DNA of 64,000 nt from Micrococcales bacterium 72-143 (GTDB lineage Bacteria; Actinomycetota; Actinomycetes; Actinomycetales; Microbacteriaceae): contig MKVM01000001.1 in NCBI GenBank assembly GCA_001898835.1, forward strand, positions 248,001-312,000, read 5' to 3'. The notes under the pieces were generated by a model that saw only the letters and a list, made by a program, of their open reading frames with translations, was not told where the DNA came from and made no database searches. Below, in pieces: positions 1-64,000 of the stretch (position 1 is the stretch's first letter; the number at the start of each line of letters is the position of its first letter). Made by a program: the position numbers and the translations under genes.

Positions 1-508
1 CCGCCGCGCTGTGCGTCTCGACGAGCGCCGTCATGCCGAGCTGCCCGATGAGCCCGTAGAGCTCGGCGAGCACGGGCTGCTCGAGCGCCGCGACGATCAG
101 CAGCACGAGGTCGGCGCCCGCGGCCCGTGCCTCGAACACCTGGTACGGCTCGGCGATGAAGTCCTTGCGCAGCACCGGGATCTCGACGGCCGCGCGCACC
201 TCGCGCAGGTCGTCGAGCGATCCGCCGAAGCGGCGTTGCTCGGTGAGCACGCTGATGGCGCTCGCTCCCCCGGTCTGGTACGACACGGCGAGTGCCGCGG
301 GGTCGCGGATCTCGGCGAGAGCGCCGCGAGAGGGGCTCGCGCGCTTCACCTCGGCGATGATCTTGACGCGATCCGAGGGGGCGAGGGCCGCGAGGGCGTC
401 GCGCGGCGCGGGTGCGGCCAGCGCATCCGCCTCCACCTCGGCGAGACTGCGCGCAGCGCGACGGTCCGAGGCGTCTTCGAGCGCCCCGGCGACGAGATCG
501 GCGAGCAC
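1..508 (-). CDS. trpC: Indole-3-glycerol phosphate synthase, N-terminal part (cut by window edge)
   Basis: Closes the indole ring from carboxyphenylamino-deoxyribulose phosphate in tryptophan synthesis. About 169 codons are present out of roughly 255 usual for the family; the C-terminal third lies beyond the left edge. Visible signatures are [13 protein letters not shown] (residues about 49-61, with the catalytic Lys), the strand motif SAISVLTE and VLRKDFI, all typical of the TrpC TIM barrel. I chose the GTG at 508 because it begins one base after the stop of the upstream small membrane protein gene, so translation is probably coupled. It is the last visible gene of the his/trp operon. trpB and trpA would be expected further left. 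Confidence 0.95.
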
Positions 509-509
509 T

Positions 510-740
510 CTAGTCGTGCGCCTTCGCCAGGTACTTGGGGCCCTTGACCCCGTAGCCGAGCTTCGAGAGGACGACACCGACGACGAGGCCCACGACGAGC
601 AGGCCGGCCGAGGCCCAGACGAGCGCCGGCATGTCGAGCCAGAAGAACACCGTGCCGGCGGCGAACGCGACGAGCATGATGGTCACCGCGATCCACGCGG
701 CGGGCGAGTTGCCGTGTCCGGGATCGTGCGTGTCGCTCAC
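510..740 (-). CDS. HGxxPAAW family small membrane protein
   Basis: A 76-residue protein with the diagnostic N-terminal HGNSPAAW motif (residues 9-16), then two hydrophobic segments (about 16-35 and 40-59) and a short basic tail. The family (also catalogued as DUF6704) is known only as a conserved actinobacterial membrane protein beside trp genes; its biochemical role is unknown. The GTG start at 740 has a good GGAG ribosome site about seven bases upstream. The gene sits between the Trp-associated membrane protein and trpC, one base from trpC, which suggests a role linked to tryptophan metabolism or simply co-expression. Family assignment is firm, function is not. Confidence 0.85.
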
Positions 741-817
741 AGGGGACTCCTTCTCCAGTGTTCTCCGTGCGTGCGGGCACCGGGCCCGCGAGATGCCCGT
801 GACCGGGCGACGTCAGT

Positions 818-1417
818 CTAGCGGGAGGGCGCGGTGGGGTCGTCGCCGTCGCTCAGCGCGTCCCACTCGGCGATGGGATCGGATGCGGCGGGGCCGACCG
901 CCTCGATCCGGGTGCGGCTGTAGCGCCGTCCGGATGCCGGCCAGCGTCGGGCGGTCAGCGCCACGGACAGCCCGGCGACGACCACGAGGACGCCGACGGC
1001 GATCGCGACCGCGGGCCACGCGGACACGCGGACGCTCGCCACGAGCTCCGCGACCGACTCGGACCCGCCGACGCCCGTGACCTCCGTGACCGCGGATGCG
1101 GACGCCGCGACGGGGGCGCCGAGCGCGACGGCGGTGACCGCCACGACGCAGCCGCCCAGGAGCGCCTCGAGCACCCCGAAGACGGTGCGCAGCGCGGGCC
1201 CCGCGAGGGCGAGGGCGGCGACGATCGCGAGAAGGGCGAGGGCGAGCGGCGGGAGCGCCGCCGCGGCCACGTCGCCGCGCACCTCGAGGGGCACGGGATC
1301 GCCGCTCGACGCGGTCAGCTCGAGGGTGAACCACGGCTGCGACCACGCGAGGAACACGAGCGCGGCGAGGAGCGCCGTCGCCGCGAGCAGCATCCCGCGC
1401 AGTCGCGATGGCGTCAC
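818..1417 (-). CDS. Trp biosynthesis-associated membrane protein
   Basis: A 199-residue integral membrane protein of the Trp_oprn_chp family, found in actinobacterial trp operons next to trpE and trpC. Hydrophobic stretches lie at about residues 9-28, 52-72, 77-105 and 128-150, and the early WSQPWF motif is typical of the family. Its function is not established; transport or assembly of the pathway has been guessed only from context. Its ATG at 1417 overlaps the trpE stop in the form ATGA, so expression is coupled to trpE. The C-terminus is short, charged and probably cytoplasmic. Confidence 0.85.
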   Translation of the reverse strand: MTPSRLRGMLLAATALLAALVFLAWSQPWFTLELTASSGDPVPLEVRGDVAAAALPPLALALLAIVAALALAGPALRTVFGVLEALLGGCVVAVTAVALGAPVAASASAVTEVTGVGGSESVAELVASVRVSAWPAVAIAVGVLVVVAGLSVALTARRWPASGRRYSRTRIEAVGPAASDPIAEWDALSDGDDPTAPSR

Positions 1418-2952
1418 GAGTCGCCGATCCGGCGCATCGCGTTCGCGACGGCGACGGCCCGCAACGGCGCCGCGGCCTTGTTGACCGCCTCCCGGTGCTC
1501 GGACGCGGGGTCCGAGTCGGCCACGAGGCCCGCGCCCGCCTGAACGTACGCGGTGTCGCCGATGAGGGTGGCGGTGCGGATGGCGATCGCGAGATCGGCG
1601 TCGCCCGCGAGATCGAAGTAGCCGACCACGCCCCCGTACAGGCCGCGCTGGGCGAGTTCCAGCTCGTCGATGATCTCGAGCGCGCGCGGCTTCGGCGCGC
1701 CCGAGAGCGTGCCCGCGGGGAAGGTGGCGCGGAACACGTCGACGGCGTTCGCCTCGGGGCGCAGGTCGCCTTCGACGCTCGACACGAGGTGCATGATGTG
1801 GCTGAACCGCTCGACCTGCATGAACTCGGTGACCTCGACGGTGCCGGCCCGGCAGACCTTGGAGAGGTCGTTGCGGGCGAGGTCGACGAGCATGAGGTGC
1901 TCCGCCTGCTCCTTGGGGTCGGCGAGCAGCTCGTCCGCGAGCTCAAGGTCGCGCTCGGGCGTCTCCCCGCGCGGTCGGGAGCCTGCGATCGGATGCGTGA
2001 ACACCCGCCCGCGCTGCACCTTCACGAGCGCCTCCGGCGAGCTGCCGACGATCGCGTACGGCTCCCCGTCCGGCGTCTCGAGCGCGAGCAGGTACATGTA
2101 CGGGCTCGGGTTGAGCGCGCGCAGCACGCGGTACACCTCGAGCGGCGTCGCCTCGAGGGTGTGGTCGAAGCGCTGGGAGATGACGACCTGGAATACGTCG
2201 CCGTCGCGCACGAACTCCTTCGCGCGCACGACGGACGCCTCGAACGCGCTCTGCTGGATGCGGTGGTGCGGGCGCGGGTCGACGCCGAGGTCGACCTCCG
2301 CCAGCTGGGCGGGTGAGGGCTGTGCGAGCGCCGACTGCAGGGCGTCGAGACGTGCCTGCGCGCCCGCCCAGGCCTCATCCGGCGACTCCCCGCCGTCGCC
2401 GAGCACGGCAGCGATGAGCGTGGCCGTGCCCGTGCGGTGGTCGAGGGCGACGAGCTCCGACACGAAGGCGAGCGCCTGGCCCGGGATGGGCACCTCGGCG
2501 GGCGGGATCGCCGGCAGGTGCTCGAGCTGACGCACCGCCTCCCAGCCGATGAAGCCCACCAGGCCGCCGGTGAGCGGCGGGTGGCCCTCCTGGGGCGGCG
2601 TCCGCCAGCGGGCGTAGAGCGCGTCGAGCGCGGAGAGCGGCGCGGAGGGAACGTCGCCTCCGAAGGCGCGTGCCGCATCCAGGCCGTAGTCGAGCCATAC
2701 GGCACGGTCGACGTCTCCCTCCCGCGACTGCGTCAGCACGCCGAGTGAGCCGGCACCCACGAACGACCAGCGGGACCAGATGCCGCCCTGCTCGGCGGAC
2801 TCGAGCAGGAAGGTGCCCGGCCGGCCGGCGGCGACCTTGCGGTAGACGCCGACGGGCGTCTCCCCGTCGGCGAAGAGCTCGCGCAGCACCGGGACGACGC
2901 GGTGGCCCGCGGCGATGGCCGCGTCGAAGTCGGCGCGGGTGGTCGTGGTCAC
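1414..2952 (-). CDS. trpE: Anthranilate synthase component I
   Basis: Makes anthranilate from chorismate with ammonia or glutamine-derived nitrogen, the committed tryptophan step. The 512-residue protein carries the chorismate-binding fold, with the C-terminal signatures [29 protein letters not shown] and [12 protein letters not shown] (about residues 280-460). The N-terminal allosteric domain includes an LLESAE motif, which in this family belongs to the tryptophan feedback site. The start is the GTG at 2952, overlapping the hisI stop as GTGA; a longer reading frame upstream has no family-like sequence. No trpG amidotransferase gene is visible here, so the partner subunit must be elsewhere. 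The surrounding his genes make this a mixed his/trp transcription unit. Confidence 0.97.
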
Positions 2953-3320
2953 TCGGGGGCCTCCGAACGGTCTCCGATCGCGGGATCGAGGGGGTCGACA
3001 TCGAAGCAGCTGTGGGCGCCCGTGTGGCACGCGGGCCCGAGCTGATCGACCTGGACGAGCAGCGTATCGCCGTCGCAGTCGAGGGCGGCGCCCTTCACAT
3101 ACTGCCGGTTGCCGCTCGTGTCGCCCTTGCGCCAGTACTCCTGACGGCTCCGCGACCAGAACGTGACCCGTCCCTCGGTGAGCGTGCGGCGCAGCGCCTC
3201 CGCGTCCATGTAGCCGAGCATGAGCACCCGGCCGGTGTCGTGCTGCTGGATGATCGCGGGCAGCAGACCGTTCGCGTCGAAGCGCGCGCGCTCCACGACC
3301 CCGTCGACAGACGTGCTCAT
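2949..3320 (-). CDS. hisI: Phosphoribosyl-AMP cyclohydrolase
   Basis: Opens the adenine ring of phosphoribosyl-AMP in histidine synthesis (step 3). The 123-residue, single-domain form carries the metal-binding CHTGAHSCF motif near residue 98 and the conserved TFWSRSRQ and WRKGDTSG segments. It is the monofunctional actinobacterial type; the pyrophosphohydrolase step is encoded separately by hisE nearby. The ATG at 3320 overlaps the hisF stop as ATGA, and the stop overlaps the trpE GTG, so it is translationally coupled on both sides. Confidence 0.97.
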
Positions 3321-4078
3321 CGGACCTCGATTCCCGCCTCGGCCAGCGCGTGCTTCACGTCGCCGACCGTCAGCTCGCCGTTGTGGAAGACGGACGCCGC
3401 GAGCACGGCGTCCGCACCCGCCTCGACCGCGGGGGCGAAGTCGCGCGCGGCGCCCGCTCCCCCGCTCGCGATCACCGGCACACGCGACAGCTCGCGCATC
3501 GCGGCGACGAGCTCGAGGTCGAAGCCCTCCTTCGTGCCGTCGGCGTCGATCGAGTTGACGAGCAGCTCGCCGGCGCCCCGTTCGATCGCCTCGCGCGCCC
3601 ACGCGAGCGCGTCGCGATCCGTCTCGGTGCGGCCACCGTGGGTCGTCACGACGAAGCCGGACTCCGTGCGGGGCGACCGCTTGACGTCGAGCGACAGCAC
3701 GCACACCTGCGCGCCGAAACGGTCGGCGATCTCGCCGATGAGCTCCGGGCGGGCGATCGCGGCCGAGTTGACCCCGATCTTGTCCGCCCCGTGGCCGAGC
3801 AGCCGCGCGACGTCGTCGACCGAGCGCACCCCTCCGCCGACCGTGAGCGGGATGAACACCTGCTCCGCCGTCGCGGTGACCGTCTCGTACATGGTCGAGC
3901 GGTCCTCGACGGTGGCCGTCACGTCGAGGAAGGTGATCTCGTCCGCACCCTGCTCGTAGTAGCGCGCGGCGAGCTCCACCGGATCCCCCGCGTCGCGCAG
4001 CCCCTGGAAGTTGACGCCCTTGACGACGCGTCCCGCGGCCACGTCGAGGCACGGGATGACGCGCACCAGGACGTCCAT
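3317..4078 (-). CDS. hisF: Imidazole glycerol phosphate synthase cyclase subunit
   Basis: Cyclase half of the HisFH complex that yields imidazole glycerol phosphate and AICAR. At 253 residues it is the usual length. The N-terminal [18 protein letters not shown] contains the catalytic Asp of the first half-barrel. [25 protein letters not shown] (second-half catalytic Asp) and [11 protein letters not shown] mark the later strands and phosphate-binding loops. The start overlaps the hisG stop by one base (TGATG). No hisH lies in the window, so the glutaminase subunit is encoded elsewhere. Confidence 0.97.
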
Positions 4079-4917
4079 CAGATCCTCGCGGCGTGGATGG
4101 CGCTCACCAGGATCGCGCGCGCCCCGAGCGCGTACAGCTCGTCCATGACGTGGTTCATGTCGGCCCGCGGCACCATGACGCGCACCGCGACCCAGCCGGT
4201 GTCGCGCAGCGGCGACACCGTCGGAGACTCGAGGCCGGGGGTGATCGCCGACGCCCGGTCAACGAGGTCGGCGGGCAGGTCGTAGTCGATGAGCACGTAC
4301 TGGTGGGCGACGATGACGCCCTGGATGCGACGGCGCAGCGTCTCGAGGCCCGGGATGTCGTCGCGCGCGGCGATCACGACGGCGCTCGACTCGAGGATGA
4401 CGGGCCCGAAGATCTCGAGACCCTGCTTGCGCAGCGTCGAGCCGGTCTCGACGACGTCGGCGACCGCATCCGCCACCCCGAGACGCACGGCCGACTCGAC
4501 GGCGCCGTCGAGGCGCACGACCGTCGCCGTGACGCCCTCCGCGGCGAGGAAGTCCCGGACGAGCGCGTCGTAGCTCGTCGCGACCCGCACGCCCTCGAGG
4601 TCCTGCAGCGTCTGGAAGCGGCCGATCGGGCCGGCGAAACGGAAGGTCGAGGCGCCGAAGTCGAGCGCGTCGACCTCCACGGCGGCCGAGTGCGAGTCGA
4701 GCAGCAGGTCGCGGCCCGTGATGCCGACATCGAGGGCGCCCGAGCCCACGTAGGTGGCGATATCGCGGGGGCGCAGGTAGAAGAACTCGACGTCGTTGCG
4801 GGGGTCCGCGACGATGAGCTCCTTCGGGTCGCGGCGCGTCGCGTAGCCCGCCTCGCGCAGCATCTCGACGGCGGTCTCCGACAGCGTGCCCTTGTTGGGC
4901 ACGGCGATTCTCAGCAT
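4078..4917 (-). CDS. hisG: ATP phosphoribosyltransferase, long form
   Basis: Catalyses the first step of histidine synthesis, joining ATP and PRPP, and is normally feedback-inhibited by histidine. The protein is about 279 residues, the long form with a C-terminal regulatory domain (last 75 residues, containing [15 protein letters not shown]), so no HisZ partner is needed. Catalytic-domain signatures are RIAVPNKG at the start and GITGRDLL, and the PRPP loop lies around [13 protein letters not shown] placed the start at [10 protein letters not shown] (ATG 4917). An in-frame upstream start at 4947 would add ten residues without family support. Confidence 0.95.
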
Positions 4918-4963
4918 GTGGGTGCTTTCTGGGTTGTGAACGGTCATCTGGGCGGATGCGCGT

Positions 4964-5227
4964 TCACAGATGTCGGTTCACGTCGTCGAGCGTGAGACCC
5001 TTCGCGATCATGAGCACCTGCAGGTGGTACAGCAGCTGCGAGATCTCCTCCGCGGCCTCCGCGTCGGACTGGTACTCGGCGGCCATCCACACCTCGGCGG
5101 CCTCCTCGACGATCTTCTTGCCGATCGCGTGGACGCCCGCGTCGAGCTCCGCGACGGTGCGCGACCCCTCGGGACGCGCGACGGCCTTGGCGCTGAGCTC
5201 CTCGAAGAGGGCGTCGAAGGTCTTCAC
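4964..5227 (-). CDS. hisE: Phosphoribosyl-ATP diphosphatase
   Basis: Hydrolyses phosphoribosyl-ATP to phosphoribosyl-AMP, step 2 of histidine synthesis. It is 87 residues, the normal size of stand-alone HisE, with the helical MazG-like metal-binding segments [14 protein letters not shown] and [15 protein letters not shown]. The GTG at 5227 starts the family-like sequence ([11 protein letters not shown]). It is the first gene of the his/trp run and lies 46 bases ahead of hisG. About 110 non-coding bases precede it, holding a tandem hairpin. Confidence 0.95.
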
Positions 5228-5250
5228 GAGGACAAGGCTACTAGCGGACC

Positions 5251-5308
5251 GATGGCCGAGACGGCCATCGGCGCTGGCGCCGCGGCGGAGGCCGGAAACG
5301 GCCTCCGC
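5251..5308 (-). terminator. Tandem double hairpin, copy A
   Basis: Two perfect hairpins lie between the FKBP and hisE genes. One has 10-bp arms GCGGAGGCCG/CGGCCTCCGC closing a GAAA loop (plus-strand view, 5285-5308). The other has 8-bp arms GATGGCCG/CGGCCATC closing an AGA loop (5251-5269). The element begins about 30 bases after the FKBP stop in the direction of transcription and ends 24 bases before hisE. There is no T-run, so it is either a U-less actinobacterial terminator or an RNA-stabilising/attenuating structure. A structurally matching copy lies at 5740-5792. Confidence 0.6.
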
Positions 5309-5340
5309 TCCCAGCCGAGCGCGCGTGCCGCCGGATGCCC

Positions 5341-5709
5341 TCAGCTGACGCCGAGGAGGTCGATCACGAAGACGAGCGTGCGGCCCGAGAGGCGGTGGCC
5401 CGCGCCGGCCGGCCCGTAGGCGAACTGCGGCGGGCACACGAGCTGCCGGCGACCGCCGACACGCATGCCCGGGATGCCGTCCTGCCAGCCCTTGATGAGA
5501 CCCGCGAGCGGGAACTGGATGCTCGAGCCGCGGTCCCAGCTCGCATCGAACTGCTCGCCCGTCTCGAAGTCGACGCCGACGTAGTGCACGTCGACGGTCG
5601 CGCCGGGGGTCGCCTCGGGGCCGTCGCCGACCACGAGGTCGGTGATGACGAGCTCGGTGGGCGCCGGGCCCTCGATGAAGTCGATCTCGGGCTTGGTCTT
5701 GTCGGTCAT
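5341..5709 (-). CDS. FKBP-type peptidyl-prolyl cis-trans isomerase
   Basis: A 122-residue single-domain FKBP without a signal peptide, so probably a cytoplasmic folding helper that isomerises X-Pro bonds. FKBP signatures are [20 protein letters not shown] (about residues 41-60), [17 protein letters not shown] (69-85), the [12 protein letters not shown] flap and the closing [10 protein letters not shown] strand. The ATG at 5709 is the first start before the family-like sequence. The gene stands alone between rpe and hisE, with a double-hairpin module on each side, which suggests separate transcript processing or termination on both ends. Confidence 0.95.
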
Positions 5710-5739
5710 GGCTCCAGTCAAGCAGATCGCCGAACCGGT

Positions 5740-5792
5740 GCCCGAGACGGGCGCCGCCGGCGTCGCGGTGAAGGCCGGAAAACGGCCATCAC
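5740..5792 (-). terminator. Tandem double hairpin, copy B
   Basis: Same architecture as the module at 5251-5308 but with different stem bases. One hairpin has 10-base arms GTGAAGGCCG/CGGCCATCAC (one mismatch) around a GAAAA loop (5768-5792). The other has 5-bp arms GCCCG/CGGGC around an AGA loop (5740-5752). The first lies only two bases after the rpe stop, so the most likely role is ending or stabilising the long pyrimidine-to-rpe transcript. Keeping the loops while changing both stem arms argues that RNA structure is selected. Confidence 0.6.
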
Positions 5793-5794
5793 GC

Positions 5795-6460
5795 CTAGCC
5801 GCGGCGCGCGGCGGCCCGGAGTCCCGCGATCGCGGCATCGACATCCGCCGCGCCGTAGACGCTCGAGCCGGCGACGAAGGTGTCGGCCCCCGCCTCGGCG
5901 GCGATGCCGATCGTGTCGGTCGCGATGCCGCCGTCCACCTGCAGCCAGAGGTCGATGCCGTGCCGATCCGCCGCGGCACGGAGGGTGCGCAGCTTCGGCA
6001 TCATGTCGGCCATGAAGCTCTGTCCGCCGAAGCCCGGCTCGACGGTCATGACGAGCACCTGGTCGAACTCGGGCAGCAGCTCGAGGAAGGGCTCGACGGG
6101 CGTGGCGGGCTTGAGGGCGATCGAGGCGCGCGAGCCGATCTCGCGGATGCGGCGGGCGAGCGCGACCGGATCCGCGGTCGCCTCGGCGTGGAACGTCACC
6201 GAGAAGACGCCGAGCTCCGCGTACCCGGGCGCCCAGCGGTCGGCATCCGTGATCATGAGGTGCACGTCGAGCGGCACGGGCGAGATGCGCTGCACCGTCT
6301 CGACCATCTGCGGGCCGAAGGTGAGGTTCGGCACGAAGTGGTTGTCCATGACGTCGACGTGCACGCCGTCGGCCGCGCGGATGCGCTCGACCTCCGTGCG
6401 CATGTCCGCCCAGTCGGCGGCGAGGATGCTGGGCTGGATGCGGGGGCGGTGCGGGCTCAC
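5795..6460 (-). CDS. rpe: Ribulose-phosphate 3-epimerase
   Basis: Interconverts ribulose 5-phosphate and xylulose 5-phosphate in the pentose phosphate pathway. The 221-residue TIM barrel has [26 protein letters not shown] (metal His and catalytic Asp), [18 protein letters not shown] and LQVDGGI with the second catalytic Asp, all standard. The GTG start at 6460 overlaps the rsmB stop as GTGA. It is the last gene of the long minus-strand housekeeping run; a double hairpin follows its stop. Confidence 0.97.
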
Positions 6461-7836
6461 GCCTCGACCCTAGCGAGCAGCTGGACGAACATCGCGTCGG
6501 TGCCGTGGCGGTGCGGCCAGAGCTGGGCGGAGGGCGCTCCGGGCAGGCCGAGCGGCCCCGAGGCCACCCGCGCGAGGACCTCCGGCGTGTCGAGGACCCG
6601 CAGATGCGGATGCCGCGCGAGCGCCGCCGCGACCTGCTCGCGGGTCTCCGCCGTATGCGGGGAGCACGTCACGTAGGCGAGCACACCGTCCGGCGCGAGC
6701 GCCGCGATCGCGGCGTCGAGCAGCTCGGCCTGCAACGCCACGAGCTCGGCCAGATCCCCCGGCCCCTTGCGCCAGCGGGCCTCCGGACGCCGCCGGAGTG
6801 CCCCGAGGCCCGTGCAGGGCGCGTCGAGGAGGATGCGGTCGAAGCGCTCGGCGCCGTCCGCGAAGCGGCGGCCGTCGCCCTCCACGACGTGCGGTGCGTC
6901 CGGCTCGCCGAGGAACGGCGCGAGGGCCTTGCGCACCAGCCCCGCGCGCGCCGGGACGACCTCGTTCGCGACCAGCTGCGCTCCCCCGAGCGCGGCCTCC
7001 GCGGCGAGCAGGGCGGCCTTGCCACCCGGCCCCGCGCAGAGATCGAGCCAGCGCTCGCCCGGCCGGATCGAGCGCGCGCGCGTAAGCGCGAGCGCCGCGA
7101 GCTGCGAACCCTCGTCCTGCACGCGAACGCGGCCCTCGGCGACCTCGGGGAGCGCCGCGGGGTCGCCGCCCGTCGAGCCGAGTGCCACGGGCGACAGCCG
7201 CCCGGGGAGGAACCGCCCGTCCCGCGACAGCGCGGCCGCGTCGGCGAGGCCGGGAAGCGCCGCGAACGCGACGCGCGGAGGGGCGTTGTCGGCGGCGAGC
7301 AGGGCCGCGAGCTCGTCCTGGGCGCCCTCCTGGCCGAGGGCGGCATCCAGCGCGTCGACGATCCACGCCGGATGCGAGAACTCGACGGCGAGGCGATCCG
7401 TGCCGTCGAGCCCGTCGAGCGCCCGCGCGCGCCAGGTGTCGGGCGCATCCCGGGAGACCGCGCGAAGGACGCCGTTGACGAAGCCCGCCGCGGACCCCTT
7501 CCGGGCCCGCTTCACGAGCTCGACGGACTCGTCGATGACCGCATGCGGCGCGGTGCGCAGCGACAGCAGCTGGTGGACGCCCAGCCGCAGGGCGTCCAGC
7601 ACCGGCGGGTCGATCCGTGCCGTGTCGCGGCGGGCCGCGAGAGCGATCACGCGGTCGTAGTAGCCCTGCATGCGCAGGGTGCCGTAGACGAGCTCGGTGG
7701 CGAAGCCCGCATCCGGCCCGGTGAGGTGCGCCTCGCGGATGCGCGCGGGCAGCAGGAGGTTCGCGTACGCGTCGGACTCGCGGACCGCCGCGAGCACCTC
7801 CGCCGCGACGCGGCGCGCGGGCTGGATGCGGCTCAC
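6457..7836 (-). CDS. rsmB: 16S rRNA (cytosine-967-C5)-methyltransferase
   Basis: Methylates C967 of 16S rRNA using S-adenosylmethionine. An N-terminal NusB-like helical domain (about residues 1-140; [27 protein letters not shown]) precedes a Rossmann methyltransferase domain. That domain has [21 protein letters not shown] (SAM loop), [20 protein letters not shown] (PCT cysteine) and [15 protein letters not shown] (catalytic TCS cysteine). Start choice is uncertain: GTG at 7836 gives a GTGA overlap with fmt, while another in-frame GTG at 7875 would add 13 basic residues and overlap fmt by 43 bases. Neither has a strong ribosome site. Confidence 0.92.
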
Positions 7837-8750
7837 ACGAGCACCGTCGGCTCGCCGGCGGGACGTCCGCGCCACCAGTCGCCGGCCGGCATCGCGCGCT
7901 TGCCGGCGGGCTGGACGACGAGCAGCTCGAGCGGGTCGTCGGCGGTGCCGACCAGAACCGCGCGTCCGCGCTGGGCGACCTCGCCGGGCGCGAGGCGCGG
8001 GGCGCCGTGGGCGATGACCGCGTCGAGCACCTTGAAGCGCTCTCCGTCGAGGGTCGTGGTCGCGCCCGGTTCCGGGCTGACGCCGCGGCGACGCGCGTCG
8101 ATCCGCGCCGCGGGCTCCGTCCAGTCGAGCCGGCCGTCCTCGAGGGTGAGCTTCGGGGCGAGCGTCACCTCGCCCTCCTGCGGCAGCGCGACGGCGATGC
8201 CCGCGCCGATCGCGTCGATGACGCCGGCGAGGAGCTGCGCTCCGGAAGCGCTGAGCGACTCGAGCAGGTGACCCGCGGTCTGCACGCGCCCGACCGTCAC
8301 GCGCTCCATCGCGAAGACGGGCCCCGCATCCAGCTCGGGAACCAGCTGGAACACCGCCGCGCCCGTCTCCGCGTCGCCCGCGATCACGGCATGCTGCACG
8401 GGCGCTGCGCCGCGCCAGCGCGGCAGGAGCGAGAAGTGCAGGTTGATCCAGCCGTGACGCGGCGCGCCGAGGATCGGCTCGCGGATGAGCCCGCCGTAGG
8501 CGACCACGACGCCCAGATCCGCGTCGAGGGCGAGCAGCTCGTCCTGCACCGTCGCGAGCCGGTTCGCCTTGATGACGGGGACACCGGCCTGCGCCGCGAG
8601 CTCCGCGACCGGGGTCTCGGAGAGCACGCGCTTGCGTCCCACCGGCGCGTCCTCACGCGTGACGACCGCGACCACCTCGTGCGGCCCGTCGAGGAGCGCC
8701 CGCAGGCTCGGGACGGCGGCGGAGGGGCTCCCCGCGAAGATCAGGCGCAT
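7833..8750 (-). CDS. fmt: Methionyl-tRNA formyltransferase
   Basis: Formylates initiator Met-tRNA with 10-formyl-tetrahydrofolate. The 305-residue protein has the RLIFAGSP start, the catalytic region INLHFSLLPRWRGAAPVQHA with the conserved Asn and His, and Asp in IAGDAETGA. The C-terminal OB-like domain carries a variant of the R-GVSPEPGATTTL motif. The ATG at 8750 fits the family N-terminus. It ends in a GTGA overlap with rsmB. Upstream, 95 non-coding bases with an 11-bp inverted repeat separate it from priA, an unusually large gap within this string of overlapping genes. Confidence 0.96.
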   Translation of the reverse strand: MRLIFAGSPSAAVPSLRALLDGPHEVVAVVTREDAPVGRKRVLSETPVAELAAQAGVPVIKANRLATVQDELLALDADLGVVVAYGGLIREPILGAPRHGWINLHFSLLPRWRGAAPVQHAVIAGDAETGAAVFQLVPELDAGPVFAMERVTVGRVQTAGHLLESLSASGAQLLAGVIDAIGAGIAVALPQEGEVTLAPKLTLEDGRLDWTEPAARIDARRRGVSPEPGATTTLDGERFKVLDAVIAHGAPRLAPGEVAQRGRAVLVGTADDPLELLVVQPAGKRAMPAGDWWRGRPAGEPTVLV

Positions 8751-8772
8751 CCCCCCATCCTGCCCTGGGTTC

Positions 8773-8830
8773 TGAGGCGTCACCTCGTGTCGGGTGACGG
8801 CGCGCCCAGGCGACCCCAAGTGACGCCTCA
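8773..8830. repeat. 11-bp perfect inverted repeat between priA and fmt
   Basis: TGAGGCGTCAC at 8773-8783 and its exact reverse complement GTGACGCCTCA at 8820-8830, separated by 36 bases. The spacer holds a further GTGAC. It fills most of the priA-fmt gap. It could fold as a long hairpin that separates or attenuates fmt expression, or mark a mobile palindrome. No T-run follows. Confidence 0.55.
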
Positions 8831-8845
8831 GGGGACCGGGCGTGA

Positions 8846-10852
8846 TCAGGGCTCGTCGAAGGGCTCGGCGTCGTCGAAATGGGCGCGCAGCGGCAACGGA
8901 GCACGCCCCGTGCGAGGCCGTCCCGGCACCGGCTTGCGGCGGGCGGCGGCCTGACGGATGATCTCGCCCCGCACGGACCGCGCGACCTCGGCGCCGTGCG
9001 CGTAGTCGAAACGGATGAGCGCCCGCGCCCGCCCGTCGACCGTGCGCTCTGCGATCGTGTCGGCGGAGGCGGGAAGGGCGGCGAGAGCAGCCTCGACCGC
9101 ATCCGGGAGACCGTCGAGAGTGGCCGTGCGGACCGCGGGCGGAAACCCCAGCGCGCGACGGTCGGCGAGCTCCGCGCGTGCGAACGCCGCGACTCCCCCC
9201 GTGGCGAGCGCGGTCGCGAGGCGACCCCCGACGCCCACGAGGAAGACGGTTGCGTCGTCGGCGGCCAGCGCGGCGGCATCGCTCCACCAGCGCAGGCAGT
9301 CCTCCGCGACGCGCAGGGTCTCGCGCGCGACCATCCGGTCGCCGTCGAGCAGGAGCATCGCGCGGTAGCCCTCGGCGGCGACCGGCTCGGCGCCCCGCGT
9401 CGCGACGACGATCGCGGGCTTCGCATCCACCTCGAGTACGCGCCGCTCGCCATCCGCGACCACCACGCGGATGCCCGGGAACGCACGCCCCAGCTCCTCG
9501 GCGGTGCGGGCCGATCCGGCTCCGATCCGGACGAGCTTCGACGAGCCGCACTCGCGGCAGCGGAAGGCGCGCTCCTCCAGCCCGCACCAGAGGCAGCTCG
9601 GCACCGCGCCGGAGCGCTCGATCCGGAGCGGTCCCCCGCATCGTCGGCAGCGCGCCGCCGTGCCGCACTCGCCGCAGCGCAGCCCGGGCGCGTAGCCGGG
9701 GCGGGCCACCTGCACGAGCACGGGCCCGGCCTTGGCCGCCGCGGCGGCCTCACGCCACGCCATGCTGGGGATGCGCGCGTGGTCGTCCGCGCCGGCGCCG
9801 GTGGCCTGCGCGGTCGGCACGACGCGCACCCGGCGCGGACGCTGCGGCGCGAGCTCCGTCAGCCAGCCGAGCTCGACCAGCCGCTGCACCTCCGTCGTGC
9901 GGGTGTGTCCCGCGAACACGAGCGCGCCCCCCTGCTGCTCCTGCCGGATGAGGGCGGCGTCCCGTGCGTGCACGTACGGCGTGAGGGGCTCGGCGAGCAG
10001 CGGATCGCCGTCGTCCCACACCGCGATCAGCCCGAGTCGGGTCGCGGGGGCGTAGACGGCCGAGCGGTTGCCGAGCACGACCACGGGGCTCTCCCCCATG
10101 GCGCGGAGCATGCCGCGGTAGCGGTCCGCGTCGGGCTGCGACGAGTCGAAGCGCACGATGCGATCCCCCGGCAGCAGCACGGAGAGCGCCACCTCGAGCT
10201 GACGGATGTCGCGATGGTCCGGGGCGACGAGGATCGCCGATGCACCCCCCACGACGGCGCGCGCGCCGAGCTGGGCGAGCGTGACGGCCCATCGCCCCAC
10301 CCACTCCCCGCCGACCTCCACGACGCCCGGATCGACCGAGAGGGCGAGGCGCGCGTTCGGCGAGAGTGCATCGACGGAGTCGGCACCGTAGCCGGTCAGC
10401 TCGGGCGAGGGAACCCGCAGCGGTTCGGGCTCGGCGCGATCCGTCTCCCGGGCGGTGAGCCACGACTTCTCCACCCGCACCTGCCGCTTCGGGATCGCGA
10501 GGCGCAGCACGTCGATCGCCGAGCCCGCGGCGCGATCGGCGACCGCGCGCGCGAGGCGCCACACCTCCGGGCGCAGCACCCGCGCCGGCGACACCACGGT
10601 GTCGAGATCGGAGAGCGGCCCCGGATGCTCCTGCTGGGCGGCGAGCTCGACGACGAAGCCCTGCGTCATCCGGTTCGCGGATCGCAACGGGACGGTGACC
10701 CGCACGCCGGGGACGACGCCCTCGAGTCCTGGCGGGATGCGGTAGTCGAGCAGCCGGTCGAGCTGCGGCAGCGGGGTGTCGAGGACGACTCGCGCGATCG
10801 ACGCTCCCTCGACCGGGGCGTCGGCATCCGCCTCGGCCGCCCCCACGATCAC
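8846..10852 (-). CDS. priA: PriA-like primosomal protein N', helicase motifs lost
   Basis: Resembles the replication-restart protein PriA (668 residues; E. coli PriA is about 730). The N-terminal DNA-binding domain ([21 protein letters not shown]) is intact. So is the zinc region: CGECG, CRRCG, CLWCG and CRECG give eight cysteines at about residues 400-445. The ATPase motifs are gone. No GxGKT Walker A exists near residues 185-215, where [13 protein letters not shown] is found instead. The DEEH box position reads WDDGD. This is the known actinobacterial PriA type, thought to act as a primosome scaffold without helicase activity. The GTG at 10852 overlaps the metK stop (GTGA). Confidence 0.92.
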
Positions 10853-12045
10853 ACCCCGGAGGCCGCGCGCAGCTCGTCGACGCGGTCGAGCCGCTCCCAG
10901 GTGAAGTCGGGGAGCTCGCGGCCGAAGTGCCCGTAGGCAGCGGTCTGCGCGTAGATGGGTCTCAGCAGATCGAGGTCGCGGATGATGGCGGCCGGGCGCA
11001 GATCGAACACCTCTCGGATCGCGCGGGTGATGACCTCGTCCGAGACCACGCCGGTGCCGAAGGTCTCCACGTAGAGACCCACGGGCGCCGCCTTGCCGAT
11101 GGCGTAGGCGACCTGCACCTCGAGCCGGTCGGCGAGGCCGGCAGCGACGGCGTTCTTCGCGACCCAGCGCATGGCGTACGCCGCCGAGCGGTCGACCTTC
11201 GACGGGTCCTTGCCGGAGAACGCCCCGCCGCCGTGGCGCGCGGCACCGCCGTAGGTGTCGACGATGATCTTGCGCCCCGTCAGGCCCGCGTCGCCCTGGG
11301 GCCCGCCGATCTCGAAGCGACCCGTCGGGTTGATGAAGCGCTGCGCGTCCTGCCAGGGCAGCTCGACGCGCTCGAGCACGGGGCGCACGACGAGCTCGAA
11401 GAGCTCGGAGCGCAGCTGGTCGTTGGACACCTTCGGCGAGTGCTGCGCCGACATCACGACGGTCTCGATCGTGCGCGGGACCACACCCTCGTAGCCGACC
11501 GTGACCTGCGTCTTGCCGTCGGGGCGGAGGTAGTCCACCTCCCCGCGGTGGCGCACCTCGGAGAGACGCTCCGCGAGGCGGTGGGCGAGCCAGATGGGGA
11601 GCGGCATGAGTTCGGGCGTCTCGCGCGTGGCGTAGCCGAACATGATGCCCTGGTCGCCCGCACCCTGCTTGTCGAGGTCGTCGTGACTCGTGCCCTCGCG
11701 GGTTTCGAACGCGTCGTCGACGCCCTGGGCGATGTCGGGCGACTGCCCGCCGATCGAGACGGAGACTCCGCAGGAACGTCCGTCGAACCAGACGTCCGAG
11801 GAGTCGTAGCCGATATCGGTGATCCGCTTGCGCACGATCTGGGGGATCTCCACGTAGCCCGAGGTCGTCACCTCGCCCGCGACGTGCACGAGCCCGGTGG
11901 TGACGAGCGTCTCCACGGCGACGCGTGCATGCGGGTCGACGGTGAGCAGCGCGTCGAGGATCGAGTCGCTCACCTGGTCGCACAGCTTGTCGGGGTGGCC
12001 CTCGGTGACGGACTCGGAGGTGAAGAGACGCAGGGCAGAGGTCAC
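10849..12045 (-). CDS. metK: Methionine adenosyltransferase (S-adenosylmethionine synthetase)
   Basis: Makes S-adenosylmethionine from methionine and ATP; the product feeds rsmB and other methyltransferases. At 398 residues it is full length. Signatures are [17 protein letters not shown] (metal and ATP site), [12 protein letters not shown], the phosphate-binding [19 protein letters not shown] and GTG near the C-terminus. The start is a GTG at 12045. It follows coaBC with a 54-base gap and overlaps priA downstream, so the coaBC-metK-priA stretch looks co-transcribed. Confidence 0.98.
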
Positions 12046-12099
12046 GGAGCAGCCTGTTCTAGTCGTGGCGAGATGTCGTATCGCATCGGCGGAGGCAGA

Positions 12100-13290
12100 T
12101 CAATGCAGCAGGTCGAGGATCGCGTCTGCGACCTCACGCTTGCTGCCGTCCGCCCGGGTCACTATATCGCCGGCCCTCGACACGATGACGACCGCGTTGC
12201 GCTCGGTTGCGAACCCCTCGCTCCAGCCCACCCTGTTGACGACCAGATAGTCGCATCCCTTGCGGGCGACCTTGGCACGACCGAGCTCGAGGAGCGCGGC
12301 GTCGTCGCCCTCCGTCTCCGCGGCGAAGCCGATGACGACGCGCCCCTCGACGGGCGATGCGGACAGCTCCGCCAGGATGTCGGGGTTGCGGACGAGACGC
12401 AGGGTCAGCTCGTCGCCCTGCTGCTCCTTCTTGATCTTCGCCTCGGAGACCACCTCCGGCCGGTAGTCGGCCACCGCCGCAGCCATCACGACCGCGTCTG
12501 CGCTGGGCGCAGCGGCGAGCACTCCCTCGCGCAACTGCTCGGCCGTCGCGACCTCGCGCAGTTCCACGCCAGTCGGCGCCGGCACCTCGAGATGGGCGGC
12601 GATCAGCACGACCTCGGCGCCACGGTCACTGGCCGCCTCGGCGAGGGCCACCCCCTGGCGTCCGCTCGAGCGATTGCCGAGGAAGCGCACGGGGTCGAGG
12701 GGCTCACGCGTGCCGCCGGCCGTCACCACGATGCGGCGTCCGGCGAGATCGCGTGGGCGCAGGGCGGCGAGCGCGGCGTCGACGATCTCGCCCGGCTCCG
12801 CCATCCGTCCCGGTCCGCTGTCGTTGCCCGTGAGGTGACCGGATGCGGGGCCGACGATGTGGACACCGCGTCGCCTCAGCGTCGCGATGTTCTCCCGGGT
12901 CGCGGCGTTCTGCCACATCTCCGTGTGCATCGCCGGCGCCACCACGAGCGGGGCCGTCGACGCGAGGATCGTGGTGCCCAGCAGGTCGTCCGCGAAGCCC
13001 GCCGCGAGCTTGGCGAGGGTGTTGGCGGTGGCAGGCGCGACGACGACGAGGTCGGCGGACTGGCCGAGGGCGACATGACGCACCTCGGCGACCCCGTCGA
13101 ACAACTCGGTCTCGACCGGGTTGCGGCTGATCGCCTCCAGGGTCGGCCGTCCGACGAAGCGCAGCGCCGACTCCGTCGCCACGACGTGCACCTCGTGCCC
13201 GCGCAGCACGAACTCCCGGGCGACGCCCACGGCCTTGTACGCCGCGATGCCTCCAGAGATGCCGACGACGACGCGCAGCGGATCGCTCAT
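12100..13290 (-). CDS. coaBC: Bifunctional phosphopantothenoylcysteine decarboxylase / phosphopantothenate-cysteine ligase
   Basis: Carries out two successive CoA-pathway steps. The N-terminal CoaC flavodoxin-like domain (residues 1-180) has GGIAAYKA, APATANTLAKLAAG and the substrate-clamp APAMHTEMW. The His in place of the E. coli Asn is, as I recall, usual in actinobacteria. The C-terminal CoaB domain (about 190-396) has VTAGGTREPLDPVRFLGNRSSG, AAVADYRP, KIKKE and IGFAAETE, which form the CTP and dimer sites. The ATG at 13290 is the family-like start. Its place between rpoZ and metK is the standard actinobacterial order. Confidence 0.97.
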   Translation of the reverse strand: MSDPLRVVVGISGGIAAYKAVGVAREFVLRGHEVHVVATESALRFVGRPTLEAISRNPVETELFDGVAEVRHVALGQSADLVVVAPATANTLAKLAAGFADDLLGTTILASTAPLVVAPAMHTEMWQNAATRENIATLRRRGVHIVGPASGHLTGNDSGPGRMAEPGEIVDAALAALRPRDLAGRRIVVTAGGTREPLDPVRFLGNRSSGRQGVALAEAASDRGAEVVLIAAHLEVPAPTGVELREVATAEQLREGVLAAAPSADAVVMAAAVADYRPEVVSEAKIKKEQQGDELTLRLVRNPDILAELSASPVEGRVVIGFAAETEGDDAALLELGRAKVARKGCDYLVVNRVGWSEGFATERNAVVIVSRAGDIVTRADGSKREVADAILDLLH

Positions 13291-13317
13291 GGCGCGACGC
13301 TATCGCAGGGCGGCGAC

Positions 13318-13572
13318 TTACTCGGCGAGCGGGGTGAGGACGAGCTTGTCCTCGTTGATCTCGTGCAGGGCGACCGAGAGCGGCTTGTCGTCGATCGTCG
13401 AGTCGACGAGCGGGCCGACATTGTCGAAGAGCGAGCCCTCGTGGAGGTCGGCGTAGTAGTCGTTGATCTGGCGCGCGCGCTTGGCGGCGAAGATCACCAG
13501 CTGGTACTTCGAGTCCACCTTCGACAGCAGCTCGTCGATGGGCGGGTCGATGATGCCCTTGTTGTCGGCCAT
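13318..13572 (-). CDS. rpoZ: DNA-directed RNA polymerase omega subunit
   Basis: Small RNA polymerase subunit that helps assembly through the beta-prime subunit. It is 84 residues, starting at ATG 13572, with the conserved core [26 protein letters not shown] followed by a variable acidic tail. It lies 11 bases after gmk and before coaBC. The gmk-rpoZ-coaBC order is conserved well beyond actinobacteria. The sequence upstream has no other plausible start with family similarity. Confidence 0.96.
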
Positions 13573-13583
13573 TCCGGCTCTCC

Positions 13584-14498
13584 TCACGATCGCGTGCGCG
13601 CGGACGGGGTTCCGGGCACTGCCAGCAATTCTACGACCTCCCGCGCCGCCCGGCCGACGTCGTGGTTGACGACCTTGACGTCGAACTCGTCCTGGGCGGC
13701 GAGCTCCACCTTCGCGGTCTCCAGACGACGGGCCTGCTCGGCGGCCGATTCGGTGCCGCGACCCGTCAGCCGGCGCACAAGCTCCTCCCAACTCGGGGGC
13801 AGCAGGAAGACGAGCAGCGCCTCCGGCATCGCCCGCTTGACGGCGCGCGCGCCCTGCAGGTCGATCTCGAGCAGCACGCTGCGGCCGGATGCGAGGGCCG
13901 CGTCGATCGGCGGCCGCGGCGTTCCATAGCGGGACGCGTTGTGCACGGTCGCGTACTCCAGGAACTCGCCCTGCGCGATCATGCGGTCGAAGGTGTCGTC
14001 GTCAACGAAGTAGTAGTGGCGGCCGTCGACCTCGCCGGGTCGAGGCGGTCGCGTGGTCGCCGAGACGCTCAGCAGCACCTCCGGGTAGTTGTCCCGGATG
14101 TGGCTCGACACGGTGCCCTTGCCGACCGCGGTGGGCCCCGCGAGCACCACGAGCCGGCTGCGGGCGGGGATGCCCTCGCGGCTCCCGAGCCAGCTGCGCA
14201 GCTTCTCGCGCTGCCGCGGGCCGAGACCGCCCACGCGCTTCGCGTCGGCGATGGCGAGCTCCTCCATGGTGCGGGCGACGCGCGTGGGACCCATCCCCGG
14301 CATGCTCATGAGGAGCTCCCTGACCCGCATGGTCCCCTCGGGGGACGCGGGATCGGCCCAGGCGACCTCCGCCACCTCGAGCGCGCGGCGCTCCCGGCGA
14401 TGGACGGCATCCTTCACGACCGCCCGCGCCCGACGCGCCGCGATCGCCGCGCGCCCGGCCGCGGCGCGGTCCACCTCGGGCATCCTCACCTCGGCCAC
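13584..14498 (-). CDS. gmk: mIHF-guanylate kinase fusion protein
   Basis: A 304-residue single frame joining two domains. Residues about 1-105 match actinobacterial integration host factor (mIHF): [16 protein letters not shown], then [20 protein letters not shown], and [14 protein letters not shown], a helix-two-turn-helix DNA-binding element. Residues about 115-304 are guanylate kinase, with [13 protein letters not shown] (P-loop), [20 protein letters not shown] (GMP site) and [12 protein letters not shown]. The kinase makes GDP from GMP. No stop or frameshift separates the domains. The GTG at 14498 has a strong GGAGG seven to eight bases upstream and overlaps pyrF by 13 bases; ATG at 14483 is the alternative. 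Whether the IHF half still binds DNA is unknown. Confidence 0.93.
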
Positions 14499-15297
14499 GA
14501 TGCCACCTCCCGGGCGGCCGCGTCGATCGCGGCGCCGAGCCCGTCGGGCCCCGCCCCGAGGACGCTCCGCGAGACGTTCGGCAGGATCGCCCCCAGCGCG
14601 CCCCGGAAGGTCTCCGGCGCCGCCGAGAGCTGCGCGCCCTGGGCCCCGAAGCCGGGTGCCAGCACCGGCACCCTCGCGAGGACCGCGGGATCGATCCCCA
14701 CCGCCGCGAGGTCGACGGTCGCGCCGACCACGACACCGGCCGTGCCGTCCGTGGCGATCGCCCGTTCGACCATGCGTCGGGCGATCGTCGTGCCGTCCTC
14801 GACACGGAGCGTCTGCACCTCGGCGCTCTCGGGGTTGGAGGTCGCGGCGAGCACGAACACACCCTTGCCGTGCTCCGAGGCACGAGCGATGACGCCGTCG
14901 AGGGAGCCGAAGCCCTGGTAGGCGACCGCGGTCATCGCGTCCGCCTCGAGCGGCGAGCCGGGGGTCAGCCACGCCTCGCCGTATGCGTCGACCGTCGACC
15001 CCACATCGCCGCGCTTCACATCGGCGATGACGAGCAGTCCCGCCTCCCGCGCCGCCGCGATGACCTCCTCGAGCGCCGCGTAGCCCGCGGCGCCGTGGCG
15101 CTCGAAGAACGCGATCTGCGGTTTGACGATGCCGATGCGCCCGGCCGCGGCGTCGACGACGCGCAGGCCGAGCTCGCGGACGCCCGAGGCCTCGTCGGAG
15201 AGGCCCCACTCCGCGAGGATCGAGGCGTGGGGGTCGATCCCGACGCACAGCGGGCCCCTCGCGGAGACGACCCCCGCGAGTCGGGCCGCGAAGGCCG

Positions 15298-15301
<4 letters not shown>
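14486..15301 (-). CDS. pyrF: Orotidine 5'-phosphate decarboxylase
   Basis: Final UMP-forming step, decarboxylating OMP. The 271-residue protein is the long type 2 class found in actinobacteria, with [11 protein letters not shown] near the N-terminus, the catalytic [13 protein letters not shown] (Lys and Asp) near residue 95 and PNVSRSVL near the C-terminus. The start is the GTG at 15301, overlapping the carB stop as GTGA. The tail overlaps the gmk start by 13 bases. It is part of the pyrR-to-pyrF pyrimidine operon. Confidence 0.96.
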
Positions 15302-18594
<3,293 letters not shown>

Positions 18595-19737
18595 TTAGCT
18601 CTTCTTCGCGAGGTCGGCCGCGACGAGGTCGCGGAAACGGTCGAACAGGTAGTTGGCGTCGTGGGGGCCGGCCGCCGCCTCGGGGTGGTACTGCACCGAG
18701 AAGGCGGGGATGTCGAGCGCACGCAGGCCCTCCACGACGTTGTCGTTGAGGCCCACGTGGCTCACCTCGAGGCGTCCGTAGCCGTTGGGGCTGTCGATGA
18801 CGCCCTCGAGCGGCGCGTCGACGGCGAAGCCGTGATTGTGCGCGGTGATCTCGACGCGGCCGGTGGCCTTGTCGAGCACCGGCTGGTTGATGCCGCGGTG
18901 ACCGTACGGCAGCTTGTAGGTGCCGAGGCCGAGCGCGCGACCGAGCAGCTGGTTGCCGAAGCAGATGCCGAAGAACGGCAGCCCCTCGTCGAGCACCCCC
19001 CGCAGGAGTGCGACGTGGTCCGTGGATGCGGCCGGGTCGCCGGGTCCGTTCGAGTAGAAGACCGCGACGGGGTCGATCTCGAGGATCCCGGCGAGCGTCA
19101 CGTCCTGCGGGAGGACGTGCACCTCGAAGCCGCGGTCGGCGAGGTTGTCGATCGTCGCCTGCTTCACGCCGAGGTCGAGCACGGCGAGGTTGCCGAGCCG
19201 CTCCCCGCGTGCGGGCGTCACGGTCGCGGCGGCGACCGAGACGGCGGCGGAGAGGTTCTGCCCCGCCATCTGCGCCGCCGAGCGCACGATCGCGAGCTGC
19301 TCCTCGGGTGCGAGCGCGCCGTCCGGGCCGGAGAAGATGCCGGCGCGCATCGAGCCGGCATCGCGCAGCCGCCGCGTGACGGCGCGGGTGTCGATGCCGC
19401 TGATGCCCACGACGCCGTTCCGCGTCAGGTCGTCGTCGAGGCTCCCGTTCGCGCGGAAGTTGGAGACCACGCGCGAGGGGTCGCGCACGACGTAGCCCGA
19501 CACCCAGATGCGCCGCGACTCGGGGTCCTCGTCGTTCACGCCCGTGTTGCCGATGTGCGGCGCGGTCATCACGACGATCTGCCCCGCGTAGCTCGGGTCG
19601 GTGAGGGTCTCCTGGTATCCGGTCATGCCCGTGGCGAAGACCGCCTCCCCGAGGGTACGTCCCCGCGCGCCGTACGCGCGGCCGGGGTATCGGGTGCCGT
19701 CCTCGAGCACGAGGACCGCGGGCTCGGTGTCGATCAT
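18595..19737 (-). CDS. carA: Carbamoyl-phosphate synthase small subunit (glutamine amidotransferase)
   Basis: Hydrolyses glutamine and passes ammonia to CarB. At 380 residues it has the N-terminal CarA domain ([32 protein letters not shown]) and a class I amidotransferase domain. The catalytic triad is visible as Cys in [12 protein letters not shown] and His-Glu in [13 protein letters not shown]. The ATG at 19737 overlaps the upstream PH-like gene as ATGA, and the TAA abuts the carB GTG. Synthesis feeds both pyrimidine and arginine routes. Confidence 0.98.
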
Positions 19738-20276
19738 GCGGAAACCTCTCCGTCGGGGGTGGATGGGGTGTCGCCGGTGCGCGCGGCGGCCGCGGCGCTC
19801 GGCGAGAGCTCGGTGAGGGCGTCGAGGAGGGCCTCGGATTGCCCGGAACGCAGGTAGGTGTCCACGGCGGTGCCCCCGAGCTCCCAGCGCACGAAGACGA
19901 GGCCTCCCTCCTCGACGCCGCGGTCGATCGCCCAGGTGGCGAGCCCGACGCCCCGGATGTCGGCGACCGGGATGAAGGCGGGGCGCGCGCCCGCGAGGTC
20001 CAGCACGATGCCGCCGCGCGCGATCCGCACCTCGCCCTGGGCCCGGAACGCGAGCCCCTGCACGACGACCCGCTCGAGCGGCTGCTCCGCGAGCGTCGTC
20101 GCGACGTAGAGCACCCGCTCCCGCGCCAGCTCCTCGCCGACCTCGGCGGGCGGCACGGGGACGACGTCGAGCGCGGACTGGCGGCGGCGACGGTTGCGCC
20201 AGCCGAGCGCCATGAACGCGAAGGCGATGAGCACCATCGCGAGCACGACGAGCGCCGGGATCACGCGCTCATCCAC
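19734..20276 (-). CDS. PH-like domain membrane protein of the pyrimidine operon
   Basis: A 180-residue protein with one N-terminal membrane helix (about residues 6-25, [21 protein letters not shown]), a basic stop-transfer stretch and a cytoplasmic beta-rich domain. That domain (about 50-155) resembles the PH-like domain proteins that sit between pyrC and carA in Microbacteriaceae. No catalytic motif is visible. The role is unknown; the constant position suggests membrane-linked support of, or simple co-expression with, carbamoyl phosphate synthesis. The start is the GTG at 20276, overlapping the pyrC end by 8 bases. Confidence 0.75.
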
Positions 20277-21603
20277 GGGACACCTCCGAGGCGTCGCGGA
20301 GCTCGCCGTCGAGCACGGTCGGCACGCCGGCGTGGAGCGTCGCGACGACGCGACCCGGCAGCTCGCGTCCCAGGTAGGGCGAGTTGACGCCCTTCCCGTG
20401 CAGCGCGTCGGTGCCGAAGGTGCGGCGGCCTGCCGGGTCCACGAGGGTCAGGTGGGCGGGGCTGCCCACCTCGAAGGGCGCGTCGTAGCCGTCGAGACGC
20501 CCGATCTCCGCGGGGACCCGGGAGAGGACGCGCGCGACGTCGGCCCAGCCGATGAGCCCCGTGTCGACCATCGCGGCCTGCACGACCGAGAGCGCGCTCT
20601 CGAGGCCGACCATGCCGAAGGAGGCCTCCTGCCAGGCGCACTCCTTCGTCTCGATCGGATGGGGCGCGTGGTCGGTCGCGACGATGTCGATCGTGCCGTC
20701 GGCGAGGGCGGCGCGCAGCGCGAGCACGTCCTCGTCGCGGCGCAGCGGCGGGTTCACCTTGAACCGGGCGTCGTAACGGGGCAGGTACGGCGCGGCGGCG
20801 TCGGCCACGAGCTGCTCGGTGAGCAGGAGGTGATGCGGGGTCACCTCGGCCGTCACCCGGATGCCGCGCGCCTTCGCCCAGCGCACCACCTCGACGCTGC
20901 CCGCCGTGGAGAGGTGGCAGACGTGCAGGCGGGCGCCCACGGCATCCGCGAGCAGCACGTCGCGCGCGACGATCGCCTCCTCGGCGACCGCCGGCCAGCC
21001 GGCGAGCCCGAGCTCCGAGCTCAGGGCGCCCTCGTTCATCTGCGCGCCCTCGGTGAGCCGCGGCTCCTGGGCGTGCTGGGCGATGACGCCGTCGAAGGTC
21101 GCCACGTACTCGAGCGCGCGGCGCATGAGCAGCGCGTCGTGCACGCACTTGCCGTCGTCGCTGAACACGCGCACGGCCGCCCGCGAGCGGGCCATCGCGC
21201 CGATCTCGGCGAGTCGCTCCCCCGCGAGGCCGACCGTCACGGCGCCGATGGGACGGACGGTCGCGTAGCCGTGCTGGGCGCCGAGGGAGGCCACCTGCTC
21301 GACCACGCCCGCCGTGTCGGCCACCGGCGAGGTGTTGGCCATCGCGTGCACGGCCGTGAAGCCGCCCGCCGCCGCCGCGCGGGTGCCGGTCAGCACCGTC
21401 TCGCTCTGCTCGAAGCCCGGCTCGCGCAGGTGGGTGTGAAGGTCGACGAGCCCGGGCAGCGCCACGAGCCCGTCGGCGTCGACGACGGTCGCCCCGGAGC
21501 GCGACAGCCCGCTGCCGCGCTCGGCGATGACGCCGCCTTCGATGAGCAGCTCGGTCGCCGAGCCGTCGGGGAGCTGCGCTCCGCGGATGAGGACCGTCGT
21601 CAT
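20269..21603 (-). CDS. pyrC: Dihydroorotase
   Basis: Cyclises carbamoyl aspartate to dihydroorotate. The 444-residue amidohydrolase is of the long bacterial type. Metal ligands are visible in [10 protein letters not shown] (about residue 60) and HVCHLST, and the catalytic Asp in [19 protein letters not shown] is a further family motif. The ATG at 21603 overlaps the pyrB stop as ATGA. The paired pyrB-pyrC order matches organisms in which the two enzymes may associate. Confidence 0.97.
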
Positions 21604-22559
21604 ACCGCGACCTCCCGCGTGTCGGAACCTGAGAGCACGAGGTAGAGCACCGCCATCCGTATCGACACCCCGTTGGCGACCTGGTCGAGGATGACCGACC
21701 GGGGCGAGTCGGCGGCACGCGCCGAGATCTCCAGCCCGCGGTTCATGGGTCCGGGGTGCATGACAATCGTATCCGCCGGCAGCCGGGCGAGTCGCTCGTC
21801 GCCGAGCCCCCAGGCGTTCGCGTACTCGCGCTCGTGCGGGAAGTAGGCGGCGTGCATCCGCTCCTGCTGCACGCGCAGCATCATGATCGCGTCGGGGCGC
21901 TGTGCGATGACCTCGTCGAGGTCGGTGCCGACGGTCACGGGCCAGGTCTCGACGCCCACGGGCAGCAGCGTGCGCGGGCCCACGAGGTGGATCTGCGCGC
22001 CGAGCGTCGCGAGCAGCCACACGTTCGAGCGGGCGACCCGCGAGTGCAGGATGTCGCCCACGATCGCGACGCGCACCCCGTCGAGGTCGCGGCCCCGCGA
22101 TGCGTCCCCGTGCAGCGCCTTGCGCAGCGTGTACGCGTCGAGCAGCCCCTGGGTGGGGTGCTGATGGGTTCCGTCGCCGGCGTTCACGACGGCCGCGTCG
22201 ATCCAGTCGGATGCGGCGAGAACCTCGGCCGCGCCGGACGCGGAGTGCCGCAGCACGACCGCGTCGATGCCCATGGCGGCGATCGTCTGCGTGGTGTCCT
22301 TGAGGCTCTCGCCCTTCGACACGCTCGAGCCCTTCGCCGAGAAGGTGATGACGTCGGCGGAGAGGCGCTTCGCCGCCGTCTCGAAGCTCAGACGGGTGCG
22401 CGTGGAGTCCTCGAAGAAGACGTTCGCGACGGTCCGGCCGCGCAGGGTGGGCAGCTTCGGCACGGCGCGGGTCGCCACCTCGGCCATGTCCTCTGCCACG
22501 TCGAGGATGGCGAGCGCCTGCTCGCGGGGAAGCCCCTCGGTCGTCAGCAGGTGCCTCAC
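21600..22559 (-). CDS. pyrB: Aspartate carbamoyltransferase catalytic subunit
   Basis: Condenses carbamoyl phosphate and aspartate. At 319 residues it has the carbamoyl phosphate loop [12 protein letters not shown], the [12 protein letters not shown] motif with the catalytic His, and an aspartate-binding segment near residues 225-235. No regulatory pyrI is present, as in actinobacteria generally. The gene overlaps pyrR upstream and pyrC downstream by four bases each, so expression depends on the pyrR leader. Confidence 0.97.
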
Positions 22560-23101
22560 GAGCCGCTCCCCTCGCCCTCGATCGCCACGGCGTCCTCACC
22601 GTCGGTCTCGCCGAGGCGCACGTAGATGCGCTCGGCGACCGCGGTGGGCAGGTTCTTGCCCACGAAGTCGGCGCGGATCGGCAGCTCGCGGTGGCCGCGG
22701 TCGACGAGCACCGCGAGCCGGACGGCCCGCGGTCGGCCCAGATCGCCGATCGCGTCGAGCGCCGCGCGGATGGTGCGGCCCGAGTACAGCACGTCGTCGA
22801 CGAGCACGACCGTCTTGCCGTCGATGCCGCCCGCGGGCAGGCGGGTCGGGCTCGGCGTGCGCGTCGGATGCCGGGCGAGGTCGTCGCGGTACATCGTGAC
22901 GTCGAGCGAGCCCACGACCCCGGAACCGGGCTCGAAGCGCTCGAGGTTGGCGGCGATCCGCTCCGCGAGGACGACGCCGCGCGTGGGGATGCCGAGGAGG
23001 ACGAGATCCGAGCCGCCGCGATTGGACTCGAGGATCTCGTGAGAGATGCGCGTGAGCGCGCGCTGAATGTCAGCCTGCTGCAGCACGGTACGTGCCGGCA
23101 T
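22556..23101 (-). CDS. pyrR: Bifunctional PyrR: pyrimidine operon RNA regulator / uracil phosphoribosyltransferase
   Basis: A 181-residue PRT-fold protein that binds pyr mRNA when UMP is high and can also make UMP from uracil. The PRPP-binding motif [18 protein letters not shown] (about residues 94-111), [12 protein letters not shown] and DVTMYRDDL are visible. I chose ATG 23101 (MPARTVLQQ); an upstream in-frame start would run through the probable RNA control site. It is first in the pyrimidine operon. A sequence matching the PyrR loop consensus lies 13-28 bases upstream of the start, consistent with self-regulation at translation. Confidence 0.96.
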
Positions 23102-23113
23102 CCTGACCCCCTT

Positions 23114-23129
23114 CCCCGCCTCTCGGGAC
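23114..23129 (-). promoter_or_regulatory. Probable PyrR-binding RNA loop in the pyrR leader
   Basis: On the transcribed strand the leader reads GUCCCGAGAGGCGGGG, a close match to the published PyrR recognition loop ARUCCNGNGAGGYU. It can fold with CCC/GGG arms. The purine-rich ribosome site (GGGGAAGGGGG) follows immediately, so PyrR binding would cover translation initiation, as reported for mycobacterial pyrR. No T-run or terminator stem is visible downstream, which favours translational repression over attenuation. Confidence 0.6.
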
Positions 23130-23174
23130 GGACTTAAAGGACGTCGTGTCGTGACCAGCATAGCGCCTCGGGGG

Positions 23175-24059
23175 TCACCCCCAGCGCCGCAGCAGCCACC
23201 TCTCCAGCAGCCCGATGAGGGCGTCCGTCGTCTTGCCGAGCACCGCGAGCACGATGATCGCGAGGAAGATGCGGTCGACGCGCCCGTTGTTGCCGGAGTC
23301 CATGAGGAGGAACCCGAGCCCCATCGAACTCGCGAGCAGCTCGGCGGCGACGAGGAACAGCCAGGACTGCGCGAGGGCCAGCCGGAGGCCGCTCACGAGC
23401 GCGGGGATGACCGCCGGCAGCTGCACCGTCGTGAGGAGCGAGAGCCGTCCGAGGCCGTACGCGCGGCCGAGCTCCACGAGGTGCGGGTCGACGTGGCGCA
23501 GGGCGATCGAGAGCGTCGTGAGCACCGGGAACGCCGCGCCGATCGTGATGAGGATGACCTTCGACGGCTCGAAGATGCCCACGTAGAGCACCAGCAGCGG
23601 CACCCAGGCGAGCGACGGCACCGCGCGGAGCGCCCCGATCGTGGGCGAGAGCAGGATGCTCGCGGTTCGCGAGAGCCCGATGAGCGATCCGATCACGATG
23701 CCGATGATCGAGCCGAAGGCGAAACCCTGAAGCACGCGCTGGGTGGAGATCGCGACGTCGCGCCAGAGCTGGCCGGTCGAGCCGAGCTCCCCCGCAGCGT
23801 GCACGACATCGGCGGGTGACGGGAGGCGATACGACGGGATGTCGCCGAACTCGGTCGTCGCCCACCACGCGAGGAGCACGGCGAGCGGGATGAGCGCGCC
23901 GCCGACGATCGGCCACCAGCGTCGCTCGCCGCGCGCACGGCGGCGGTCGACGAGCCCCGGCCCCGCTGCGGAGTAGCCGTAGACGCTCGCCTGCTGGTAC
24001 GCCGAGGAGGCGACCCCCTCGGTGGGGGCCGCCGTCCCGGTGGTCTTCGCCGCGCTCAT
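23175..24059 (-). CDS. ABC transporter permease, nitrate/sulfonate/taurine type
   Basis: A 294-residue BPD-type inner membrane permease. After a hydrophilic N-terminal tail of about 50 residues come six predicted helices. The first is [20 protein letters not shown]. The cytoplasmic EAA-like loop is in the region [21 protein letters not shown]. It fits the SsuC/TauC/NrtB group. It is last in a solute-binding, permease, ATPase set: the binding protein stop lies 19 bases upstream. The substrate cannot be read from sequence. The cluster separates nusB from pyrR, which are usually adjacent in this family. Confidence 0.88.
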
Positions 24060-24078
24060 CGCGATCGATCCGCTCCCG

Positions 24079-25104
24079 CTAGAGGGCGCTCGGGTCGGCC
24101 GCCTTCGCGAACTTCGGCTCGAGGAGGCTGTCGAGCGCGTCGTCGATCGCCTTCTGGCTCGCGACGTCGCCGGACTCGACGAACACCGGGCCGATGACCT
24201 TCAGCACGTCGAGCTGGGCCTTGCCGGGCACCGGGTCGACGGCGAGGTTGGTGCGGTCGGCGATCACGGCGGTCGCGATGGCGGGGTCGATGCCGGCCAC
24301 CTCGGCGAGGATCGCCGCGGTCTTCTCGGGGTTCTCCTCGGCCCAGGCGCGGGCCTTCTCGTAGGCGTTCACGACGAGCTGCGCCAGGTCGGCGTGGTTC
24401 GTGATGAAGTCCTCGGTGGCGTTGAGGAAGCCGTAGCTGTTGAAGTCGATGTTGTCGTAGATGATCTTCGATGCGCCGTTCGCGACGCTCGTCGAGAGCA
24501 GCGGGTCGAGGCCCGACCACGCGTCGACCGCACCCGCCTCGAGCGCGGCCTTGCCGTCCGCGTGCTGGAGGTTCTCGACCACCACGTCGTCGAGGCTCAG
24601 GCCGTTGGCCTCGAGCGTCTGCAGCAGGAAGAAGTAGGGATCGGTGCCCTTGGTGGCGGCGATGTGCTTGCCCTTGAGCTCCGAGACCTCGGTGACGGGG
24701 GAGCTCGCCGGCACGAGGATCGCCGCCCAGTTCGGCTGGCTGTAGATGTCGATCACCTTGATGGGCGAGCCGTTGGAGCGGGCGAGGAGCGCGGCGGAGC
24801 CGGCCGTCGAGCCCACGTCGATCGCCCCGGCCCGCAGCGCCTCGTTGGCCTTGTTGGATCCCGCGGACTGCACCCAGTTGACGGTGACGTCGTCGCCGAG
24901 CGCGTCCTCGAGCCAGCCCTGGTCCTTGATGACGAGGCTCAGCGGGTTGTAGGTCGCGAAGTCGATGTTGAGGGTCGTGGCGCTCCAGCCCTCCTGGGAG
25001 GGCGTCTCGTCACCGGCGGGCGCGCCCTCGCCCGCGACGCAGCCGCTGAGGGCGAGGGCCGCGGCGGTGGCGACCGCTGCGGCGGCCAGGATGCTCTTCT
25101 TCAT
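24079..25104 (-). CDS. Substrate-binding lipoprotein, nitrate/sulfonate/taurine type
   Basis: A 341-residue lipoprotein. The signal peptide ends in the lipobox LALSGC (Cys about 21), so the mature protein is tethered outside the membrane. The body is a two-lobed binding fold of the SsuA/TauA/NrtA group (NMT1/THI5-like), with SAGSNKANEALRAGAIDVGSTAG and HADGKAALEAGAVDAWSGLDP as the typical ligand-lobe motifs. Aliphatic sulfonates are the commonest substrate of such three-gene sets, but nitrate or taurine remain possible. No monooxygenase (ssuD/tauD) or nitrate reductase lies beside it. ATG 25104 is the only start giving a clean signal peptide. Confidence 0.88.
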   Translation of the reverse strand: MKKSILAAAAVATAAALALSGCVAGEGAPAGDETPSQEGWSATTLNIDFATYNPLSLVIKDQGWLEDALGDDVTVNWVQSAGSNKANEALRAGAIDVGSTAGSAALLARSNGSPIKVIDIYSQPNWAAILVPASSPVTEVSELKGKHIAATKGTDPYFFLLQTLEANGLSLDDVVVENLQHADGKAALEAGAVDAWSGLDPLLSTSVANGASKIIYDNIDFNSYGFLNATEDFITNHADLAQLVVNAYEKARAWAEENPEKTAAILAEVAGIDPAIATAVIADRTNLAVDPVPGKAQLDVLKVIGPVFVESGDVASQKAIDDALDSLLEPKFAKAADPSAL

Positions 25105-25141
25105 GGGTGTCCTTGCTGTGGATGGCGGGTGGATGCGGCGC

Positions 25142-25996
25142 TCAGGAGCCCGCGCGCTTCGCGCGCTGGGCCTTGATCGCCTGGGTGATGTAGTTCTCGG
25201 GGTGGTGGCTCTCGACTCCGAGGAGCGAGAGCAGCTCGGCGCGGAGCACCGCGAGCTGGGCGTCGCCGCGGTCGCGTGGCCGCTTCTTGCCGACCTCCAG
25301 CACACGGCGGATGGTCGCGCCCGGTGCGTCACCCTCGGAGCCGAGCAGCACGATCCGGTCGGCCAGCTGCAGGGCCTCGTCGACGTCGTGCGTGACGAGC
25401 ACGATCGTGGCGGGCTCGGCGGCGTGGATCTCGAGAAGGAGGTCCTGCATCGTGAGGCGGGTGAGTGCGTCGAGGGCGCCGAACGGCTCGTCGAGCAGCA
25501 GCACGCCGGGGTTGCGGGCCAGCGCCCTGGCGAGCGAGGCGCGCTGCGCCATCCCCCCGGAGATCTGCCGCGGGCGCAGGGTGCTCGCGTGGTCGAGCTG
25601 CACGAGGCGCAGCAGCTCGGCGACGCGCGCCCGGCCGGCCGCCCTCGCCGTGCCGCGCGGAAGGCCCAGCTCGACGTTGCGCTCGATCGTGCGCCACGGC
25701 AGCAGTCGCGGCTCCTGGAAGGCGACGGCGCTGCGCTGGTCGACGACCGCGACGGGTGTGCCCGCGATGGTCAGCTGCCCGGCGTCCGCGCGGTCGAGCC
25801 CCGAGACGAGTCGCAGCAGGGTCGACTTGCCGCAGCCGGACGGCCCGAGCAGGGCGACGATCTCACCCGCGCGGATGTCGAGGTCGACATCGCGCAGCAC
25901 GACCCGCTCCCCGCCGTCGGGGGCCGGGAAGCGGCGCCCGACGCCCGCGATGCGCACCGGAAGGGCGGCAGCGGTGGGGGTGTCGAGGACAGTCAC
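25142..25996 (-). CDS. ABC transporter ATP-binding protein, nitrate/sulfonate/taurine type
   Basis: A 284-residue ATPase driving the neighbouring permease. Walker A is GPSGCGKST (about residue 52), the Q-loop is VAFQEPRLLPW, the signature is ISGGMAQRASLARAL (S-G-G-M variant), Walker B is VLLLDEPFGALD and the switch His is in LVTHDVDEAL. FQEPRLLPW is characteristic of the SsuB/TauB/NrtD group. The C-terminal 45 residues are a basic extension. It is the first gene of the transporter operon; the start is a GTG at 25996. Confidence 0.92.
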   Translation of the reverse strand: MTVLDTPTAAALPVRIAGVGRRFPAPDGGERVVLRDVDLDIRAGEIVALLGPSGCGKSTLLRLVSGLDRADAGQLTIAGTPVAVVDQRSAVAFQEPRLLPWRTIERNVELGLPRGTARAAGRARVAELLRLVQLDHASTLRPRQISGGMAQRASLARALARNPGVLLLDEPFGALDALTRLTMQDLLLEIHAAEPATIVLVTHDVDEALQLADRIVLLGSEGDAPGATIRRVLEVGKKRPRDRGDAQLAVLRAELLSLLGVESHHPENYITQAIKAQRAKRAGS

Positions 25997-26058
25997 ACGC
26001 TCGACGGTAGGGATGCGGGCGCTCGCGCCGCAAAACGCGCTGTCATGAACTGAAACAT

Positions 26059-26075
26059 GGCGCCGCGTGGGCGCC
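26059..26075 (-). terminator. Candidate terminator after nusB
   Basis: Two copies of the self-complementary GGCGCC (26059-26064 and 26070-26075) around a five-base loop make a compact hairpin nine bases after the nusB stop in the direction of transcription. It is followed by a T-rich ATGTTTCAGTT. This fits an intrinsic terminator for the aroQ-efp-nusB transcript, leaving the ABC transporter operon to its own promoter. Confidence 0.5.
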
Positions 26076-26083
26076 GACCGGCG

Positions 26084-26494
26084 TCAGCGCTCGCGCGCGA
26101 TGGCCGAGAGCACGCCGTTCACGAAGCTTCCGGAATCGTCGGTGCTGAGCTCGCTCGCGAGCTGCACGGCCTCCGAGATCGCCACGGCATCCGGGACCTC
26201 GTCGTTGAACAGGATCTCCCAGGCGCCGGCGCGGATGATCGCGCGGTCGAGCACGGGCATCCGCTCGAGCGTCCAGCCGTGGGCGTGGGCCGCGATCGCC
26301 GTGTCGATCTGCTCGCGGTGCGCGTCGACGCCCTCGACGATGTCACGGGCGTAGCGCCACGACGCCTCCCGCGCGGGCTGCTGCGCCGCGCGCCGCTCCT
26401 CCTCGACGAGCGCGTCGGCGAGGGCGCGCTCCCGCAGGTCCGCCCCGTACAGGACGTCGATCGCCCGCTTGCGGGCCTTGGTGCGTGCGCTCAC
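26084..26494 (-). CDS. nusB: Transcription antitermination factor NusB
   Basis: All-helical RNA-binding protein that, with NusE (S10), acts in rRNA antitermination. It is 136 residues. Family motifs are KARKRAIDVLYGADLRE at the N-terminus, VLDRAIIRAGAWEILFN in the middle and AISEAVQLASELSTDDSGSFVNGVLSAI at the end. The GTG start at 26494 lies six bases after efp. It ends the aroQ-efp-nusB run; in related genomes pyrR normally follows directly, but here an ABC transporter intervenes. Confidence 0.97.
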   Translation of the reverse strand: MSARTKARKRAIDVLYGADLRERALADALVEEERRAAQQPAREASWRYARDIVEGVDAHREQIDTAIAAHAHGWTLERMPVLDRAIIRAGAWEILFNDEVPDAVAISEAVQLASELSTDDSGSFVNGVLSAIARER

Positions 26495-26500
26495 CGGGGG

Positions 26501-27058
26501 TCAGACGCGGCCGAGGTAGTCGCCCGAGCGGGTGTCCACCTTGACCTTGGTGCCGGTCTCGAGGAACAGCGGCACCTGGATCTCGTAGCCGGTCTCGAGG
26601 GTCGCGGGCTTGGTGCCGGCGCTCGAGCGGTCGCCCTGCAGGCCCGGCTCGGTGTAGGTCACCTCGAGGATCACGGATGCCGGGAGCTCCACGTAGAGCG
26701 CCTCGCCCTCGTGCAGCGCGATCTGCACGTTCTGGTTCTCGAGCATGAAGTTGGCCGCGTCGCCGACGGTCGCCGCCGGGATCGTGATCTGGTCGTAGTC
26801 GTCGGTGTCCATGAAGACGAAGCCGTCGCCGTCGCGGTAGAGGTACTGGAAGTCGCGGCGGTCGACGGTCGCGAAGTCGATCTTGGTGCCCGCGTTGAAG
26901 GTGCGGTCCACGACCTTGCCCGAGAGCACGTTCTTGAGCTTGGTGCGCACGAAGGCCCCGCCCTTGCCCGGCTTCACGTGCTGGAACTCGACCACGTTCC
27001 AGAGCTGTCCGTCGATGCTGAGGACGCTGCCGTTCTTGATGTCGTTCGTCGTGGCCAT
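26501..27058 (-). CDS. efp: Translation elongation factor P
   Basis: Relieves ribosome stalling at polyproline by binding between the P and E sites. It has 185 residues in three beta-barrel domains. The tip loop of domain I reads KPGKGGAFV, with Lys at the position that is modified in some bacteria. The actinobacterial lack of a known modification enzyme beside it means the loop may act unmodified. The C-terminal signature [31 protein letters not shown] is intact. ATG start at 27058. Confidence 0.98.
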
Positions 27059-27114
27059 GCTCGTTCGCTGTTCCGTTCGTGGGGATGGGGGCGGGTGCGC
27101 CCGTACGAGTGTAG

Positions 27115-27558
27115 CTAGGCGGTCGGGGCGCGGCGAACGGCGTCGAGGGCGAGCAGGTAGGAGTCGAAGCCGAAACCGGCGATGACGCCCGTGGCGATCC
27201 CCGAGATGACGCTGCGGTGGCGGAACTCCTCGCGGGCGTGCGGGTTCGAGATGTGCACCTCGACGAGGGGGATGCCGGCCTTCGTGACGAGCGCCGCGGC
27301 GTCCCGCAGCGCGTAGCTGTAGTGCGTGAAGGCCGCGGGGTTGAGGATGACCGGAGTGCCCTCGTCGACGGCCTCGTGGAGCCAGCGCACGAGCTCGGCC
27401 TCGTCGTCGGTCTGGCGCAGGTCGATCTCGACGCCGTCGCCCGCCCGCTCGACGAGGAGCACCCGGAGGGCCGACAGGTCTTGGTGGCCGTAGACGTCGG
27501 GCTCGCGGCTGCCGAGGCGTCCGAGGTTGGGTCCGTTGAGCACCATGACGCGCGACAT
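27115..27558 (-). CDS. aroQ: 3-dehydroquinate dehydratase, type II
   Basis: Dehydrates 3-dehydroquinate in the shikimate pathway. It is a small dodecameric flavodoxin-like enzyme of about 147 residues. [19 protein letters not shown] carries the catalytic Tyr region. Asn and His sites are in [17 protein letters not shown] and [19 protein letters not shown] prefer the ATG at 27558 (MSRVMVL); an ATG two codons upstream at 27564 is equally possible. Normally it follows aroB directly, but here an accessory block of about 6 kb lies upstream. Repeat sequences begin about 16 bases before its start and occupy the region where its promoter would be. Confidence 0.96.
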
Positions 27559-27579
27559 GGGCATGAGCCTAGCGAGTGC

Positions 27580-27684
27580 GGTTTCGACACGCGCCTGCGG
27601 CGCTACTCGACCAACGCGGTTTCGACACTTGCCTGCGCGCCGACCCGCTGGTTGAGCAGCCCGCGCAGCGGGCGTGTCGAAACC
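27580..27684. repeat. Palindromic repeat cluster upstream of aroQ
   Basis: GGTTTCGACACGC at 27580-27592 is matched by its reverse complement GCGTGTCGAAACC at 27672-27684, with a third partial copy (GGTTTCGACAC) at 27618-27628. Between them are GCGCTACTCGACCA and CTGGTTGAGCAGC arms. This resembles short intergenic palindromes I associate with Microbacteriaceae genomes. It fills the space between the HNH pseudogene and aroQ. Related units lie at 29020-29055, 33556-33593 and 33658-33710. Confidence 0.75.
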
Positions 27685-27693
27685 AGCTCGCCG

Positions 27694-28910
27694 CTACGCC
27701 TCCGGTGCGGTGGTGTAGCGCCGGCCGAGCGGACTCGTCCACACGAGGGTGCCCGCGCGGGGTTGCTCGACCTTCCAGCCGCCCGCGTGTTTCAGGGTGT
27801 GGTGCCCGCGCGAGAGGTGCGCGAGCTTGTCGTGGGCGGTGATGCCGCCGGTGGCCCAGTCGCGGGTGTGGTCGAGGTCGCAATGTCGGGTGCGGATGCC
27901 CCAGCCCGGGAACCGGCAGGACCCGTCACGGATCCGCAGCCACTTTCGCAACCCCTCGGGCACCTGATAGCTCGTGCGGCCCAGCGAGAGGTGCGCGCCC
28001 GTCTCGGCGCCTCGGCCGTGAGCCGGCGGGCGGTGACCGGATCGATCGGCCCGACCCCCTCCACCTGCCCGGGCTCGTCCCCGCCGAGGAGGGTGAGGGC
28101 GGGAACCGTGACGATGACCGTCGGGGTGATCCCCCGGAAGCGGCCCAGCGTCTCCTCCTGGGCCTGCAGCAACTGCTCCGCGGTCGCGCGGAGCACCTCC
28201 CGGGCGGTCGGGCCGAACCCGAGGCTCGTGTCCCGGTCCAGCAGCGCATCCGTGAACGTGTCGGCGCGCAACTGTCCGACAGTGCGGGGGTCGCCCTCCC
28301 TTTGGGCGTCGTGCGCGGTCTCGGTGAGCCGCTCCTGGATGGCCTCGGCATCCACCGCATGCAGGTAGGCGGTGAGGTAGGCCATCCCATCTCGGGCGGG
28401 CTGCACCGTCACATCCCGCGCCCCGAACGCCTCCGTGCACCGCACGGTCATGGTCTCCGAACTGCGACGCTCCCGCAGCCTCCGCACCGTCCGCGTGAAC
28501 CGTGCCGCCGTCTGGGTCGCGGCGGACCCGAGTGCGACCCGCTCGATCGCAGCCCTGTCCTCCGCGTCGAGGTCGCACAACTCATCGGCCATGACCTTCG
28601 CGTGACGGTACGAGAACCGGCCCTCAGCAAGAGCCGCGAGCGTCGCCGGCAACTGCTCCACGAGCACCCGTGCCTCACCCAGCAACCCCTCCGCCGTCCG
28701 CTCCGGGACACGCAACGCGGCCGCCAACTCCGCGCGCCGCGACCGCTCCTGGAGCGGGAAGCGGTCCGCGGGCATCGCCTCCGCGAACGCCTCCCCGAAC
28801 TCGACCATCGCCTCCGCACGACGAGCCGACAGGGCGTCGATCTCCGCCTGCAACGCGACCACCCGCCCCAACGCGGCATCCGCGCGGGCGAGAGGATCGA
28901 TCCGGTTCAT
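27694..28910 (-). pseudogene. DUF222/HNH endonuclease (13E12 repeat family), frameshifted
   Basis: Two reading frames together encode one DUF222-HNH protein. From ATG 28910 the DUF222 domain reads well (MNRIDPLARADAALG to IDPVTARRLTAEAP), then drifts into arginine-rich nonsense. Another frame resumes with ETGAHLSLGRTSYQVPEGL and the HNH domain (CDLDHTRDWATGG, HTLKHAGGW) to a stop at 27694. The break is at about 28000-28010, where CCGAG occurs twice within about ten bases. About nine residues expected between the halves are absent, so a small out-of-frame deletion is likely. Separately, the HNH motif FPGWG has Trp where a zinc Cys is usual. Such genes are frequent, often multicopy, actinobacterial accessory genes. 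Confidence 0.85.
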
Positions 28911-29019
28911 ACCCCCCACACCACACCGAACCACGGACATCCGAGGGCCGGAAGCGGCCCAGAACCGGGGCTCATCCGTAGGTCTCACGGCATCGTTACC
29001 AGACCGTGACCCGCCTTCG

Positions 29020-29055
29020 CTGGTCGAGTACCGTGCGGAGCGCGGCGGATCGAGA
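29020..29055. repeat. Palindromic repeat unit between HNH pseudogene and exporter permease
   Basis: Reads CTGGTCGAGTACCGTGCGGA followed by GCGCGGCGGATCGAGA. It closely matches the unit at 33556-33593 (CGGTCGAGTGCCGCGCGGA then GCGCGGTGTATCGAG). Outer arms TCGA and inner CCG-GCGG/GCGCGG arms give a hairpin. It lies 11 bases downstream of the permease stop and might also serve as its terminator. The rest of the 28911-29066 gap shows no gene. Confidence 0.65.
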
Positions 29056-29066
29056 TCGCGGGCCGC

Positions 29067-30140
29067 TCAGCGCTGCTGGAAGTACCGCACGAGGTGCCGC
29101 TCACGCACGGTCGCAGACCCGATCGCGGCGGCCAGCATCCAGGCTCCCGCGGCCGCGACGACCACGCGGGCGCCGGCGAGCCAGGCGGCGAACGGGGGGT
29201 CGGGGTTGCCGAGCGTCGCCGCAGGAATGAGGGCGACGAGCGCAAGCGCGCACCCCGGCACGAGCCACAGGGAGAGCTCGGCGAACACGATGCCGGTCAG
29301 GCTGGGCCTCCGCACGCCCGCGTGCAGGGCGGAGGCGAACTCGAGCCGCCGCAGCCGCACGCCGAGGTAGCCGAGCACGGCTGCCACGAGGGTCGCGACT
29401 CCGATGACGCCCGCGAAGGGGATGGCAGCGAACTCCGCGTGGGAGTCGATGCGCCTGCCGAGGGTGGTGTTCCACTGGACGGCGGCCGGGGGCGTGCCCG
29501 CCGCCGAGGCGATCACGACGGACCCCATGATCCCGCCCGCGTTCTCGGGCGGCGGCCAGAACCGCACCCAGCACGAGTCGAACGGACGGTGGTCCCGCAC
29601 GACCGAGATCGCGGCGCCGGACAGCGTGGGGTCGCGCCCGTCGTCGGGATCGGCGAAGCCGCCCACGAGCCCGATCCCACGATCGCCGCCCGCCAGGAAG
29701 CTCGATGCCGGGAGCGTGACGCCGAGCGAGTCGGCGAGGCTGTCCGCGACGAGCAGCCCGGCGTCGACGGTCGCGGGCTGCACCCCGAGCAACGCCGTCA
29801 TGCCCGACGACGCTTCGAGGAGAGGAACGGGCAGATCGGGCAGTGCGGCGAAGCGCAGCGCGGGCACGGCACGCGTTGCACCCGCAGCCTCCACCCCCTC
29901 GACCTCGGCGAGGCGGTCGCACGCGGCGCCGTCGACCTGCCCCGGCGCATCCATGCGGAACACCGAGGCGCCCGCCGCGCGGAAGGCATCGGCGTGCGCG
30001 GCGACCCCGACCACGGCGCGCGAGACGATGCTCGAGCACAGCACGACGATCGCGAGGAACGCGAGCAGGAACGGGATGCCGTGGCTCGCGCCCACGGCGA
30101 AGTTGCGGGCCGCCTCCCGCCAGAGCTCACGGGTGCGCAC
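29067..30140 (-). CDS. FtsX/MacB-like ABC permease of the export cassette
   Basis: A 357-residue membrane protein with the FtsX layout. One helix lies near the N-terminus (about residues 16-42, IPFLLAFLAIVVLCSSIVSRAV), then an extracellular domain of about 190 residues, then three C-terminal helices (FAGVIGVATLVAAVLGYLG, LSLWLVPGCALALVALI, RVVVAAAGAWMLAAAIGSA). MacB-type permeases couple ATP hydrolysis to outward movement of peptides or to cell-wall tasks rather than passing substrate through a channel. The GTG at 30140 overlaps the ATPase gene by 14 bases, the tightest coupling in the cassette. It is the last gene before a repeat unit. No substrate can be read from the sequence. Confidence 0.8.
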   Translation of the reverse strand: MRTRELWREAARNFAVGASHGIPFLLAFLAIVVLCSSIVSRAVVGVAAHADAFRAAGASVFRMDAPGQVDGAACDRLAEVEGVEAAGATRAVPALRFAALPDLPVPLLEASSGMTALLGVQPATVDAGLLVADSLADSLGVTLPASSFLAGGDRGIGLVGGFADPDDGRDPTLSGAAISVVRDHRPFDSCWVRFWPPPENAGGIMGSVVIASAAGTPPAAVQWNTTLGRRIDSHAEFAAIPFAGVIGVATLVAAVLGYLGVRLRRLEFASALHAGVRRPSLTGIVFAELSLWLVPGCALALVALIPAATLGNPDPPFAAWLAGARVVVAAAGAWMLAAAIGSATVRERHLVRYFQQR

Positions 30141-30801
30141 GCCGACCGCTCCCCGCGAGCTCGTCGCGCTCCCCCGACGGGTCGCCGTTGAGGGCGCCGG
30201 GGCGCTGGACCGACGTGAGCACGTCCACGACCGTCGTGCAGACCTCAACCACCCGGGGGTCGTGGGTCGCGACGACGACGATGACGCCCGCGCCGCCGAG
30301 CTCGCCGAGCGCGTCGCACACCTCCCGGGCCGAGGTGGCATCCAGTTGCGCGGTCGGCTCGTCCACGAGCAGCAGTCCGGGCTCGCCGGCGAGGGCGCGC
30401 GCGAGCAGCATCCGCTGCCGCTCGCCGCCCGACAGCATCCGGTAGGGGCGCTCGGCGGCGCCGGACAACCGCAGCAGCGCGAGGTGCTCACGGGCGCGCG
30501 CATCCGCCTCCCCGCGGCGGACACCGCGGGCGACGAGCGGGAGGGCCACGTGGTCGAGGGCGCTCCGCCCCGCGACGCCGTGCGGATTCTGCGGCACCAG
30601 CGCGAGCCGGTCGACGTTCTCGATGATGAGCTCCCCCGCCGTCGGGGTGAGCCAGCCGCCCAGCAGCGAGAGCAGCGTCGACTTCCCCGAGCCCGAGGGT
30701 CCCGTGACGGCCATCAACTCCCCGGCGTCCGCGCGGAAGCTCAGTTCCGAGAACAGCGGCGGCGAGCCCGGATGCGCGAACCCGAGGCCGCGCGCGGTCA
30801 C
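30127..30801 (-). CDS. ABC ATPase of the export cassette (MacB/LolD-like)
   Basis: A 224-residue nucleotide-binding subunit with Walker A GPSGSGKST, Q-loop LVPQNPHG, signature MLSGGERQRMLLARAL, Walker B GLLLVDEPTAQLD and switch VVATHDPRV. It matches the LolD/MacB group that partners FtsX-like permeases. It is shorter than usual between Walker A and the Q-loop. The GTG start at 30801 overlaps the adaptor stop as GTGA, and the end overlaps the permease start, giving a co-translated adaptor-ATPase-permease set. Confidence 0.9.
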   Translation of the reverse strand: MTARGLGFAHPGSPPLFSELSFRADAGELMAVTGPSGSGKSTLLSLLGGWLTPTAGELIIENVDRLALVPQNPHGVAGRSALDHVALPLVARGVRRGEADARAREHLALLRLSGAAERPYRMLSGGERQRMLLARALAGEPGLLLVDEPTAQLDATSAREVCDALGELGGAGVIVVVATHDPRVVEVCTTVVDVLTSVQRPGALNGDPSGERDELAGSGRRAHP

Positions 30802-31805
30802 GGGCACGCGGCGATCACCTCGCTCGCGGGGATCAGCACCTTCGCGACCGGGTGCTCGGGGACGAGGTAGACGGTGCCGAGCTCGCTCGCGAGAATCCGC
30901 ACCGGGACGGGTGTGCGGTCGGCGTCGAGGACGCATCCGCTGTCGCCGTCGGCGAGCACGACGGCGGCCGGCGGCACCCCAAGCGAGTCCACGGGCTCCG
31001 CGAGCCGCAGTTGCACGGGTACGCCGTCGGCCTGCTCGCGCTTCCACACCGCGAAGTCGTACGAGGAGGCGACCTCGGCGAGGAAGGCGGGATCGGTGAT
31101 CGTGCGATCCTCCGGCACCGGGACCACGGCATCCCCCGCCCCCGCGACGTAGGCGCGGTCCGGCAGCTCGGAGCTCGACGCGGGCAGGGTCAGGCTCGCG
31201 AGGCCGCCACCCACCGTGAACAGCGCCTGCCCGGGGCCGACCGGCGTGCCGACGGCGACGTCGCACGAGGCGACCGGCCCGGCACTCGCGGGCACCCACT
31301 GAACGCGGTCGAGCGTGAGCCTCCCCGAGGCGGTGACGGATGCGGCCTTCTGCAGCGCGATGACGGCGGCGACGGTCGCACGGTCGTACTTCCCCGTCAC
31401 AGGCACCCCCAGCGCACGCTGCACGCCCTCGACATCCGGACCCGCGGTCCCGGTGGTGAGGTCGCGCCAGAGGGGAACATCGGAGACGAGCGCGAGCACG
31501 ACGACCCCGTTGACGCTCAGCAGCGGCGCGCCCGTCGCGACATCCGCGCCGACCTCGCACCAGCTCGCGGACACGAGGCCACTCGCGCCGCTCGCGAGCA
31601 CCTGGCGGCTGTCGGTGAGTGCGGGGGTGGCGCTGAGCTTGTGGGCGTCATCGAAGCTGCGCTCGGTCGTCGGTACGAGCCGCGTGGCGGGGGCCGGAGC
31701 CGCGGATGGCGTGAGCACGGGCGGCACGAGGAACACCCCGACGAGCACCCCGATCGCCAGTGCCGCGATCGCGACGATCGCCGCCCAGCGCAGTCGTTCG
31801 CTCAC
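30798..31805 (-). CDS. Peptidoglycan-binding membrane-fusion adaptor (MacA-like)
   Basis: A 335-residue protein with one N-terminal membrane helix (about residues 7-30), then a biotinyl/lipoyl-like half motif (SGLVSASWCEVGADVATGAPL, about 76-95). A peptidoglycan-binding type 1 domain follows (about 121-155; GPDVEGVQRALGVPVTGKYD), and then the second barrel half and a C-terminal beta region. It resembles HlyD/MacA adaptors, but in a Gram-positive it would reach into and hold the wall instead of meeting an outer-membrane channel. The GTG at 31805 overlaps the lipoprotein stop (GTGA). The first 24 bases of this gene also occur as a remnant at 32431-32454. Confidence 0.8.
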   Translation of the reverse strand: MSERLRWAAIVAIAALAIGVLVGVFLVPPVLTPSAAPAPATRLVPTTERSFDDAHKLSATPALTDSRQVLASGASGLVSASWCEVGADVATGAPLLSVNGVVVLALVSDVPLWRDLTTGTAGPDVEGVQRALGVPVTGKYDRATVAAVIALQKAASVTASGRLTLDRVQWVPASAGPVASCDVAVGTPVGPGQALFTVGGGLASLTLPASSSELPDRAYVAGAGDAVVPVPEDRTITDPAFLAEVASSYDFAVWKREQADGVPVQLRLAEPVDSLGVPPAAVVLADGDSGCVLDADRTPVPVRILASELGTVYLVPEHPVAKVLIPASEVIAACP

Positions 31806-32392
31806 AGGCCCAGCGGGTTGCTCGTGCACTGATCGACTCGAGGGTCGGTGAGCGGGGTTCCGTCGGGGAAGTCCGGCGGAATCTTGCTGTCATCGGTGAC
31901 CGGGTAGTACTCGTCGTTCAGCGCCTGCCAGTCCTCGGTCGTGAAACTGTCGTCGGTGATCCCGGCCTTTCGCAGGCACTGCAGGATCAGCTTGGTGAAG
32001 TCCTCGTGCCGGGGATTGACATGGGATGCCCCGTAGAGCGCCTCGATGCCGCCGATCGTCTGCGTGGAGCAGGCCTTCTCGGCGTCGACAAGCGTGCCGG
32101 CCAGGTTCGAGTAGACGTTGTAGCCACCGTTGTCCAGAGCCTCCGCCTTGATGCCCGCGTCGGCCAGGCAGTCGATGTAGCGCTGCCGGGTCTCCCGATA
32201 CTCGGCTTCCGTGATCACGTCATCGCTCAGCACCTCGCGCTGGAAGTCGTTCACCGCGTACTGACGTGCCTCCTCGAACTCCGCAGCCCACGGGCTGTGC
32301 GACGGCTCCGGTGCGGTGCACGCGGCAAGACCGAGGGCAAGCGCGCCGACGACCGCGGCCGCGCCCAGGCGTTCCCGTCGATTCGTCACCAT
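31802..32392 (-). CDS. Cassette lipoprotein 1 (tandem paralog)
   Basis: A 196-residue lipoprotein: basic start, hydrophobic helix and lipobox LAAC (Cys about 24), then an acidic soluble domain. Conserved with its upstream neighbour are SPWAAEFE-AR, VLSDDVIT, YIDCL-DAGIKAEALDNG, YNVY-N, DFTKL, ECLRK-like QCLRK, DPRV--C and the identical end NPLGL. Four shared cysteines in the mature domain (in YIDCL, KACS, QCLRK and DQC) could form two disulfides. The function is unknown; position suggests a substrate-binding, accessory or immunity protein for the exporter. Base composition looks lower in GC than the core genes. The start is ATG 32392, with GTG one codon in as the alternative. Confidence 0.75.
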   Translation of the reverse strand: MVTNRRERLGAAAVVGALALGLAACTAPEPSHSPWAAEFEEARQYAVNDFQREVLSDDVITEAEYRETRQRYIDCLADAGIKAEALDNGGYNVYSNLAGTLVDAEKACSTQTIGGIEALYGASHVNPRHEDFTKLILQCLRKAGITDDSFTTEDWQALNDEYYPVTDDSKIPPDFPDGTPLTDPRVDQCTSNPLGL

Positions 32393-32430
32393 CCGACGAG
32401 GGTACTCCGCGCGGGTGGTGACCCAAGGGG

Positions 32431-32465
32431 CGCCCAGCCCAGTCGTTCGCTCACAGGCCCAGCGG
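32431..32465. repeat. Direct repeat marking tandem duplication of the lipoprotein gene
   Basis: The 35 bases here match 31782-31816 at 34 of 35 positions. At the other copy they span the end of lipoprotein 1 and the first 24 bases of the adaptor gene (GTGAGCGAACGACTG onwards). Here they follow the lipoprotein 2 stop with no adaptor gene attached, so they are a relic. It shows that the duplicated unit ran from the lipoprotein gene into the 5' end of the adaptor. Confidence 0.85.
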
Positions 32466-33065
32466 ATTCGTGGAGCACTCCTGAACGCGCGGGTCATTGA
32501 TCGGGGTTCCGCCCGGAAGCAGCGGAACCGGCCCGGCCGTCCCTGGATTTGCCTCGGAGCCGTCGCCCATCACTGCGGCGAACTCGTAGATGAGCTCCTG
32601 CCAGTCCGCCCCCGTGAAGGTGTCGTCGACGAAGCCACCCTTCCTCAGGCACTCCAGCATCAGCTTCGTGAAATCCTGATTCTGGGGGTTGTAGCGGATG
32701 GCGTAGTAGAGCGGCTCGATCACCGCGATCGTCTCAGCTGAGCAGGTGCGTTCAGCCTCCTCCTGTTTGGCCGACATGTTCGTGTAGACGTTGTAGTTGC
32801 CGTTGTCCAACGCCTCCGCCTTGATGCCCGCGTCCCCGAGGCAGTCGATGTAGTGCTGCCGGACCTCCCGGAACTCCTCGTCCGTGATGACGTCATCGCT
32901 CAAGACGTCGTGCAGGAAGTCGGTCACGGCCTCCTGACGCGCGTGCTCGAACTCTGCGGCCCACGGGCTATCCGAGTGGGACTCTTCAGCGCAACCGGCT
33001 AGTGCGGCCGCTAACGCCCCAATGACGACCACGCCGCCCATACGAGCCGAGCGGGACACGGACAT
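32451..33065 (-). CDS. Cassette lipoprotein 2 (tandem paralog)
   Basis: A 204-residue lipoprotein with lipobox LAGC (Cys about 25), paralogous along its whole mature length to lipoprotein 1 (by eye about half identical) with the same cysteine pattern and NPLGL end. It differs by an extra Gly/Pro-rich stretch of about eight residues near the C-terminus. I placed the start at ATG 33065; a TTG three codons upstream is possible. It follows the small secreted protein by ten bases. Two 60-base rows inside it count to 53% and 57% GC, against 70% in a sampled carB row, hinting at foreign origin. Confidence 0.75.
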   Translation of the reverse strand: MSVSRSARMGGVVVIGALAAALAGCAEESHSDSPWAAEFEHARQEAVTDFLHDVLSDDVITDEEFREVRQHYIDCLGDAGIKAEALDNGNYNVYTNMSAKQEEAERTCSAETIAVIEPLYYAIRYNPQNQDFTKLMLECLRKGGFVDDTFTGADWQELIYEFAAVMGDGSEANPGTAGPVPLLPGGTPINDPRVQECSTNPLGL

Positions 33066-33075
33066 GGCGGTCAAT

Positions 33076-33414
33076 CTAGCTTGTCTGGATGTAGTTCACC
33101 TTGTGGAATCGCCCGCTCGGCAGGTAGGCGTTGGATGCCTGTGAAGTGAGCGTGATCCACGGTGCGTAGGTGTGGCCGACCGGCGAGTTGGTGTTGTCGG
33201 TGTAGTACCAGTCTTTGACCGCCCTGATCTTCGACTCGCCGGTGCAGTTCGCCGTCACCTTCGCTTGGCCGAGCGCGGGCGAATCGGTCGACAGATACGG
33301 CCCGGTGCAGACGGCCTGGGCGGGTGCCGCGATGACGAAGGTCATCGGGATGGCCAGCGCGACCGCGACGGCCGCGCTCAGTGATGCTCGAGTCTTCCGA
33401 GCGACGTGTTCCAT
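33076..33414 (-). CDS. Small secreted protein heading the export cassette
   Basis: A 112-residue precursor. Residues 1-34 form a Sec signal peptide (basic MEHVARKTRAS, hydrophobic core, AQA cleavage site), leaving about 78 mature residues. These have two cysteines (positions 36 and 58 of the precursor, possibly one disulfide) and are rich in Tyr, Thr, Ser and Asn, as in a small beta-rich extracellular protein. I do not recognise the family. It lacks the cysteine-free, His/Tyr-rich pattern of lactococcin 972. As first gene of the cassette it could be the exported or signalling peptide, a bacteriocin-like product, or a sensor. ATG 33414 gives the clean signal peptide. Confidence 0.7.
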   Translation of the reverse strand: MEHVARKTRASLSAAVAVALAIPMTFVIAAPAQAVCTGPYLSTDSPALGQAKVTANCTGESKIRAVKDWYYTDNTNSPVGHTYAPWITLTSQASNAYLPSGRFHKVNYIQTS

Positions 33415-33548
33415 GATTCCGCTACTGATTGAGATGGACTTTCACTCGGGTTGACGACACGCTATGCCCAACAAGAGGTTTTGTCTACAGTCAAAGTGAA
33501 TTTCCTCAAATTCGATGGAGCGAGCCGAACCAGCGGCATCGTCGCACC
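33415..33548 (-). promoter_or_regulatory. AT-rich leader and probable promoter region of the export cassette
   Basis: The rows 33421-33480 and 33481-33540 count to 50% and 48% GC, far below the surroundings. On the minus strand the region contains TTTGACT, TAGACA and, nearer the gene, GGGCATAGCG, so a promoter is likely, but no pair with ideal spacing stands out. No open frame with family similarity lies here. The rest of the gene-free stretch up to 33779 holds two repeat units (33556-33593 and 33658-33710) and a purine-rich run; I see nothing else in it. Confidence 0.5.
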
Positions 33549-33555
33549 CCTGCCG

Positions 33556-33593
33556 CCGGTCGAGTGCCGCGCGGAGCGCGGTGTATCGAGGCC
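33556..33593. repeat. Palindromic repeat unit, aroB side, copy 1
   Basis: CCGGTCGAGTGCCGCGCGGA followed by GCGCGGTGTATCGAGGCC. The inner CCGCGC-GGA-GCGCGG is a perfect 6-bp hairpin, with GGTCGAG/ATCGAGGCC outer arms. It matches the unit at 29020-29055, so near-identical elements bracket the six-gene export cassette. Confidence 0.65.
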
Positions 33594-33657
33594 CCTGTCG
33601 CGCGGCACGGAGGTGGGAGTGCACGCCCTCGCGCCATCCGTGGTGGCGGGGGTGATT

Positions 33658-33710
33658 GCGACAAGCTCAACCCGCGGAGAGGGGCGCTGCGCGGCTACTC
33701 AACCCGCGGA
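33658..33710. repeat. Palindromic repeat unit, aroB side, copy 2, with internal direct repeat
   Basis: GCGACAAGCTCAACCCGCGG ... GCGCTGCGCGGCTACTCAACCCGCGG. CTCAACCCGCGGA occurs twice, 33 bases apart (33666-33678 and 33699-33711). The arm GCGCTGCGCGGCTACTCAACC parallels GCGCCTGCGGCGCTACTCGACC of the aroQ-side cluster at 27580-27684, so both ends of the whole accessory block carry the same kind of element. Confidence 0.6.
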
Positions 33711-33779
33711 AGGTGGGGCGGAGGAGGCGGAAGTGGGGCGGAAGGGGGCCGCCAGGGGCGGGAGGACCCGGAGGAGGGG

Positions 33780-34862
33780 TCAGCTGGCGATCTCCTGGTA
33801 CGCCGAGAACAGCAGCGACTCGTCGGGCCCCTGCAGGGTGGTCGGCCGCCCGATGTCGTCGAGCACGATGAAGCGCAGGAGCGAGCCGCGCGCCTTCTTG
33901 TCGCGGCGCATGGTCGCCAGCAGCGTCGGCCAGCGTCCGGCGGGGTACGTGGTCGGCAGGTCGAGCGAGTCGAGAATGCGGCGGTGGCGGTCGACCGCCT
34001 CGTCGGACAGGTGCCGGGTGAGCCGCGACAGCTCCGCCGCGAACATCATCCCGATCGAGATCGCCGCACCGTGGCGCCAGCGGTAGCGTTCCGCGTGCTC
34101 GATCGCATGCCCGAGGGTGTGACCGTAGTTGAGGATCTCGCGCAGACCCTGCTCGGTGAAGTCCTCCCCCACCACCCGGGCCTTCATGGCGATCGCGAGC
34201 TCGACGGCGCGCCGGAACTCGGGAGTCGTCGGGTCGGTCGCGCGCTCCGGATCCGCCTCGACGAGCTCGAGGATCTCCGGTTCCGCGATGAAGCCGGCCT
34301 TCACGACCTCCGCGTAGCCGGCGAGGATCTCGTTGCGCGGCAGCGTGTCGAGGAGCGCGAGGTCGCAGAGCACCGCGCGCGGCGCCCAGAAGGCCCCCAC
34401 GAGGTTCTTGCCCTCCGCCGTGTTGATGCCCGTCTTGCCGCCGACCGCCGCGTCGACCATGCCGAGCACGGTCGTCGGAACCTGCACGAGCGCGATGCCG
34501 CGCAGCCAGGTCGCGGCGACGAAGCCGGCGAGATCCGTCGTGGCCCCGCCGCCGAGACCCACGATGACGTCGCTGCGGGTGAAGTCGGTCTGGCCGAGGA
34601 TCTGCCAGCAGAACGCGGCGACCTCGACGCGCTTGGCGCCCTCGGCATCCGGCACCTCCGCGAGCAGCACCTGGCGGTCGCCGAGCTGCTCGCGCAGCGC
34701 CTCGGCGCGCGCGGCGAGAGCCGGCGCGTGCACGATGAGCACCTTCTCGGCGCGCGGCGGGAGCAGCTCGCCGAGCGAGTCGAGAATGCCGCGGCCCACG
34801 TGCACCGCGTAGTCCTTCATGCCGTCGGTGCCCGCGACGGGGATGACCGTCGTCTCGCTCAT
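33780..34862 (-). CDS. aroB: 3-dehydroquinate synthase
   Basis: Second shikimate-pathway step, cyclising DAHP with NAD and a divalent metal. The 360-residue protein has VGLGGGATTDLAGFVAATWLRG (NAD loop), VPTTVLGMVDAAVGGKTGIN and the metal-binding Glu and His in AGYAEVVKAGF, NYGHTLGHAIE and WRHGAAISIG. The ATG at 34862 overlaps the aroK stop as ATGA. It ends the aroE-C-K-B run. The partner aroQ is displaced about 6 kb by the accessory block, although the shared order elsewhere is aroB-aroQ. Confidence 0.97.
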   Translation of the reverse strand: MSETTVIPVAGTDGMKDYAVHVGRGILDSLGELLPPRAEKVLIVHAPALAARAEALREQLGDRQVLLAEVPDAEGAKRVEVAAFCWQILGQTDFTRSDVIVGLGGGATTDLAGFVAATWLRGIALVQVPTTVLGMVDAAVGGKTGINTAEGKNLVGAFWAPRAVLCDLALLDTLPRNEILAGYAEVVKAGFIAEPEILELVEADPERATDPTTPEFRRAVELAIAMKARVVGEDFTEQGLREILNYGHTLGHAIEHAERYRWRHGAAISIGMMFAAELSRLTRHLSDEAVDRHRRILDSLDLPTTYPAGRWPTLLATMRRDKKARGSLLRFIVLDDIGRPTTLQGPDESLLFSAYQEIAS

Positions 34863-35371
34863 CGCCGCTCCAGTCCCGTGCGCTCGATCCAGGTCACGAC
34901 GTCCTCCGCAATCTTGTCGATCGGCAGTCGCGAGGTGTCGAAGCTGACGTTCGCGAGCCCCTCGTACACGCTGCGGCGGGCGTCGTAGATCCGCTGCCAT
35001 TCGCCCACGCCGTCGCGGACGAGCGGACGACGTCCGTCGCCGAGCCGCGCCGCGACCGCATCGGCCGTGATCCGGAGGTAGACGACGGGCAGGTCCGCCA
35101 GGGCCTCGCGTGTGCTCTCGTCGAGCACCGCTCCCCCGCCGAGGGAGACGATGCCCGCACCGCCCAGCGCCTCGCGCACGACGTCGCGCTCGAGCGCGCG
35201 GAAGTGCGGCTCGCCGTGCGCGTCGAAGATGTCCGCGATCGGTCCGTGCTCGGCGACGATCACCTTGTCGGTGTCCACGAACGGCACGCCGAGCGCGCGG
35301 GCGACGCGCTTGCCGACGCGTGTCTTGCCGGCGCCCATGGGGCCGATGAAGACGGCGAGCGGGCCCGTCAT
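34859..35371 (-). CDS. aroK: Shikimate kinase
   Basis: Phosphorylates shikimate with ATP. It has 170 residues with P-loop [13 protein letters not shown] (about residues 8-20), the shikimate site FVDTDKVI and [20 protein letters not shown] and the lid Arg in [12 protein letters not shown] at 35371, overlapping aroC upstream and aroB downstream by four bases each, a tightly coupled shikimate-to-chorismate unit. Confidence 0.97.
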
Positions 35372-36567
35372 GCCGGCGCGGATGCGGTGCGCAGCGCATC
35401 CGGGATGGCGGCGAGGTACGCCTCGAGGTTACGCCTGGTCTCTCCGACCGAGTCGCCGCCGAACTTCTCGATCACCGCGTTCGCGAGCACGAGCGCCACC
35501 ATGGCCTCCGCCACGACGCCGGTCGGCGTGACGGCGCAGACGTCGGAGCGCTGGTGGTGCGCCCGGGCGGCCTCCCCGGTGGCGACGTCGACCGTGCGGA
35601 GCGCGTGCGGGACGGTCGAGATCGGCTTCATGCCCGCGCGGACGCGCAGCACCTCGCCCGTCGACATGCCGCCCTCCGTGCCGCCCGCGCGATCGGTCTC
35701 GCGGACGATGCGGCCCTCGCCGGGGAACATCTCGTCGTGCGCTCGCGAGCCGGGACGCCGCGTGGTCTCGAAGCCGTCGCCGACCTCGACGCCCTTCACC
35801 GCCTGGATGCTCATGAGCGCCGCCGCCAGCTGCGCGTCGAGGCGCCGGTCCCAGTGCACGTAGCTGCCGAGCCCCGGGGGAACACCGTAGGCGAGCACCT
35901 CGACGACGCCGCCGAGCGTGTCGCCCTCGTCGTGGGCGCGGTCGATGCGGGCCACCATGGCCTCGGAGGTGGCCGGGTCGAAGCAGCGGAGCGCGTCCGC
36001 GTCGAGCGTCTCGATGTCGTCGGGCGTCGGAAGCGGCGCGTCGTCGGGGACTCGCACCGTCTCGATGGAGAGCGTGTGCGAGACGAGGCGGATGCCGAGC
36101 TCGCCCAGGAACGCCCGCGCGACGGCGCCGAGCGCGACGCGCGCCGCGGTCTCCCGGGCGCTCGCCCGCTCGAGCACGTTCCGCGCCTCCGGGAAGTCGT
36201 ACTTCTGCATGCCGACGAGGTCGGCGTGCCCCGGGCGCGGGCGCGTCAGGGCGGCGCCGCGGCCCTTGGGGAGCGTTTCGGGGTCGACCGGGGTCGCCGA
36301 CATGACGTCGACCCACCGCGGCCACTCCGTGTTGCCGATGCGCAGCGCGATCGGGCCGCCCATGGTGCGACCGAAGCGGATGCCGCCCGAGATGGAGAGC
36401 TCGTCCTCCTCGAACTTCTGGCGGGCGCCGCGCCCGTAGCCCAGCTTCCGCCGCTGCAGATCCGCCTGGATCTGCTCGGGAAGGATCGGGACATCGGCCG
36501 GCATCCCCTCGAGGATGGCCACCAGTTCGGGTCCGTGCGACTCACCGGCCGTCAACCAACGCAGCAT
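35368..36567 (-). CDS. aroC: Chorismate synthase
   Basis: Makes chorismate from EPSP with reduced FMN; the product feeds trpE in this window. The 399-residue protein has [21 protein letters not shown] at the start, [35 protein letters not shown] and [21 protein letters not shown]. Start choice is between ATG 36567, the family's usual MLRW start, and ATG 36579, four codons upstream, which overlaps the aroE stop as ATGA. A GGAGG lies only one base before 36567, too close to serve it well, so coupling from aroE may be used. Confidence 0.95.
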
Positions 36568-36575
36568 GCCTCCGA

Positions 36576-37397
36576 TCATTCCACAGCGGCGCGCATCGCC
36601 TTGATGACCGTCTGCTCGTCGGGCAGCGGGGCCGCGGGGTCTCCGCCGACGAAGATGCGCACCTGGTGGACGGCCTGGTGCAGCAGCATCTCGAGACCGT
36701 GGACCACGGTGCCGCCCGCCGCATCCCAGCGGGCGGCGAGCGGGGTCGGCCAGGGCGCGTACGCCACGTCGAGCAGGGTCTGGCGCGGCTGCAGTGCAGG
36801 AAGGTCGACGGGGAACTCCGCTCCCGGCGGGATCGTGCTCACCACGGCATCCGAGCCCGCGAGGGCGGCATCCGCGTCGGGCCCGAGCGCGACGACCCGC
36901 GAGCCCGCGAAGGTGCCGGATGCGACGACGCGCGCCACGTCGCGCACCGCGACGGTGACCTCCGCCCCGAGCTGCTCGAGGGCCAGCACGGCGCTCTCCG
37001 CGGTCGCGCCCCCGCCGAGCACCGTCGCCTCGGCCGCGGTGCCGCGGCCCGCGCCGGCAAGGGCCGCGACGATGCCGTGCACGTCGGTGTTGAAGGCCCG
37101 CACGGGGCGCCCGCCGGCGAGCAGGATGGTGTTGCCCTGCCGGGTGCGCCGCGCGACCTCGTCCACCTCGGGCACGAGCTCCGCGACCCGGCGCTTGAGG
37201 GGCATCGTGAGCGACAGACCGCGCCACGCGGCCCCGAGGCCGTCCAGGAACCCCGCGAGCCCCGCGTCGTCGACCTCCACGCGCCCGTACTCCCAGTCGA
37301 GCCCCAGCACCGCGTAGGCCGCACGGTGCAGCTCGGGTGACCGGGAGTGCCCGATCGGCGAGCCGAGGACGGCGAGCCGCGTGCCGGGCTCAGGCAC
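36576..37397 (-). CDS. aroE: Shikimate dehydrogenase
   Basis: Reduces 3-dehydroshikimate with NADPH. It is 273 residues. The substrate domain has [19 protein letters not shown] and the catalytic Lys in [10 protein letters not shown], where the family often has a Val; the Asn in GNTILL and the Asp in FNTDVHG complete the site. The nucleotide loop [15 protein letters not shown] departs slightly from the common GAGGA. The GTG at 37397 overlaps the mltG end by eight bases. Confidence 0.95.
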
Positions 37398-38631
37398 AGT
37401 AGGCGGCGTTCTCGTCGCTCTCCTTGCACCAGGAGTACAGCTGCTTGGCGGCCTTCTCGTGCTCGGCGAGCGTGTTCGAGAACACGGTCTCCCCCGTCTT
37501 GAGGTTGACGGTCACGAAGTAGAGCCAGGTGCCGTCGGCAGGGTGAACGGCCGCGTTGATGGCGTCCGCACCAGGCAGTCCGATCGGACCGATCGGCAGG
37601 CCGGGATTCGCGTAGGTGTTGTACGGGTTCGACGCGTCGGCGCGCTGCTCCGGCGAGGTCCAGACGCTCGAGGTGTCGCTCACGCCGTAGTGAACCGTCG
37701 CATCCGACTGCAGGTTCATGCCGCGGTCGAGGCGGTTCAGGAAGACGCGCGCGATCTTCGGCATGTCCTCGAGCTTCGGGCCCGACTCGCGCTGCACGAT
37801 CGACGCCATCGTGAGCACCGTGAAACGGTTCTCGGGCGCGACGCCCGCGGCGTCGAGCGTCGCGAACATCTGGTCGACGAGCATCTTGATCGCGTCGTGG
37901 GCCGTGATGCCCGGATCGAACTGGTACGTCGCGGGGAACAGCCAGCCCTCGATGCTCGGGGAGTTCGCGGGGATGCCGAACTGCGTGAAGTTCGCGGCCT
38001 CCGCCTGGAGCTCCTCGAGCGGCAGCTGGGTCGCGGACGAGATGAGCTCGAGTGCGCTCGACGCGCGCACGCCCTCGGGGATCGTCACCCGGTTGATGAT
38101 CTTGTTCGCGGGGTCCTGGAGGGCCTTGAGCGCCGCCTCCGCGCTCATCTCCTTCTGCAGTCGATAGTTGCCGGGCTCGAAGGTGATGCTGGAGTCGGCG
38201 AGGAGGAGCGCGTAGAAGGCCTCGAAGGTCTTCGTCACGCCCGCCTTCTCGAGCTTCCTCGCGACGTCGGCGCCGATGTCGCCCGACTCGATGACGATCG
38301 TCACCTCCTCGCCGGTGCCCTCGCCGGGGTAGTCGTTCGGCGGTGCGATGCCGAGGAGGTCCTGGATCTTCTCGCTGTAGTTGCTCCACACGTAGACGCC
38401 GCCCGCGGTGACGAGACCGAGCACGACGACGACCGCGATGATCCAGCCCCACGGACCGCGTCCACGACGCCGCTTGCGGGGCCGCGCGGCACCGCCCGAG
38501 CCCTCACGCGCGGCGCGACGGGACAGCGGTGCGGCTTCGCCACCGGTCGCGACCGGGTCGGGCGACGAAGCGGTCGACGGGGAGAGTGATCCCGGGCCGA
38601 AGATGTCGTCCCAGCTCGGTTCAGAGGCCAC
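37390..38631 (-). CDS. mltG: Endolytic murein transglycosylase MltG (YceG-like)
   Basis: Membrane-bound lytic transglycosylase thought to cut nascent glycan strands and end their growth. The 413-residue protein has a disordered basic cytoplasmic tail (1-60), one helix (about 62-84, WGWIIAVVVVLGLVTAGGVYV) and an extracellular YceG domain. The domain carries EGWLFPATYQF, SIVQRESG (catalytic Glu region), RVFLNRL and NTYANPGLPIGPIG. The GTG at 38631 lies inside the end of ruvX (11-base overlap). The alaS-ruvX-mltG-aroE order is widely conserved in actinobacteria. Confidence 0.95.
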   Translation of the reverse strand: MASEPSWDDIFGPGSLSPSTASSPDPVATGGEAAPLSRRAAREGSGGAARPRKRRRGRGPWGWIIAVVVVLGLVTAGGVYVWSNYSEKIQDLLGIAPPNDYPGEGTGEEVTIVIESGDIGADVARKLEKAGVTKTFEAFYALLLADSSITFEPGNYRLQKEMSAEAALKALQDPANKIINRVTIPEGVRASSALELISSATQLPLEELQAEAANFTQFGIPANSPSIEGWLFPATYQFDPGITAHDAIKMLVDQMFATLDAAGVAPENRFTVLTMASIVQRESGPKLEDMPKIARVFLNRLDRGMNLQSDATVHYGVSDTSSVWTSPEQRADASNPYNTYANPGLPIGPIGLPGADAINAAVHPADGTWLYFVTVNLKTGETVFSNTLAEHEKAAKQLYSWCKESDENAAYCA

Positions 38632-39094
38632 GTTCAGGATCTTTCGTGCGGGGGACGAGGGATCCGGGGGGACGATCCGCCATCCGCTCGGAGTCGAGGG
38701 CGTTCTGGAGGATGATAACAGCGGCCACCTGATCGACGACCGAGCGCGAGCCCTTCGCGCGCCGACCGCCGGCCTGGAGCTGCCTGTACGCGGTGACCGT
38801 GCTCAGGCGCTCGTCGACGAGCCGCACCGGCAGCTCGGATGCCGCGGCCAGCTCGCCGGCGAGCTCGCGCGCATCCGCCGTGGACGGGGTGTCGGCACCG
38901 CTGAGCGAGAGCGGAAGGCCCACGACGACCTCGATGGCATCGAGCTCGGACGCGTGCGCGAGCACGGCGCGGACCGTGCCTTCGTCGCGGGCGAGGGTCT
39001 CGATCGGCGTCGCGAGGAGCCCGTCCGGATCGCAGCGCGCGACGCCCACCCGCGCCCGCCCGACGTCGACGCCGATGCGGACCCCGCGGCGCAT
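38621..39094 (-). CDS. ruvX: RuvX/YqgF-type pre-16S rRNA nuclease
   Basis: RNase H-fold nuclease that trims the 16S rRNA precursor and was once thought a Holliday-junction resolvase. It is 157 residues with the acidic first strand RIGVDVGRARVGVARCD, VVGLPLSLSG, VRLVDERLSTVTAY and the final Asp in SVVDQVAAVIILQ. The start overlaps the alaS stop by one base (TGATG). It is longer than usual at the C-terminus by about ten residues, where it overlaps mltG. Confidence 0.95.
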   Translation of the reverse strand: MRRGVRIGVDVGRARVGVARCDPDGLLATPIETLARDEGTVRAVLAHASELDAIEVVVGLPLSLSGADTPSTADARELAGELAAASELPVRLVDERLSTVTAYRQLQAGGRRAKGSRSVVDQVAAVIILQNALDSERMADRPPGSLVPRTKDPERGL

Positions 39095-41751
39095 CAGCCC
39101 GCGAGAGCGGTGCGCACGCTCTCGAGCGCGGCCGGGAGGGCCGACGCGTCCGATCCGCCGCCCTGCGCCATGTCGTCCTTGCCTCCGCCTCCGCCGCCGA
39201 GCACGCCCGCGGCGCCCTTCGCGAGAGGGCCCGCCGTGACGCCCGCATCGCGCGCACCCGCCGTCGTCGCGACGATGACGGAAGGCTTGCCGTCGACGCG
39301 CGCGGCCAGTGCGACGACCGCCCCCTCCGACTGCAGACGCTCGCGAACGGAGGTGACCAGGCTGCGGAGCTCCTCCACGGAGCCCAGCTCGCCGAGGTCC
39401 TCGATGACGGCGAGCACCTCTCCGACACGTGCGGCCCGCCCCGCGAGCTCCGGAACCCGTCCGGCGAGCCGGCTCGCCTCGAACGCCGCGATCTTCTTCT
39501 CCGCGGCCTTCAGCTGCGCCACGAGGTCGGCGATGCGATCCGGCAGCTGCTCACGCGGCGTCTTGAGGCTCGACGTCAGCTGGCTCACGATCGCCCGCTC
39601 CGCCGCCAGGTCGCGGAAGGCGTCCAGGCCCACGAGCGCCTCGACACGCCGGTTCGTGGACCCCACGCTCGACTCCGAGACGAGGTTCACGAGCCCCACC
39701 TCGGCGGAGGTGCGCACGTGGGTGCCCGCGCAGAGCTCGCGCGACCAGGGTCCCCCGATGTCGACCATGCGCACGGTGTCGCCGTACTTCTCGCCGAAGA
39801 GCGCCATCGCGCCGGCCTTGCGAGCCTCGTCGAGCGGCAGGATGCGCGTCACGACCTCGAGGTTGTCGCGCACCGCGTTGTTCGCGATCTCCTCGATCTC
39901 GCTGCGGGTCTCCCTGCTGAGCGCCTGGTTCCAGGAGAAGTCGAGGCGCATGTAGCCGGCCTTGTTGAACGAGCCGGCTTGGTGCGCCTCCTGCCCGAGC
40001 GTCTGCCGCAGCGCCGCGTGGATGAGGTGCGTCGCCGAGTGCGCCTGCGCGGCCGAGTGGCGGTACTCGCGATCGACGACGCTCGTCGCCGCATCCCCTA
40101 CCGCGACCTCGCCCGAGCGGACCGTCACGGTGTGGCTCACGAGCCCCTTCACGGGGCGCTGCACGTCGAGCACCTCGAGGTCGAAGCCGTCGCCCACGAT
40201 GGAGCCCTTGTCGGCCGCCTGGCCACCGGACTCCGCATACAGCGAGGTCTCCGCGAGGATGACCTCCGCCGTCTGCCCCGCCCGCGCAGACCCGACGGGC
40301 TGCCCGTCGACGAGCAGCCCGAGCACGCGGCTGTCGGTCTGGAGGTAGTCGTAGCCGGTGAAGACCGTCTCCCCCTGCGCGCGGAAGCCGGAGTACACCG
40401 AGAGGTCGGCGAGCCCCGCCTTCTTGGCCTTCGCATCCGCCTTCGCACGCGAGCGCTGCTCGGACATCAGGGTGTCGAAGGCGCCGCGGTCGACGGAGAG
40501 GCCCGCCTCCTCGGCGATCTCCAGCGTGAGGTCGATCGGGAAGCCGAAGGTGTCGTGCAGCAGGAACGCGGTGTCGCCGGAGAGGGACGAGTCGCCCGCC
40601 TTCTTGGTGTCGGCGAGGGCGACGTCGAGGATCGTCGTGCCCGACGAGAGCGTGCGCAGGAACACCTCCTCCTCGCCGAGGGCGAGCCGGGAGGTGCGCT
40701 CGAACTCGGCCTCGACCTCCGGGTACGCGTCGCGCATCGCCCGACGCGACGCGTCGAAGAGCTCGGCGAAGCTCGGGGCGTCCACGCCCAGCAGGCGCAT
40801 CGCGCGGATGACGCGCCGCATGAGCCGCCGCAGGATGTAGCCGCGACCCTCGTTCGACGGCGCGACGCCGTCGGTCATGAGCATGAGACTCGACCGCACG
40901 TGGTCGGCGATGACGCGCATCCGCACGTCGTCGTCGTGGTCGGCGCCGTAGCGGCGCCCCGAAAGCTCGGAGGCCATGTCGAGCACCGGACGGACCTGGT
41001 CGATCTCGTACATGTTGTCGACGCCCTGGGTGAGAAACGCGACGCGCTCCATCCCCATGCCGGTGTCGATGTTCTTCTTCGGCAGCTCACCGACGATGTC
41101 GAAGTCGATCTTCGAACGCACGTTGGTGATGAGGTACTGCATGAACACGAGGTTCCAGATCTCGATGTACCGGTTGTCGTCGACCGCCGGACCGCCCTCC
41201 GGGCCGTAGGCGGGGCCCCGGTCGAAGTAGATCTCCGAGCACGGCCCGGCCGGGCCCGGCAGGCCCGTCGACCAGTAGTTGTCCTCCTTGCCGAAGCGCT
41301 GGATGCGCTCGTCCGGGAGGCCCGCGATCCTCTTCCAGTAGCCGAACGCCTCGTCGTCGTCCTCGTAGACGGTGACCCACAGGTCCTTCTCCGCGAAGCC
41401 GAGTCCGCCGTCCGACTGCGAGGTCGTCAGGAGCTCCCAGGCGTACGCGATCGCCTGCTCCTTGAAGTAGTCGCCGAACGAGAAGTTGCCGTTCATCTGG
41501 AAGAACGTGCCGTGCCGGGTGGTCTTGCCGACCTCCTCGATGTCGAGGGTGCGGATGCACTTCTGCACGCTCGTCGCGCGCGGGAACGGCGCGGGCACCA
41601 CCCCGGTGAAATACGGGATGAACGGCACCATCCCGGCGACCGTGAACAGCAGCGCCGGGTCGTCCGTCACGAGGGACGCCGAGGGGACCACGGTGTGGCC
41701 GCGGTCGCCGAAGAAGGTCAGCCAGCGGCGCTGGATCTCAGCGGTCTGCAC
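39094..41751 (-). CDS. alaS: Alanyl-tRNA synthetase
   Basis: Charges tRNA-Ala. The 885-residue protein is complete. The catalytic domain begins QTAEIQRRWLTFF, with TVVPSASLV and RTLDIEEVGKTTRHGTFFQMNGNFSFGDYFKE. The editing domain has zinc ligands in AQAHSATHLIHAALRQ and ELCAGTHV. The C-terminal oligomer/DHHA1 domain ends in a glycine-rich GGGGGGKDD. It heads the alaS-ruvX-mltG-aro string. The 67-base gap before it contains a palindromic CGGCCCGCGGGCCG at about 41786-41799. Confidence 0.98.
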   Translation of the reverse strand: MQTAEIQRRWLTFFGDRGHTVVPSASLVTDDPALLFTVAGMVPFIPYFTGVVPAPFPRATSVQKCIRTLDIEEVGKTTRHGTFFQMNGNFSFGDYFKEQAIAYAWELLTTSQSDGGLGFAEKDLWVTVYEDDDEAFGYWKRIAGLPDERIQRFGKEDNYWSTGLPGPAGPCSEIYFDRGPAYGPEGGPAVDDNRYIEIWNLVFMQYLITNVRSKIDFDIVGELPKKNIDTGMGMERVAFLTQGVDNMYEIDQVRPVLDMASELSGRRYGADHDDDVRMRVIADHVRSSLMLMTDGVAPSNEGRGYILRRLMRRVIRAMRLLGVDAPSFAELFDASRRAMRDAYPEVEAEFERTSRLALGEEEVFLRTLSSGTTILDVALADTKKAGDSSLSGDTAFLLHDTFGFPIDLTLEIAEEAGLSVDRGAFDTLMSEQRSRAKADAKAKKAGLADLSVYSGFRAQGETVFTGYDYLQTDSRVLGLLVDGQPVGSARAGQTAEVILAETSLYAESGGQAADKGSIVGDGFDLEVLDVQRPVKGLVSHTVTVRSGEVAVGDAATSVVDREYRHSAAQAHSATHLIHAALRQTLGQEAHQAGSFNKAGYMRLDFSWNQALSRETRSEIEEIANNAVRDNLEVVTRILPLDEARKAGAMALFGEKYGDTVRMVDIGGPWSRELCAGTHVRTSAEVGLVNLVSESSVGSTNRRVEALVGLDAFRDLAAERAIVSQLTSSLKTPREQLPDRIADLVAQLKAAEKKIAAFEASRLAGRVPELAGRAARVGEVLAVIEDLGELGSVEELRSLVTSVRERLQSEGAVVALAARVDGKPSVIVATTAGARDAGVTAGPLAKGAAGVLGGGGGGKDDMAQGGGSDASALPAALESVRTALAG

Positions 41752-41818
41752 AGAGGTACTCCGTAACGGTGTCGCGCCGGACGCGGCCCGCGGGCCGTCG
41801 GCCCGACGGAGGGTGGGT

Positions 41819-42049
41819 TCAGGACTTGGCGCGCTTGGCGAGGTCGTCGATCGCGTCCTGCGCGTTCGCGACGGCCTGCCGCAACTCCGACTCGCGGGCC
41901 TTGTAGCCCTGCACGACGGCGTCGCCGAACTCCTTGGCCTTGCTGTCGACCTCGTCGAAGAACTGCTTGCCCTGGGGGGTCTTCGCGACCTCGTGTGCGA
42001 CGACGAAGCCGATGGCGACTCCGGCGATCAGAAGCAGTGCACCCTTCAT
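41819..42049 (-). CDS. Small single-helix membrane protein upstream of alaS
   Basis: A 76-residue protein: an N-terminal membrane helix (about residues 3-22, GALLLIAGVAIGFVVAHEVA) and a charged helical tail with coiled-coil character (KAKEFGDAVVQGYKARESEL). It resembles YtxH-like or short alaS-linked hypothetical proteins. No enzyme motif is present. The ATG at 42049 has a GAGG ribosome site six bases upstream, favouring it over the start four codons earlier. It is probably part of the alaS transcript. Its usual DUF948-type neighbour is not visible here. Confidence 0.7.
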   Translation of the reverse strand: MKGALLLIAGVAIGFVVAHEVAKTPQGKQFFDEVDSKAKEFGDAVVQGYKARESELRQAVANAQDAIDDLAKRAKS

Positions 42050-42112
42050 CGTGTTCCTCACTTCTCGTTCGCGGACGTCATGCGGCGGATGCCGCGCAAC
42101 TGTCCCAGCCTA

Positions 42113-42153
42113 TCGCGCCGCCCGCGGATGCTGCGGCATCCGGGGCGGCGCGA
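42113..42153 (-). terminator. Strong hairpin terminating the PTS operon
   Basis: A 41-base near-perfect hairpin whose outer arms TCGCGCCGCC/GGCGGCGCGA pair exactly and whose inner arms GGATGC/GCATCC close a small loop. It begins eight bases after the ptsI stop in the transcription direction. No T-run follows, but its length and position make a terminator for the ten-gene PTS operon likely. It also shields the alaS-side genes from readthrough. Confidence 0.7.
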
Positions 42154-42160
42154 CAGGTGG

Positions 42161-43828
42161 TCAGGGCGCGACGCGGAGCTCGGGCGCGCGCTCGGTCGCG
42201 ATGCCGCGCGCCTCCTTGGCGCCGCGCGCGGTCATGACCGCGGCCGCGAGGGCGCGTGCGCCGGCGAGGTCCCACCTCGCGAGCTCGCCGCGGACATCGG
42301 CCAGCGCCGCGGGCGTCATCGAGAGGGAGGTGACGCCGATCCCGACCAGCACGACGGCGAGGAGCGGCTCGGCAGCCGCCTCGCCGCAGACCCCCACGGG
42401 CTTACCCGCGCGGGTGCCCGCCTCCCCCACCATCGCGATGAGGCGCAGGACGGACGGATGCCAGGGATCCTGGTACTGCGCGACGCCGCCGTGCTGCCGG
42501 TCCGCCGCCATCGTGTACTGCGTCAGGTCGTTGGTGCCGATGCTCACGAAGTCGACGACGTCGATGACCGCGTCGGCCGCGAGAGCGCACGCCGGCACCT
42601 CGACCATGACACCCGCCTCCGCGGCGCCGTGCGCGCGGGCGCGCTCGACGAACCAGGCGGCCTCCTCGGCATCCGCGACCATGGGCGCCATGACCCGCAC
42701 CCGGGCGCTCGACTCCGCGGTGACGCGTCCGATGGCGTCCAGCTGGTCGTCGAGCACCTGGAGGTTGGTCTTGCCGACCCGCATGCCCCGGACCCCGAGC
42801 GCGGGGTTCTCCTCGGGGCCGAGGTTGAGGAACGAGAGCGGCTTGTCGGCGCCAGAGTCGAGCGTGCGCGCGGTGACGACCTGCTCGGGGAAGCGCGCGA
42901 AGATCTCCGCGTACTCCGCGGCCTGCTGATCGACGGTCGGCGCCGAGCTCGCCCCGATGTACAGGAACTCGGTGCGCAGCAGCCCCACGCCCTCGGCCCC
43001 CGCCTCGCGCGCCCGGTTCGCGTCCTCGAGCGAGCCGATGTTGGCGTACAGCGGAACGGCAGTTCCGTCGGCGAGCCGACCCGGGCCGGAGACCGCCTCA
43101 CGCCGTGCGGCGCGTCGCGCGAGCAGCCGGGCCGCGGCCTCCTCGTCGATGTCCTCCCCGACCCGCGCCACGACGCCCGCCGCCGCGTCGACGAGCACGA
43201 GCTCGCCCTCCGCGACGTCGACGACCGCGTCGCAGGCGACCACGCAGGGGACGCCCTTCGCCCGCGCGAGGATCGCGGTGTGCGAGGTGGGGCTGCCTTC
43301 GACCGTGACGAAGGCGAGCACGCGCCCCTCGGGCAGCAGCGCGGTGTCCGCCGGGGCGAGGTCGTGGGCGATGAGCACGAACGGCTCATCGCGCTCCGGC
43401 ACCCCGGGGACGGGCAGCCCCTGGATGCGCGCGACGACCCGCCGGGACACGTCGGCGAAGTCCGCCGCACGCGCCCCCTGCGTCCCGCCGAGGGCGGACA
43501 GGAGCGAGACGATCGATGCGAACGCCTCATGGACCGCGCGTTGCGCGGTGAGCCCGCGCGCGGTCGCCTCCTGCACGCCCTCGATGATCACGGGGTCACG
43601 GGCCATGAGCGACTGCGCGAGCAGCACATCCGCTCCCGTGATGTCGGCCCGCGACGCCCGCTGCGCGAGCTCCGCCGCCACGTCGGTCAGCGCGAGGTTC
43701 GCGCGCTCGAGCTCCTCAGCCGGGGTGAGGGACGACGGCGCCTCCGAGGGGTCCGGGAGCGGCGGCGGCATCCAGACCGCGGGCCCGATCGCCGCCGAGC
43801 TCCCGACCCCCAGACCGGTGAAGGTCAA
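42161..43828 (-). CDS. ptsI: PTS enzyme I (phosphoenolpyruvate-protein phosphotransferase)
   Basis: Takes phosphate from phosphoenolpyruvate and passes it to HPr. At 555 residues it is near the usual length. The phosphorylated His is residue 183 in GSPTSHTAILARA. The PEP-binding C-terminal barrel has GVGLLRTEFLY, ALGVRGMRVG and the catalytic Cys in GKPVGVCGEAAAE. The start is TTG at 43828, overlapping the HPr stop as TTGA; there is no better start. It is last in the PTS operon. Having EI and HPr inside a substrate-specific operon suggests a dedicated or the only phosphotransfer chain. Confidence 0.95.
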   Translation of the reverse strand: MTFTGLGVGSSAAIGPAVWMPPPLPDPSEAPSSLTPAEELERANLALTDVAAELAQRASRADITGADVLLAQSLMARDPVIIEGVQEATARGLTAQRAVHEAFASIVSLLSALGGTQGARAADFADVSRRVVARIQGLPVPGVPERDEPFVLIAHDLAPADTALLPEGRVLAFVTVEGSPTSHTAILARAKGVPCVVACDAVVDVAEGELVLVDAAAGVVARVGEDIDEEAAARLLARRAARREAVSGPGRLADGTAVPLYANIGSLEDANRAREAGAEGVGLLRTEFLYIGASSAPTVDQQAAEYAEIFARFPEQVVTARTLDSGADKPLSFLNLGPEENPALGVRGMRVGKTNLQVLDDQLDAIGRVTAESSARVRVMAPMVADAEEAAWFVERARAHGAAEAGVMVEVPACALAADAVIDVVDFVSIGTNDLTQYTMAADRQHGGVAQYQDPWHPSVLRLIAMVGEAGTRAGKPVGVCGEAAAEPLLAVVLVGIGVTSLSMTPAALADVRGELARWDLAGARALAAAVMTARGAKEARGIATERAPELRVAP

Positions 43829-44127
43829 GAGTCGCTCCCCTCGACTCCCTCGTCGCGATCCAGCTCGCCCGCGATGAGCTCCGCGAGCCGCGCCGCGGTC
43901 TCCGGATCGGCCGACTCGACGACGAGGCTCTCGCCGAAGTTCGCATCCAGCGCGAGCAGCATGGCGAGGCTCTTGGGGTTGATCTGGGGCCCTCCCTCAC
44001 GACCGATCGTGACCGCGTGATCCAGTCCACGGCAGAACTCCACGACCCGCGCGGCGGGCCGCGCGTGGAGTCCGTGCCTCGAACCGACGATCGTCTCGAC
44101 CCGGTTCATGGTGATGTCATCGCTCAC
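43825..44127 (-). CDS. ptsH: PTS phosphocarrier protein HPr
   Basis: Relays phosphate from enzyme I to the IIA domain. It has 100 residues, longer than the typical 85-90 at both ends. The phosphorylated His is residue 21 in GSRHGLHARPAA. A serine equivalent to the regulatory Ser46 of Firmicutes is present at residue 53 (NPKSLAMLL), although HPr kinase is not expected in this phylum. The GTG at 44127 has a GAGGAG ribosome site. It lies nine bases after the aldehyde dehydrogenase gene. Confidence 0.94.
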   Translation of the reverse strand: MSDDITMNRVETIVGSRHGLHARPAARVVEFCRGLDHAVTIGREGGPQINPKSLAMLLALDANFGESLVVESADPETAARLAELIAGELDRDEGVEGSDS

Positions 44128-44136
44128 GGCTGCTCC

Positions 44137-45609
44137 TCATCCATTCGAGCGGACGAAGACGTTCTTCGACTGCTGGTACTTCTCGATCCCCACCAGACCG
44201 TACCCGCTGTGCTTGTACCCACCGGAGGGGGCCTGCAGCACGCCCGGGGCGAACCACTGGTTGACGTAGACCTGCCCGGCCTCGAGCTCGCGTGCGGCGC
44301 GCTCGGCGTGCTCGACGTTCGTCGTGAAGATGCCGGCGGAGAGGCCGTAGTCGGAGTCGTTCGCGATGCGCAGCGCGTGGTCGAGGTCGTCGACCGGTGT
44401 CAGCGTGACCACCGGACCGAACACCTCCTCGCGCGCGATGCGGCAGGACGGGTCGACGTCGGCGATCACGGTCGGCGGGATGTACCAGCCGTCCGCGAGC
44501 TCGCCCTCGTACCGCTCACCGCCGGCCAGCACGCTGCCGTCGCCGCGTGACATGGCCTCGTCGAGGTAGCTCCAGATCGAGTCGTAGTGGTCGCCGCCGA
44601 CGACGGGGCCCATCTCGGTTCCCTCGTCGAGCGGGTCCCCGACCTTGCGTGCACGTGCGGCCTCCGCGAGACCCTCGGCGAACGCGTCGTAGATGCCGCG
44701 CTGCACGAGGATCCGGGAGCCGCAGACGCACACCTGCCCGGAGTTCGCGAACGCGCCCATCGTGCTCCACCGCAGTGCCGTCTCGAGGTCGGCGTCGTCG
44801 AGCACGATGTTCGGGTTCTTCCCGCCCAGCTCGAGCGAGAGGGGCTTGAGCTGGTGCGCCGTCGAGCGCAGCAGCTCGACGCCGGTCTCCACGCCGCCGG
44901 TCAGCGAGACCATGTCGACGAGCGGACTCGTCGCCAGGGCGTTCCCGACCGACCCGCCTGAGCCCGGGAGCACCTGGAGGATGCCGGCGGGGAAGAGCGG
45001 GGCGACGAGCCGCGCGAAGTGGAGGAACGACGCCGAGGCGATCATCGCGGGCTTCACGATGCACGCGTTGCCCGCCGCGAGGATGGCCGCGACGCGCTGC
45101 ACGCCGGTCCACAGCGGACCGTTCCACGGGAGCACCTCGACGACGACCCCGTAGGGCGAGACGATCTGGCGGTGCGAGACGTTCGGATCCCCCACCTGGA
45201 CGCTGCGGCCCGCGATGTCCTGGGCCTTGCCGGCGAAGTACGAGAGACCGTCGAGCGACACCGGGATGTCGCTGTACCGCACGTTCATCACGGGCTTGCC
45301 GATGTCGACCGCGTCGAGGAACTCGAACTCGGCCGCGTGCGCCTCCATGATCTCCGCCGCCTTCAGCAGCGCCTTCGCGCGGACGGAGCCGGGCGCGGCC
45401 GCCCACGCGGGCTGCGCCCGACGGGCCGCCGCCAGCGCGCGGTCGATCTCACGAGTGGAGGCAACGGAGAAGCTGCCCACGACCGCCTTGTCGCGCGGGG
45501 CGACGATGTCGGCGGATGCCTCGGTCACCACCTCCTCGCCGTCGACGATGAGCGGAAGCTGCTCGCCGAGCAGCGCCCACCTAACGTCCGCCGTCTGCGT
45601 GAGCGTCAT
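44137..45609 (-). CDS. NAD(P)-dependent aldehyde dehydrogenase
   Basis: A 490-residue aldehyde dehydrogenase superfamily member. The coenzyme region (VLPWNGPLWTGVQRVAAIL, IVKPAM), general-base Glu in SLELGGKNPNIV, catalytic Cys in NSGQVCVCGSRI and EEVFGPVV are all intact, so it should oxidise an aldehyde to a carboxylate. The specificity is unknown. In this operon the likely substrate is the aldehyde released by the neighbouring aldolase, or a product of the alcohol dehydrogenase. ATG 45609 overlaps the aldolase stop by one base (TGATG), so the two enzymes are co-translated. Confidence 0.9.
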   Translation of the reverse strand: MTLTQTADVRWALLGEQLPLIVDGEEVVTEASADIVAPRDKAVVGSFSVASTREIDRALAAARRAQPAWAAAPGSVRAKALLKAAEIMEAHAAEFEFLDAVDIGKPVMNVRYSDIPVSLDGLSYFAGKAQDIAGRSVQVGDPNVSHRQIVSPYGVVVEVLPWNGPLWTGVQRVAAILAAGNACIVKPAMIASASFLHFARLVAPLFPAGILQVLPGSGGSVGNALATSPLVDMVSLTGGVETGVELLRSTAHQLKPLSLELGGKNPNIVLDDADLETALRWSTMGAFANSGQVCVCGSRILVQRGIYDAFAEGLAEAARARKVGDPLDEGTEMGPVVGGDHYDSIWSYLDEAMSRGDGSVLAGGERYEGELADGWYIPPTVIADVDPSCRIAREEVFGPVVTLTPVDDLDHALRIANDSDYGLSAGIFTTNVEHAERAARELEAGQVYVNQWFAPGVLQAPSGGYKHSGYGLVGIEKYQQSKNVFVRSNG

Positions 45610-46370
45610 CAGGACCACTGCTCCGCGGCCGTGACGGCCTGCTCGACGCTCGCACCCTCGTGCAGGATCGCGGCGAGGCCGCGCACCACCTGGCCCGGCT
45701 TCGGGTTGGTCCAGATGTTGGTGCCGATCGCGACGCCCGCGACGCCCGCCTTGTTGATGGCGTCGTGCACGAGCGAGAAGAGCTCGCCGAGGCTGTCCTT
45801 CGCGTGGCCGCCCAGGATGATGACGGGGCGGGATGCGTAGTCCACGACCTTCTTCATCGACTCCGGGTCGCCCGTGTAGAAGGTCTTCACGAGGTCGGCA
45901 CCGGTCTCCGCCGCGACGCGCGCGCCGGAGGCGATGATCTCGGGGGTGCGCATGTCGGCGCGCGAGAAGCCGCCGGGGACGGGCTCGGCGAGGTACGGCA
46001 GGCCGACCGCGTGCGCCCGCGCCGCGAGGGCCGCGGAGCGGTTCACGCTGTCGTCGTCGGCGAAGGGGTAGACCATCGCCTTGACGGCGTCGGCGCCCGC
46101 CTGGATCGCCGCGTCGACCGCGAGCTCGCCGAAGGGGTCGGCGGTGTCGACGCTCGTGATGATCGCGGCGCGGCCGTAGGCGTCCTGGTAGCGGGCGGCG
46201 GAGCCGACCGGGGAGAGGAATCCGTCGGCACCCGCCGCGACGCTCGCCCGGACGGTGCCCTCGTAGTCGACGAGGCCCGGCACCGGGTTGTCCAGGAAGT
46301 TGGTGTGATCCATCGCGACGATCAGGATCTTGCCGTCGGCGTGGAGGATGCGGTTGGTCTTGTGGTTCAT
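45609..46370 (-). CDS. Class I aldolase of the DeoC/LacD (LsrF/FbaB-like) family
   Basis: A 253-residue TIM-barrel enzyme. The Schiff-base Lys is recognised in GADLVKTFYTGD; VAMDHTNF, GADAVKAMVYPFAD and PVIILGGHAK match the DhnA/LsrF-type group of class I aldolases (PF01791). It probably cleaves a ketose phosphate made after PTS uptake into DHAP or a similar C3 unit and an aldehyde. LsrF itself is a thiolase on AI-2 phosphate, so a thiolase role is also possible. I chose ATG 46370 (MNHKTNRIL); the upstream in-frame start adds ten basic residues. Confidence 0.88.
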   Translation of the reverse strand: MNHKTNRILHADGKILIVAMDHTNFLDNPVPGLVDYEGTVRASVAAGADGFLSPVGSAARYQDAYGRAAIITSVDTADPFGELAVDAAIQAGADAVKAMVYPFADDDSVNRSAALAARAHAVGLPYLAEPVPGGFSRADMRTPEIIASGARVAAETGADLVKTFYTGDPESMKKVVDYASRPVIILGGHAKDSLGELFSLVHDAINKAGVAGVAIGTNIWTNPKPGQVVRGLAAILHEGASVEQAVTAAEQWS

Positions 46371-46442
46371 CTGGGGGTGTGCCTTTCGTTTTCGGTGCAA
46401 GGTGTGCGGACGTGGATGACGTCCGCGGGTCGGTGGAGGTCG

Positions 46443-47501
46443 TCAGGCTTCGACGACGATGCGGTACGAGCCGGGCTCGATCGACTCCTCGAGGGCGTCC
46501 TGCAGACGCTCGAGGGGGTACACGTTCTGGATGAGCGTGGACAGGTCGACCTGACCGGTGCGCTGCAGCCGCGCGGCGAGGGCGAGGTCGGCCTGGTCGC
46601 TCGAGACGACGCCCATGACGCGCTTCTCGTGGTTGTGCAGCTTGTTCGGGTGGATCTCGAACGGCACCTCGGGATGGGCCGAGGCGAACACGACGAAGGT
46701 GCCGCGCTTGGCGAGCATCGCCTGGCCCTGTTCGTTCGCGCTCGGGTGGCCGATCGCGGCGACGACGATCGTCGCGCCGCGCCCCTCGGTCGCGTCGATG
46801 ACGGCCTGCACGGGATCGACCTTGGTCGCGTCGATGGTCAGGTCCGCGCCGTGCTGACGCGCCTTCTCCAGACGGACCGGGTCGATCTCGCTGACGATCA
46901 CGCGCGCGCCGTGCCGCTTCATCGCGATGACGTTCATGAGCCCCATGACGCCCGCGCCGAGGATCACGACGTCATCGCCTACCTGGACGCCGGAGAGCTT
47001 CGCCGCGTGCAGGGCGCAGGAGAGCGGCTCGGTGAGCGCTCCGGAGGTCGCGGGGACGTCGCCGAGGGCGTAGAGGCCGTTCGCGGGGTGGATCTTGTAC
47101 TCCGCGAAGCCGCCCGGGCCCCAGCCCTGCGCGTACTCGACGGCGCCGGCGTAGTGCTGAGCGCACTCCTGGTCGCGGCCGGTGTGGCACCAGTGGCAGG
47201 CGCCGCACGCCGCGGCGCCCAGCGCCACCCGGTCGCCCGGCACGAGCGGACCCGTGTAGCCGGGGCCGAACGACTCGACGATGCCCGCGATCTCGTGGCC
47301 GCCGATGAACGGGAAGGTGTTCTCCTGCGCACCGGAGTAGCTGCGCTGCTCCCAGGTGCAGATGGCGGTCGCCTCGATGCGGATGAGCGCCTCCCCCGCG
47401 CCCGGCTCGAGCCGGGGGATGTCGACGAGCTCCACACCGCGGACGCGGGTGATGGCGCCCGCGCGGAACGTGTCCGTGCGGGTCGGTGAGGTGATGGACA
47501 C
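46443..47501 (-). CDS. Zinc-dependent medium-chain alcohol/polyol dehydrogenase
   Basis: A 352-residue MDR-family dehydrogenase. The catalytic zinc Cys is in AICTWEQRS and the His-Glu pair in GGHEIAGIV. Four structural-zinc cysteines are in CGACHWCHTGRDQEC, the Rossmann loop is VILGAGVMGLMNV, and Glu-Ile-Asp (VSEIDPVRLEKA) suggests NAD preference. It resembles sorbitol and threonine dehydrogenases. In context it may oxidise a polyol phosphate or hydroxy-ketone from the PTS. GTG start at 47501. A 72-base gap separates it from the aldolase, the largest in the operon, with no clear signal in it. Confidence 0.9.
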   Translation of the reverse strand: MSITSPTRTDTFRAGAITRVRGVELVDIPRLEPGAGEALIRIEATAICTWEQRSYSGAQENTFPFIGGHEIAGIVESFGPGYTGPLVPGDRVALGAAACGACHWCHTGRDQECAQHYAGAVEYAQGWGPGGFAEYKIHPANGLYALGDVPATSGALTEPLSCALHAAKLSGVQVGDDVVILGAGVMGLMNVIAMKRHGARVIVSEIDPVRLEKARQHGADLTIDATKVDPVQAVIDATEGRGATIVVAAIGHPSANEQGQAMLAKRGTFVVFASAHPEVPFEIHPNKLHNHEKRVMGVVSSDQADLALAARLQRTGQVDLSTLIQNVYPLERLQDALEESIEPGSYRIVVEA

Positions 47502-47516
47502 GAGTGCCCTGCCTTT

Positions 47517-48500
47517 CTACTTGGACGAGGTCGCGGAGACCGTCTCGACCGGTGCGGGTCGATGGGGCTTCCGGACGGGAATGTGACTGATGAGGACGCC
47601 GGTCAGGATGATTCCGGCGCCGATGAACGTCGAGGGACCGACGGGCTCGCCGAACGCGAGCCAGCCGATGAGGACCCCCGCCACGAGGACGAGGCTCTGT
47701 GTCGTGGCGACGACGGTGACGGTCGTGTACCGCACCGCGAGGGTGACGCTCGCGAGCGCGACGGCGTTGACCGCCCCGGCCGTGAGCAGGATGACGATGC
47801 GCCCCTGCCCGAGCTCCTCCACGACCCGCTGCGGATCGGCCCCGAAGCGGATGGCGACGATCGTCGCCAGGAGGGCCGCTCCTCCGAGGTTGGTGACGCC
47901 GAGGGCTGCGAGGAAGGTCGCGGGTCGCCGCTGCACGGCGCGTGACGCCGTGTTCGCGACGGTGTAGCAGACGCCCGCGACGAGCGCGAGCATCACTCCG
48001 ATACCCCACGAGGCGTCCGTGGCGCCCTGGAAGGCGGGCACGGCGAACACCGCGAGCCCCACCAGGACGACCGCCACACCCGCGAGCTGGGAGCGGGTGG
48101 GCGGCTCCCGCAGGACGATGAAGGAGAGCAGCGCACCCCCGATCGCCATGCCCGCCTGCGCGCCCGCCGAGGCGACCACGAGGCCGCCGAGGTCGAGAGC
48201 GCCGAAGAGCACCACGTTCCCGAGGACGAAGGAGACCATCCCGGCTCCCAGCAGCACCAGGATCCACCGGGTGCCGAGGAAGACGGGCGCGCTCCTGCGG
48301 AGCACGTGGGGACGCAGCACGAGCAGTGCGGTCCCCGCGATGAGCAGCAGCGGGAGCTGGCGGACGAGCGAACCGAGGAAGGCGTCGACCTCCCCCGCGA
48401 CGAGACGCAGGAGCGCGTTCACCGTCGCGTACGCGGCCACCGCGAGCAGGGCGTACGCCTGCCCGAGCGCGGGGCGCGCGCCGATCCGCTCGTCCGCCAT
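47517..48500 (-). CDS. EamA/DMT-superfamily transporter
   Basis: A membrane protein of about 327 residues with ten predicted helices in two EamA repeats (ALLAVAAYATVNALLRLV ... and VMLALVAGVCYTVANTASRAV ...), the drug/metabolite transporter layout. Such proteins commonly export or import small metabolites. Inside a sugar PTS operon it could release a by-product or bring in a related compound; this is inference. ATG 48500 lies two bases after the IID stop with a GGGAAG ribosome site. A GTG at 48506 is an overlapping alternative. Confidence 0.85.
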   Translation of the reverse strand: MADERIGARPALGQAYALLAVAAYATVNALLRLVAGEVDAFLGSLVRQLPLLLIAGTALLVLRPHVLRRSAPVFLGTRWILVLLGAGMVSFVLGNVVLFGALDLGGLVVASAGAQAGMAIGGALLSFIVLREPPTRSQLAGVAVVLVGLAVFAVPAFQGATDASWGIGVMLALVAGVCYTVANTASRAVQRRPATFLAALGVTNLGGAALLATIVAIRFGADPQRVVEELGQGRIVILLTAGAVNAVALASVTLAVRYTTVTVVATTQSLVLVAGVLIGWLAFGEPVGPSTFIGAGIILTGVLISHIPVRKPHRPAPVETVSATSSK

Positions 48501-48502
48501 GA

Positions 48503-49495
48503 TCACTTCCCGCTACCGGCGTCGTCGCCCGTGGGCGCCGCGCAGGGGGCGTAGGGCTGCAGGATCGACGAGCCGCACGCGTCGGTGACGTACTGCGGCG
48601 CGGGGCCCATGAACGGGATCGCCCCGAGGATGCAGACGACCACGTAGATCACGAGCAGCTTGATCGGGTGCCAGCCGCGCGTCAGCAGCCACCAGGTGAG
48701 CAGCACGAGGGCGAGCGGCAGCAGCCCCGGCATGATGTGATCGAACACATCCTGCTGGAGCCGCAGATGCGTCTCGCCCACGGTGATGCTGGCGCCCACG
48801 TAGAGCTTCACGAACGACGCGGCGAGACCGCCGAGCACCATGTTCCCGAGCACGCCCGCACCGAGGATGACCCGGTCCATGAGACCGGACTTGAACACCT
48901 CGGTGACCGCGCTGCGGCCTCGACGGTAGCCCTGCGACATCGCGACCCAGGTCACCCCGAGCACGAACGCCGTGATCAGGATGACGTAGAGGATCGCGCC
49001 CAGCGGGTTTCCGTTGAGATCGGCCAGATCCTGCTCGGCTCCGGCCTTGAGGCCGGTGATCGAGATGCCGAGCGCCAGGAACAGGGGCACCATGATGCCC
49101 TGACCGATCGTGTCGCCGACGCCCGCGAGCGGACCCATGAGTCCGGTCTTCATCGAGTTGATGGCGTCGTCGGGGACCGGCTTGCCGTTCGCCTTCTGCT
49201 CCTCCATCGCGAGGGTCACACCGTGGATCACGGCGCCGAAGTCCGGCGAGGTGTTGAAGAACACCAGGTGCCGCTTGAGCGCCTGCCGGGTCTGCTCCTC
49301 GTCGCCCCCGTAGAGGCGCTTGATGGCGGGTGTCATCGAGTGCGCGAAGGCGGTTGCCTGCAGGCGCTCGTAGTTGTAGTTGGAGTGCGAGAAGAACTGC
49401 CAGATGAGGTAGGTCTTCACCAGGTCGCGCTTGGTGAGGCGCTTCTCCAACTCCTCCGACTCCTCGGCCGGAGCGCTGTTGATCGTGTCGCTCAC
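48503..49495 (-). CDS. PTS mannose-family IID component
   Basis: A 330-residue membrane subunit that forms the sugar channel with IIC. N-terminal signature LTKRDLVKTYLIWQFFSHSNYNYERLQ is followed by LVFFNTSPDFGAVIHGVTLAMEEQKA and the conserved GLMGPLAGVGDTIGQG. C-terminal helices follow (LLPLALVLLTWWLLTRGWHP, LLVIYVVVCILGAIPF). The family is the mannose/fructose/sorbose class. The final 25 residues after the last helix contain two cysteines and are unusual. It overlaps IIC by four bases. Confidence 0.95.
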   Translation of the reverse strand: MSDTINSAPAEESEELEKRLTKRDLVKTYLIWQFFSHSNYNYERLQATAFAHSMTPAIKRLYGGDEEQTRQALKRHLVFFNTSPDFGAVIHGVTLAMEEQKANGKPVPDDAINSMKTGLMGPLAGVGDTIGQGIMVPLFLALGISITGLKAGAEQDLADLNGNPLGAILYVILITAFVLGVTWVAMSQGYRRGRSAVTEVFKSGLMDRVILGAGVLGNMVLGGLAASFVKLYVGASITVGETHLRLQQDVFDHIMPGLLPLALVLLTWWLLTRGWHPIKLLVIYVVVCILGAIPFMGPAPQYVTDACGSSILQPYAPCAAPTGDDAGSGK

Positions 49496-50511
49496 TTGTC
49501 TGCTCCCTTCGTGTCTCCCGCGGCGACGCGAGCGGCGCCCTGGGCGCGGCGCTCAGCGAGCGAGGAACGCCCGCTGCCGCCGGTGCTGGCACCGGCGAGG
49601 GCGGCGCCCCCACCGATGAAGGTGATGTGGAGGAAGGCGAGCGCGACGCCGATGACCGCGAGGAGCATGATCGACATCGAGCTGCCCAGGATGACCATCG
49701 AGAGGTAGCCGAGGAAGAAGTACGGCACGGCGCTCCCGCGGAAGATGAACCGCATGTTCATCGCGATACCGATCGCCGGCAGCACGCCGCCCGCGATCGC
49801 CAGGCCGGACAGCAGCCAGATCGGGAAGGTGCCGAGCAGGTCGACGATGAAGCCGGTTCCGAGGAACACGGCGATCGTGACCGGCACCGCGGTGATCAGG
49901 AACAGCCAGAGCTGCGGGTAGAGCACGTTCGCACGGACGACGCCTCCGATATCGGCGCGTTCGGCCGCCCGGTCCGCGGCGTGCGCGAACGCGGAGTCGA
50001 CCGTCATGCGGGCGTTCCAGACGAGCGTGCCGAGCAGTCCGATCGGGACCGCCAGCGCGAGCGCCTCGCCGTAGCTCAAACCACCCGCGAGGGCGATCGT
50101 CGTGCCGATCCATCCGGCCAGCGCGGGGTCACCGGGAATCGACCCGCCCGCGCTGATGAAGCCCAGGTAGACGAGGTTGATCGCCGCGCCGATGAGGGCG
50201 CCCTGCCCTGGGTCCCCGAGGATGATGCCGACGAGCAGACCCGCGACGAGCGGACGGTAGAGCGTGTAGAACGACACGCCCGCGAGCCACGGGGCCTGCG
50301 AGAGGTAGTACCCCAGGCCGATCAGCAGCGCCTGGATGAAGGTGACCGTCGGGGCGCCGGCTTCGGCCGCCTTGGGGCCCTCCGCGTACGCCTGCGCGAT
50401 CGTCGGGATCCCGACCAGCAGGATGACCGTGGAGACGCCGACGGCGATCTTCCCCGAGGTCGTCAGCCCGATGACCCGACGACGCGGGCGGGCGGTGAAC
50501 AGGTGCCTCAC
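49492..50511 (-). CDS. PTS mannose-family IIC component
   Basis: A 339-residue membrane permease subunit. Motifs include ALLIGLGYYLSQAPWLAGVSFYTLYRPLVAGLLVGIILGDPGQGALIGAAINLVYLGF and GGSIPGDPALAGWIGTTIALAGG, seen in stretches, typical of IIC of the sorbose/mannose class. It lengthens at the C-terminus with a Gly/Ser/Ala-rich tail of about 40 residues. Start is a GTG at 50511, overlapping the IIB stop as GTGA. The sugar cannot be inferred from sequence alone. Confidence 0.94.
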   Translation of the reverse strand: MRHLFTARPRRRVIGLTTSGKIAVGVSTVILLVGIPTIAQAYAEGPKAAEAGAPTVTFIQALLIGLGYYLSQAPWLAGVSFYTLYRPLVAGLLVGIILGDPGQGALIGAAINLVYLGFISAGGSIPGDPALAGWIGTTIALAGGLSYGEALALAVPIGLLGTLVWNARMTVDSAFAHAADRAAERADIGGVVRANVLYPQLWLFLITAVPVTIAVFLGTGFIVDLLGTFPIWLLSGLAIAGGVLPAIGIAMNMRFIFRGSAVPYFFLGYLSMVILGSSMSIMLLAVIGVALAFLHITFIGGGAALAGASTGGSGRSSLAERRAQGAARVAAGDTKGADK

Positions 50512-51002
50512 GAGTGAACCTCGCTCTTCTTGTCGACCGACGAGAACGGAGTCGGACTGTCGTCCGCGACGATGCGCAGCTCGACCCGGGTGCCCCGGCG
50601 TTCGAGTTCACGCATCGCTTCGAGCTCCTCCGGGCTCGCCGAGATGTTCTTGTAGAGGGGGGACCGGCCGGGGGCCGCTCCCATGCCACCGACGTTGAGC
50701 ACGTCGATGGGGGCGCCGGCCTCGACGAGCTGCAGGGCGACCCGCGGGCTCTTGACCAGCACGAACGTCGCGATGTCGGACGCGGCGAGCTCCTTCACGG
50801 CCTGGGCACCATCGGCCACACCGTGAACCTCGACCTCGACGCCTTCGGGGGCGGCGAGCTCGATGACTTCCCGGAGGAAGTCGTCCTGAGCGGTCGCGTC
50901 GTCGACGACGACGATGACCTCCGCGCCGAGGGCGCGGAGCCACACGGCGATGACCTGGCCGTGTATCAGGCGGTCATCTACTCTGACCAGTTTCAATGTC
51001 AT
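50508..51002 (-). CDS. PTS mannose-family IIB component
   Basis: A 164-residue cytoplasmic phosphotransfer domain that receives phosphate from IIA and passes it to the sugar. The active His is residue 14 in VRVDDRLIHGQVIAVW. VLNVGGMG and the PLYKNIS segment are typical of the sorbose-class IIB. The ATG at 51002 has an ideal GGAGG ribosome site, so an upstream in-frame start is not needed. It is 29 bases after IIA. Confidence 0.95.
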   Translation of the reverse strand: MTLKLVRVDDRLIHGQVIAVWLRALGAEVIVVVDDATAQDDFLREVIELAAPEGVEVEVHGVADGAQAVKELAASDIATFVLVKSPRVALQLVEAGAPIDVLNVGGMGAAPGRSPLYKNISASPEELEAMRELERRGTRVELRIVADDSPTPFSSVDKKSEVHS

Positions 51003-51031
51003 AGTGCCTCCTTGCACGTTGACGGGGGTGG

Positions 51032-51421
51032 TTACGCCGATGGGGTCGAGGTCGACACGATGCGTGCGGCGGTCGCCTCGCGCATCTGATCGAGAGCCTC
51101 CGGGCTGAGGTCGTCGGCGAAAGCGACCTCGAGAAGAAGGGGCAGCGACACGGCGGACATCAGCACGACATCCGGGTGCTCGCGCAGCACGAGACGGGCG
51201 ACGTTGTGGGGCGTGCCGCCGAACAGATCCGTCAGCACTATGGCCGGGGCGGACTCGGCGATGGCGTTCCGCAGTTCCGCGGCGAAGTCGTTCGGCGTGA
51301 CCCCGGGCTGCAGGCCCAGCGCCCGGACGTTGTCGAGCGCCCCGCCGATCATGCGGGCGGACTCCACGAGGGAGACCGGGAAGGGGCCGTGGCCGACCAC
51401 GAGGATGTTCGGGTTGGTCAA
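51032..51421 (-). CDS. PTS mannose-family IIA component
   Basis: A 129-residue domain phosphorylated by HPr, with the active His at residue 11 in NILVVGHGPFPVSL and VLTDLFGGTPHNVARLVL typical of EIIA-Man. I chose TTG 51421 because GAGGAG lies six bases ahead. An in-frame ATG at 51454 lies inside the operator, about a dozen bases from the predicted transcription start, and has no ribosome site. It is the first gene of the ten-gene operon IIA-IIB-IIC-IID-DMT-ADH-aldolase-ALDH-HPr-EI. Confidence 0.92.
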   Translation of the reverse strand: MTNPNILVVGHGPFPVSLVESARMIGGALDNVRALGLQPGVTPNDFAAELRNAIAESAPAIVLTDLFGGTPHNVARLVLREHPDVVLMSAVSLPLLLEVAFADDLSPEALDQMREATAARIVSTSTPSA

Positions 51422-51439
51422 TTCGCTCTCCTCATTGAG

Positions 51440-51467
51440 TGCAAACACTTGCATGCAATATCTTGCA
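51440..51467. promoter_or_regulatory. Abutting pair of 14-bp palindromic operators
   Basis: TGCAAACACTTGCA (51440-51453) is followed directly by TGCAATATCTTGCA (51454-51467): two perfect TGCAA-N4-TTGCA palindromes with no gap, in the intergenic region between the divergent SorC-type regulator and the IIA gene. It lies at or just after the predicted start of PTS transcription. It is the obvious binding site for the regulator encoded at 51598-52572. Confidence 0.8.
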
Positions 51468-51473
51468 GTGGTG

Positions 51474-51504
51474 ATAATCAACCAGACGCGGGGAGTCGTG
51501 TCAA
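51474..51504 (-). promoter_or_regulatory. PTS operon promoter
   Basis: On the minus strand a perfect -35 TTGACA (51499-51504) and a -10-like TGATTA or GATTAT (51474-51480) are 18-19 bases apart. Transcription would start at about 51465-51468, inside the second operator palindrome, so a bound repressor would block initiation. Confidence 0.65.
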
Positions 51505-51556
51505 GCACCGATCGGCTCCCCGTGTCGTGACGCCGGTGGCGCGGGATCGCGCCCGC

Positions 51557-51562
51557 TAGAAT
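51557..51562 (+). promoter_or_regulatory. Candidate -10 of the SorC-type regulator gene
   Basis: TAGAAT lies 36 bases before the regulator start on the plus strand. No convincing -35 is seen at 16-18 bases upstream, as is common in GC-rich actinobacterial promoters. The operator pair lies 90-117 bases further upstream. Confidence 0.4.
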
Positions 51563-51597
51563 CGCGTTCGCGTCAGCGCAAGAGAGGCGGTCGGCAG

Positions 51598-52572
51598 ATG
51601 CGCACCAAGGCATCCCGCGACGCGACCCTCCGCCTGGTCGGCGAGCTCTACTACCTGCGCGGCATGGGCCTCAAAGACGTTGCCGCAGTCATCGGCCAGA
51701 GCACCGCGACCGTCTCCCGCATGCTCCAGCAGGCGCGCGATCGCGGCATCGTCCGCATCGAGGTCGTGCCCGCCGACACCGACACCGCGGGCCTCGCGAC
51801 GGACCTGAGCGATGCGCTCGACGTCGAGTGCCTCATCCTCCCGGCCCACGGAACGGATGCGGTGAGTTCGTCACGCAGCCTGGGCGCCGAGGCCGCCGAG
51901 ATCGTCGCCGCACGCCTGCCGCAGCGGGGCGTCGTCGGCCTCGCCGCCGGCCACACGCTGCACGCCCTCGTCGGCTCGCTCCCGCGCCAGGACCGGCACG
52001 AACTGCAGCTGGTCCCCGCGATCGGCGGCTACCACCCCGTGCACCCGCACCTCGACACCAACGCGCTCAGCCGCGAGGCGGCCAAGCGGCTCAACTGCCT
52101 GGCACGCTCCGTGCTCGCACCCGCGTCCGTCGAGAGCGCCGAGGCGCGCGAGGTGCTGCTCAGCGACCCGGTCATCCGCGAGGCGACAGCCCTCTGGGAC
52201 GAGGTCGACACGACCGTCTACTCCACCAGCGCACCGGCCGAGGTCGTGCAGCCCGGCTTCTCCGTCATGGAGACCATCCGCAACCGCACGCGGGAGGAGC
52301 TCATCGCCCACGGGATGGTGGGCGACATCTTCGGGCACCTCTACGACATCACCGGCGACCTCGAGCAGGATCGCTGGAACGGCATGCTCATCTCGATGTC
52401 GATCGAGCAGGTGCGGCGCGGGCGCGAGAGGATCGCGCTCATCGCGGGCGTCGACAAGGCCAAGAGCGCGCTCGGCATGGCACGCACGCGCGTGCCGAGC
52501 CTCCTGATCATGGACGCGTCCGCCGCGCTCGGCGTGCGCGACCTCCTCGAGGCGGACGCGAGCGCCCGCTGA
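51598..52572 (+). CDS. SorC/DeoR-type sugar-responsive transcriptional regulator
   Basis: A 324-residue regulator. The N-terminal HTH (about residues 12-48; LVGELYYLRGMGLKDVAAVIGQSTATVSRMLQQARDRGIV spans it) is followed by a sugar-phosphate-binding SorC domain (about 60-315), seen as VGLAAGHTLHALV, LVPAIGG, GMVGDIFGHLYD and IALIAGVDKAKSAL. It is transcribed away from the PTS operon, with the two palindromes between them, so it probably controls that operon in response to the phosphorylated substrate. Start ATG 51598, with GAGAGG about ten bases before it. Confidence 0.93.
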   Translation: MRTKASRDATLRLVGELYYLRGMGLKDVAAVIGQSTATVSRMLQQARDRGIVRIEVVPADTDTAGLATDLSDALDVECLILPAHGTDAVSSSRSLGAEAAEIVAARLPQRGVVGLAAGHTLHALVGSLPRQDRHELQLVPAIGGYHPVHPHLDTNALSREAAKRLNCLARSVLAPASVESAEAREVLLSDPVIREATALWDEVDTTVYSTSAPAEVVQPGFSVMETIRNRTREELIAHGMVGDIFGHLYDITGDLEQDRWNGMLISMSIEQVRRGRERIALIAGVDKAKSALGMARTRVPSLLIMDASAALGVRDLLEADASAR

Positions 52573-52580
52573 AAGCGAAA

Positions 52581-52602
52581 GGGCCCCGCCGAAGCGGGGC
52601 CC
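52581..52602. terminator. Bidirectional terminator between SorC-type regulator and rpsD
   Basis: A perfect 9-bp stem GGGCCCCGC/GCGGGGCCC with a CGAA tetraloop lies eight bases after the regulator stop and 18 bases after the convergent rpsD stop. The A-rich GAAAGCGAAA on its left gives T-rich RNA for the rpsD direction. Confidence 0.85.
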
Positions 52603-52620
52603 TACTCGATTCTCGGCGCG

Positions 52621-53250
52621 TCAGCGCGCGGCGTAGTACTCCACGACGAGCTGCACGTCACAGGTCACGGGGACCTCGGCGCGCTTCGGGCGACGCACGA
52701 GGCGCGCCTGCAGCTTGTCGAGCTCGACCTCGAGGTAGCCCGGAGTCTTCGGCAGCACGTCGACGTGACCGCCGGCCGCGGCGACCTGGAACGGCTCGGT
52801 GCCCTCGGAGCGGGTCTTGACGTGGACGAGCTGGCCCGGCTTCACGCGGAACGACGGGCGGTCGACGATCTGGCCGTCGACCATGATGTGGCGGTGCACC
52901 ACGAACTGGCGGGCCTGCGCCGTGGTGCGGGCGAAGCCGGCGCGCAGCACGAGCGCGTCGAGACGCATCTCGAGCAGCTCCACGAGGTTCTCACCGGTGA
53001 GGCCCTGCGTGCGGCGGGCCTCGTTGAAGACGATGCGCAGCTGCTTCTCGCGGATGCCGTACTGCTCGCGCAGGCGCTGCTTCTCGCGCAGACGCACGGC
53101 GTAGTCGCTGTCGGCCTTGCGCTTCGTGCGGCCGTGCTCACCCGGAGCGTAGGGACGCTTCTCGAGGTACTTGGCGGCCTTCGGCGTCAGCGGGATGCCG
53201 AGCGCACGGGACAGGCGGACCTTGCGGCGGTCCTGGGACTTGGTGACCAA
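52621..53250 (-). CDS. rpsD: 30S ribosomal protein S4
   Basis: Primary 16S rRNA-binding protein of the small subunit. It has 209 residues, the expected length, with RRKVRLSRALGIPLTPKAAKY, the SRSRPYAPGEHG-like KRPYAPGEHGR segment, LLEMRLDALVLRAGFARTTAQARQFVVHRHI (S4 domain) and the end VVEYYAAR. The start appears to be TTG at 53250 (read MVTKSQDRRK), six bases after GGAAGGAA. An in-frame ATG seven codons upstream overlaps that ribosome site and adds residues not found in the family. This is a lone rpsD, outside the alpha operon. About 150 bases without a gene precede it. Confidence 0.95.
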   Translation of the reverse strand: MVTKSQDRRKVRLSRALGIPLTPKAAKYLEKRPYAPGEHGRTKRKADSDYAVRLREKQRLREQYGIREKQLRIVFNEARRTQGLTGENLVELLEMRLDALVLRAGFARTTAQARQFVVHRHIMVDGQIVDRPSFRVKPGQLVHVKTRSEGTEPFQVAAAGGHVDVLPKTPGYLEVELDKLQARLVRRPKRAEVPVTCDVQLVVEYYAAR

Positions 53251-53399
53251 GGATGGTTCCTTCCAACACATGGCCGCGTCTCTCGCGGCTCACAGACGTG
53301 CATCCCGCCATCCGGCGCTCCGGGCGCACGTCGACGCGACCGGCGGATCTGAGGGTGGGATGTGTTCGGAGTCGAACCTGACGATCCTACCAGAGATCC

Positions 53400-54785
53400 C
53401 TACTCCCCCTGCGGCTCCTCGCGTTTGGGCATGGGCTGCCCCGTGAGCAGGGCCCGGAGTCGCTCGAGGCGCGGCCCCACCTCGCGCTCGTAGCCGTTGC
53501 CGGTGGGGTCGTAGTAGCGGGTTCCCCGCAGTTCGTCGGGAAGGTACTGCTGCTCCGCCACGCTGTACGCGGCGTCGTGCGCGTACTTGTAGCCCTTGCC
53601 GTGGCCGAGGCGCTTGGCCCCCGGGTAGTGCGCGTCGCGCAGGTGCACCGGAACCCGCCCGATCCGACCGGCGCGGACATCCGCGATCGCCTTGTCGAGG
53701 GCCAGGTAGGAGGCGTTCGACTTGGGCGCCGTCGCGAGGTACACGACCGCCTCCGCGAGGAGGATGCGCCCCTCCGGCATGCCGATCAGCTGCACCCCCT
53801 CGGCGGCGGACACCGCGACCGAGAGGGCGTTCGGATCGGCCATGCCGATGTCTTCCGCAGCGGAGATCATGATGCGGCGCGCGATGAACCGCGGGTCCTC
53901 CCCCGCCTCGATCATGCGGGCGAGGTAGTGGAGGGCGGCGTCGACATCCGAGCCGCGCACCGACTTGATGAACGCGCTGATGACGTCGTAGTGCTCGTCA
54001 CCCTGCCGGTCGTAGCGCAGCAGCGCACGGTCGACCGTCGCCGCGACGATCTCGGCCGTGATCTCCGGCGTCCGCCCCTCCTCGCCCGTGCCGGGGGCGG
54101 CGGCGACGGTGGCGGCGGCCTCGAGCGCGGTGAGCGCTCGGCGCGCGTCGCCCGAGGCGAGCCGGATGATCGCGGCACGCGCGTCGGCGCTCAGCTCCAC
54201 CACGCCGTCGAGGCCCCGCGGGTCGGCGACCGCGCGGTCGATCAGGACGCCGAGGTCGTCCTCGGAGAGCGGCTCGAGTGTGAGCAGCAGGGAGCGCGAG
54301 AGCAGCGGCGCGATGACCGAGAACGACGGGTTCTCGGTGGTCGCGGCGACGAGGATCACCCAGCCGTTCTCGACCCCCGGGAGCAGCGCGTCCTGCTGCG
54401 CCTTCGTGAAGCGGTGGATCTCGTCGAGGAACAGCACCGTCGAGACGCCGTAGAGGTCGCGGGTGGAGCGCGCCTCCTCCATCACCTGCCGCACGTCCTT
54501 GACGCCTGCCGTCACCGCGGAGAGCTCGACGAAGTGCCGCCCCGAGCTGCGCGCGATCGCCTGCGCCAGCGTCGTCTTGCCGGTTCCCGGCGGGCCCCAC
54601 AGGATCACGGACACCGAGCCCGACGCCTCCGCCGCGTCGCGAGCTGTGGCATCGCGGGCCAGGTTCACGAGCGGCGAGCCCGCGCCCAGCAGGTGCCGCT
54701 GGCCCGCGACCTCCTCGAGCGAGGTGGGACGCATCCGCACGGCCAGTGGCGTCGACCCCGTGCGGAGTCCCTGCTGGCCGGTCAT
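53400..54785 (-). CDS. rarA: Replication-associated recombination protein A (MgsA/RarA AAA ATPase)
   Basis: Clamp-loader-like AAA+ ATPase acting at stalled replication forks. The 461-residue protein has Walker [16 protein letters not shown] (about residue 60), Walker [18 protein letters not shown], sensor [12 protein letters not shown] and [12 protein letters not shown]. The C-terminal helical tetramer domain has [13 protein letters not shown] and [25 protein letters not shown] at 54785. It is read away from the cyclophilin gene and toward rpsD. Confidence 0.95.
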
Positions 54786-54831
54786 GCGCTCATGCTAACC
54801 GGGGCGCCCGACGCGCGCCGTCGCCGGTTTG

Positions 54832-54849
54832 GAGCCCTCAGGAGGGCTC
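54832..54849. other. Hairpin in the rarA/cyclophilin divergent region
   Basis: Arms GAGCCCT/AGGGCTC (7 bp) with a CAGG loop, in the 121-base region between divergent rarA and the cyclophilin gene. TTTGGA just before it and TAGAGT just after it are 18 bases apart and could be the cyclophilin promoter with the hairpin between them; this is tentative. Confidence 0.35.
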
Positions 54850-54906
54850 GTTAGAGTTCACGTGGGCCGCGAGGGATGCGGCCCGATCCGTGGGAGAGGA
54901 CCGCGA

Positions 54907-55707
54907 GTGGCATCGAGTCGGCAGCAGCGCGACCAGCGGGAGGCGCGCGAGCGCCTCCGGGCATACCAGGCCCGCCAGGAGGTCCACGAGAAGCAGGGGC
55001 GCCGCCGCCGCCGGGACAACGTCCTCGCGATCGTGGGCGGCGTGCTCGTGGCGGCCCTCGCCGTGACGACCCAGGTGCTCTACTTCACCGCGGGTCCGGG
55101 TGCTCCGGCGCCGGCCCCGTCCGCATCCCCGTCGCCGAGCGCCGAGGCGGGCCAGAACATCGGTGCACCCGACGCCTCCCTCGCGGAGAATCGCGCGTGG
55201 ACGGGCGAGCTCGTGCTGAACGGCGACATCACGCTCGGCCTCTCGCTCGACGGCTCGAAGGCGCCGCAGGCGGTCGCCGGCTGGGTGCAGGATGCCGAGG
55301 ACGGCTACTACACGGGCAAGAGCTGCCACCGCCTCGCCACCTCGGAGGGCTTCTCGTTCCTGCAGTGCGGGTCGCTCGACGGCACGGGCGCGGGTGACCC
55401 CTCCTTCTCCTACGGTCCCATCGAGAACGCCCCGGCCGACAACATCTACCCGGCGGGCACGATCGCGATGGCGCGCGCCTCCGGGAACGCCTACAGCAAC
55501 GGGCACCAGTTCTTCATCGTCACCGCCGACACGACGCTTCCCTCGGATGCCGCGGGCGGTTACACGGTCGTCGGGATGATCACGAGCGGGCTCGACCAGC
55601 TCATCGCGCAGATCACCTCCGCGGGCATCGACCCGGACAAGCTCGACGGCACCGGCGCGGGGGCTCCGCTCGTACCCACCACCATCACGAGCCTGACCCT
55701 GCAATAG
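54907..55707 (+). CDS. Membrane-anchored cyclophilin-type peptidyl-prolyl isomerase
   Basis: A 266-residue protein: a basic cytoplasmic tail (ASSRQQRDQREARERLRAY, coiled-coil prone), one helix (about residues 39-60, VLAIVGGVLVAALAVTTQVLYF), a Pro/Ala/Ser linker and an extracellular cyclophilin domain. The domain has KSCHRLATSEGFSFLQCG, NIYPAGTIAMARA and NGHQFFIVTADTTLP. It would assist folding of exported proteins. The catalytic Arg of the FHR motif is represented by CHR. GTG 54907 follows a GAGAGGA ribosome site; longer frames upstream lack family similarity. The DUF349 gene follows 54 bases on. Confidence 0.9.
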   Translation: MASSRQQRDQREARERLRAYQARQEVHEKQGRRRRRDNVLAIVGGVLVAALAVTTQVLYFTAGPGAPAPAPSASPSPSAEAGQNIGAPDASLAENRAWTGELVLNGDITLGLSLDGSKAPQAVAGWVQDAEDGYYTGKSCHRLATSEGFSFLQCGSLDGTGAGDPSFSYGPIENAPADNIYPAGTIAMARASGNAYSNGHQFFIVTADTTLPSDAAGGYTVVGMITSGLDQLIAQITSAGIDPDKLDGTGAGAPLVPTTITSLTLQ

Positions 55708-55761
55708 GCTGACACGGGCCGGAGAGAGGCACCGGCCGACGACGCGAAAGCAGGAGATGCA

Positions 55762-56991
55762 GTGAGCGACGAGCAGACGGCCCCGTGGGGCCGCGTCGAC
55801 GACGACGGCACGGTCTACGTCCGCGGGGCGGAGGGTGAACGGGCCGTCGGCCAGTACCCCGACGCCACCGCCGAGGAGGCCCTCGCCTACTACGAGCGCA
55901 AGTTCGCCGAACTCGAGGGGCAGGTGTCGCTCCTGGAGCAGCGGCTGCGGGGCGGCGCACCCGCGCAGGACGTCGCCAAGGCGGTCGCGGCGCTCTCCCC
56001 CACGATTCCCGCGGCGAACGCGGTGGGCGATCTGCAGAGCCTCTCCGATCGGCTCGCGAAGCTGCAGGAGTCCCTCGGTGAGGCCGCCGAGAAGCAGAGC
56101 GCCGAAGCCCAGCAGGCCGTCGCGGATGCGGTGGCCGAGCGGGAGGCGATCGTCGCCGAGGCGGAGGCCCTCGCCGCACAGGACCTCGCGAAGGCGCAGT
56201 GGAAGCAGGTGTCGACTCAGCTCGACGCGCTCTTCTCCCGCTGGCAGACGGCGCAGCACAGCGGCGCGCGCATCCCGAAGAAGGACGGCGACGAGCTCTG
56301 GAAGCGGTTCCGTGGCGCCCGCTCGACGATCGAGTCGGCGCGCAAGGCGTTCTTCGCCGAGCTCGACTCGGTGCACCGCGACGCGCGCGGCCGCAAGCAG
56401 ACCCTCGTCGAGAAGGCGGAGGCCCTCGCCGACAAGGGTGCGGCGGGCATCCCCGAGTACCGTCGGCTGCTCGACGACTGGAAGGCCGCGGGCCGGGCGG
56501 GCAAGAAGGTCGACGACGCCCTCTGGGCGCGGTTCAAGGCCGCCGGCGATGTGCTCTACGGCGCGAAGGCCGAGTCCGACGCGGTCGAGAACGCCGAGTT
56601 CGGTGCCAACCTCGAGAAGAAGCTCGCCCTGCTCGACGAGGCCGAACCGCTCCTCGCGGCGACGGATCGCGTCGCGGCACGCACGACGCTCACCGACATC
56701 CAGCGCCGCTGGGACGAGATCGGCAAGGTGCCGCGCGATCAGGTTCGCGTGATCGAGGATCGCCTGCGCAAGATCGAGACGGCCGTGCGGAAGCTCGACG
56801 ACGAGCACTGGAACCGCACCAACCCCGAGAAGCAGGCGCGCTCCGAGGGCTTCGCAGCCCAGCTGGAGCAGGCCATCGCGAAGGCCGAGGACGAGCTCGC
56901 CGCGGCGAAGGCCGCCGGCGACAAGCGACGGATCGCGAAGGCCGAGGAGGAGCTCGCCGCGAAGCGGGCCTGGCTGTCGGCGCTCGGCTGA
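55762..56991 (+). CDS. DUF349 domain protein
   Basis: A 409-residue, highly charged, largely helical protein with repeated DUF349 units, seen as LFSRWQTAQHSGARIPKKDGDELWKRFRGAR, LLDDWKAAGRAGKKVDDALWARFKAA and IQRRWDEIGKVPRDQVRVIEDRL segments. A short N-terminal beta-rich region (GRVDDDGTVYVRGAEGERAVGQYPDAT) is actinobacterial. No catalytic site is visible; the function is unknown. The family is widespread and often near rsh or rarA in actinobacteria. GTG 55762 has an AGGAG ribosome site eight bases upstream. Long coiled coils are predicted at about 55-150. Confidence 0.88.
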   Translation: MSDEQTAPWGRVDDDGTVYVRGAEGERAVGQYPDATAEEALAYYERKFAELEGQVSLLEQRLRGGAPAQDVAKAVAALSPTIPAANAVGDLQSLSDRLAKLQESLGEAAEKQSAEAQQAVADAVAEREAIVAEAEALAAQDLAKAQWKQVSTQLDALFSRWQTAQHSGARIPKKDGDELWKRFRGARSTIESARKAFFAELDSVHRDARGRKQTLVEKAEALADKGAAGIPEYRRLLDDWKAAGRAGKKVDDALWARFKAAGDVLYGAKAESDAVENAEFGANLEKKLALLDEAEPLLAATDRVAARTTLTDIQRRWDEIGKVPRDQVRVIEDRLRKIETAVRKLDDEHWNRTNPEKQARSEGFAAQLEQAIAKAEDELAAAKAAGDKRRIAKAEEELAAKRAWLSALG

Positions 56992-57002
56992 CCCGCCTCG
57001 GG

Positions 57003-57028
57003 TTCTCCACAGCCCGCGTTCCCCACAG
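57003..57028 (+). repeat. Paired TCCACAG-type boxes upstream of the AbiEi-like gene
   Basis: TTCTCCACAG (57003-57012) and TTCCCCACAG (57019-57028) are direct repeats 16 bases apart in the 87-base gap after the DUF349 gene. Each is one or two changes from a DnaA box (TTATCCACA). With only two copies they are not an origin. They may be operators for the following orphan gene. Confidence 0.4.
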
Positions 57029-57078
57029 ATCGGCCTCGATCGCGCATCGGCGGGGGCCGCGAGGTCCACGCTGAGGGG

Positions 57079-57621
57079 ATGACGCTGTTCCCCCTGCTCG
57101 ACGGCCTGAGCGATGTCGAACTGCAAGCCGCCGAGCTGGACGGGGAGTGCTACCGCCTGGGCGACGGCTTCCTGCCGATCGGCATGACCCCCACCGTCGA
57201 GTCACGCGCCGCCGCAGCGATCGGTGCCCGCCCCACACGGCTCGTCGCCGCCCTCGGCACGGCGGCGTGGGTGTGGGGCGCCGCCGATCGCTTCCCGGCG
57301 CGCAGCGAGTACCTCGTCGCGCTCGACGCGCGCTGGCGACCTCCCGCGACCGAGCGCGCGCACATCGTCGAGAGCGTGCTCCGGCCCGGCGACGTCGTGC
57401 GATTCGGCGGCGCGATCGTCACCTCGCCGCTCCGCACGGCGATCGACCTGGCGCGTTTCCGGGCGGAGTTCGGAAGCGTCGAGCGAACGGCGGTGCATGC
57501 TCTCGCGCACGTCGGGGGCTTCGAGCTCACCGACGCCCTCGCCGCGATGGACCGCGGCCGCAACCTCTCCGGCAAGCGCGCGGCCGCCGCGCGGCTGCGC
57601 GCCGCCCTCAGCCCGAGTTGA
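57079..57621 (+). CDS. Orphan AbiEi-like hypothetical protein
   Basis: A 180-residue cytoplasmic protein. The middle and end (VTSPLRTAIDLAR, then LTDALAAMDRG) recall the AbiEi-antitoxin-like region of actinobacterial accessory proteins, many of which continue into a DUF559 nuclease; here no nuclease follows. No helix-turn-helix is obvious. No toxin partner (AbiEii nucleotidyltransferase) is next to it, so a toxin-antitoxin role is not supported. Its last 14 bases overlap the end of rsh on the opposite strand. Start at ATG 57079. Function unknown. Confidence 0.6.
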   Translation: MTLFPLLDGLSDVELQAAELDGECYRLGDGFLPIGMTPTVESRAAAAIGARPTRLVAALGTAAWVWGAADRFPARSEYLVALDARWRPPATERAHIVESVLRPGDVVRFGGAIVTSPLRTAIDLARFRAEFGSVERTAVHALAHVGGFELTDALAAMDRGRNLSGKRAAAARLRAALSPS

Positions 57622-59857
57622 CCCGGTAGACGTCGTACACGGCGTCGATCCGACGTACGGCGTTGAGCAGCCGATCGAGGTGCACGGTGTCGCCCATCTC
57701 GAACACGTAGCGGCTGATCGCCAGCCGGTCGCTCGAGGTCGAGACGCTGGCGGAGAGGATGTTGACGTGGTGCTCCGAGAGCACGCGCGTGATGTCGGAC
57801 AGGAGGCCCGCCCGATCGAGCGCCTCGACCTGGATCTGCACGAGGAAGAGGCTCGAGGAGGTGGGAGCCCACTGCACGTCGATCATCCGATCCGGCTCGG
57901 CGAGCAGGTTCTTGACGTTGACGCAGTCGGTACGGTGCACGGAGACACCGGCGCCGCGCGTCACGAACCCGACGATCTCGTCGCCCGGAACCGGCGTGCA
58001 GCACTTGGCGAGCTTGACGAGGATGTCGGGCGCACCGCGCACGAGCACGCCGGAGTCGCTCGGGCGCAACGCGCGCCCCCGGGCCTTCGGCGTGAACGCG
58101 AGGGTCTCCTCCTCGGCCTCCACCTCCGTCTGCAGCGACGCCAGCACCTTCTCGATCACCGACTGCGTCGAGACGTGCCCTTCGCCGACGGCCGCGTAGA
58201 GCGCCTCCACGCCGTCGTAGCGCATCTGCGCGGCGACCGCGTTCACCACGTCCTGGCTCATGAGCTTCTGCAACGGCAGGTTCTGCTTCCGCATCGCCCG
58301 CGCGATCGAGTCCTTGCCCTGCTCGATCGCCTCCTCGCGGCGCTCCTTCGTGAACCAGCCGCGGATCTTGTTGCGCGCGCGGGCCGACTTCACGAAGTTC
58401 AACCAGTCCTGGCTCGGGCCGGCATCCGGGTTCTTGGAGGTGAAGATCTCGACGACGTCGCCCGAGTTGAGTGTCGACTCGAGGGGCACGAGGCGGCCGT
58501 TCACCTTGGCACCCATCGTGCGGTAGCCGATCTCGGTGTGCACCGCGAACGCGAAGTCGACGGGGGTCGCACCCGCCGGGAGGCCGATGACCTTGCCCTG
58601 CGGGGTGAAGACGTAGACCTCCTTCGCCCCGATCTCGAAGCGCAGGTTGTCGAGGAACTCCCCCGGGTCGGCCGTCTCCGCCTGCCAGTCGCTGATGTGG
58701 GCGAGCCAGGCCATCTCGGTGCCGGACTGCGCCGAGGAGTCGGCGCGCCCCGTCGCCATCCGCTCCTTGTACGCCCAGTGGGCGGCGACGCCGAACTCGG
58801 CGCGCTCGTGCATCTCGTGGGTGCGGATCTGGATCTCGACCGCCCGCCCCTTGGGGCCGATGACGGTCGTGTGGAGCGACTGGTAGAGGTTGAACTTGGG
58901 CGTCGCGATGTAGTCCTTGAAGCGGCCCGGGATGGGGTTCCAGCGCGCGTGGATGGCGCCGAGGACGGCGTAGCAGTCGCGGATCGACCCCACGAGCACG
59001 CGGATGCCGACGAGGTCGTAGATCTCGTCGAACTCGCGACCGCGCAGCACCATCTTCTGGTAGATCGAGTAGTACTGCTTCGGGCGGCCGACCACCTGTC
59101 CCTTGATCCGGGAGCTGCGCAGGTCCTCACTCACGGCATCGATCACCTGCTGCACGAACTCCTCGCGCTGCGGGGTTCGGTCGCGCACGAGGCTCTCGAT
59201 CTCGACGTAGAGCTTCGGGTAGAGCACCGCGAAGCTCAGGTCCTCGAGCTCCCACTTGATGGTCTGGATGCCGAGCCGGTGCGCGAGCGGCGCGTAGATC
59301 TCGAGGGTCTCCTGCGCCTTGCGCACGGCGGACTCCTGCGGCACGAACCCCCAGGTGCGGGCGTTGTGGAGCCGGTCCGCGAGCTTGATGATGAGAACCC
59401 GGATGTCTTTCGACATCGCGACCACCATCTTGCGCACGGTCTCGGCCTGGGCCGAGTCGCCGTACTTGAGCTTGTCGAGCTTCGTGACCCCGTCGACGAG
59501 CATCGCGATCTCGTCGCCGAAGTCCGCGCGCACCATGTCGAGGGTGTACGAGGTGTCCTCGACCGTGTCGTGCAGGAGGGCCGCCGCGATCGTCTTGGGC
59601 CCGATGCCGAGGTCGGCGAGGATCTGCGCGACCGCGACCGGGTGCGTGATGTACGGCTCACCACTGCGCCGCGTCTGGCCGTCGTGGGCTCGTTCCGCCG
59701 CCGTGTACGCGCGCTCGATGAGCGCGATGTCCGCCTTCGGATGATGCGACCGCACCGTCTTGAGGAGCCGGTCGACTGCACCGGTCGGCTGAGAGCGCGA
59801 GAACAGCCGCGGCAGCAGGGCGCGCCGGGATGCCGTGTTCTGCGTCTCGGTGCTCAT
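57608..59857 (-). CDS. rsh: Bifunctional (p)ppGpp synthetase/hydrolase, RelA/SpoT family
   Basis: Controls the stringent response. The 749-residue protein has the HD hydrolase (HPVAVAQILADLG, ALLHDTVEDT; about residues 60-190), the synthetase (GRPKQYYSIYQKM, YDLVGIRVLV, YQSLHTTVIGPKG; about 240-390), TGS (VYVFTPQGKVIGLPAGATPVDF), a helical and zinc-finger region with KCCTPVPGDEIVGFVTRG-type Cys pair, and a C-terminal ACT domain (last 80 residues). Both catalytic centres look intact, so it is a dual-function actinobacterial Rel. It is the last gene after yajC-secD-secF, the usual actinobacterial order, here without apt between. Confidence 0.97.
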   Translation of the reverse strand: MSTETQNTASRRALLPRLFSRSQPTGAVDRLLKTVRSHHPKADIALIERAYTAAERAHDGQTRRSGEPYITHPVAVAQILADLGIGPKTIAAALLHDTVEDTSYTLDMVRADFGDEIAMLVDGVTKLDKLKYGDSAQAETVRKMVVAMSKDIRVLIIKLADRLHNARTWGFVPQESAVRKAQETLEIYAPLAHRLGIQTIKWELEDLSFAVLYPKLYVEIESLVRDRTPQREEFVQQVIDAVSEDLRSSRIKGQVVGRPKQYYSIYQKMVLRGREFDEIYDLVGIRVLVGSIRDCYAVLGAIHARWNPIPGRFKDYIATPKFNLYQSLHTTVIGPKGRAVEIQIRTHEMHERAEFGVAAHWAYKERMATGRADSSAQSGTEMAWLAHISDWQAETADPGEFLDNLRFEIGAKEVYVFTPQGKVIGLPAGATPVDFAFAVHTEIGYRTMGAKVNGRLVPLESTLNSGDVVEIFTSKNPDAGPSQDWLNFVKSARARNKIRGWFTKERREEAIEQGKDSIARAMRKQNLPLQKLMSQDVVNAVAAQMRYDGVEALYAAVGEGHVSTQSVIEKVLASLQTEVEAEEETLAFTPKARGRALRPSDSGVLVRGAPDILVKLAKCCTPVPGDEIVGFVTRGAGVSVHRTDCVNVKNLLAEPDRMIDVQWAPTSSSLFLVQIQVEALDRAGLLSDITRVLSEHHVNILSASVSTSSDRLAISRYVFEMGDTVHLDRLLNAVRRIDAVYDVYRVNSG

Positions 59858-59910
59858 CGCGCGTCCTCCCGGACCTCTGATTCTAGGTGGGAGGCGCGCA
59901 CGTCACCGGC

Positions 59911-60930
59911 TCAGGCGAGGACCGCGTCGCCGCGGCGCTGCAGCACCCGCTTGTCGCGCTTCGCGATCTCCGGCTCGCCCTCGCGGAACAGCGAGTACAG
60001 CGGCGCGCCGAACGCGGGCGTCGAGTAGGTGCCCGCGATCGTGCCGACGAGCAGAGCGAGCGAGATGTCGCGCAGCGTATCGGCGCCCAGCACGAACGCA
60101 CCGATGAAGAGGATCGCCGCGACGGGGAGTGCTGCCACGACACCCGTGTTGATGGAGCGCACGAGGGTCTGGTTCACCGCGAGGTTCACCGCCTCGCCGA
60201 AGGTGCGCACGGAGTCGTCGCCCAGCTCGGCGGTGTTCTCGCGGATCTTGTCGAACACCACGACGGTGTCGTAGAGCGAGTAGCCGAGGATCGTGAGGAA
60301 GCCGATCACCGCCGCGGGCGTGATCTCCCAGCCGGTCGCCGCGTAGATGCCCACGCTGATGACGAGATCGTGCAGCAGCTTGAGGATGGCGGCGATCGAC
60401 ATCTTCCAGGTGCGGAAGTACAACGCCATGAACACGAGGGCGAGGACGACGAACACGCCGAGCGCGCGGAGGGCGCTCCCCGTGATGTCCGCGCCCCAGG
60501 TGGCGCCGATGAAGGATGCCGAGACCGAGTCGGTCGCGTAGGCCTCCTTGAGGTTCGCGGTGACCTCCTGTGTCGCCGTGTCGGTGAGCTGGTCGGTCTG
60601 CACCCGCACGCCGTTGTCGCCGACCGTGCTGACGCGCACCACGGCATCCGCGACCACGTCGTGCACGGCCTTCTCCGCGAGGGAGACGTCGATCGGATCC
60701 GCGTGGCTCTCCGGGATCTCGGAGACCAGGAACTGGGAGCCGCCACGGAACTCGATGCCGAAGTTGAAGCCGTTCAGGAAGTTGCCGCCGCCGCGGATGA
60801 AGGGCACAGCGATAGAGGCGATCATGAGGATCGCGGCGATCGTGAACCACATGCGACGCCGGCCGATGAAGTCGACGCTGCGCGCACCGGTGTAGAGGTC
60901 GTTGCCGAGACGCTGGAACGGTCCGGCCAT
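59911..60930 (-). CDS. secF: Protein translocase subunit SecF
   Basis: Membrane partner of SecD that uses proton motive force to aid late steps of Sec export. It has 339 residues and six helices; FNFGIEFRGGSQFLVSE is the first periplasmic-loop signature, and GYSLYDTVVVFDKIRENT and LVRSINTGVVAALPVAAILF are conserved in helices 4-5. The ATG start overlaps the secD stop by one base. The C-terminal 30 residues are basic and cytoplasmic. 52 bases separate it from rsh. Confidence 0.96.
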   Translation of the reverse strand: MAGPFQRLGNDLYTGARSVDFIGRRRMWFTIAAILMIASIAVPFIRGGGNFLNGFNFGIEFRGGSQFLVSEIPESHADPIDVSLAEKAVHDVVADAVVRVSTVGDNGVRVQTDQLTDTATQEVTANLKEAYATDSVSASFIGATWGADITGSALRALGVFVVLALVFMALYFRTWKMSIAAILKLLHDLVISVGIYAATGWEITPAAVIGFLTILGYSLYDTVVVFDKIRENTAELGDDSVRTFGEAVNLAVNQTLVRSINTGVVAALPVAAILFIGAFVLGADTLRDISLALLVGTIAGTYSTPAFGAPLYSLFREGEPEIAKRDKRVLQRRGDAVLA

Positions 60931-62684
60931 CAGCGTGCCTCCTTCTTCCCGGACGCGTTCTTCTTCGCGCCACCCTTGTCGGCCGAGGCGGACTCGAGCT
61001 CGGCAGCCTTCCGCTCCGCGATCGTCTGGCGACGCTCCGCCTCACGGCTCGCGCCGGCACGACGGGCGTCCTTCGAGATCCGGAACTCCGCGCGGCCGCG
61101 GTAGACCGCGCCGAGTGCGGTCGGATCGAGCCCGGATGCCGGATGCCCGCTCGAGAAGAACTTGGTCGTCGCCAGCAGCTGCAGCACGGGGTGCGTGAAC
61201 AGGATGACGATGATGACGTCGATGACCGTCGTCACACCCAGGGTCAGCGCGAAACCGCGGACCGAGCCCACCGCGAGCACGAACAGGATGACCGCCGAGA
61301 GCAGGTTCACGCTCTTCGCCGCGAGCACGGTGCGCAGCGCGCGCTTCCAGCCGGCCTCGACGGCGCCCACGAGGCCGCGTCCGTCGCGCAGCTCGTCGCG
61401 GATGCGCTCGAAGTACACGATGAACGAGTCGGCCGTGAAGCCGATCGCGACGATGAGGCCGGCGATACCGGCGAGCGACAGGCGGTATCCCTCGCGCCAC
61501 GACATGATGTTGACGACGAAGTAGGTGATGATGCCCGCGACCACGAGGGATGCGATCGTCACGGTGCCGAGCAGCCGGTACTGGAACAGCGAGTAGACGA
61601 ACACCAGCAGCAGGCCGATGAGGCCCGCGATGAGCCCGCTCTGCAGCTGGCTGTTGCCGAGGGTCGCCGAGATCGTGTCGGTGGACTCGACGGCGAAGCC
61701 GACGGGCAGCGCGCCGAACTTGAGCTGGTCCGCGAGGGTCTTCGCCGACTCCTGGGTGAACCCGCCCGAGATCTGGGCGCGTCCGTCCGTGATCGCGACG
61801 TTCGCAGAAGGCGCGATCACGACGGCGCCGTCGAGCACGACCGCGAAGCGGTTGCGCGGCGGGTCGAGCACGACGATACGCGTCGTGACCTTGCCGAACG
61901 CGTCGGTGCCCTCGGCGTTGAAGCTGAGGTTCACGACCCACTCTCCCGTGGACGCACCGGTCGAGGTGGTGCCCATGCCCGCCTGGGCGTCGGAGATGTC
62001 CGCGCCCTGCACCTCCACCGGACCGAGCAGGTACTTCTCGGTGCGGCCCTGGTTGCACGTGATGAGCGGCTGCGCGGCGGGCGCGGCGCTCGCACCGGCG
62101 TCGTCGAGCTTGTCGCAGCTGAACGCGTCGTACTCGGCCTGCAGAGCGGGCGTGATCCACGCCGTGTCGGAGCCGTCGGTGGGTGTCGCCGTCGGGGTGT
62201 CGCTCGGCGCGGGGGTCTCGGGCGCATCCGGGTCGGCCGTCGCGTCGTCGCTCGGGCTGTCGGTCGGCGACACCGTCGAGGTGGACGGCGCACCGGCGAG
62301 CAGGACCGCGCGGAACTCCATCTTGGCCGACTGCTTGATGCGCTCGAGGGTCTGCTGGTCGGGGGTGCCCGGGATCGAGATGACGATCTTGTCGCCCCCC
62401 TGGGTGGTGATCTCCGACTCGGAGACGCCCGCCGCGTCGATGCGGTTGCGGATGATCTCGACCGACTGCTGGAGCTGCTGCTCGCTGACGGTCTGACCGT
62501 CCTCGAGCGTCGGGGTCAGGATGATCTGGGTGCCGCCCTCGAGGTCGAGGGCGAGCTTCGGAGCCCAGCCCCAGCCCCACCAGATCGCGCCCGCGGTGTT
62601 GAGCCCGACGAGCAGGATGATGATGCCGGCCAGCCAGCCGAGCGAGCGCCAGGCCTTCCGGACCGGCGTGGAACGTGCGGCCAC
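60930..62684 (-). CDS. secD: Protein translocase subunit SecD
   Basis: A 584-residue six-helix translocon accessory. Signature LALDLEGGTQIIL is in the first extracellular stretch; IRNRIDAAGVSESEITTQG and the P1 head domain follow. An Asp/Thr/Pro-rich insert (about residues 130-170) lies in the head, variable in this family. The C-terminal half has GFTADSFIVYFERIRDELR and SVNLLSAVILFVLAVGSVRGFA. The tail is rich in basic and acidic residues. GTG start at 62684, three bases after yajC. Confidence 0.96.
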   Translation of the reverse strand: MAARSTPVRKAWRSLGWLAGIIILLVGLNTAGAIWWGWGWAPKLALDLEGGTQIILTPTLEDGQTVSEQQLQQSVEIIRNRIDAAGVSESEITTQGGDKIVISIPGTPDQQTLERIKQSAKMEFRAVLLAGAPSTSTVSPTDSPSDDATADPDAPETPAPSDTPTATPTDGSDTAWITPALQAEYDAFSCDKLDDAGASAAPAAQPLITCNQGRTEKYLLGPVEVQGADISDAQAGMGTTSTGASTGEWVVNLSFNAEGTDAFGKVTTRIVVLDPPRNRFAVVLDGAVVIAPSANVAITDGRAQISGGFTQESAKTLADQLKFGALPVGFAVESTDTISATLGNSQLQSGLIAGLIGLLLVFVYSLFQYRLLGTVTIASLVVAGIITYFVVNIMSWREGYRLSLAGIAGLIVAIGFTADSFIVYFERIRDELRDGRGLVGAVEAGWKRALRTVLAAKSVNLLSAVILFVLAVGSVRGFALTLGVTTVIDVIIVILFTHPVLQLLATTKFFSSGHPASGLDPTALGAVYRGRAEFRISKDARRAGASREAERRQTIAERKAAELESASADKGGAKKNASGKKEAR

Positions 62685-62687
62685 CGG

Positions 62688-63122
62688 TTACTCGGCGGTC
62701 TCGGTCGGCTTCTTGCGCGGGCTGCGCTTCGGCTTCTCGATGCGCTCACCGAACTCCGGCTCGGTCGCATCCTCGACGGGCAGCTCGACGTCGGCGTCGG
62801 TCGCCTCCACGAGCTCCTCGTCCTCGGCCACGATGTCGTCATCGGCGTGCGCGAGCTCCTCCGGCTCGACCACGCGGACGATCGTCTGACGGTGCAGACG
62901 GAGCCTCGTGCCGGGTGTGGTCTCGACGATCGCCTCGTTCTTCTCGTCGTCGAGCGAGATGAGGGTGCCGAAGATGCCGTGCTGGGTCATGACCTCGGCA
63001 CCGGGCACGAGCTTGTTCTGCATCGTCTCGGCCTCGTTCTTGCGCTTCCGCGAACTGCGCCAGGTGAAGAAGATCATCACCACCAGGAGACCGGCGAGCA
63101 GGATCAGAGTGAAGTCAGGCAT
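62688..63122 (-). CDS. yajC: Sec translocon accessory protein YajC
   Basis: A 144-residue single-helix protein (LILLAGLLVVMIFFTWRSSRKRK at the start) with the YajC domain (LVPGAEVMTQHGIFGTLISLDD, VETTPGTRLRLHRQTIVRVVE). A long acidic tail of about 55 residues then switches to a basic KPKRSPRKKP end. It associates with SecDF. ATG at 63122. It heads the yajC-secD-secF set; ruvB lies upstream across a 77-base gap. Confidence 0.95.
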   Translation of the reverse strand: MPDFTLILLAGLLVVMIFFTWRSSRKRKNEAETMQNKLVPGAEVMTQHGIFGTLISLDDEKNEAIVETTPGTRLRLHRQTIVRVVEPEELAHADDDIVAEDEELVEATDADVELPVEDATEPEFGERIEKPKRSPRKKPTETAE

Positions 63123-63199
63123 GTGAAGAAGAGGGCCTTCCGGGATGGATGGAGAACGGCGGTCAGCCTATGGGTGCGCGGCTTCGCGGTTCCCGAGAA

Positions 63200-64000
63200 T
63201 CATACGTCATCGTCGAACAGCGTCCCGGCCACGGCGCGGCCCGGCTGCACCGGGCGCATCCCCCGGTGCTCCCAGGCCCGCGGCGTGGCGACCCGTCCCC
63301 GCGGCGTGCGGCTGATCATGCCGATGCGCACGAGGAACGGCTCGACCACCGACTCGATGGTCTCGGGCTCCTCGCCCACCGACACGGCGAGCGTCGAGAG
63401 GCCGACCGGGCCGCCGTCGAAGCGGGTCAGGATGGCGTCGAGCACCGCCCGGTCGAGGCGGTCGAGGCCGAGCGGGTCGACGTCGTAGAGCTCGAGGGCG
63501 GCGTGCACCGCCGCATGGTCCGCCGGACGCGCATGGACGAGCGCGTAATCGCGCACGCGGCGCAGCAGACGGTTCGCGATGCGGGGCGTGCCCCGGCTGC
63601 GCGAGGCGATCTCCGCGCGGGCGTCGGGGGCGAGGTCGAGCCCGAGCAGCCGCGCGGCGCGGGCGAGCACCTCGTCGAGCTCCCCGTCGTCATAGAACTC
63701 GAGATGCGCGGTGAAGCCGAAGCGATCGCGCAGCGGGTTGGGGAGGAGGCCCGAGCGCGTCGTGGCGCCCACGAGCGTGAAGGGGGCCAGATCGAGCGGG
63801 ATGCTCGTCGCACCTGCGCCTTTGCCCACCATGATGTCGATGCGGAAGTCCTCCATCGCGAGGTAGAGCATCTCCTCGGCGTTGCGGGCCATGCGATGGA
63901 TCTCGTCGATGAACAGCACCTCGCCGGGCACGAGGCTCGACAGCAGCGCCGCGAGGTCGCCGGCGTGCTGGATGGCCGGTCCGCTCGACATGCGGAGCGG
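63200..64000 (-). CDS. ruvB: Holliday junction DNA helicase RuvB, C-terminal part (cut by window edge)
   Basis: AAA+ motor for branch migration with RuvA. The last 266 or so residues are present; the N-terminal Walker A region lies beyond the right edge. Visible are Walker [12 protein letters not shown], the RuvB-specific hairpin [18 protein letters not shown], sensor [18 protein letters not shown], and the C-terminal winged helix with [21 protein letters not shown]. The end is the usual distance past this motif, with a short DDDV tail. ruvA and ruvC would be expected upstream, off the window. Confidence 0.96.

Follow-up and report, generated by a model that had tools for sequence, protein, structure and literature searches.

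A probable bacteriocin-type operon with paired lipoproteins and a MacAB-like pump in Micrococcales bacterium 72-143

NisI/NisFEG, a lipoprotein combined with an ABC transporter, provides immunity to a lipid II-binding lantibiotic, and FtsEX and BceAB are ABC systems of the mechanotransmitter type. Operons of the lactococcin 972 (Lcn972) type comprise a small exported protein (PF09683/TIGR01653), a TIGR01654 protein with seven transmembrane segments and an ATPase. Lcn972 binds lipid II, and its MIC increased from 12.5 to 800-1600 AU/mL when the complete cluster was carried (PMC4055356, in excerpt). According to the excerpt of a 2024 paper, the function of the two genes linked to bacteriocins of this type was unverified in any such locus (PMC11796350). 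The Lcn972-like Pep1 cluster of Curtobacterium sp. APC 4022 is reported to contain, besides the core peptide, two ATP-binding/ABC genes and a pair of hypothetical genes, which the excerpt of PMC10456417 leaves unnamed. In Bacillus, the MacAB-like pump YknWXYZ protects the cells against their own SDP toxin (PMC4887032, in excerpt).

Here we describe a six-gene cassette in a window, that is, the whole analysed stretch of 64,000 nucleotides, from Micrococcales bacterium 72-143. The locus is composed as follows:

27572..33779, no strand assigned: 6.2-kb island between aroB and aroQ, from comparison with same-genus genomes
29018..29054, plus strand: dispersed 37-nt repeat, downstream copy relative to the cassette
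29067..30140, minus strand: putative FtsX/MacB-type permease, 357 aa
30127..30807, minus strand: ABC ATPase of the LolD/FtsE/MacB type, 226 aa
30798..31805, minus strand: adaptor with hydrophobic N-terminal anchor and peptidoglycan-binding domain, 335 aa from GTG
31802..32392, minus strand: Lp2, tandem paralogue of Lp1, 196 aa
32393..32450, minus strand: Lp1-Lp2 duplication scar, 58 bases, repeats D1 and D2
32451..33065, minus strand: Lp1, lipoprotein and candidate immunity protein, 204 aa
33076..33414, minus strand: S, small exported protein and candidate bacteriocin (cluster S-B), 112 aa
33554..33590, plus strand: dispersed 37-nt repeat, upstream copy, oriented like the downstream one

From NisI/NisFEG the cassette differs in its ABC type and in having a wall-binding adaptor. 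With Lcn972 operons it shares a small Sec-type exported protein in first position and ABC genes directly downstream, and modules of the window type accompany Lcn972-family proteins in relatives; however, the window S matches no Lcn972 model, and a lipoprotein, a wall-binding adaptor and a 357-aa permease replace the multi-transmembrane protein of 650-780 aa. The Pep1 cluster, likened by its description, is probably the same five-gene unit carrying an Lcn972 protein, its S differing from the window S. YknWXYZ, again compared by description, has a Gram-positive MacA-like adaptor, an ATPase and a MacB-like permease, to which the three pump proteins of the cassette would correspond, but contains the extra YknW, and the excerpt of PMC4887032 mentions neither a lipoprotein nor a peptidoglycan-binding domain. 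MacAB-TolC (same excerpt) resembles the cassette in its LolD/MacB-type ATPase and has an adaptor and an FtsX-type permease, of which the cassette has putative counterparts, whereas ATPase and permease of the cassette are encoded by separate genes and its adaptor has a peptidoglycan-binding domain. Searches limited to the open-licence PMC literature gave no description of the lipoprotein-adaptor module beyond the Curtobacterium cluster of PMC10456417.

All six genes are present on the minus strand at 29067-33414, where an earlier note on this DNA had placed them, with open frames throughout and start codons of our choice. The junctions are likewise as claimed, namely 10 bases between S and Lp1, 58 bases between Lp1 and Lp2 and overlaps of 4 to 14 bases at the remaining ones, and the 58 bases start with a copy of the adaptor 5′ end, confirming the proposed duplication scar. 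Judged from the gene spacing, a single transcript is plausible; upstream of S lies a gap of 365 bases. Scans for sigma-70 promoters and for terminators at the cassette found none, a weak test in which shuffles gave 0.1 and 1.1. Besides the cassette, the island contains an HNH-type gene, seemingly frame-broken, and it is missing in all four same-genus genomes compared. The absence of the island from these genomes, the seemingly frame-broken neighbour and the empty promoter scan would suit a recently arrived passenger, either silent or failing and functionless in its host, the linkage itself being real; against this very improbable reading, each of the six cassette genes keeps an open frame and the ATPase, as inspected by eye, has intact Walker A, signature and Walker B motifs. 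A search for plasmid carriage of the window permease or Lp1 yielded no match at E 1e-5 among 72,556 records.

The window S carries a Sec-type signal with a basic N-terminus, a hydrophobic stretch and an AQA site, recognised by eye and by a simple filter that was designed after these loci had been inspected. Cleavage after AQA would leave a 78-residue mature part with two Cys, a computed pI of 8.66 and a computed mass of 8515 Da, which a disulphide would lower by 2 Da. No match was obtained in Pfam or NCBIfam, including the models PF09683 and TIGR01653, and the only relative is encoded in Klugiella, at the same cassette position. Alignment of S with Lcn972 (hhalign) gave a probability of 21% over 22 columns, with E 0.001 for the single comparison, and single cross-matches to the Lcn972 cluster were obtained at E 0.05-0.07. 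A firm sequence link between the window S and Lcn972 is absent, though a very distant one may exist.

Lp1 and Lp2 share 57% identity; inspection by eye shows a lipobox-like Cys in both, and the family alignment A3 shows three invariant Cys in addition to the lipobox Cys. At E 0.01, 44 Lp sequences matched no lipoprotein or bacteriocin-immunity model of Pfam or NCBIfam, stray weak matches being confined to one or two members. The structure model of Lp1 (mean pLDDT 54) was too poor for use. In 24 of 33 loci GC3 was lower for Lp than for the pump genes (0.72 vs about 0.76; p 4e-4), and S was in this respect indistinguishable from the pump genes (p 0.73).

The window adaptor matches PG_binding_1 at E 6e-4, under the Pfam cut-off. 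The wall-binding domain ascribed to it is backed by the family, with PG_binding_1 at E 0.01 or better in 15/23 members and a family profile matching solved peptidoglycan-binding domains at E 3e-6. This domain is flanked by two lipoyl-like half motifs, which like the anchor were recognised by eye; candidate MacA-like features are RND_mfp at E 0.095 and a match of the family profile to a MexC-like adaptor at E 0.0034. The ATPase matches ABC_tran (E 9e-25) and is of the MacB/LolD type; its six best NCBIfam matches, all under curated cut-offs, include FtsE, LolD and L_ocin_972_ABC, behind AztA and CydD. For the window permease FtsX was obtained at E 0.85, and 8 of 24 family members matched FtsX at E 0.01 or better; the family profile matches MacB at E 0.02, and by a simple hydropathy count the relatives have mostly three or four hydrophobic segments. 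No NCBIfam model, TIGR01654 included, matched the window permease at E 1.

Linkage was analysed in 249 genomes of the same bacterial family. The permease occurred in 31, Lp in 44 and both in 29 of them (Fisher 1.5e-24). The earlier note had named a lack of linkage to pump genes elsewhere as a reason to drop its reading; Lp homologues are strongly linked to the permease, so this test does not speak against the note; the sole homologue of the window S, that of Klugiella, is linked as well. A same-strand Lp was found within 4 kb of 30/34 full-length permeases. Among 61 loci chosen for holding an Lp or permease match, 36, the window counted, have the order Lp-adaptor-ATPase-permease on one strand. 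Small exported open reading frames precede 42/59 Lp genes in comparison to 39/358 other genes, and since S genes were sought beside Lp, the succession of S and Lp is partly given by construction. An independent Lcn972 search, with a profile made from Lp-linked members, found Lp behind 19/32.

The tight operon order and the presence of S in 34/36 loci with the full order agree with dedicated export, in which the pump moves Sec-delivered S from membrane or wall to the medium, with the lipoproteins acting as delivery chaperones, as do the MsbA-like half-transporters that replace the pump beside S-Lp in three loci (L041, L063, L065). We regard this as unlikely: S carries its own Sec-type signal, S-Lp pairs occur with no pump genes nearby (L055, L058, L069), and the whole Lp-adaptor-ATPase-permease module occurs with no S seen upstream (L042; also L037, up to the contig end about 400 bases upstream). 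These same observations, including the Sec-type signals on the counterparts of S, weaken the emphasis that the earlier note had placed on export. Other arrangements are a pump ahead of S-Lp (L079, L080), a tandem S-Lp S-Lp (L095), Lp alone (L048, L054, L060, L061) and Lp behind a decayed Lcn972 gene (L066).

Clustering of the 46 S proteins gave 12 groups at E<1e-4, 10 groups at 1e-3 and 7 at 1e-2, and as far as sequence comparison tells, the S position is interchangeable between dissimilar protein families. The largest cluster (22/46) is the lactococcin 972 bacteriocin family, the only one to match a known bacteriocin family firmly. Among the first 21 S proteins taken from related cassettes, PF09683 and TIGR01653 had 12 matches each, and a profile of 12 motif-carrying S proteins matches solved Lcn972 (2lgn) at E 3e-7. 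One S protein showed a relation to JUQZ-1/BLB8 at E 0.0027, under the cut-off, and 1/21 matched the Mediterrocin model at E 0.02; mediterrocin itself is annotated as Lcn972 family (PMC12345188, in excerpt).

In many S proteins a C-x(12-20)-C spacing was seen by eye near the mature N-terminus. A single family for all Cys-bearing S proteins was not accepted after leave-one-group-out profile tests: the two window-type S scored 0.4 and 2.7 bits, with 177/200 and 54/200 shuffles as high, and only the single members L088, L049 and L043 stood out, with 1, 3 and 4 of 200 shuffles unbeaten. No link of the window S to the remaining Cys-bearing groups emerged.

On a 45-row Lp tree the S clusters required 10 changes, the least possible, and clusters C and E did not form single clades. 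In 33 complete loci no support was obtained for a closer fit of S to Lp than to the pump (9 changes for Lp, 9 for the permease, 10 for the adaptor; minimum 8). Since the S clusters agree equally well with the Lp and the permease trees, specific S-Lp matching is unsupported.

Lcn972 genes of the same bacterial family that have no Lp adjoin the classical large membrane protein. In 5/10 of the large proteins from such loci TIGR01654 matched at E 1e-10 or better, always under its cut-off, and a profile of 12 such proteins matched nothing in any of the 61 loci with an Lp or permease match, among them the window. Since none of the examined loci combines the large membrane protein with the Lp module, the Lp module appears to be a second protection module.

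A further reading sees S as a signal or wall-active factor, Lp as its receptor and the ABC machine as a mechanotransmitter of the FtsEX or BceAB kind acting on wall enzymes in sensing or envelope stress. The FtsX-type permease and the wall-binding adaptor are in line with it and, since Lcn972 binds lipid II (excerpt of PMC4055356), the machine may act close to wall synthesis. It is nevertheless improbable, because the S position is most often held by bacteriocin-family proteins, and the swapping of S between dissimilar families fits weapons better than a conserved signal.

The cassette is probably a bacteriocin-type operon, combining S with lipoprotein immunity proteins and a pump that removes S. 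Precedents are the protection given by the complete Lcn972 cluster and by YknWXYZ. Of the two descriptions in the earlier note, that of an antimicrobial-peptide system in which lipoproteins give immunity has the best support, and that of an export cassette has less. S would leave the cell via Sec and be cut after AQA; the released protein of 78 residues, probably disulphide-closed, would act on the envelope of close relatives. Lp1 and Lp2 would be the cognate immunity proteins on the membrane's outer face, either binding S or shielding its target. Adaptor, ATPase and permease would form a MacAB-like, mechanically driven machine that grips peptidoglycan through the adaptor and removes S, or an S-lipoprotein complex, from membrane and wall. 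We infer killing by the window S, immunity by Lp and expulsion of S by the ABC machine.

More tentatively, and as one joint proposal that may well prove too broad, a general actinobacterial chassis of lipoprotein and peptidoglycan-gripping pump might serve about ten small Sec-exported antibacterial families; the window S would then represent a further bacteriocin family known from two genes, with the paired lipoprotein setting specificity and the pump pulling the toxin out of the wall.

The analysis tells two modules apart within one bacterial family, never together in the loci examined, and indicates a lipoprotein family with no credible Pfam or NCBIfam match. It also lists some ten clusters of small exported proteins that occupy a bacteriocin's place. 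The Lp profile A3 and the permease profile A4 provide search handles for new actinobacterial bacteriocins, and the role of ABC genes for a Sec-exported bacteriocin becomes directly testable.

The six-gene cassette proposed in the earlier note is real and lies on the minus strand at the claimed position (29067-33414), and its junctions are likewise as described, with a 10-base gap or overlaps throughout except for a 58-base scar between the two tandem lipoprotein genes (Lp1 and Lp2). This scar starts with a copy of the first bases of the adaptor gene, indicating that the duplication took the lipoprotein gene together with the adaptor start. Searches of Pfam and NCBIfam yielded no family match of credible score for Lp1, Lp2 or the small exported protein S encoded by the first gene. 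In the same databases the adaptor gave a sub-threshold peptidoglycan-binding match, the permease barely scored as FtsX, and the ATPase proved to be of the ordinary ABC kind. The wall-binding domain of the adaptor is placed between two lipoyl-like half motifs, recognised by eye; in MacA, a hairpin occupies the position between the lipoyl halves. In the alignment of the lipoprotein family, three Cys residues besides the lipobox Cys are invariant, and an L-x-DGxIT-x-x-E stretch resembles, by eye, the latter half of an EF-hand loop.

The genes aroB and aroQ are neighbours in four out of four same-genus genomes; in the window, an island of 6.2 kb lies between them, holding the cassette and the following features.

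27694-28988: HNH-type gene within the island, in two overlapping frames and seemingly frame-broken
29018-29054 and 33554-33590: 37-nt dispersed repeat in direct orientation, bracketing the cassette

We take the HNH-type gene to be DUF222-like; neither of its two pieces matched NCBIfam at E 0.001. A 33-nt pattern of the repeat has nine matches in the genome with ≤3 mismatches.

Sequence searches of 249 family genomes, one of them the window's own, detected relatives of Lp1 in 35 and relatives of S in two (the window's own and Klugiella xanthotipulae). By profile search of these 249 genomes, the permease was found in 31, the lipoprotein in 44 and the two together in 29 (Fisher 1.5e-24). Among 394 genomes drawn from across the class, again counting the window's, the corresponding numbers were 7, 8 and 6. 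Lipoprotein, adaptor, ATPase and permease were then mapped with profiles on 61 loci, comprising the window, 40 stretches of ~8-14 kb around lipoprotein matches (leaving aside those in G074, G089 and G148, which ranked with the weakest) and 20 around a subset of the profile matches. The order lipoprotein-adaptor-ATPase-permease on one strand was present in 36 of the 61 loci, counting the window and two near-copies from two genomes (L062 and L067). A same-strand lipoprotein gene within ≤4 kb accompanied 30 of 34 full-length permeases; of the other four, three (L081, L083, L084) have a divergent one nearby and L078 has none.

The gene for S is interchangeable. An S-like ORF, defined as 88-145 aa, ending ≤300 bases upstream and passing a simple signal-peptide filter written on these same loci, preceded 42 of 59 lipoprotein genes versus 39 of 358 other genes (adaptors 1/43, ATPases 4/56, permeases 6/51). 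The resulting set of 46 proteins from 45 loci, after some were removed and one was added by hand, fell by phmmer of the mature parts into 12 clusters at E<1e-4, 10 at 1e-3 and 7 at 1e-2. With the strictest of these cut-offs, 22 proteins were lactococcin 972 (Lcn972)-like, two were of the window type, and the remaining clusters had 1 to 3 members each. Among the first 21 S proteins, PF09683 and TIGR01653 each matched 12, and a profile of 12 motif-bearing members matched solved lactococcin 972 (2lgn) and another bacteriocin of its family (9hkj). For the window S, no firm link to Lcn972 was obtained (profile probability 21%, single-comparison E 0.001; cross-matches at E 0.05 at best). Testing whether the Cys-bearing S types share an ancestor gave no support for the idea.

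On a lipoprotein tree of 45 rows, built by a quick method, the S clusters can be explained with the minimum of 10 changes, and a single branch has all 21 Lcn972 rows on the same side, though neither cluster C nor cluster E forms a single clade. Where all parts are present (33 loci), the lipoprotein and permease trees each require 9 changes and the adaptor tree 10, the least possible being 8. The equal result for permease and lipoprotein argues that the cassette is inherited whole and gives no support to an S matching specific to the lipoprotein.

A search of 199 family genomes with the Lcn972 profile found 32 places, 19 with the lipoprotein gene directly downstream, a share possibly overstated since the profile was built from lipoprotein-linked members, and 13 without it there (L111-L123). 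Of these 13, 12 show the classical Lcn972 arrangement, with an ATPase and a large multi-TM protein (called at 656-781 aa) downstream; L111, the exception, has a relative of the large protein upstream. Ten large proteins were compared with TIGR01654, and five matched it at E 1e-10 or better but fell short of the model's cut-off. The profile made from all twelve had no relative in the 61 lipoprotein/permease loci, and the 13 loci gave no lipoprotein, adaptor or permease match; thus, no examined locus has both modules.

Several loci show the parts rearranged or separated. The S and lipoprotein genes follow the pump genes in L079 and L080, diverge from them in L081 and L083, and form two tandem pairs adjoining one adaptor-ATPase-permease set in L095. 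In L055, L058 and L069 no pump genes lie near them, and in three loci an MsbA-like half-transporter follows them in place of the MacAB-like module.

L063:4044-7180: S, lipoprotein and MsbA-like half-transporter
L065:3682-6839: S, lipoprotein and MsbA-like half-transporter
L041:6392-9243: S, lipoprotein and MsbA-like half-transporter

Lipoprotein and pump genes with no S seen were found in L042 and in L037, whose contig ends ~400 bases upstream, and the lipoprotein gene alone, with no S recognised within 560 bases upstream, in L048, L054, L060 and L061. In L066 the lipoprotein gene is intact and the sequence upstream of 5998 reads as the remnant of a decayed Lcn972 gene; L076 and L094 carry partial lipoprotein matches. 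Protective genes without a toxin gene, as found here, are predicted by immunity, whereas pure export does not predict them.

PMC11796350 describes proteins of the lactococcin 972 type as binding lipid II and blocking septum formation, with linked genes presumed to serve immunity and transport, their separate functions being unverified. The whole Lcn972 cluster raises resistance (PMC4055356), and a MacAB-like pump guards Bacillus against its own toxin (PMC4887032). From these reports we infer the roles of lipoprotein and pump: the lipoprotein would catch S on the external side of the membrane, to be removed by the wall-gripping adaptor and the ABC pair, and the wall-binding domain, placed where MacA has its hairpin, would tether the machine to the wall in TolC's place. 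No description of this proposed protection module was found in the literature searched. PMC10456417 lists a five-gene unit in Curtobacterium, two genes of which are left hypothetical; it is probably the same unit of S, lipoprotein, adaptor, ATPase and permease. We read the window's cassette as a variant operon of the lactococcin 972 kind, whose S protein represents a candidate new bacteriocin family.
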